Part shown: in pieces, positions 1 to 36,423 of the stretch
How the letters are laid out: the number at the start of each line of letters is the position of its first letter
How positions within the stretch are numbered: the stretch's first letter is position 1
Origin: Thermomucor indicae-seudaticae
Lineage: Eukaryota; Mucoromycota; Mucoromycetes; Mucorales; Lichtheimiaceae
Length of the DNA stretch: 36,423 bases
Assembly (NCBI GenBank): GCA_000787465.1
Contig: JSYX01000232.1
Coordinates: 1 to 36,423 of the forward strand
Reading direction: 5' to 3'
Notes under the pieces: model-generated
The model's database searches: none
The model's input: only the letters and a program-made list of their open reading frames with translations
Told to the model about the DNA's origin: nothing
Translations under genes and position numbers: made by a program

Positions 1-3000
1 AACGCACCACCCCAGGAAAAAGAAAATTTAGAAAGCAACGGGTAAATTTGACACGTACATGGAAAGACGAAAAGGGAGAGGAAAAGAGAGGAAACTGGAA
101 GGACGCTTGACTGGAGAGAAGGCACTCTTTTATAGTTTCAAGCTGATCATTCGCAGCCCGACAAATTTTTTTCCATTCCTGGAGGTAAATACATTCCTAC
201 CTTGTGCAACCATGCTATCACAACATCAGCCCACTTTACTTTGTTATGATAACTCTATAACCAGCTCCATTGTGGCATCATCCACAGAAAGCTATGGCTA
301 GATTCCAGCAGTATCAGTTAGCGACGATGTCCAGTGACGGAAGTGTTGTCACGACGCTATTAAGGAGGCGATTTTCTATCACAGATATCAGCAGGATGCA
401 TCGGAAAAAGGGAGTATGGCTTTTTGTTTACACGGGTACCATCATAATGTTACGTTACTTTTGCTTTTCATCACTTTCTATGAATAACATCCAGTCCTCT
501 GAGGTTGACATATATTCCTGTCACTGCTCATAAACTTCTATTGCAATGAATTCCCAGTCCTTAGGGAAACGGTTGGGTGGTTTTAAAATCTCGCTGTATG
601 CAACCGGTGGCTCGGTAAAATTACGAGAGATGACATTTATTAATTGATTTTCGGATGATAACGGAAGAACTACAACTTTAAACTTAAAAATTTATCCAAA
701 TATCCTTGTCAAATAGCTTACATCACTTGTATACACGGGGTGGGTACGTGACCACGGCTAAAAGGTAGATTTAAGAGTTCATAAACGATCAACTACCTGT
801 ACGCTTGAGCGGGTGAGTATGGCTCCCAATGCATGTACCGGGTAGGATGTCGTCATTGGTAAATCAATCGCGGCCAGTGGCAACCCAAAATAGGTAAGTT
901 TACTTTTTGCGCCACGCTGTAAAAACTGTCTCACGTCCCTTTGAGAAAGCAAATCAAGGTTTTCATTTTATGGTCAATTAAAAACTATCAAAGTTATCGA
1001 ACGATTTCATAAGCTGGAAGTGGTAGGGCCCGCTGTTTCGTGGCAGAGGAGAAGTTTGTAGTTTGGAGAGGCAGGACCAGTTCTTTGTTTATTTACACTA
1101 GGAAAAGTCTAGATATTCAAGACCGATAAAACAAATCGGGAATTCCCAAACCTTGTTTGACTCAGCTGATATTGACGTATCGATCCACAGCAGCCATCAC
1201 CTTCCGTAATACGCCTTTACTGAAATGCCGTTGAAGCACGCCATATGTATCGTCACCATAGATATTGCTTATTTCTGTCAACTGTTCCTTGGGTACAGCT
1301 TCGTCAAGCTAGCAAACAAAGTTGTCAGTGGCACAATTTACAAGACGTACCCGTTTCTTGGTATCCTAGCGAAAAGAGTCTGGCTATTGCTTATCGTATG
1401 TATACTTTGACTTTGGATCTCCCGGATAGTTAGCCGCCTACGTGCTTTATAAGAGCAACCAGAGGAAAATGGGCCCGACGTGGCTAACCCTCTGCATTAT
1501 GATAAAAAGGAGAATACCAAGAAGGATTCCAAGATAGACTTGACCAAGTGGCAGCTTATCGAACAACACAACAGAGCAGACAGCACTCATGGAGGCTTTA
1601 TGCAGCTATCGTCCAAATTGGACTGATAAGCATTGTAAATTCATTCACCTGGGCGAATCCTGTCGGTAAGCTATTACGCACTTGTTTGTATAACCTCGAC
1701 TGAATATTCCTTTGCTGCTGCCGCGAAACACCGTCTACCGCACGATACTTTGAAAATTCTGTTATACGATACTCTTCCAATTTCAATGATTCAGCAAATG
1801 GACGACATTGCAATGGAAGTTAATCTCGTGAATTCTTTGATAGCAAATAATAATATGGTTACCGGTGTTCCTGCACACCATGCGGCCAGCCCGCCTACGT
1901 AATACAGACGAAAGATGATGACGTGGCACCCGCGCCGCATCACCAATAGCCCGTCCGCGGCTTCCGTCCCTGACTAACAAGATTGCAGGCGTAAAAGTCT
2001 TGCGATCCTGACGGTGCAAAGATATCCAGAGAGGTACGCCGCCTTGGACATGGCGACAGGACATTCACATGGAGCGATAAAAAGGGTACAGAGACTTTAA
2101 GAAAAGAAGAAAGGCAAGGGAAAGAAGTCAAAGAACAAAAATTCGGACGTGAGTTTCAGCGTAAAACTCGACTAGGAATTCTATACACCTAAAACCAAAC
2201 TGATAGTGGATGATGCCAGAGATTAGACTAAGCTGGCCGAACAGTGACAAAACGGGTATGTATAAAGCATTTTTACGCATAGTTTGTGTTTATATGCAAT
2301 TATTGTATAACGCTTGTATATCTCGATGGCTCACAGAAGCTTGACTAGATATGCGGGTACGTAATCTGGTCGTAGGGATTCGAATGGGTACATCCAGTAA
2401 TAAAGGTCGGGATGTCACTGCAAATGACATCTCCTAAGACGTCGTTTATTATGGTTGGGTGATCCGTCATGCGGTGCGTGTGCCGCGTCATCGCTTTGCT
2501 TTCGTTACGTGGGAGCGTCGACCGCGTGGTGTGCGGGAACAACGGTAATTATCATTAAAGAACATACAACATCAATTCCCATCGTAACGCTGTCCGTTCT
2601 ATTAAACTTGATGTATCCAGCTGCTGTAGAAGGGCATCGTGACAATGTTTATAAGTCTTTTGGTGGACAATAGGTAAAAGAACTGACCGCGTCAACAGCA
2701 TCATCCGTCAGAAATCAACTTCATGTACCGGTTTAGTTACGAGCCAATCAAGCACCCATGTATTTCCCGGTACGATATACGCCTTATTATCCCTGTCGGC
2801 GTTCTCTTGGCGTAGAACACCGTCCATAGTTAGCAAGTTATCTGCTTCGTAGTGACGATAAAGGGATATCCAGTTGCAGACGACACAAATGTGTATTGCG
2901 GACTAACAACATTTTGTCTGCAGCCATCCGAGTACTGACATAAGCATTTATCCCTTGTTTTGCAAGGACTGTGTGTATTCCAAGCAACCATAGTCATGTT

Positions 3001-3764
3001 CTGTCAGACCTTTTCTTTTTGGGTTCCCTTGAAGAACATCACCATTATAATTCGTCAAAGAAGAGGCTGATACAGCCTCTGACCATAAAAACGCAAAGAA
3101 ATCAGTGCATCCGTCTGATATAAATCATGCGCCGTACTGACCTGAATGCAACAACCGAATGAAAAGCGACTGGCCAAATTCCGTGTATGAAATGTTTAAG
3201 CATCAGTTTGCTCGCCAGCAGTGGCACTAGAGACGGTTTTCACGTAAAATGGCTGGAGAAGATTGGGACCCTTTGTCAGTTCGTCAATGACAACGATAAG
3301 CTAGGGTCTTATGAAATGTAGAGCGAATTGTCTGTGCAAGACAAAGGGTGCTCACTGACGACTTTACCGAAATATCCTCGCATGGAATACCGTAGAAACC
3401 ATGATCGTCTTCAGCGATACTGAGCATACATGTTCAAAGTGTCTTTCCTTTTATTCATATGGACTATGCCAGTTATTATTTCTTGCTCAAAGGAGATTGA
3501 TTTCTATCATTTTTCCTATAAACCCCATGTCAACCTCACCATCAGAATGTAGCCTTTCAAAACTGCAACAAACTTTGTTACTGTGGAGACATGATCGTTG
3601 GTGAAGACATAGGGGGGACGACAGCGTGCAAATAATATCCCCACGTTTTTAAAAACAAAACTGAATTTATATACGGATATGCAACGAAGAGAATACGCAA
3701 AAAAAGGTGAAATAAAATGAGAGACAACAAAAAAAAGGTAATTGAAACAAACGGTAAATGACCT
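1..3764. other. Gene-poor stretch with scattered coding-like scraps
   Basis: I see no gene here that can be spliced into a plausible protein. Open stretches are short and change frame often. The best scrap is frame 1 on the plus strand at about 1451-1624, a lysine-rich run (ANPLHYDKKENTKKDSK and on) closed by TGA, with no start and no obvious upstream splice partner. Others lie at 2094-2195 (basic, KEERQGKEVKEQKFGREF) and 3253-3320. They look like remnants of old coding sequence or mobile elements. I assign no function. Confidence 0.5.
3062..3080. repeat. Short perfect hairpin
   Basis: The 8-base arms agaggctg and cagcctct flank a 3-base loop. It lies in gene-poor DNA with no adjacent gene, so no terminator or regulatory role can be claimed. 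Confidence 0.4.
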
Positions 3765-6763
3765 TTACATGTAATCATCCGTATTGGTGATTGGCGTAAA
3801 GTCAATCCCGTTTTGAGCCACAAACTCGGCAAGGATACACTTGGCCATAATGGCCGCGTGGTGGAGGCGCGAAAACGGAGCAAACGGGAACATCGGGCCG
3901 CAAACATCACCAGCCTCGTCACCAAGCACGATTCCCGCCGAGAGATCGCCCTTCATACACACGTTCTTGAAGGTTTCCGGGAACTTTTGCTGGATATGTT
4001 CGTATCCCAGAAACTTTTCGGCTTCTCTCAAAGCACCGTAAGCGGCCTCGTAATTGCCCAACGCTTCCAAACAATATTGGGCATTCGCCACTACGTCGCT
4101 AGCCGCCTGCTGCTGCTGCTGCTGCTCTCCAGTCAAACTCCCGAGCTTGCGCTTGACTTGGCCTTCTTGCCGACTGAACATGTAAAACTTAATAAGCGAA
4201 CTGATCCTCAACAACAGTCCGTATAGCTCCTTGTGCTCCTGCAGCTTCTGTAACCGGCCCAACGTGAAGTCCATGAGTCCCCGCATGGAACCCCAGTTCC
4301 TCCAGTTGAACTCTTGCCCGCGCTTGTCCGTGTAATAAAACGCCAAGACGTAGTTCAGTAAAGCATGCATGTGATTCAGAATGCTAAGCATATCTGATCC
4401 TGCGCTGTCACCACGGTGCTTGTACGTCTTGGCCAGGTTCGAAAACCTACAAAATATTCATTAGTTAAAACATCAACCTTTTAAAAATCGAACGTATAAA
4501 GCTTGATCAACTTACATCAACGAAAACATTCGCATCTGCAAGTGGTCATCAGAGGAAGTTTTCGTCATGGCGGTGGAGGAAGGAGCGGAAGCGGTTGAAG
4601 AGGGAGCAGGAGGAGGAACGCCGGCGGAAGAGGAAGAAGGAAGAGCGGATTCGCGAGGTGACGGAGAGGGGTGAGCAGGACGCGAAGAAGAAGACGGAGG
4701 AGAACGAGAGCGACGGTGACGTGAGGGAGGGGAATGGCGGACAGAAGGACGACGGGGAGAAGGAGAGGGCGAACGACGGACAGAAGGACGACGAACAGGA
4801 GGAGGAGAAGGCGAACGACGAGAAGGACGACGGGGAGAAGGAGAAGGCGAACGGCGAAGAGAAGGGCGACGAGGCGGAGGAGAAGGCGAACGGCGAGAAG
4901 GACGACGAGAAGAAGGAGAAGGAGAACGACGAAAAGGACGGGAAGGCGAGCGGTGCTCAGGGGATGGCGATGGGCTGCTGACCATTTCCCCTTCTTCAAG
5001 CTCCGGCTCTTCAGCCGGCTGCTTCTTGGGGGCGGACGTCTTGCGCTTTGGGATCCGCATACTGCGAATGAACTCGGCAGGAATGGTCCCATGCGGCATC
5101 GTGAAACCGGCCGCCTTGCTGGACGACGAAGCAGCAACACCACCCGGAGACACCTTCTGCTTCTAGAAAAGAACAATAATTTCTTAGCAATCAAACATAA
5201 ATGTGCATGGCAATAAAGTAAAACCATGTTACCTTGGGCTCCCTTTCCGCAGAGTCCTCGCCCCGCGAAAGCTCACGCTTTGGGGACTTTGGCGGCGGGT
5301 CCCGCTTGCTGGAGGAGGCCACAGCAACACCACCGGACGTCACCTTCTGCTTCTACAACACGAATTTAGCAATCAAAGAAAAATTTGCTGCTTGACGTCG
5401 TGTACGATTTACCTTGGCAGACTTCTGGACTTGCTCATCCTCCCGCGAAAGCTTGCGCTTCGGGGACGGCTTCTACAAAAAATTTACAGTAAAATCATAA
5501 ACAAAATGAATGGGCAAAGAAAAGTTTTTCGATTGCGTTATTTACCTTGGCAGCAGGAGGCGCAGCAAAAGGGAGATGCAAATTCAAGACCGGGCGCACT
5601 TGACAGTCCTCAGGAGTCGTTGTGCTACGGTTGACATGAGTAAAAACAAAATGCATATGCGCAAAAAATATAAAAATTATGAACTTACCCTATACCCAGG
5701 TCCGAGATTTTTCTCGTGGCGATGGGGTCATCAGCCGACAAGGGCAAGTACTTTTTCAGGAAGAAGAGGTCCTGTTTCAAAAAAAAATCAAAGGAAGTCA
5801 GTTTTTTCAGGAAAAAAGGCAAGACCGTGAGTGGAACTTACAGGCAGGATGATGGCGCCCTTCTTCTTGGTCGTGGGGGAACGCGCTTGCAAAGCTCTCT
5901 GAGGCTGCTTCAAAGAAGACGCCGAAGAAGGAGGAGCAGATGAAGAAGAAGAATCCACGCGCTGCTGAGACATGGACAAAGTCTCGCTGCGCTGGGCAGA
6001 CGACGGAAGAGAAGAGGTAGGAGCAACAGGACGCTTGAAGGGCGTGGCCTTGTCCTTGCCCTTTTCCTTTTCCTTGGCAGCCTTCGCTTGTGAACCAGAA
6101 GCAGGCACCTTGGACGAACGTGGACGGGCACTAGCAGCCGCAATGTCATTCAAAATGTCCTGAACAGGATCCTTGACCTTGGGCTGCGCTTGAGCAGACT
6201 TGACAGTAGAAGAAGTAGGGGCAGGGCCAGAACCAGAACCAGAACCAGAAGCTTCGCGCTTGGCTTGAGTGTAGGCACAACGTTGAGAGTCAGACATGCT
6301 GGAAAGCTTTTCGCTGTCAAAAGGGCAATAGAGAGAGAAAACGCGTAGATCAGTAACTGCCAAAGATGATGCGCGGCCTATTTATGCAACCCAGTCGGAC
6401 TTACGACTCTTGCAAAATGGTCTCCACATCGCGTAACTTGACTCCACCTCGAGTTGGAGGATAAATCGGTCGATGTTTAATAGGCGGCACCCAATCAGGG
6501 TCTGGAACCACATGATTCTTTTTCTGCTTCAGCGCTTTATAGCAGTCGTCCGGTCCTTCTTTTGGCAGAGCCTCCCAGTGGGGAACCTTTTCATACGACA
6601 TGTAGTGCAAGCTCGAAGACGCCTTGAAGATCTCAATAGGTGACTGGAACGTGGCGTACATGGGTTGCCGATTGTAAGTCATGGGCTTCTTATTCTCATT
6701 CGTCAAAAAGCCGGCCAATGCATCGTCGCACAATTGGCGAAGCGTGGCTGTCTTTTGATCCAT
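3765..6763 (-). CDS. RS-rich nuclear protein with possible AFF/Ebp1-like C-terminal domain (8 exons, 833 aa)
   Basis: Exons (minus strand, plus coordinates): 6405-6763, 5842-6313, 5689-5771, 5546-5624, 5413-5472, 5233-5352, 4516-5162, 3765-4446; 2502 nt in frame. Seen: an N-terminal 120-residue globular-looking region, a Ser/Gly/Lys-rich linker, then at about aa 460-545 a run of RRPS-RRSPSPSP repeats like the RS domains of splicing and elongation factors, then an alpha-helical C-terminus from about aa 607 containing a Q6 tract. The start of that region (LAKTYKHRGD, then a helix NYVLAFYYTDK) resembles the C-terminal homology domain of AFF proteins and fission-yeast Ebp1, scaffolds of the ELL-containing super elongation complex. 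That resemblance is by eye and weak. If right, the protein supports RNA polymerase II elongation in the nucleus; otherwise it is an unassigned RS-domain protein. It is divergent from the NmrA-like gene, 377 bases away. Confidence 0.75.
4640..4950 (-). repeat. RS-repeat minisatellite inside exon 7
   Basis: Degenerate units of roughly 36-39 bases encode RRPS-RRSPSPSP on the minus strand. The plus strand is almost pure purine (GGACGACGGGGAGAAGGAGA-like), so long spurious ORFs also stay open on the plus strand and in a second minus frame. Those ORFs are composition artefacts. The tract is a natural place for length polymorphism. Confidence 0.8.
5120..5472 (-). repeat. Tandemly duplicated exon-intron unit (exons 5, 6, 7)
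   Basis: Exons 6 and 7 both begin KQKV(T/S), then GGVA and SSSK. Exons 5 and 6 both end with a PKR-K/E-LSR acidic-lysine motif followed by AAG|GTAA. The introns ahead of exons 6 and 7 share TTTGATTGCTAA near the branch point. All these introns are phase 0. The simplest reading is unequal duplication of one exon with its upstream intron, followed by divergence. Confidence 0.75.
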
Positions 6764-6847
6764 ATCAACAAGGAATATCGGTTACTGAGAGAGTGTATTC
6801 GTGCGGGTGTACAGTATACTTGGATCTGTTCTGATTGTTAGACTAAA

Positions 6848-7000
6848 ATGATCAGCGATGAGTTAGTTACAGCAATGAGAAGAGTTGCAGAGGACGAAGA
6901 AAAGGACCCAATCCTTACAAGGCGGAGTTGTTTATGCCGTTTTGTGGAAGACAAGATGTGTTACAACGAAGGGCGTGTCTGTAAGCAGAAGAAAACCTGA
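6848..7000 (+). CDS. Small hypothetical ORF (50 aa), Cys-containing
   Basis: An ATG in good context (AAAATGA) opens a 50-codon frame with acidic N-terminus, four cysteines (CLC, then CYNEGRVC) and a basic KQKK end. It lies in the 377-base gap between two divergent genes. It has no family I recognise. It could be a small gene, an upstream ORF in a longer transcript of the NmrA-like gene, or chance. A GTAAGC donor-like site inside it (6981) leaves room for splicing, but I found no in-phase acceptor. Confidence 0.25.
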   Translation: MISDELVTAMRRVAEDEEKDPILTRRSCLCRFVEDKMCYNEGRVCKQKKT

Positions 7001-7076
7001 TAGGAAGTTGACTCGACAGAGAGAGAGAAATACGTGTGTAAAACAGGCTGAAAACAACTTGCCATTGTCTTCTTTC

Positions 7077-7088
7077 TTATATATATAA
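7077..7088 (+). promoter_or_regulatory. TATA box of the NmrA-like gene
   Basis: TTATATATATAA lies 53 bases before the ATG at 7141. If transcription starts about 25-35 bases downstream, the in-frame ATG at 7099 would fall at or before the transcription start. This is why I prefer the ATG at 7141. Confidence 0.6.
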
Positions 7089-7140
7089 TGAAACATGGAT
7101 GTCTGGCGTGGGTTCTTTTTCTTTTCTATCTTGGGATACT

Positions 7141-8372
7141 ATGGATTCTTCCGGTTCCAGTCACCATCATTTGCACTACGTTCTTGTAAGCAACGGCGAA
7201 GACTACGTTGGTCATGCTCTTGCCCATCATTTGGTCAACGAGCTCTCTCGGCGCCCAGGCAGAATGAAAAGGAAGCATTGGCGGGTTCGTGTGCTTTGTC
7301 GGGACCTCCAATCGTGCGAGGATCTCCTGCGTATGGGAGCAGATTGTCGGGTACATAGATATACAGCGTGTGGTAGCTAGTGGCGGGTTCGTCTCTGATA
7401 ATAACATCCCCTATGTCATCTTAGGAGGTCGATTACAGCAGCGTGGCAAGTCTCCGCCGACACATGCACCATGTGAAGTGCGTTATTCTGGTGCCCGACA
7501 TGACGGAGCAGCAACTTATGAATGGCCGGAATGTAGTCGAAGCGGCATACTTGGAAAGCGTCAAGCGCATGCAAATGATCTCAGATATTGCACTTGGTTA
7601 TATGATGAAAGAACAAAAAGAAGACGAGTCTCGTCCACTTGGCCAATTCCATGCCTTGGAACAATGCGTCCGTGAAAAATATGCCTATGGCCGCTGGTGC
7701 ATCTTTCGCTTGTCCATGATTCACCAAGTCCTCTACTATTGGGCCAGGATGGTTGAGCAAAAAGGTTGCATTGGCATGCCCATGCCTCCGGATACGAACT
7801 TTGTAGCCATTGGTATTCAAGACATTTGTGACGCCGTGGCCACTCTGATTCTGGGTTCCCACAAACAAGATCAACCTGAAGACAACGATGAAGAGCAGCT
7901 GGAGGTGGAAATCCCGGATGCGGCCGTCAAGCGTATCTTCGAACTGACGGGCGTTTGCGTCTGGATGGGTGAAACCGTTGCGTATCAACTGGGTCGCGCT
8001 TTGGGTGCCCCCGAGGGTGAAATCACGTATTGTGAATTGTCGCCGGATGAGTTGCGTCAATACTTTGAATCCATTACTGGTCAAGAACAAGGCGGTAGTA
8101 ACACCTTGGCATGGTTTGGATCTTTAGCGACTCGTATTCTCGGTGTCCCCGACAGACCCGGTTTGATACCTGATCCACACAGGCATCTCAAGAAATTCGA
8201 CGTGGAGTTCTTGTTGCATTGGTTTGAGATGGCTAAACGTGCAGGAGGATTCACCAGACTGACGAACGATGCGAGGGACCTGATCGGTCGTGAGCCACGT
8301 GAACTCAATCAGTTCTTTGAGGATAATCGCCAGCAGTTCCGTCGTCCTTCTGCGACCTCTGTGCCAGAGTAA
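7141..8372 (+). CDS. NmrA-like NAD(P)-binding Rossmann-fold protein (2 exons, 385 aa)
   Basis: Exons 7141-7350 and 7425-8372; the 74-nt intron is phase 0 and splicing restores ADCR-EVDYSSVASL, the usual end of the second and third beta-strands of this fold. The N-terminal glycine motif is atypical (VLVSNGEDYVGHALAHHL instead of GATGxxG), followed by KCVILVPD and a long C-terminal segment. NmrA-like proteins are atypical short-chain dehydrogenases that often bind dinucleotide as redox sensors and may lack catalysis; no YxxxK pair is evident. A further in-frame ATG lies at 7099 (14 residues longer). It is convergent with the small secreted-protein gene. Family assignment is good; the function is not known. 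Confidence 0.85.
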
Positions 8373-8410
8373 AAGTTAATGGCAGTAATTGTTCCTCGTA
8401 AACAAGGACA

Positions 8411-8416
8411 AATAAA
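8411..8416 (+). terminator. Polyadenylation signal of the NmrA-like gene
   Basis: AATAAA lies 39 bases after the stop codon at 8372. Confidence 0.5.
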
Positions 8417-8553
8417 GGTTCGAGCCAATGGGCTGTAGTTGCGTCTCTTGTCAATTGCTTTGAAAGCTTGTAGTTTTAATAAGCAAATGTTGCCAAACTA
8501 TTCAAGCAAAGGATACAGCCAATGGATATGATAACAGGAATCAGTATCACTTC

Positions 8554-8790
8554 CTAAATATGACTTTGTCTAGCAATTTGCGACGGTGGCAGTGGTGGGT
8601 CAAAAGGAGCTGGTTCTGGTCGCCGCCATTGATGCCCATAGTTATTATATCCATAATTGTGACGATGCCAATAATGGTCGTGGTAGACGTAACGTCTCGG
8701 CTGAAGATCGCTTATGACAGGAAATGTGCTTGCCGCCCAGGAAAGAACACAAAACGTGATAGCAACAATAACAATAAGATATCTAAACAT
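8554..8790 (-). CDS. Small secreted His/Tyr-rich protein (78 aa)
   Basis: A single-exon ORF. Residues 1-20 form a classic signal peptide: a hydrophobic core (LIVIVAITFCVLSW) ending at an AAS cleavage-like site. The mature part of about 58 residues is rich in His, Tyr, Asn, Arg and Pro (HDHYWHRHNYGYNNYGHQW, then a proline-rich tail). There are no mature cysteines, so it is not a typical disulfide-rich effector; the His cluster suggests metal binding or a cell-wall/extracellular role, but that is inference. It is convergent with the NmrA-like gene and followed by the IBtk-like gene on the same strand. Confidence 0.65.
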   Translation of the reverse strand: MFRYLIVIVAITFCVLSWAASTFPVISDLQPRRYVYHDHYWHRHNYGYNNYGHQWRRPEPAPFDPPLPPSQIARQSHI

Positions 8791-8916
8791 GAAAGAAACG
8801 AGTACGATTTAAAAATCAACGAGAAAGATTGTCAATAAAGGACTTTAGTATTATGTACAAGTAACTGAATTACGAGTTAACAAACACAGTCTAATCTATT
8901 ATTATGTCTTTTCTCC

Positions 8917-11900
8917 CTAATTGAGGCTTTCAATCTCAAACCACTCGCCAGTGGATGGATCGACTGTCTGCACATAAAACTCCCGCAATGCTTCGATGGC
9001 CTTCTCTTCGATCTGAATTCGGATCAAGCTCTTCTTCGTCTTCTTTCCTTTGATCCATTGGTCTTCTAATTCTTGCTGCCGCTGAATATCTTGGAATGAA
9101 CGCACACCTCCGTGACCAGGGATCGACTGTGATTTCACTGTTGAACGCTGCCGTCGAATAGGAGTTAGTGCAAAATTGGACCCAAGACTGATAGTAGGAT
9201 CAAAGTCAAGTTCTCGCGGCTTCTGCTCTGCATTGAGCTTGCGGACATCATCCGCGGACTCAAATATTTCTTCTTTGGACACATAACTAGTCCTGATATG
9301 TTAGCGAAAAAGCGTATCTTTAGCAGCAGCATCACTCACATTTTTTTGCCCTTTGAACTCTCTTCCACAGAACTTCCTGTACTCGTCGACAAAGGACTTA
9401 TGTCTTTCCAAGACAACTGCGGCTTCTCAGGCGGTGTAGCATGAGAAGGCGCTACTTTACCCCACACAGGTTTTGGAGACGTGGATGCTGCTGCAGCGGC
9501 AGCCGCCAGCTCCTGTTGATGCAGCTTTCGACGCTCTTTTTGCGAGAGCTTTTTCGGTATATGGACAGGGGCTGAAAGCTAGATGCGATAAAAAGCTCTT
9601 GAGACCGATAACTTAATCCATATCCGCTCTTGCTTACCTTCCCAGATTGTCCTGACGAACCAGGCGGCGTCGCGAGCTGCTCTCCCAAGATATCCCTTAG
9701 CGAGGGCTTCGACCTATGACATAGCATGTTTAGCCGTAATGCAACTTGACCTCTGACTCTACGCACAACATACTCGGCTGATCCAGCAGCGGTCAACGGT
9801 ATCGCCCAGCCTTGCCGAGAAGTACCGGCAGGGCTAGTTGATGGCTTGGTATTTCCATATTCATGCAGATCAGTCATAGCAGGCTTTTCTTCCTCCGTTT
9901 TACTCTCCTTGGGTGATATCACATCGTCCTCATCCATAGAAAATATCATGCCATCTTCTGAATCACCGCTTTTCTCTGCTGACCTGACAGGCGATGGCAT
10001 TATGGTGACGAGTGTTTCAGCATAGTTGCTGATCACAGGCTGGTCTTCGTGCGACATTGTGTAAAGCGAACACGAAAATTCAAGATCTTCATCGTCTGGA
10101 CTTTTCGTGGTCGATTCAAACGGAATTCCAGGCTGTCGTATATAAGGCATATCCATTGCTTGACTGCGTCGAACGGTTTCTTCAAGCTCCTTAATGATTG
10201 ATTGGTCCAAGTCCTCCAAACCCCTAGTTTCCGATAAGCGCATGTGCATAGCCTCGAGTGCAGTAGAAAAATCTTACCCATTGTTAAGGAAAATGTCCAA
10301 GTTGGCAGCTATGAATTTGAGGCATGCGTCTTTGAGACAGTCTGCCAGATATAGCTTCGATTTTTCCAGCAGTTTTCTCGCCGACTTGAGATCCAAAAAT
10401 CGAACAAGAGAGGCTTCGCATATTCTCTTCAGGTTGTACAGCAACAGCTCATCGGCAACACATAGCGTCTCGAGCAAAAGCATCATCATTTCTTCACGAC
10501 TATCCTTGATGATATCAGCAAACAAAGACTTATCATCGAAGTCGCCGTAGAAGTGTCGAAGCAAGATCTCCATTGTTTCTTTCCTAATATGTGATACGTC
10601 CACAGGCACACATGCTTCTGCTGTATGACGTCTTCGCCGTTCTACAGTCCAGACAGAGTTTGGTTCAAACAAAGCCCCAAAGAAAGGACAACGTTGCCGA
10701 ACGACGACTTCATGACATAGGAGCTCCCCATCCGATAACATAAGACGAACGTTCCAAAACTTTTGCGACTCTAGCAGCCAAAGTGTATCCTGAGTAATAG
10801 TAGGCTCAGGAGTATTGCTGAAAGACGATGATGCTGAAGCAAGCAATTCTCGTAAATCGAATATTTTTGCCAGCTGGACGAGTTCTTTTTGTATTTGGTC
10901 AACGGATGCGCTACTGGAACCACGCGATAAGCAAGGCAGTTGAAAGTATGCGCCCATTGGATGCAAGTAGCTGTCGGTATACAGATAGTCGAGTAACAGC
11001 AACATTGAACTTGGGTCGTACTCTTTGTTAAGTCGCATCCTCCTCACGCCGTTTTGCTCGACCATGGTTATGTCGGGATGTCCACCGCCCAGAAACAGTT
11101 TTCGGAGCGTTGGGCTTCGACAAGCAAGCAGACAGGAGTGACAATATAGATGCTTGCCTTCACAAAGATCAAATACGATGTCCAGAGTCTTATCTTTCGC
11201 AGCCACCGCATCTATATCTTTCCAGGCCAGTTGTATCGCGTCTTCAATTCGTCTCTCAAACACTTCACAGATCGTCGCCGTAACCTTTTCGACATCTTCC
11301 TCTTCATCCTTTTCTGCAGAAGCAATATTCGACACCTCCTTTAATTGCTTTTCTTTCTCCCGTAGCAAGTCATTTATTTGGTGCTCGAGCCTCTTGCCTA
11401 TAACGGCATGAGGCAGCGCGTTTGCCAAGTCATCTCGAAGCGTCGACTTTACCAAATCAACAGGACCTGTTTGGTACTCTGATCGTAACGCCATGAATGC
11501 TCCACTTGAATTTGCGCAAACTCGTATGCATCGCTGTAGATTCGGCAACGCAGAAAATTTGTAATTATTATCTTTGCTATCTCCAATGGGGGTGCCCGTA
11601 AACACTTGTCCCGATTTCGTACAAACAATCAGTTCTCCTTGCCGACCCATGCTGGCATCAGTCGCTGCTAGATGCGGTTTCCGCAGCGTCCAAACACGCT
11701 TTGGTGAGCTTATCGTAACCGTCGCCTTAGACTTTGGACGCGTCTTATCTGCTTGCCGCATGCTGGAGCTTGGTTTACATGACCAGACATACACATCTCC
11801 ATTATTTGATAAGGTTGCCATATGATTATCATTACAAGGGAGAAGCTTGACCATGTAATTGACTGAACTAGAATGGACTCGCAAATAAGCTGGGAATCTT

Positions 11901-13582
11901 TGGACAGGGAAGCTGTCATTGATACCTGTTAATCTTGGGTCATCCGCTGTCACAATACTTGTCGTTACTCACAAGATCTTTTGTTGGGTGTAGTTGCAAA
12001 GCAAAATGACTTCATGGTTGTCGAAAAGAACGGCTGTGGCGTATTCCTACAACATGACTCAGGATTAACGAAAAAGGAACCAGGAACCACAACAATGTAC
12101 ATACCGTCGCTGACACCTGAGTAATGCCAGCAGTAAATGCGACCTTTCGCGGTATCACTTGTCGCAGGTCATCGGCGGTGGAGTGATAGCCTGTTAATTC
12201 GATGAGTATCGAAGCTAAGACCGCTAACGTATAGCCTACACCCACCCAATTGCCCTTGGTTGTATCCAAACGTAAATATATCGGTCTTTGTATATACAAC
12301 TGAATGCACTGCTGATGCGGCAGCTCCAATGATTGCTTGTTTCTTCAGGCATTGTGCCTGTACTTTTCGTGGGACTAGCTGTGCACCCTCCTTGCTGTCC
12401 TCCAGCTCGTATCCTAATGCAAAATAGCAGTTTCATCCAATCAGATTCAGTTCCGAAAGCTTGTGCCCAATTTCCTCTTACCCAGCTGGCCGAATTCATT
12501 ACTGCCAAACGTGATCACGTTGCGACTCTCTGTAACAGCAACTGTGTGGTCTCGACCAAGAGCGACAGCGATGATGCGTTCGGACCATGGCACAGGACGA
12601 AACGTCAACTGGGTATCTGACTCTTTACCCGTTCCCAATCTACCACTCTGACCGAATCCACATAGCAACAAATTATGTGTTGTCTCCGTGGTCACGACAG
12701 CTGAATGGTACTTTGACATGTGCACGGATTCAATCATAACTCGCGGCCTCGTCATTATTTTTTTCGAACGCTGCGACTCGAACTCCAAGGGAACACGTTC
12801 GGGAAACTGCCTATTTTCCGAATCACGGTGACCGAGCACGTAGTTGGCATTGCTTCCCCACGAGTACAAGGCCGTTCCTCCACTGATTTGCCTCTTCCTT
12901 GGCTTGTCCGCCGCTGTTTCTAACATGGTGTCGTCTCCATTGACTGGATCATCCACTGTTACTTGGACTACTGGAAACGTGTTCTCTACCGTTGTGAAAT
13001 AAAGTTCGAGCGGTTTCAGGCCCTCGTAATCCTACAGACACAAGAAGGAGAGCATTACGTAAGTGCGCACATCACCAACTGCATTCTGGCAACTACCTTG
13101 ATATTAAGATCGATATCATGACGTTGCATAAGCATCAGTGCAATTTCTATGTTGCCGAGATATAACGCCCTAGTTCATTGAACAGACATAGCATTAGACC
13201 GACTGATCCCGGTGCTTTAATATCCGAGAATTAAAGAAGGGTCGATGACGAGAACCAACACTTGCCTGTGTAAAGCTGTCCAACCGTTTTCGTGATCCCG
13301 GAGATTCACATCAACCAGTGGGCATTCTACTAGTAATTTCACAATTTCGACTCGATTCCGTGCTGCAGCCAAATGCAGTGCCGTTCTCCCGAGAATGGAC
13401 CGTTTATTGAGGTTAATCTGTCTCGTTCCTCCTGCGGCCTTCGAATGTCGTTGCACATGGCGATGGCCTTGGTCACCTTTCAATAACGTAGGTGGCGGGC
13501 CAGTACCGGACGTGGCTCTTTCGATTAAGTCCCGAATAAGTTCTACATTGTTGTCTTTTACGGCTTTAAAGATCGAAATCAT
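8917..13582 (-). CDS. IBtk-like ankyrin-RCC1-BTB-BTB protein (11 exons, 1347 aa)
   Basis: Exons: 13266-13582, 13097-13169, 12482-13031, 12246-12413, 12105-12190, 11973-12046, 10278-11912, 9774-10223, 9638-9713, 9340-9578, 8917-9292; 4044 nt in frame. Domains in order: ankyrin repeats (aa 1-145; GRTALHLAAARNRVEIVKLL), RCC1 blades (about 165-480; LYSWGSNANYVLG, ITFGSNEFGQLG, FTFGYNQGQLG), a charged coiled coil (592-650), BTB1 (666-784), BTB2 (808-934), a disordered region, and a C-terminal conserved helix ending EFYVQT..GEWFEIE. Length and order match animal IBtk and fission yeast Btb3, where the BTB domains recruit Cullin-3, so a ubiquitin-ligase adaptor role is expected. Intron 1 starts with GC (AG|GCAAGT) rather than GT. 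The exon 6-7 junction uses a 60-nt intron because nearer AGs break the frame. Confidence 0.9.
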
Positions 13583-14006
13583 CAGTTGAAACGTTCGGTT
13601 GAAAAAGGTACGAATTCCTGAAGATCAAGCGGGAATTTCTCTACGATGCGTTACTGGTTTTTAACGTTTAAAACGTTATTTACCTAATGGCACGCATGAA
13701 CTGCCGTTCCACTTCTAATATACAGTACGATAGACTTGGAATGATCGACATCAATTTATGGCTACTATATGTAAAAGCTACCGCAAATTTTTCTTCGTTC
13801 TTGTCGTAATTATGATTATGTATCACGCTTAAGGAAATTGCCTCTTCAGCAGTAATGTTTTCGAACCTGTGCAGGGACAGAGAGTCGTTAACCTATCAAT
13901 GTCAGACTGTGAAACTGATTGCGCCATTGCCTTTTACACTTTAGAGAGCTTTTAATAACGGGGAATGCCGCAGCTGCATGAGTATTTTAGAGCTTGTCGT
14001 ATGCCT

Positions 14007-14680
14007 CTATGTAGGTGAAGTATATCCTCCAATGCGCTCATGAGGTTCGATCACGCTATGACACTTGAAGCAGTAGCACTTCTGTTTATCTTCAAGGAAG
14101 AAAAAAGGTTGAGATGCAGAAAGCGATAGAACCCGGGAGACTTAGAATTAGCCTCATATTGATAAAAGCTATAATCCCCTGAAGACGATATCCACGCCAC
14201 ATCGTTTATCCGTCTGTCTTTAGGCCAAGACAATGTGTTCTTGCAGTGCTTTGAATCGCAGAATCAGGAGGAAAGATATTCCACCAACGACCAGACTTGT
14301 TGGAATTTGTCAAAAAAACAAAGATCATAATTTGTAACTATAATTGGTTCCTTTAGGTGTGTGTATCCTCGGAAAGGGTTCTTGTACGACATAGAAGAAA
14401 AAACAGAGATCGCCTTTGCTCCGATGCCAGAGTGCCACGGGACTAAAAAAAACAACGTGGTGTTGTTTTATCTGCAGGAAACCTTTTGCATAAACACTGA
14501 GAGTTGACTTTGTACATGGTAACAGTAATACTACCCTTGCAGGATCCTGGTTCCAATGACCTAGACACAAGACAAGTACAGACCGTTCGAGACTCTGTCA
14601 TTTCTTTTTCTGTCTGCGGGTAGAATTCCAGAATATCCAACCAAAAAGGAGCGCCATTATTATCGGATTTGTGCGTTTCA
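14007..14680 (-). pseudogene. Unresolved coding-like remnant with a Cys-rich end
   Basis: Minus-strand pieces read like protein but do not join cleanly. A first frame (from about 14673) runs HKSDNNGAPFWLDILEFYPQ and on, without a start codon. A middle piece includes RRINDVAWISSSGDYSFYQY (about 14140-14215). A last piece, ending with TAG at 14007, is LEDKQKCYCFKCHSVIEPHE followed by RIGGYTSPT and carries a CxC-x2-C pattern that could bind zinc. In-frame stops lie between them, so this is either a multi-intron gene I could not splice or a decayed one. I name no family. Confidence 0.35.
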
Positions 14681-15033
14681 TGTTTTTTATCTGTAATCTA
14701 ATCTTCTTTTACCCTCCATACAGGTAATTGCTTTCTGTCGTGTTCTGTGACCCTGAATGATATCCTAGTTTGTGCTAGGTGGAATAATGCGTTCATGCAA
14801 CATATGGTGTTCAGCATGGTGCTGGAAAGTTCGAGTATAACGCGTTACATGGCTGACCATGAAAAGTTTTATGAGCGTGCATGGCTGGTCGGTCTGTGCT
14901 CTCGCTTCGGAGAATGTTGGATCGACAGAAGGGAGAGTGTAAAGTTCTCGACAGAACCGCGTGCAACCACTCTGTGATTCGTTCCACTCTCATTATTTTT
15001 TGCCTTTTTCGAGCGTGTTCCTTGTAACAATGG

Positions 15034-15041
15034 TATATAAA
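15034..15041 (+). promoter_or_regulatory. TATA box of the GNAT gene
   Basis: TATATAAA lies 91 bases before the chosen ATG (15125), leaving a 5' leader of about 60 bases. Confidence 0.6.
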
Positions 15042-15124
15042 GACGTACCGGATCACAAAATTCATTTATTCTATACCTTCCTCGCTGCTACTACTGCCAC
15101 TACTGCCAAGGGCTGCTGCCTACC

Positions 15125-15940
15125 ATGTCTGTCACCATGCCCACTCCCCATCATGAATTACTGTTCCCTCAACCTCTCAGTCGAAAATTTAGCGTCAATA
15201 TTGACCAGCCAGAAGTGAATGTTCGGCCCATCGTGAAAGGTATGTAGATTAAGGCTCACATCCAGCAAAATTTTTCTGACGTTTAGCATGTGTTAGGCGC
15301 TATCAAGGAGGCCGCTCATACTTTGGCTGAAGCGTATCATGCCAACGAGTTTTTACGATGGTGTGCTCGTGGCCTGCAGCAACCGAAACACAGCGAATTC
15401 CTCTACACTTTTTTCAAGCATATCATCAATGCCTCGACCCTGGCCAGCCGTGATTTTGCAGTCCAAGTGGATGGATGCAAGGGAGTCCTTATCTGGAGCC
15501 ATCGGACCATGATTGCCTCTCCCTCCTTGAGTGGCACGTTCAAGATTGCCCGACTTATCGGATGGTCATCTGCACTCAAAACTTCTTTGAAATTCCAACC
15601 TGCTTCCTGCGATAAGATGCGACGCAAGATAATGGCCGAACACGGCAACAATTGCTTGGTTATCTGCTATCTAGGAGTGCTGCCCCACGAGCAGGGTAAA
15701 GGTCTTGGTCGCGCCCTTCTTCAGCCTGTCCTTGATAAGGCAGATGCGGCCCATTATCAAGTCTATGCCGAAGTCAGCGACGAAAAGGCCGTTGGTTTCT
15801 TTGAACGTTTTGGGTTCTACGAGCGTGGCCGAGTCCTTGTCGACAATAAGCTACACATTATCTTTATGGTCCGCGATCCAGTTATCCGCAGCGATCCTGT
15901 ATCGCTGCAGTTCAGCCCCGGTCGACGTGTGTCCGCTTAA
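15125..15940 (+). CDS. GNAT-family N-acetyltransferase (2 exons, 252 aa)
   Basis: Exons 15125-15239 and 15297-15940. The nearest AG (15286) breaks the frame; the next one (15296) restores it and gives VNVRPIVK-GAIKEAAHTLAE, which fits the first strand and helix of the GNAT fold. Core motif A is clear: a hydrophobic strand (CLVICYLGVLP) followed by HEQGKGLGRALLQ, the acetyl-CoA pyrophosphate-binding loop (Q/R-x2-G-x-G/A type). Motif B follows as VYAEVSDEKAVGFFERFGFY. The N-terminal 38 residues look flexible and there is no signal peptide, so a cytosolic soluble enzyme is likely. The acyl acceptor (small molecule or protein) cannot be read from sequence. It is divergent from the IBtk-like gene and convergent with the carrier gene. 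Confidence 0.88.
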
Positions 15941-16236
15941 TTGGAGCACACACTCTTAGCATGTTCTATACCCTTGGAGCTCTATCCAGTTTTTGCGACA
16001 TACCCATCATCATCATTTTTGTCCCATTATGTACATAATTATCATATTCTCTTAAAAAGAAAATCATATGATTTTTTCATAATACAAATCATGATCTATC
16101 AAACTTTTCTACCTGCCATTCGTATCACCTTTCCTGGGAGCTCAGAAAAGGGTTTTTTGGGAGAAACCGAGTTCTGTGCAACGATACCAGTGTCTATTAA
16201 GCACCAATGGGGATGTATCTAGAACGATTTCTTGGT

Positions 16237-17762
16237 TTATGCTGTTGGGGATGTTCGCCGATCCAACCATGCCGAGACTTGCTCATAGACCGCAAACTGA
16301 ACAGCACCGCCTAAAACAAACATGGTAAATCCGATGGTTATAGCACCCTTATCGTCCCTTATTATTATTACCTGGAGCCACTCGGATCATCCGAAGCCAA
16401 GCACCACGGAAAAAAGATCGATATCCTTCATTTCGCATCATGGTTTTTATGCAATCCCATGTGTTTCGATAAGGCCGATTGTCATCTTGCATTCTGTGAT
16501 AAACCCTCGTCGTTAACATCTTCATTGCGATAACAATCCCTTTCTGCGAACCTTGTCTTTACTACATCCGGCGGTGAATTCAGTACAGCAACCATTGTAT
16601 TAGAGAGAAACCCGCTAACCTTAAGAATTTTGCTCTTTTAGTTTGGCTCTTTTGCGTTTCATGTATCGTGTTTACCATATGTTTCCATGGCGCCAAGGGT
16701 TTACTCGGGTCCTCTGATGCTTTTTCGAAAAGCGCCTTGATTTCGGTATAGCCAGAGAACTTGACGACAAGCCCTTGAAACACTTGTTGAGCTATACACG
16801 TCCTCTTTTCCCACTTATTGATGGTTTGCTTACCCCATGATTGACGTGCAACGGTCGCCAGCAAGCCACTGTACAATGCAGTAAATCTAAAACGGGATAT
16901 GGGTTTATCTGCGTTTACACCTTGATATCCGACCGCCCCGCCCCCCTTGTCTCCTGGATGTTCTTACCCTTCCTGGCGGACAATCAGCGATGCCGTGCGT
17001 ATCAGACCATGATATTTCCTCTCGTGCGCTGCATTCATTAAATCGGTTTGCTGACGGACTTTAATCATCTCCAGTGGGGTCACTATTTCATTTCTTTCAG
17101 CATCAAGGGGACCTTTTCTACTACCTATGATTTTTCTTTTGTTACCTAGCGTCACCGCCTGTGTGATTCCAGTACAAATCTAAGGAAGCTGAAAATGTAA
17201 GCAACTTGATAATGAGTCCTTGCATCCGAATCATAGGCACAGCTTACACCAGCGAGCCCTGCTGAGCTGTGAGACGGAATGACAGATCCTTCGAGTTTCT
17301 CAAAGATGGGTTTATACAACGCCAACCCCATGTATTGCAGCGAGACGCGAGGCCCAACGATGCATAGAACGGGTGCTGTTCCTCTGTATAGCGCCGAGAA
17401 ACCTTCTTCTTTAATGACACTGGTGAATGCCTTGAGAATGCCTTGATTGTATCGCGAAGCGACGCGTACAGACTAATTCATTAACGGACAGTCAAGCAAG
17501 ACGTTTTGGGCGTGTTCTTGTCCCGTTCTAATCCTACCTGGAAACGTGTCTTGATGACGTCCGTTGGCTATCACCACAATCGGCTTCAGTTGGACGTGGT
17601 TTGGTCATTGTCGTGTGCAATTCTGTTTACCTGCATGAGCAGGACCTCGACAGTTCCCGCAACAGCGCCTGCAATGGTAGAGTTCTAACTACGTGTCAGC
17701 CTTCTGTCTCACATGACGTTATATGCTGAAATTACCAAGACGCCTTTTTGTGGTTTTGACAT
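16237..17762 (-). CDS. Mitochondrial carrier family protein, Sfc1/Acr1-like (11 exons, 302 aa)
   Basis: Exons: 17736-17762, 17631-17684, 17538-17567, 17248-17472, 17146-17179, 16968-17082, 16834-16886, 16676-16782, 16552-16619, 16372-16493, 16237-16310; 909 nt, all phases consistent. It has the normal 300-residue, three-repeat, six-helix architecture of inner-membrane carriers, with one signature per repeat: PTDVIKTRFQ, TPLEMIKVRQQ and PPDVVKTRMQ. The spacing and the motifs GITQAV, TVARQ and IRVAPG resemble yeast Sfc1 (succinate-fumarate exchange), but the contact region reads RQSWGVFQG, so the substrate is uncertain. Exons 1 (27 nt) and 3 (30 nt) are very small. Without splicing this locus would look like a pseudogene. 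Confidence 0.88.
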
Positions 17763-18153
17763 TGCGGCCCGACTAACCTGTTCCCTGGTTCCTGAAATTG
17801 TTCCCTTACAAATCTTTAATCTTGAATCATGCAGATCGACCAATCAGGCATCGGCTCGGATCTTTTTTTCTCCCGGATGCATGCATGGAAAGCGCTGAAT
17901 GGCAGTAGGCTAATCATATACGCGTTGAGCGTATATTTTACACAGAAAGCAACAGGCCATAATCCAAGTATAACCAAAAGTTTTGGATCATGTTCAACAT
18001 GGGCTCTATTCAGCCATTACGCAAAGTAAGGAAATGCTTGAACTTTTCGCCGGCACGGTTCGAGTCGTTTCCTCTTGGATGTCACTCCAGTGCTTGTGTA
18101 CCTTGAGGACTTGAACCATGCCAATGTGAACAGTCTCCTCAGAAAAAAAAACG

Positions 18154-18375
18154 TCATCCAGACATTTGGCTCTTGCCGGAATGCATGACGAAGCTTCGTG
18201 ACGGGCAGAACAAAGGAAAAGCGATGACGCATTCGTATATGACAAGTTTTCCCCCGTCTCTTAGAAATACGCTGTATGTATTTTTCTCCTCTTCAAGTCG
18301 TTGCGTGGATTCATCCCGGTAAAAGACGACCTTCGAATCACGAGCCGCACTTGAGCATTGAGAATGAAGATTCCG
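18154..18375 (-). other. Coding-like fragment, no start codon found
   Basis: One minus-strand frame reads SSAARDSKVVFYRDESTQRL, then EEEKNTYSVFLRDGGKLVIY and a hydrophobic stretch, ending in TGA at 18154. Its composition is strongly protein-like (amphipathic helix, then beta-strand), but it lacks an ATG and a recognisable family. It could be an exon of an unresolved gene or a remnant. Confidence 0.3.
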
Positions 18376-18548
18376 AGAATCGCAGGATCAGGGTGAATCT
18401 GAATCGCTGTAACAAGTTCGAATAGAATCGCAAACACACAAACAAGTGACTCATCGGGATTCTCAAAAAAGCTAGCAACGGCAGACCTGTCGAAAGGTAC
18501 AAGTGAAAAGACAGAGAGAGAGCGAACGGGCCACTTTTCCTTCTCTCT

Positions 18549-18557
18549 ATATATAGA
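18549..18557 (+). promoter_or_regulatory. TATA-like element just before the pseudo-kinesin ATG
   Basis: TATATATAG ends only 14 bases before the ATG at 18572, too close for a normal leader. Either it is not the functional TATA box, or translation starts elsewhere. Confidence 0.35.
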
Positions 18558-18571
18558 TAGATCCTCTTCTC

Positions 18572-21500
18572 ATGTCGTACAAAAGAGAACAGGCGTTTGA
18601 GTTTACCAAATGCTTACGGGAAGGTCATGACGGAATAAGCTCGTGCTCTCAAGAAACGCAACGACTTGTTCGGCTTGCGCTCGATGGTACGCTCTTTCAT
18701 TTTTCCGTGAAGCAACCCGCTTTATTTTATTTGTTTGGGATTAGGAAACAATGCAGCAGCGGTCTTTATCACAACTGGGTAAAGCAACGTTGACAGGTAA
18801 TGGACATCCGCCAAACCAACTCACATTATATATTTGCTTCTCAGGGCAGCAGATTGTTATAAAATAAAGTAAAAAAGGATGCTACTGTTTATATCAGAAA
18901 AGAAGCGCCTAATCTTCTCTTGCTATGCATAGAAAAGACATTACTTTCCAGCTTATCAACAGGCTGGGTATTGAGCTCACTGCACTCAACATTGATCGAA
19001 GAAAGAAAGCCATGGCGGATATACAGTTGGATTACGCGTAAGTCCGGGGACACGTGGAGCAGGTGCACAACAAAGACTTGAACTGCGGATAGTTACATTG
19101 GTATAGTCGACAGTTGCTGTTACGATCTGCGGGCAGGGCATCGGATCGAGAGTGAGCAATTGAAAGGAAGAACTGTCTTGGAAATAACCCTTAATCTGGA
19201 CAAATTTGCTGCTGGTCGCGTTGTTAGACATCAGGATTCTGGAAAACGGCGTCGAGCAATGGATGAAACGAGCGAAACAGATCGATTCTATATGGGACAA
19301 AGTGAAGGCGGGTTCAAGCATACCCTTTGTTTTACACATGAGGCTTACGGATGAATCGCTTTTCCTGGGGAACTTGGTGGTTGCCGATCTCTTGGAACCC
19401 GAGTTCTGCGAGCCTGCCATTGCAAAACCAGGTTGTTCCATTTTTGATTCTTTTACTCTTCTGAGTAAGTGCTACAGATCAAGCGTAACGGGTTTAACCA
19501 TGTCCCCGTTAATATGGCTGCACACAAGGGAACCAGATAAGCACCTTTCTACCAAGTCAGCAATCTGAAACGAAGGAGGGTGGATCAATAGATACAAGCT
19601 CTAATGTCCTTGTAAAACTACTCGGCGAATACCTCTGTGGACTTGGTCAAACCGTCCTTTTTATGCACTTGAATGTAAGTTGAACTTCTGGAATAGATGC
19701 ATACACGGTTAGTCTAATGCGGCAAAGGAATCTCTGCTTTTACACTTGGACGAGGTATTGGAGACACTCTGTTTTGCCCGTACGTTACATTCGGTTCACT
19801 GCCGTATAGTCCGGAACAAGAGGGATGTCCGCGTCGACTATTATCGAGCCCGTCTGGGAAAGGCGATCCAAGACTGCCAACGTCAAGAGGTAAACAGACA
19901 GTATCGCAAACAAAGAGAGGGAGTTCATACCAGGATCAACAACAGGCAGCATGCAAAGAATTGCAGGACTTGTGGCTGGAAGCCCAAGCTAAGATGGACC
20001 GCATGGAAAAGGAAATAAAAGATCAAGCGGATCTTCTAGAGCAACTGCAGAAAAAGCAAACCGCTTACAAAGAAGTAGCATTTCAACGAACTGCTCAGGA
20101 CGTTTCCGTCGAGGTAGGATTCAGTGGTACTTGCGTGCTTGGTCGCTTCTGATCATATCTGGCAGGATTATAACAACATCCAACATGAAAAGCTTGCGCT
20201 TGTAAATGAAAAGAAGGCTCTGGAAAGCGAGCTAGAATATCATAAATATCTCTCTTCAAAGTCTTTAACACGGGCAATGGAATTGGAGAAGCAGCTGCAT
20301 GTAGCGACTCGCGAGCAAGGTATGGATAACCGCGAATTCTCTTTGTGTGCAGTGTTTGACTCATTGTGAGTTCTTATTTTAGATATCCGTAGAAGTGAAA
20401 TGCAGGAAAGCAAGGTACTGATCTTTAATTGTATGTAGTCAAGTGTTCTCTATATTGAAGCAAAAACCGCTCTGCTTAGGAAACTGTGCATGCGGGCACG
20501 CAAACCAATCTGCAAGGCTTGTATTTACAGCAACTGCAAGAAGCCATTGATGACTATGCTGCGAGATTGGATGAAGCGGAAAAGCTATGCTGTACTCTGC
20601 AGGAACAGCTAAGAGGTCAGGCCATCGAGCAGCAAGAAATCGAATCGTGTGTGCAGGAGTACCTTCAAACAATTACGCGACTCGAGGTAAATGCAGATAG
20701 TGTAGATGCTCTGATATTTCTCAGGTTCTCATGGTTAAGCAGCGCAAAAACCAAGCACTCGTTGAAAAATTTAGAGAGCAACTGGAAATTGAGCACGAGG
20801 ACCGGGACCAAGAAATGCGCCAGGCAATCCTGCAGGTATAAACTAAACCATCGTCTAGACAAATTCAACAACAGGTTTAAGACACTCAAATGGACAGACC
20901 CGTATGTATCAAGGACAACATCAAAGAATGAAGACGCACATTGAGCAACTCAAAGTACGTAAACATTCCTTGCCGACCGAGGCATTCATTATTCGCGACT
21001 GACGAAAACACATCAGGAGCAGCTGAACGAGTGTAAGGCTGACCTTTTGAAATACAAGGCCACTGCGAGCGATTTTAAGGTATGCATCATGATCGTTTGC
21101 TTAGTGGAGAGTAAAGAATATTTTAATTTATCCTAAAATACTATGTAGGTGCGGTGGAAAGAGGAAATGGAATGGAGCCACCGTCAGAACATGATGATGC
21201 AAGAGGAGCGTAACCGTACGAGATGTTATGTCCAGAGCCTGCGTGAGCATGTCTCGGAAACCTTCAAGAGTATTTACTGTGAAAACGTCGATCATGTTAA
21301 AGTGGACAAGGCACCCAACCAACGCCAAGTAACTCTGTCACCTGACGCCCTGGACATTACAGTGCATTTTCCTTCGTCCCCTCTACGGGATGCGCTTGCT
21401 GCAGACGACAGTGACGTCGTTATGGCTTTAGACTCGCAGTCTATCTCTAATCAAGAATTAAAGTTGGAACCTAGAGATACCGACGACGGCGGTCAGAACC

Positions 21501-21858
21501 GCGCGCCTGCAAAGAATGTGCCGCACGAAGAAACAAACAGTGTTGCTCAGCGGAAGCGGAACAAAGGAAAATCTAAAGCGACTTTCTCTGGTAAGTGACA
21601 AAACTCCTGGCTATTACATATAACATTCAGTCGATCTTCTTTATATGCTAACGGCGCGGTTTATAACTATCCTTTTTATTGTTAGCATCTCCACCGCTAA
21701 GCGAAAACCGGCGAGGACGCATAAGAAAACCGCAAAGTTCAAAGGATGGTATAAAGAAAATCGGTGATAGTCATACAGCCGGAGGTAGTAAATGTAGGCG
21801 AGTCCTGCGGTCCATTAACGAGAACCTCGCAAGTCCGCAAAAACCCGCACGGCCATGA
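18572..21858 (+). CDS. Pseudo-kinesin: degenerate kinesin motor-like domain plus coiled coil (17 exons, 767 aa)
   Basis: Exons: 18572-18686, 18745-18778, 18845-18868, 18933-19037, 19093-19151, 19228-19464, 19529-19674, 19713-19889, 19946-20113, 20166-20319, 20383-20414, 20480-20686, 20725-20835, 20898-20954, 21017-21079, 21149-21590, 21686-21858; 2304 nt in frame. aa 10-285 follow the kinesin motor in order: SQETQRLVRLALDGNNAAAV then TTGAADCYKI in place of the P-loop; AYIGIVDSCCYDL for SYxEIYNExxYDL; GSSIPF for SSRSH; LVVADLLEPE for LVDLAGSE; LDEVLETLCFARTLHSV for the closing ETxxTLxFAxR helix. The catalytic Lys/Thr, switch I serines and switch II Gly are all gone, so ATP hydrolysis is very unlikely. 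aa 290-600 are coiled coil; the tail is acidic, then basic. The parent is probably kinesin-14. A role as a non-motor microtubule-binding partner is inference. The N-terminal strand of the motor is missing, so the start may be wrong. Confidence 0.75.
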
Positions 21859-22004
21859 ACAGATCCACGCTCAAGTGATTCAGGACTCTTGAGTCTACGT
21901 AGTTATATGATACGTAGCTCAGTCCAGCAGATGCAAAGGAAACAATTTTTAAGGCATCGGGATTATTGCATCCTCGACTGCTCTCATTGAAATGGAGGCA
22001 CATC

Positions 22005-22012
22005 TATAAAAA
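22005..22012 (+). promoter_or_regulatory. TATA box of the orphan gene
   Basis: TATAAAAA lies 62 bases before the ATG at 22067, at the usual distance for a short leader. Confidence 0.5.
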
Positions 22013-22066
22013 TACAGGCAACGGAATGTCTAAGGTGATCCCTTTTTCCCTTTGTATGTTTCCCAC

Positions 22067-23173
22067 ATGCTCTCCACGTTTCAATTTCCAGACCCACCAC
22101 CCAGACAAGCCAAGCCTGGCAAGAAAAGAAAAGATGATGAGGATTCGCTACAGACCTTGGCAACGCTAGTCAACAAACTCTCAGTACAAGTTGAGAAACT
22201 AGAAAGCGTTACTACTAGAACAGCTGGAACGACCAACGATGATAAACGCCATGTCAAAGAAGGAGACGAAAGTTCAGCAGGTTGGGCGGCAGCGCTCAAG
22301 GCCGCAGGCGCAGAAGAAGCTGGAAAACCCAGCATGTTCTTTATAGACCCCTTGGGACCCACGGTGCAGCAGGAATATGAGAACGTCTTGAGTAGTGTTC
22401 CGCGCAGCAAACGTCATTCATCTTCTTGCTGTTGTGAATCCAAGACCCTCGAAGTGGCAGCAGGCATACCTTGGTTACCGCCTGTATCCGTGCACGGAGC
22501 CAATGAGATGAACCCGCTACAATCTGCTTATGCTAACTGGTGTACCTTGATGCGATGCCTGCCAATGATGGATACGACCTCGCAAACCTTTGTTCGTAGT
22601 ATCGGTCTCTTTGCGATGCGTCAACTGCTGCATTCGATCAAGCAACACCAGCACATGCACCACCAACAAAAGCAGTTGCACGCAGCATCCAATAATAATT
22701 TACCTTATTTGTCACCAGTAACGACACTACATCATTCGTATCCAGTATTTTCTCAACATGGCGGCTCGAGTAACAGTAGCAGTAGTTGTGGCGGCGGGTC
22801 TTCTTCGCTAGTCGCTTTGGGTCCAAACTCGTCGTCTTCGTTCCTAAAGACGTCCTCAACTTGTCTTAACCCTCACTGCGACAATTCGTTGGATACTACT
22901 TCCCGGAAAAAGGCAGATGCTTGGGTCCCTTCTTATAGCCATCTTTTCTCCTCTGGGACCGGCAACGATCAAAACGCCAACACTTCTTCTACCACTCCTT
23001 TACCAACAGCATCTCCTCAACAACGACAGCCCAATCTAGGATTTCATTACGTATCCGAGTCTACTACCACCACCACCACTTCTTCTTCTTCTCGACACCA
23101 TCATGTCTTGAAATTGCGACGCTGGTTCAAGAAAAATAACAAGGTTGCTCCCGCTGGCGGACATCATGGATGA
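22067..23173 (+). CDS. Low-complexity orphan protein (368 aa), single exon
   Basis: I do not recognise this protein. It begins with a proline- and lysine-rich stretch containing a nuclear-signal-like PGKKRK and a short heptad segment (LATLVNKLSVQVEKLESV). A more ordered central region follows (about aa 85-195, with SKTLEVAAGIPWLPPVSV and FVRSIGLFAMRQLL). Then come His/Gln, Ser/Gly and Thr/Ser runs, and a basic end (LKLRRWFKKNNK). The middle probably folds; the rest is disordered. A nuclear regulatory role would be a guess. It is tandem to the pseudo-kinesin (208 bases downstream) and convergent with the methyltransferase gene, with 69 bases between stops. Confidence 0.7.
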   Translation: MLSTFQFPDPPPRQAKPGKKRKDDEDSLQTLATLVNKLSVQVEKLESVTTRTAGTTNDDKRHVKEGDESSAGWAAALKAAGAEEAGKPSMFFIDPLGPTVQQEYENVLSSVPRSKRHSSSCCCESKTLEVAAGIPWLPPVSVHGANEMNPLQSAYANWCTLMRCLPMMDTTSQTFVRSIGLFAMRQLLHSIKQHQHMHHQQKQLHAASNNNLPYLSPVTTLHHSYPVFSQHGGSSNSSSSCGGGSSSLVALGPNSSSSFLKTSSTCLNPHCDNSLDTTSRKKADAWVPSYSHLFSSGTGNDQNANTSSTTPLPTASPQQRQPNLGFHYVSESTTTTTTSSSSRHHHVLKLRRWFKKNNKVAPAGGHHG

Positions 23174-23216
23174 TAGATTGATTACTTGCTTTGTCGATAA
23201 TGTTATTATTTACACG

Positions 23217-23222
23217 AATAAA
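23217..23222 (+). terminator. Polyadenylation signal of the orphan gene
   Basis: AATAAA lies 44 bases after the stop codon and 21 bases before the end of the convergent methyltransferase coding region, so the two 3' ends probably overlap. Confidence 0.5.
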
Positions 23223-23242
23223 ATGTGAGCAAGGAAGAACAA

Positions 23243-24020
23243 TCACTCTGTGTTGTTGTTGTTGTTGTTTTTCTTATATCCCGTTGCAATGAGAAAGATT
23301 TCCGTTGATTCCTTTCTGGATGCGTCAGGTTTCTCTTGTCGAACCCGACTGAATCGTTTTCGAAGTTTCTCTCTAAACGCGACTTCGTCTCCACCCATCA
23401 AAATCTGTTCCACGAGTATTCAAGTTTTAGAGGACTTATCAAGGTCAAAGGCTGAGGATTTTTTTACCTTGGTGATAAATGCACCTCGTGGTGCAAGGAC
23501 AGTTTCCGCGAACGCCAGGGCCGATTCACAGAGTTCCTAAAAGCAGTATTAGAAAAAAAAGGAGACAATGCATGTATGAACATGTTTGTCTCACCAAGGA
23601 CCGAGCATGATCCGCCATATGGTTGCCCGTAAACCGGGGCGCCATATCCGAACACACGAGCTGCACAGGCGAGCCTTGGAGCGCTTCGTGCACCTGCGCC
23701 TGGACCTCTGGGCTTGTAAAATCGCCCTGAATGACGGTTGCATTGGGGACCGGTTCCATGGGCAAAATGTCGACCGCGACCACATGCCTGGCTTTGGCTG
23801 CAGCCACTTGGGTCCAGCCTCCCGGCGCAGCTCCGCAATCCACCACGACATGGCCAGGACGGATCAGCCTGTACTTTTCGTCCATTTGCAGAAGCTTGAA
23901 TGCGCTTCGGGCTCGGTAATGCTGCGATTTGGCTGCTTTCACATACGGATCGCGTGCCTGGCGCTGAATCCAGGCTTTTGACGAAGAAGAATAACAACGT
24001 CGGACAAACAAGAAAAGCAT
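23243..24020 (-). CDS. MRM2: Mitochondrial rRNA 2'-O-ribose methyltransferase, FtsJ/Mrm2 type (3 exons, 218 aa)
   Basis: Exons 23595-24020, 23468-23536, 23243-23404 (426+69+162 nt, all phase 0). The protein starts with a short basic, Ser-rich mitochondrial presequence (LFVRRCYSSSSKAW). The FtsJ core follows: YRARSAFKLLQ, the SAM loop VVDCGAAPGGWTQVA, VAVDILPMEP, CSDMAP, and after splicing GAFITK and KPDASRKESTEIF. The catalytic tetrad K42-D125-K165-E197 is complete. The family includes E. coli RrmJ and yeast Mrm2, which methylate a uridine in the A-loop of the large-subunit rRNA. The presequence and compact length favour the mitochondrial member over Trm7 or Spb1. The frame extends upstream of the chosen ATG (next in-frame ATG at 24149), but those residues are low in quality. 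Confidence 0.92.
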
Positions 24021-24081
24021 GCGGCCATCTCCGTCACTTGTCCCGCCCCAACACTGAAACGCGGGGCGAGAGTGCAAAAGC

Positions 24082-24109
24082 GCTCTCTCTCTCTCTCTCT
24101 GTCTCTCTG
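24082..24109 (+). repeat. CT microsatellite
   Basis: A (CT)n run with one interruption lies just upstream of the methyltransferase start. It could act as a pyrimidine promoter element but may be neutral. Confidence 0.6.
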
Positions 24110-24289
24110 TGGAGTCGATCGCCAGCCATTTCGAATGTTCATGTCGCACGCCGCTGCTTTGGCCACAACATTACTGTGCCCGGAACACACGGGCAACAAC
24201 TGGTCCATAAGAAGATGACAGGAGTGCCCAGCAGTCATCATCCACTCACATAAGGACTCGGCGAACAACAACAACAGCACTTCTACAGC

Positions 24290-24680
24290 ATGTGATCGCC
24301 AACAGCAGGATGAATGGCAGCGTGTTTGGGAAATACCAGGAAATTTCGCAAGATCAGATCAATGTCTCCAATGAAGATTGGGAGTTCACGCCTCAACTGC
24401 GCTTCTACACCGCTCAACTCTGCCGGCTGCCATACTTATGGAGGGCGGAACTGCGCTACTGGTGAATACGGCTGAAGCACTACGGGCGTGAACCCCAAAT
24501 CGATGCTCTCATTATGAAAACTGTTTCGGGGGCAAACTCGACGAATCCTCTGCTCCTTCTGGCAAGTCTATCTACGACGATCTTTCTGTGGTTGTCACCA
24601 AGGAAAAGGATGCTGAAAATTGGACTGGGACCATCCAATTTATTGGTGCGTTCTTGGACAACGAAGCACAGTGAGAGCGG
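24290..24680 (+). pseudogene. Decayed coding fragments of unknown origin
   Basis: An ORF at 24310-24465 encodes 51 residues with strong protein character (NEDWEFTPQLRFYTAQLCRL) but no partner. After a frame break, 24516-24674 encodes GGKLDESSAPSGKSIYDDLS, then KEKDAENWTGTIQFIGAFLD, ending in TGA. Together they look like pieces of one disrupted gene, probably from a multicopy element. I recognise no family. Confidence 0.4.
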
Positions 24681-24725
24681 GTCCAAATACCACCACACTC
24701 GAACCCACTACCAACATAAGAGTCT

Positions 24726-25143
24726 TCCTTGACATGCGTTCCTGCATTGCAGCACGGAAGCTCTTGCAAGAGGGCCACACAGTTGGAACCAAATAGAAAA
24801 CATGCTCAGTTGAAGCAGGTGAGATCGAAGTTTGACTGCCTGTCAACATAAATGTCATGTCGAGCATTATCACCGTTTACATGACGACTCGGCAACCGTG
24901 TGGACCTTTTGCAGCCATGTCCCTGGCAAAGGCACGTCACACTCACAACAACGCAGTGCATCTAAAATGTTCCGAGCAATTGCCAAGGAACTGATGGAGA
25001 AGGGCAAGGACGCCACGTTACATCTATCTGTGGTTCCGAGATTACAGGATGTGGTCAGTGCTGGGCCTGCTGCTGAGGAATTCAAGAGAATTGTTGCTCT
25101 GTACAGAGATTGTGCAGAGATCAATAGGGGGTTTCAAAATTGA
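24726..25143 (+). mobile_element. Remnant of a transposase-like zinc-binding domain, frameshifted
   Basis: A first piece (RVFLDMRSCIAARKLLQEGH) ends in a stop. The frame then shifts and continues with a Cys/His pattern around CHVEHYHRLHDDSATVWTFC, then a helical tail to the stop at 25143. This Cys-x-His-x2-H arrangement before VWTF resembles the N-terminal zinc domain (WRKY-GCM1/FLYWCH type) of Mutator-like transposases. The match is from memory of the pattern only. At least two frame breaks show the copy is dead. I see no terminal repeats. Confidence 0.4.
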
Positions 25144-25294
25144 ATGCTAGTCTAGGCAAAATTTTGCTAGTTAGGTGGGGCCAACTAGATTTTCCAGCAA
25201 GCAACTCCGAGGTCGCACTTGGAACAACTAGACAACTGCAGCTTGCGTTCCTGAAATATAAGCTTCCTACATCTCTTTACATTTTGCTTCAATC

Positions 25295-25561
25295 ATGCCA
25301 AATTCTAAAAGCCGTACTCCTGCTGAAGCTGAGTCTTCCTCGCAAGCCATTGGCCGCGTGAGATTGTGGGTCAATCCTGAGCAATATGCGTCGAATGTCG
25401 TATGCGACTCTGATGAGGTTGCTTCGACCTCGGAAGAATACGAGTCAGGCATATCTGCTTCAGACGAAAGTCAGTCTTCCTCCTCTTCCTCCTCGTCTTC
25501 TGAGGACGAAGCACCCACCAAGAAATCGAAGAAACGTAACGGGTTCGGTTACGTCATTTGA
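25295..25561 (+). CDS. Small acidic Ser-rich ORF (88 aa), doubtful
   Basis: The ORF starts MPNSKSRTPAEAESSSQAIG, has a Glu/Ser-rich middle with an S9 run, then EDEAPTKKSKKRNG, a nuclear-signal-like basic patch. Its 3' half overlaps the minus-strand remnant at 25460-25870 on the opposite strand, and both cannot easily be functional. It may be the first exon of a transposon protein. No family is recognised. Confidence 0.3.
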   Translation: MPNSKSRTPAEAESSSQAIGRVRLWVNPEQYASNVVCDSDEVASTSEEYESGISASDESQSSSSSSSSSEDEAPTKKSKKRNGFGYVI

Positions 25562-26266
25562 TCGCGGTGGGGTGTCCGTAGCCGAGGCCTTTGGAAAACG
25601 CAGCTTCGCAATAGTGGTCGCCACGTATAGTCCAGGAGCGCAGAGAGCAAACTTGTAAATATATAATTCTAGTCCTTGGATTTGCATTACTTGGATTAAT
25701 GGTAGGCCCTTGTAATGGATTGCTTTTGCGACATGATCCAAGACGATTTTTCCTTCCAAACGCGAATCACTGTATGTTCCAAGCCAGCATAACGTGTCTT
25801 GGTATTTCGCTCCCTCTCTGACCGAGTGAGACCGATTGAGGGCATCGTATTGGTCTCTCTCTTTCCACAATAGCGCACGTGCTCTCCAGTTCGCCTCATC
25901 AGCAACTACCGCTGCAACGCGTCCTGTCTTTCATTAGGTCGTAGCTTGATACTATGCTTTCTGAGCTTACATGATGCCTTGCAAGATAATAATAGTGCTG
26001 CCCTGGCACGTTGCAATGGCCGAGATTGTAAAGAAAGGCCGTTGAAACTTGCACATGAACCGTCGTGGTACCCTGACTCTCGGCAAAAGCGCATTGGAAG
26101 GGGCGGTCAATATACGCTGCGAGAGCGTCGTCGGTCTTGGCGCCTTGGTCGATGAGGCAACGCAGGACGAATCGGTGGGAACGTGTCGCATGATATGCGC
26201 CTTAAACTTTGGCATTGGTATAAAGACAGGTGGCGGACGCACATCCAGAGCAGAATACTCGTTCAC
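25460..26266 (-). pseudogene. Frameshifted remnant of a multicopy-type hypothetical gene
   Basis: On the minus strand, PPPVFIPMPKFKAHIMRHV (about 26190-26245) stops making sense. One base out of frame it continues as FVLRCLIDQGAKTDDALAAY and on to about 25975. Another break leads to WRARALLWKERDQYDALNRS through WLGTYSDSRLEGKIVLDHVA to IQGLELYIYKFALCAPG (25600-25900). A GT-AG intron near 25930-25970 is possible but out of phase. The order of pieces is that of a single protein broken by one or two indels. It lies in a block of other decayed elements, so a transposon-associated gene is likely. Confidence 0.45.
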
Positions 26267-26330
26267 TGATAGATGGCAGTTAGCCCAGAACCTTCGCTGG
26301 CGTCAGTGACTGCTTTCTGAACTAAGAACA

Positions 26331-27029
26331 CCGGGGGACCTGACAACAATTGATCGCTGTTTTCTTCCTCGAGCTTTGCCTTGCCATTCGGACCATTTCC
26401 TGATAGTAAAGCATAAGGTATGCAGCTATGCATCAGCCCGTACGGTCTAAGAGGATGGAGTTACCATTGTAAGGAATGGAATGGACATAACTTTCCACCA
26501 AGTTCACTCGGAATGCCGTAGAACTGTCAACCAAGGTATTGTCATTTTGAGTCGAATATAAGCCATCTCCGTCCACAGCAACAAGTGCTTGCGTTACGCC
26601 GGGACCGACCGGAGGTAATCTCCCTCGACTTCAGTGATCCAGGCATTTCTCTTGATTTGTATGTGATGGGAGTGCGCAAGCAAAGCTTACAGCGGACCAA
26701 ACCGTATGACGCGTATTCAGGAAAAAAAAAAGAGAGATTTGTGGTCGTCTTTGACAAGTGAAATACTTGCTTGAAAAGCTTTAAATCATCGGTTTTTAAA
26801 CAAGCGTTCATGTTTCCAACCCAAGATGCTGTAGTGCCTGGGTAATCCGTCGTTGATCCACCGTTATGTACAAGTTATGCCTTTTTGATAAGCGCAAATC
26901 TAAAGAAACAATACAGCATCTCAAACGCCGTGCTATTAATTATGCGTCGAAGCAATCAGGTACAAAGTGCAATGCAAATAAAAGATGAGAGAATGTAGAT
27001 ACTACAGAATTATTTAGGACAAGGGCCTG
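26331..27029. other. Intergenic remnant block
   Basis: No complete gene. At about 26597-26725 on the plus strand a coding-like piece reads RRDRPEVISLDFSDPGISLD and continues to KPYDAYSG, with no start and a nearby A9 tract. The rest is uninterpretable. With the entries from 24290 on it forms about 2.7 kb of decayed sequence. Confidence 0.4.
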
Positions 27030-29033
27030 CTACCGTTGAAGTTGCTGTGAGCCGCTTTGCGTATTATGATTGTTGTTGATGATGCGATTTCTCGCTTGAA
27101 GTGGGCCATGACACGAAGACCCCTTGGCTTCACGCAGATGATACTGCAAACCATTAATATTCTTGTACCGCTTGACGCAGTTCGGCATCGCGCACCGATA
27201 CGGCTTGTCGTAATTCTCAAGGTCAGGATGTGCAATCTTCATATGATAAAACAGACCACACGATTGCGGGAAGCTCATGTAGCACCCCGGTATGTCGCAG
27301 CCGTACGGTTTGAGGTTACTGAATACATCGTTCTGATCGTTTTGAGCGGCCAAGGTGTTGTTCGTAGCAGATTCAAGCGGGCTGATCTCGCTGCCATGTT
27401 GCTGCGTTAGCAAAGCCTGAAATGGTGCGCCTAATGGAGACGAAGAAGTCGAAGAACTTGCAAGCGAACAAGTATCCGAATTCGGGCCATAGCTTGTTGA
27501 TATGACCTTTTGCTGTTGTTGCTGTTGTCCGTCCGGTAGACCGTGAATAAAGGTGGTGGTTGATGTCGAAGAAGCTGAAGCTGCTGCTGCTGCTGCTGCT
27601 GCTTCTTTGTCTTTCTTAATTTGCATCATTCTCTGCAGCTTCCTCCAGCGATTCCGGCAATGCAGACCTGGCCGTCCATCAAAGAACTGGGCGATCTTTT
27701 GCCACTGTGATCCAAACTCCTCGTATTTCTCCATCAACCGTCGATCTTCTTCGGGTGTCCACTCGGAACGGTCAATGCTCGGGTCTAAACTCTCGCGCCA
27801 GCGCTTGGCGCATTGATCATCCGTCCTTCCCTCGAGCATATCCGCGATTTTGCTCCATTGATTGGGGTACTTCATCACACCTTCTCGAAGGAGCTGATCT
27901 TCCTCGTCGGTCCATGCACCTTTCCGCAACGACGGATCCAGTGAATGGAACCATCGCTTACGGCAGTTTTTGTTCGTCCGTCCCGGTACGCATGCCGCGA
28001 TCTTGGCCCATTTCTCCGTCTTGTCCCCGTACAGTTGGACCGCCAACCGGAGCAAATTGTCTTCTTCGGGCGTCCAGGGCGCTCTCTCCCTGCTGGCTTT
28101 CTTTTGCTTCTTGTTCGGCGGCTGCGACGGTTGTGTTTGAGTGGCGTTCGTTTGCTGAAATTCGCGCGTCTGCGGTAAAGTGATAGGAAAGGTGTTTGAC
28201 GAATTTCCAGAGTGCAATGGTGGCAGGGTGGTCGGAAGGTCGGGTACAGCCAAGACCGGGCTATGGACGATGTCGACAGGTTGATACATACCGTAAAAGC
28301 CTGGCAGAACAGATTCCATCTGGTTCGATAGACGCGTGAGAAAAAATAAATGACCGAGCTATTATCATCTGCACGCTGTAATCAAATAAAGTTAAGCTCG
28401 TACCGAAGGGAAATTGCCGAAATGATGGGTAAACGACGTCGAGCTTTCCGGACCCTGGGAGCTATTCTCGTATTTTAATGTCGTAAATGATGTCGTATGA
28501 AACTGTTGTTGCTGTTGTCGTTGCTGGTTATCATCTTGGGATGGCTTTAAAGCGGATTGTACCTGGGTTAAAAGGGGGTGTTATTGGTTCTTGGTCAAAC
28601 ACTTTACAGATGCGTATGAACTTACGTTAAGAGGCAACTGTGGATTGGCTTGGTTCGTTGCTGGGTGCTGATGTGGTATAAACGTAAATGTTGGCAAGGT
28701 ACCTGACAAGGAACCCGAGCTCCCCTGGACCAGGTTTAAAGATGATGGCTGCATCGCGTGCTGTGCGGAAGTGCTATTCGATCGAGGAGGCTCGACGATT
28801 TTGAACGCGGAATCTCGTCCCAAGTTGTCCTGATTTGGGTCCGGATGGGATAGCGTCAGATGCGGGTCGAAGGTATAGAGCTGCTGATACTGAAATCTTG
28901 TGGGTCAGACAGCGGTTCAGAGAGCAATGGGTTTACTGCATTCTTTGAAGAAGCTGCCTTGCTCAAAGCAGAAGAGCAGAAAAAAAGAACGCGTTGTCTG
29001 TGGCATAAAAATAGGGGGCGCGCCTCTTACCAT
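27030..29033 (-). CDS. Three-repeat Myb transcription factor with paired SFP1/JAZF1-type C2H2 fingers (4 exons, 571 aa)
   Basis: Exons: 29031-29033 (ATG only), 28626-28889, 28404-28562, 27030-28319. Exons 2-4 are clear; the single-codon first exon is the only in-phase start I found (ATG|GTAAGA, then TTTCAG|TAT). Domains: a disordered Q/S/P-rich N-terminus; R1 (about aa 221-274, APWTPEEDNLLRLAVQLYGD), R2 (275-326, GAWTDEEDQLLREGVMKYPN) and R3 (327-372, SEWTPEEDRRLMEKYEEFGS), all with the spaced tryptophans of c-Myb/Bas1 repeats; A10 and Q6 tracts; then two fingers at aa 483-546 (YGCDIPGCYMSFPQSCGLFY and YRCAMPNCVKRYKNINGLQY). The KRYKN-NGLxYH core is the SFP1/JAZF1 signature; the second finger has a long H-x9-H end. 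It is a nuclear sequence-specific DNA-binding factor; targets are unknown. Confidence 0.82.
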
Positions 29034-29609
29034 GTTAGCAGGGACCAGAGTGGACTCGGGGGCAACGGAAAAAAAAACACGCTGTCGGGTTTCAACGCAA
29101 GGGCGCTCAATGTACACTCCGATCTTTATCACCAAAGAACATTGCCAAAGTTCGCGGAAGCACCCGATTTCAGGCGATAATGAGAAACAAGTCCTTTTGA
29201 TCTTACTGCTCGCTTATTCACGTGTATGCTTTAAAAGAGCAAAGTAGACTTCGAAATGAAGAAATCGCGAAAGAGCACGGAAACGAGAACAGAAACCTGA
29301 TCCACTGCTTCGCACATAGTCGGGATGGGTTACGAAAGACCTATTCTCGGTTAGTGTGGTTGCCAAGTCTCTGATCTTTTAAACGAGTTGCACATTTTCG
29401 GAAACGAATTAACCGCGAACGACGACTTTGGAAGAGCTACGGATAAACGAGGTCTACACTTGTAGGTCGTGTCCCCTCTATAACAGAGCTTCTTATACTG
29501 CGTGCGCACTGTATGATTTGAAGACGTGCGTTTGTACTCGCATCGTCTTATTTCTAGCTGAGTGATGCTTTTAAAAAAAGCAACTTCTGCCTCAAAGATT
29601 TCATAGCAC
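29034..29609. other. Divergent promoter region between Myb-zinc-finger and SURF4 genes
   Basis: I see no gene. The minus frame of the Myb gene's ATG stays open up to about 29135, so the true start could lie upstream of 29033. A TTTTAAAAAAA tract (about 29568-29579) sits 30-40 bases before the SURF4 ATG and could be its TATA element. Confidence 0.45.
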
Positions 29610-30564
29610 ATGAATCTCGAAGTTCCAGTTAAAAATGCAGCTGAAGAGCTGCGACAGATTGTGGCAAAAGTGGGTCGGTCATTCAGACCATACATACCAA
29701 CCATTACTCGTTTCTTCATCGTTGCTACATTCTACGAAGATGCATTTCGCATGACTAGCCAATGGAAACATCAACGTTCCTACTTGACACAACATGTGCC
29801 TGATTGGCTTGCTTTATTGTTCTTGCTACTAAATATTACAGTAAGCTAGCTTGCGACGCATCAGCAATGTCTGCGAACTAACGGGCCAGATGCACAGTGC
29901 ATGGTATTTTTCTCAACTTGCATCATGGCGAAACGACGCGAGGTCATCGCGGCAGCTGTACTGTCGGTGATCGTCGTAACGCAAGCCGTGACGTACGGTC
30001 TTGTCTTCAACATGGTACGACATAGTGTATAAAGATACAGTGACAAAAAGACCTAAGAGCAGGTTGGTCTAGCTCTATTTTCTACGTACCCTTTCTGTTC
30101 TGGGCAGTCTTTTGCTCTGTCTATCTGCGGCGCTACACGCGAATAGTCGCAAGGCATCCACCGTGTTTTCTCTTCCTCCAATATCGCACGACGAGCAGCA
30201 GCATCAGAAATATTTTCAACTTGTGGGTCGTGTCCTCGTTGTCCTTGTCTTTATTGGCCTTGTTTTTAATGGTGAGTGGGGTGTGACCCGCATTCTCCTC
30301 TCACTGCTTGGCGCAGCGGCATGGTCCATGACCGTCATTGGATTACGCGGCAAATGGTGTGCATCCTTCTTGGGATTACTGCTGTGCATCCTCAACGTCT
30401 CGACGAACGACTGGTGGTGGCGGCGGACTCAAAGCTCTGTTTATCAGCAAGACTTCAAAAAGTTCGATTTCTTCCAAACCTTAAGCATCGTTGGAGGCCT
30501 GCTCCTTTTGGCTTCCATTGGTCCTGGAAGCATTAGCTATGACGAGAAAAAGAAAGAATTTTGA
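29610..30564 (+). CDS. ERV29: SURF4/Erv29-family ER cargo receptor (3 exons, 279 aa)
   Basis: Exons 29610-29840, 29898-30014, 30073-30564 (231+117+492 nt, all phase 0). Family hallmarks: a cytosolic amphipathic start, then the PYIPTITRFFIVATFYEDAF segment typical of SURF4 proteins, and a series of hydrophobic helices (LALLFLLLNIT, VIAAAVLSVIVVTQAVTYGL, LYFLRTLSVLGSLLLCL, LVVLVFIGLVFNG, LGLLLCILNVS). It closes with FFQTLSIVGGLLLLASIGPG. The C-terminus ends KKKEF, fitting the KKxx COPI-retrieval signal (Lys at -3 and -4). Known members load soluble secretory cargo into COPII vesicles and cycle between ER and Golgi. The length is normal. The symbol follows yeast Erv29. Confidence 0.92.
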
Positions 30565-30888
30565 AATGTATACGGTAGCTATTTGATGAATATAAGCGAA
30601 TTACGTGGCAAAATCTGCGAGCTATAGGGGACTTCATTGGCGAACCTTGCCTGCAAACCATGCTTATTCGTACAATCCTCATGGGATTTTCGTGTTATAC
30701 AACTGTAAAGAGCCTGTGTCGATGTTCGGAGGAGGACACGACTCTTTTTCTGACCATACTTGTCTGCTTTGGCGAGGAGAACGCAGCGTAAAGATAGCGA
30801 ACCCAACTGTAATAAAGAGCCAAAAGTGCATTGGCAAGTTTCCTGTTTCTGTGATAAAGTAAGTAAGCCTCATTCTCCCTTTTTGCTA
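30565..30888. other. Promoter region of the NagA gene
   Basis: The gap holds only short chance frames. A frame in phase with NagA stays open upstream to 30760, but those residues are not conserved-looking. The ATG at 30889 directly precedes the first beta-strand (KIYKVINARLLLN). Confidence 0.4.
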
Positions 30889-32341
30889 ATGCGAACGACA
30901 AAGCAACAAGACAAGATTTACAAGGTCATCAATGCGCGGTTATTGCTGAACCATGAACTGGTTGAGGACTCGTACTTGTGGTTTCAAGATGGCAAGATTA
31001 TCGACGGTTGCTCATCTTTCTTTGACCAACTCCGGGAACCCGATGAGGTCATTGACGCAGAAGGTGCCATTGTCGCACCAGGGTTTATCGATGTGCAAAT
31101 CAACGGGTCATACGGCATTGACTTTGCTGACCATGACGGGTCCGTTGAGGACCTCGGATTGAATATCGACAAGGTAGCCCGTGGACTTTTGCGAAACGGA
31201 TGCACAGCGTTCTGTCCCACCGTGGTAAGCTCAGCACCCGAGATATACGCAAAGGCATGTAAGAACAGAAAGGGTGCCAGCCCACCAGCGAGAGTAAACC
31301 TTTTACCGTCAGGTGCTTCCTTTGCTTGGAGCACGGCCAGGAAGAGGAGCCGCCGCCGAGATCTTGGGAGCCCACGTAGAGGGTCCTTTCATATCGCAAG
31401 AAAAGAAGGGTGCCCACGACCAAGCCATCTTCCGTACCGGTGATATCCGTGCATTCAACGAAGCTTATGGTGAAGAAGCACTCAAAAACGTCATCCAAAT
31501 CATCACGGTTGCACCCGAGTTGCCGGGCGTTTTGGACGCTATTCCGGAGCTCGCTCGACTAGGGATCACGATCTCGATTGGCCATTCGGCAGCATCGATA
31601 GACGAAGCACAGGCTGGTGTGCGACGAGGAGCCACATTCATTACCCACCTGTTTAACGCAATGAAACCGGTAACTCAGCTAAGCTTGGTTGCCAAGTATA
31701 CTGCTGCTCACAACAGTTACTCCAGTTTCATCACAGAGATCCAGCCATGATAGGTCTCCTGGGAGCAACAACCGAGCTTCCCATACCTTCGACCCCGCAC
31801 AAGCATCCTGAACCGTCTTGCACTTCTCCTCATAAAGACCAACCCGATCCTCGTCCGTTCTATGGTATCATCTGTGATGGTGTCCACGTCCATCCGAACT
31901 CAGTCCGTATCGCATACTATTCTCATCCGAAAGGCTGTGTTTTGGTAACAGATGCTCTCTCAGCAGCAGGTCTACCGCAGGGCGTGTACCGCCTGGGTAG
32001 CCAAGACGTTGAGGTGCGTGAAACAGGTGCGGCCTATGTGAACGGGACACATACGTTGGCTGGAAGGTATACCGTTTTCTTTGCATTGCCTATACTTTAT
32101 CACTCAAAGCCCGAATCCCTCCAGTACAGTGACCATCGATGCTTGCGTGCGTAATTTCAGAAAATTCACTAGGTGCAGCGTCGTCGAAGCGCTGGAAGCA
32201 GCGACTCTCCATCCAGCGCAGATGCTTGATATTGAGCATCGCAAAGGCACGCTGAAACCTGGTGCTGATGCAGATCTGGTATTCTTGAATGATAATCTTG
32301 AGGTGCAGAAAATCTTTGTGCGTGGCCAACAAGTGATATAA
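30889..32341 (+). CDS. NAG2: N-acetylglucosamine-6-phosphate deacetylase (4 exons, 426 aa)
   Basis: Exons 30889-31254, 31313-31669, 31726-32066, 32125-32341; 1281 nt in frame. The enzyme (EC 3.5.1.25) hydrolyses GlcNAc-6-phosphate to glucosamine-6-phosphate and acetate, feeding chitin-derived GlcNAc into glycolysis. Seen in order: the amidohydrolase start IVAPGFIDVQINGSYGIDF, NGCTAFCPTVVSSAPEIY, LGAHVEGPFISQEKKGAH (metal-binding Glu), ISIGHSAAS and TFITHLFNAMKPFHHRDPAM (metal-binding His), FYGIICDGVHVHPNSVRIAY, LVTDALSAAG (catalytic Asp) and LEAATLHPAQMLDIEHRKGT. Keeping VSSAPEIYAK requires intron 1 to start with GC (AAAG|GCATGT); the GT site at 31225 would delete that conserved segment. Length is normal. 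No other NAG-cluster gene (deaminase, kinase) is in the window. The symbol follows Candida NAG2; bacterial nagA is equivalent. Confidence 0.93.
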
Positions 32342-32378
32342 GTTCGATGTTTATATGTCCGAGAAAGTAAAAAAAGAA

Positions 32379-32384
32379 AATAAA
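32379..32384 (+). terminator. Polyadenylation signal of the deacetylase gene
   Basis: AATAAA lies 38 bases after the stop codon, inside the short (97-base) convergent gap. Confidence 0.5.
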
Positions 32385-32438
32385 ATGCCAGAATAACGGA
32401 AGTAAGGATAGGGAGACTTTGGAGAAGGAAATAGTAAA

Positions 32439-33491
32439 TTACACAAGCAACCGTTTCGCGCCCAACAAGCCTATGCTCCGGGTTTGGTCAAAGCCAACAG
32501 ACGCCGATCGGTATATCCAGACTTGATTTGTTGTCTTTAGTGCCATTTCTTTCCTTCCTGAGCGGGGGCAGATCGACTCCACTTACACTCAAGAGATCCT
32601 GCTCACGTGGTACTCGCATTTGGAGCATCGTCTGGCTTTTGTAACCTTGCTTCAGTATACGTCGCAATGAATCATCACCTAAGCCAGATTGTCAAAAGAA
32701 ATTCGTATCGTTCTGATGCATCGCAGAAGCGCTTACGGTTCAATAGACATTTCCAAAGTCCATCAAATCCCTTGTACTGTAATACCATGCCAGAAATAGA
32801 ATTGTCATTGAATGAGAGACGCAAGCCGTTGATAAGAGGTTCGATCGTAGCATCCGCTACAACAACAACATATTCAGTCAGTCAGCAACGACGTTGTTCA
32901 TACAGTCCACTTACGAGCCAGTTGAAAGTAGAGTGTGCGATTGAACATCAAGTGATTCACTTGAACAACAATGCCATTTGGAACAGGCGGCTGCGGATTG
33001 CTGGAACCGCACCGAGCATACAAGAAAACGGTTAAAGTGATTTATAAACAAGTTCTCCGGAGCACTTACTTGTACATTGGCGTGTCAGGAGTGGTTGCTT
33101 GATTTGCGTTACTGGTAGCTGGTGCTTGGTTATTGGTGGTATTGACCGCGGCGGCTGCAGCGGCGGCTGCAGCGGCAGCGGCCATGAATGCTGCCGCATT
33201 GGGATCGGCTGGTGGTGGAACCGAGGGTCCCGTAGAAGACGGGGAAGAATGTGCCAGTGAGGTTTGCGGTTGACTTGTCAAGGAGGCAGCAGGCAGTCCC
33301 ATGGGAGAAGAATGTCGGTCAGGTTGTTGTTGTTGTTCATGTGAAGATTGTGGTGGTTGCTGCTTCTGTTGCTGCTGTTGAACCGCCTGGCTTGTGACAA
33401 ATGCGCTCATGCCTTCAATGAGTTTCCGAACTTCAGCAAGGTCGCGAGCGGCGGCTTCAGAAGCTCTGTCCATCGATAGATAGTTGTTCAT
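32439..33491 (-). CDS. Orphan Q/A-rich protein with a folded C-terminal half (5 exons, 271 aa)
   Basis: Exons: 33070-33491, 32915-33000, 32737-32856, 32587-32678, 32439-32534; 816 nt in frame, donors all GTAAGT or GTAAGC. The first three introns are well supported because splicing joins protein-like pieces. The last acceptor (CTAAAG) is weaker, and reading through intron 4 gives a different short end. The N-terminal 35 residues form an amphipathic helix (ASEAAARDLAEVRKLIEGMS). Then come Q-, S/P- and A14-rich low-complexity regions. The C-terminal part (NGIVVQVNHLMFNRTLYFQL, NGLRLSFNDNSISGMVLQYK) looks like a beta-rich domain. I do not recognise the family. Q/A-rich tracts are common in fungal transcription cofactors, which is only a hint. 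It is convergent with the deacetylase gene. Confidence 0.65.
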
Positions 33492-36423
33492 GTAAAATAA
33501 ACGTGTGGTCGTATAAAGCGGGAAACCTCAAATCAAACAAAGGAAGCTATGTTTGGGAGGGAGGGGGAGAGGAACTTCTTGTCGAATTCAAAAGAGAAAG
33601 ACAATTTCCAGGTGGTTAGCAAGTTGTTTTTTCTCCAAGCTTTTTCTTGGTGGCACCGCCCGAATCCAAGCGGCGCAAAATTTCTTTTGCAAGTTTGGGG
33701 AGGCAGGCTGCCCTTTGCGATGAAGAGTGCCCTGTTTGTCAGGCCATCTTCGCGCCAAAGAAGATAACATTTTCTGTGAATATATTGCACGGAGACTTTG
33801 CCATATGTGGCATACTCTTTGGACACAAAGGAGGACTCCATTTGACGCGTTCCCCCCCCCCAAAACGACGCGACGGCAGAACGCCAGTCCTAGTGTAAGT
33901 CCATCGTACCTTACCTCGCCTCCCAGAACGTGCACGACTACACGTACGACGTCTTTCTTTTGAACGATTGTCCGACCAAAATCGCCTCATCAAAGTGCGA
34001 GCTTAAAGTAAGTCATTAATAGGTCGACTAGTTGAAAGATCCGGGCGTTCGTGGTGGAAGAGTGAGGAAATAAACAAGTTGCAAGATCAGTACATGTGAT
34101 GTCGGTGGAATTCCACAAGATGGGTTGCCCGTTGTCTAATGTAAACACAACAGCTTATACGCACGCCATTGTGGTTTATTTACCTTGACCCAAGACCATT
34201 ATTATTCTAAAAAATGAGAGCTTTTCTACAAGATACTATTGTAGAATAAAATATCGAACGTATTGGACCAGAAAATAGACACCAGTGCTCCTCTTCTTCT
34301 TTTTGCTTTGCTGCTGTAAATGTTGACCAGGCGGCATGGATCGATCGGCAATACAGGGCGCAAAAGGGATCCTACAATACGTCCGTGCAAACTACATTTC
34401 TCCCAACTGTTATCCGACATCATCCACCGCAGCCGACCAAGAGGTACATGATAGACATTCCAGACTCTGATACAATCACGTGGTTTATCCAAACTTTGCT
34501 TCAATAACCAAACGATACAGGTCTTTGTGCTGCAAGACTTTCTCCAACGATAACATGCAAGTAGACACAGGAAGGTATTATTGCCTGGATGATTGCCAAG
34601 AGCGGCAACGCCAAGTTGTTAGTTGCCGTTATACCAAAGAAAACATGTCAAAATCTACAAGGAAGGAATGCATTGCTCGCAGCGACATGAACATTGTCCA
34701 AGAAAGGGATCGGTCAGATCAATGTGAATTCCAAAGATCGGGACATGACACTGAGCGCTGTCATCAAGCGACCGCTTGGCGTTTGTCCTCCTTATTGTGC
34801 CTTGCAATTTGCGCCAAACGTACGTAACGAGTACACGCAACAGTTGCGTGCACATACTGACTTTAACTAATCGATATTCTTATTACGATGCTTTATCATT
34901 TTCTTTTCTTGTTTTTAATTGGTGTTCCTTTGTCTCCCGGTCAACTTGCATGGTTTACGGCAGTTTCCCTGACGAATTTGGAGCAAAGTGGCTGGACACG
35001 GGGGGGGGGGTGCGCAGTCGGTTCCTAGACAGCGGGGGTCAGGCCCGCCCAGGTTCCAAAAGCGCCGTGGACAAGAGACTTGCTTGCATCCCCAACAAGT
35101 AGCCTGTGAGAGCGGAAAGAATGAATTGAAACCAAAACCATCCGATCAAGCTCGTCTTTTATAGCTTTTGGCGCCGGGATTTGAATTTCAAGCATTGCAT
35201 AATAAAGGATGGATATCGATAACGACCTTGACAAAGAAGGGAAGTCGCGTCATAACACTCTCTTTTTGAAGCGCGTCATTGAACAACGACAATGCAAATT
35301 ACCGTGGGAAAGTCAAAGGTTCACGTGGTCTTTTTTGTTCATTGCGATGCAGACGCCAGTCAAATGACAGGGTTCCATGTAAACGAGGAGAGATGGTCGT
35401 CTGCTACAGAGCCTAGTAAGGGACAGCTTTCGATATGTTAAGAGGCCCCGGAAAACTGTAAAAGGGAGAGCTGAGAACCTTTCGTTGGCTGTTTCGTGAG
35501 AAATGCAGCGTGCGAATGAGAAAAGGAAAAGTAGAAGGCCCTGGAGCGGATGTCACACGGCCTCGCCTATCGCATTATCCATCGTTCAATTATAAAGACA
35601 AAGAAGGCTTTGTAATCGAAGGTCTAAAATATTGCTTAATAGGAAGGAGACATACGGCTAGTTGCATCGATTAAAACAAGTGTATAAACTTGCTAGAATG
35701 CCTGAAAGGTTTTGCTTCTTCATATATCGCGATACAGACACGGGGACCGTCTCACCAGGCAGTTAATTAACAAGCTGGGCGATTTATTATAACAACAACC
35801 GTATATGCTAGCTATGTACTGTCTCCAGTTAGCGTACTTACATATAGATGCGACCCCATGAAAAAGGTGGTTGAGAGTTTCCAGAAAACATCGAGGAAGC
35901 TTTTTATCTGAATATCTGCTTTAAAAATCGCACCAAAGTGACAAGCACGCTGCCTGTGCAAGAAGATGGAAGACAGGCCCAGTTGTTGCGCATGCGTTCT
36001 TGTCGCTAGTCGGAATCGCTGCAGGACGTGAGTGCCACAGGGCTTGGCTTCTATTCTCTCCCCTTTCCACCATCTGTTTATCGGCCATAATGTTCCTCGA
36101 CCGGTCCTCTAGATTTATGAAGCCAAGGTTCTAGCAATCCCCAATTTTGCGTCATTCATTTGCAAGTCCTGCCTTGATCAAGACAGATCCCAAAAAGCGC
36201 ATCCAGTGAGCGAGACATTTTCAGAGACTTCAGTCAGACCTTGTTATAAGTTTGTTGCTTATATGGAGGTGTGCTTATAACCGGCATTCAACAACGAAAA
36301 CAGGCTTTTCCCAATCCGATATCGCGAATTATACGTGCACGACATTTTTCATAGCAGTCACTAAGTGTCGTTCACGAAAGATTCAACGCTTGAATAATGG
36401 AACCGTAGATTGCAATATTGTCA
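33492..36423. other. Gene-poor end of the window
   Basis: I can build no complete gene. Coding-like fragments on the plus strand: about 33925-34006 (NVHDYTYDVFLLNDCPTKIA, ending at a GTAAGT donor); 34316-34507 (separate entry); and 34577-34870, with an internal stop (for example DRDMTLSAVIKRPLGVCPPY). A C10 run lies at about 33851-33860 and a G10 run near 34999. From 34900 to 36423 I see nothing interpretable. Confidence 0.45.
34316..34507 (+). other. Coding-like fragment (about 63 residues)
   Basis: The frame reads VDQAAWIDRQYRAQKGSYNT, then FLPTVIRHHPPQPTKRYMID, and closes at TAA (34507). It lacks an ATG but is preceded by a pyrimidine tract and TTGACCAG, a plausible splice acceptor at about 34330. 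Composition is protein-like (Trp/Tyr, charged). The next 360 bases contain a further piece in another frame with a stop, so this is probably part of a decayed gene or element. Confidence 0.3.

Follow-up and report, generated by a model that had tools for sequence, protein, structure and literature searches.

The window analysed here, the whole stretch of 36,423 nucleotides of contig JSYX01000232.1 from Thermomucor indicae-seudaticae, belongs to a 24.8-Mb assembly of 735 contigs. Its plus strand carries a predicted gene at positions 18276-21858, which we designated W. W was spliced into 18 exons encoding 818 amino acids; 17 of 17 introns have GT-AG borders, and no stop occurs within the 818 codons. 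The splice sites were predicted from the sequence and from comparison with a paralogue, P, located on contig C443 of the same genome. A sequence-only reading of this DNA had placed a multi-exon gene here with a start at 18572, 17 exons and 767 amino acids. The gene was confirmed; its start and exon count were revised when an upstream exon was found at 18276-18408 (ATG at 18276, donor site at 18409), adding 48 residues. This exon was recognised because P carries a counterpart (MYFSPLQVVAWIHP / MELSKLNVIAWIHP); the first exon of P, MELSKLNVIAWIHPPEDQ, was aligned against MYFSPLQVVAWIHPGKRR in W. Thus, W seems to start upstream of 18572, a position that falls inside exon 2. The predicted exons of W are the following.

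18276-18408, plus strand: exon 1, carrying the start codon; it probably corresponds to kinesin strand beta-1 and reads WIHP for RxRP; a matching exon is present in P.
18561-18686, plus strand: exon 2, FEF..CL and helix alpha-1 (QRLVRLALDG), aligned to F.FD.VF and LV...L.G of kinesins.
18745-18778, plus strand: exon 3 (34 nt), strand preceding the P-loop (NNAAAVFITT).
18845-18868, plus strand: exon 4 (24 nt), P-loop position, GAADCYKI for GSGKTYTM; P likewise has a 24-nt exon.
18933-19037, plus strand: exon 5, helix alpha-2 region up to the start of beta-5 (IQLDYA).
19093-19151, plus strand: exon 6 (59 nt), YIGIVDSCCYDLRAGHRIE, counterpart of SYxEIYNExxxDLL; P also has a 59-nt exon.
19228-19484, plus strand: exon 7, alpha-3, switch I deletion, beta-6/7, switch II position (DLLEPE) and alpha-4.
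19537-19674, plus strand: exon 8, loop 12 and alpha-5 (NVLVKLLGEYLCGLGQTVLFMHLN).
19728-19889, plus strand: exon 9 (162 nt), alpha-6 (LDEVLETLCFARTLHSV) and neck; P also has a 162-nt exon.
19934-20113, 20166-20319, 20383-20414, 20480-20686, 20725-20835, 20898-20954 and 21017-21079, plus strand: exons 10-16, coiled-coil stalk, with an open spliced frame.
21149-21590, plus strand: exon 17, end of the stalk and part of the tail.
21686-21858, plus strand: exon 18, basic tail (ENRRGRIRKP...KCRRVLR) and stop codon.

The intron at 19675-19727 has a counterpart in P at an identical alignment column and phase. The intron at 19485-19536 has none, and P reads through; it was chosen because the resulting frame aligns with P and its sites are GT-CAG.

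Several other genes lie in the window. A BTB-domain gene is located at 10277-11968 (minus strand; Pfam E=2.2e-14), and an FtsJ-like methyltransferase gene at 23526-24167 (minus strand; Pfam E=6e-36). An open frame of 357 amino acids just downstream of W (22100-23170, plus strand) had no Pfam match at E<=0.001. A Myb-like gene occupies 27033-28319 on the minus strand, and the nearest named relatives of its product, among the best 120 of 397 database matches, come from Apophysomyces (64% identity), Radiomyces, Rhizopus and Phycomyces. This fits a mould of the order Mucorales and bears out the Mucoromycota named in the sequence-only reading.

We searched the genome with the truncated W head (E<=10) and obtained the P locus, C443:2788-3195 on the minus strand, at E=4.4e-13. 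The other matches were six stretches of W itself; canonical kinesins were not found by this head at the same threshold, with six candidates scored. The P head is 37% identical to that of W. P was spliced by hand and gave 571 residues before a provisional last junction, followed by a tail with basic clusters. Four of the six head introns of P match those of W in alignment column and phase. A fifth bounds the 24-nt P-loop exon as in W and has the same phase, with a shift of seven columns next to a gap in the alignment. The remaining one, which follows exon 1, is four columns off and has a different phase. The W head contains two introns additional to those of P. Over 320 aligned codons, W and P were identical at 49, 59 and 32% of first, second and third codon positions, respectively, the third positions being close to saturation. 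This pattern is the one expected for proteins under selection rather than for decaying copies.

P also contains tandem repeats. At C443 1754-2185, an exon-plus-intron unit of about 110 bp occurs in four tandem copies, and three 42-nt exons plus the start of a fourth each give 14 residues, equal to two heptads of coiled coil. Since these units add heptads, the P stalk seems to have been enlarged through intragenic duplication. A second tandem repeat of 102 bp (34 residues, 2.4 copies) lies at C443 820-1064, in the region of the P tail.

The evidence for a kinesin head was weak with single sequences and convincing, at the level of sequence comparison, when W and P were taken together. Two truncated W models gave no kinesin match in Pfam at E<=10 (two weak matches, neither of them kinesin), and one truncated model gave no match in the PDB at E<=10. 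The kinesin-domain HMM search proposed with the sequence-only reading detected both heads under the curated cut-off: PF00225 matched the W head with the corrected start at E=0.026 and P at E=2.2e-4. An HMM built from the kinesins of the same genome scored the two heads at 13.0 and 13.9 bits, and the best of 2000 shuffles reached 5.5 bits. In PDB searches at E<=10, the corrected W head alone matched eight sequences, all of them KIF1A/kinesin-3 (best E=0.27), and P alone matched ten, comprising four kinesins (best E=0.002) and six unrelated sequences. The W+P profile matched 33 sequences at E<=10, all of them kinesins (best E=1.8e-6). Of these, 29 bear a kinesin name (kinesin, KAR3, KIF and the like), and the other four are CENP-E (two matches) and OSM-3 (two matches), which we take to be kinesins.

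Profile-profile comparison gave the same picture. A local HHalign alignment of W+P with the 22 other kinesin heads of the genome gave a probability of 94.9%, with E=4.6e-8 (for a single comparison) and a score of 61.8 over 258 columns, covering W residues 54-324. Among the controls, 200 column-shuffled pairs gave at most 8.2% and a score of at most 28.7, and the reversed pair gave 0.2%. The global alignment gave 97.1% over 299 columns and included the first exon. Exon 1 falls on strand beta-1 in the global HHalign and merged alignments, and lies outside the local one; together with its presence in P, these alignments make it the likely counterpart of that strand. The W head is collinear with kinesin motor domains, as had been claimed. 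The weak single-sequence scores could also come from a coiled-coil protein whose N-terminal domain is unrelated to kinesins and resembles them by chance, but the 33 PDB matches of the profile consist of kinesins throughout, and neither the HMM scores (0/2000 shuffles) nor the HHalign score (0/200 shuffled pairs) was reached by the controls; we regard this explanation as exceedingly improbable.

The residues of catalysis are absent from both heads. At the position of the P-loop YGQTGSGKT, W reads I-TTGAADC and P reads F-TSGPVDP, without the lysine and the Ser/Thr that follows it; neither TTGAADCY in W nor TSGPVDPF in P fits GQTxxGK[ST]. The P-loop motif was also absent from the three forward frames of window positions 17900-19900, in a scan that misses P-loops split by introns, as in the control locus L039. 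The scan of the P locus found one chance GGCPIGKT upstream of the P start. At the switch II position, DLAGSE is replaced by DLLEPE in W and by DLLTPW in P. The sequence-only reading had reported TTGAADCY and DLLEPE at these two positions, and the alignments bore this out. It had also read GSSIPF in place of SSRSH; both alignments show instead that the switch I loop, NxxSSRSH, is deleted as a stretch in W and P, and S[SA]R[ST] was absent from the scanned frames at both loci.

Other parts of the head persist. W and P retain the hydrophobic strands, LVxxxLxGxN, LxKxLGxYLxG of alpha-5, LDExLxxLxF of alpha-6, and in alpha-4 the pattern SFxxL, which is SLxxL in kinesins. At the beta-1 RxRP position, both read WIHP. 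In loop 12, HxPYRxSKLT of kinesins is represented by SIDTSSNVLV in W and HVATDTSVLT in P; with the YR and SK residues gone, the contact that kinesins normally make with microtubules is changed at the least, and canonical microtubule binding may also be lost. As predicted, W is a genuine gene and a kinesin relative without an ATPase site. The central idea of the sequence-only reading is therefore right, and several of its details are wrong.

We found at least 22 further kinesin loci in the genome (L039-L060, from the best-scoring candidates). Nine of the 22 fall into one kinesin-4-like clade and three group with KIF5B; family names other than kinesin-1 were assigned from motifs and are presumptive. 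The P-loop and the switch I and switch II motifs are present in 20 of the 22 loci. In the kinesin-14-like L042, the P-loop is followed by a GC-AG intron. Two kinesin-4-like loci look half-degenerate in sequence: L058 (C235:33500-36000) has an intact P-loop and has lost the switch I and switch II motifs, and L060 (C81:35200-37600) has an intact P-loop, no switch I motif and a switch II altered to DLAAPE.

P shows the same motif losses as W, indicating that the loss of the catalytic motifs probably came before the W/P duplication and that both copies were kept afterwards. The sequence-only reading had proposed that a kinesin relative without motor function is being maintained here and is not decaying, and the comparison with P agrees: the same losses, a largely common exon structure, an open frame and the codon-position identities all point to maintenance. 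Decaying kinesin pseudogenes whose frames are open by chance would be in keeping with the partial degeneration of L058 and L060, which suggests that kinesin duplicates may erode in this genome, and with the lack of an orthologue outside it. However, W runs without a stop through all its exons with GT-AG borders at every intron, and P, at 37% identity, has likewise kept its frame open and shares several exon sizes and most intron phases with W. Between the two, the second codon position is the best conserved. We consider decay very unlikely.

The same reading had proposed a search for orthologues in other Mucoromycota. No relative outside this genome was found among 5.8 billion proteins at E<=0.001, either with the truncated W (3497 candidates) or with the W+P alignment. 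In the latter search, scoring covered the 7999 candidates with the most words in common, many of which were probably drawn by the coiled coil. As a control, the neighbouring Myb-like gene retrieved 397 proteins, with many named Mucorales among the best 120. Because the database is rich in Mucorales proteins, a well-annotated orthologue as similar as W is to P should have surfaced. A badly predicted orthologue with many exons could have been missed by a protein search. In the literature covered, as titles and the beginnings of abstracts and with subscription journals mostly outside the scope, there was no description of such a protein in Mucoromycota, nor of a 'pseudokinesin'.

We then considered the family from which W and P derive. 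In the tree, they were mutual neighbours (100/100). The pair was unplaced among the families, with long branches, an unsettled bootstrap and one kinesin-8 reference, and the branch leading to it measured about 9.9 changes per column (5.5 + 4.4 on either side of the midpoint root). Against the kinesins of the same genome, the W+P profile scored highest with L042 (25.9 bits; next 14.9) and gave 6.6-8.1 bits with the kinesin-1 genes. With a provisional KIF18A reference sequence it gave 11.8 bits, below members of kinesin-14, -7, -4 and -3 from the same genome. Among PDB entries, the profile matched 7tqx, 7lff and 7tr1 best (E 1.8e-6 to 3e-5), and KAR3 4etp came next (E 1.8e-4); we take 7lff and 7tr1 to be Candida Kip3. 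In PMC9300613, 7tqx is Kip3 of Candida albicans. The W intron 5' of exon 3 shares its column and phase with the kinesin-4-like loci L040, L046, L048 and L058 and is absent in P (21 of 22 loci mapped). The pointers to the parent family thus disagree: PDB matches of the profile suggest kinesin-8, scores within the genome kinesin-14, and one intron kinesin-4.

One reading of these data is that W and P derive from a Kip3/Klp5-Klp6-type kinesin-8 and have replaced it. In addition to the three best PDB matches, the longest match extends into the neck (NERDTRVHSYKRNI vs HNLDRHVGSYLKMI). No clear kinesin-8 was seen among the 22 loci, which were taken from the best-scoring candidates: the kinesin-8 P-loop, YGATG, occurs in none of them, and none is a clear KIF18A orthologue. 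The provisional KIF18A sequence scored at best 248 bits with the kinesins of this genome, within the cross-family range. With no canonical kinesin-8 among the 22 loci, a replacement by W and P is possible, and the observation carries the argument no further. Against it stand the low KIF18A score with the W+P profile and the missing placement in the tree, and a real kinesin-8 could be absent from the assembly or from the list of best-scoring candidates. On balance, we consider a degenerate kinesin-8 unlikely. A bolder form of this idea, in which W and P would be an obligate, all-passive kinesin heterodimer performing the microtubule-length or spindle control of a lost kinesin-8 without ATP hydrolysis, seems to us improbable.

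Beyond the head, both proteins have features of a stalk and a tail. W residues 340-600 contain no proline, and 66 of 235 windows in W are heptad-like, compared with a shuffle mean of 28, a count reached by 6 of 500 shuffles. In P, 114 of 214 windows are heptad-like (shuffle mean 18; reached by 0 of 500 shuffles), with two prolines. The last 98 residues of W have a net charge of +13. The P tail has basic clusters, yet across its 188 residues the net charge is only +1, its last junction being provisional. From these features we infer that in W and P the coiled coil is dimeric and the tail is nuclear or binds microtubules.

Taken together, W and P are likely to be non-catalytic kinesins, in which a motor-derived head is followed by a coiled-coil stalk and by a tail that carries basic clusters, each acting as a static scaffold or regulatory partner rather than as a motor. 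By sequence, both heads descend from a kinesin motor domain and no longer have the residues that bind and hydrolyse ATP; in the mechanism that we propose, neither head would bind ATP. The stalk would mediate dimerisation, as W-W, P-P or W-P. The head could then bind microtubules, tubulin or a partner kinesin in a manner independent of nucleotide, and the tail would take the protein to the nucleus or spindle. W and P thus probably work as static proteins that are linked to microtubules or to a partner.

In one more specific version, W and/or P would pair with a true kinesin and supply a passive second head, as Vik1 and Cik1 do with Kar3. The profile scored best within the genome with the kinesin-14-like L042, and KAR3 4etp ranks right after the three Candida Kip3 chains in the PDB. 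However, the heads of Kar3, Vik1 and Cik1 are C-terminal and those of W and P are N-terminal, so that the stalk of a kinesin-14 would pair in the opposite order. In addition, the names of the 33 PDB matches (E<=10) include neither Vik1 nor Cik1, chains of which are presumably present in the PDB copy searched. According to PMC4338441, the paralogues Vik1 and Cik1 share a motor homology domain in which ATP-binding elements are missing, and this domain provides a foothold for Kar3. W and P resemble them as a pair of paralogues with such a domain. Vik1 and Cik1 differ in being yeast proteins with the head at the other end. This partner role is in our view doubtful. The sequence-only reading had named Vik1/Cik1 as the known precedent; they are not the sole one, for PMC3387196 also describes KIF26A/B and Smy1 as being without motor activity.

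Another version is a microtubule-independent scaffold like Smy1, whose head is a protein-protein module without tubulin binding. The basic and tyrosine contacts of loop 12 are missing from both copies, and Smy1p is thought to be non-motile on microtubules, with a catalytic pocket and microtubule-binding sites that deviate (PMC3387196). On the other hand, the basic clusters in both tails could bind microtubules or DNA, and KIF26B, which likewise lacks the motifs, associates with microtubules according to the same source. We consider this version rather unlikely.

Kinesin-8 (Kip3, Klp5/Klp6, KIF18A), with its N-terminal head, is like W and P in giving the best PDB match of the profile and in a possible similarity of the neck, and differs in that true kinesin-8s are active motors. 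The head of Smy1 is N-terminal as well. KIF26A and KIF26B are much longer than W and P. Neither KIF26 nor Smy1 appears by name in the 33 PDB matches that the W+P profile gave at E<=10. The following comparisons are by published description. KIF26A/KIF26B (kinesin-11) have, like W and P, a kinesin-like head without IFAYGQT and DLAGSE and show no ATP-dependent release from microtubules (PMC3387196); unlike W and P, they are animal proteins. Smy1 of Saccharomyces is a fungal kinesin-like protein thought to be a non-motor (PMC3387196), and it has been assigned to kinesin-1 (PMC5076506) or to kinesin-11 (PMC3387196); with the kinesin-1 assignment, it contrasts with the low scores of W and P against the kinesin-1 genes of their own genome. 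Two paralogues of fission yeast kinesin-8 form a heterodimer (PMC8950801). The orphan group pseudoKinesin-21 consists of divergent kinesins found only in fungi (PMC5076506), and W and P are divergent fungal kinesins too. By analogy, W and P may work like KIF26, Smy1 or Vik1/Cik1, with no claim to membership of these families.

Non-catalytic heads are described as microtubule-associated proteins or non-motile kinesin relatives (PMC3387196) and as footholds for a partner motor (PMC4338441). Each of those known has taught what motor heads can do without ATP. To our knowledge, they are few. W and P would be a very divergent further example of this kind of protein and apparently an independent case in Mucorales, in a genome where 22 more kinesin loci were found, two of them seemingly half-degenerate. 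The hallmarks of the case are a head at the N-terminus, a switch I loop deleted in full and two paralogues retained after the loss. It offers a natural test of which parts of a kinesin head persist for structure or binding after catalysis is lost.
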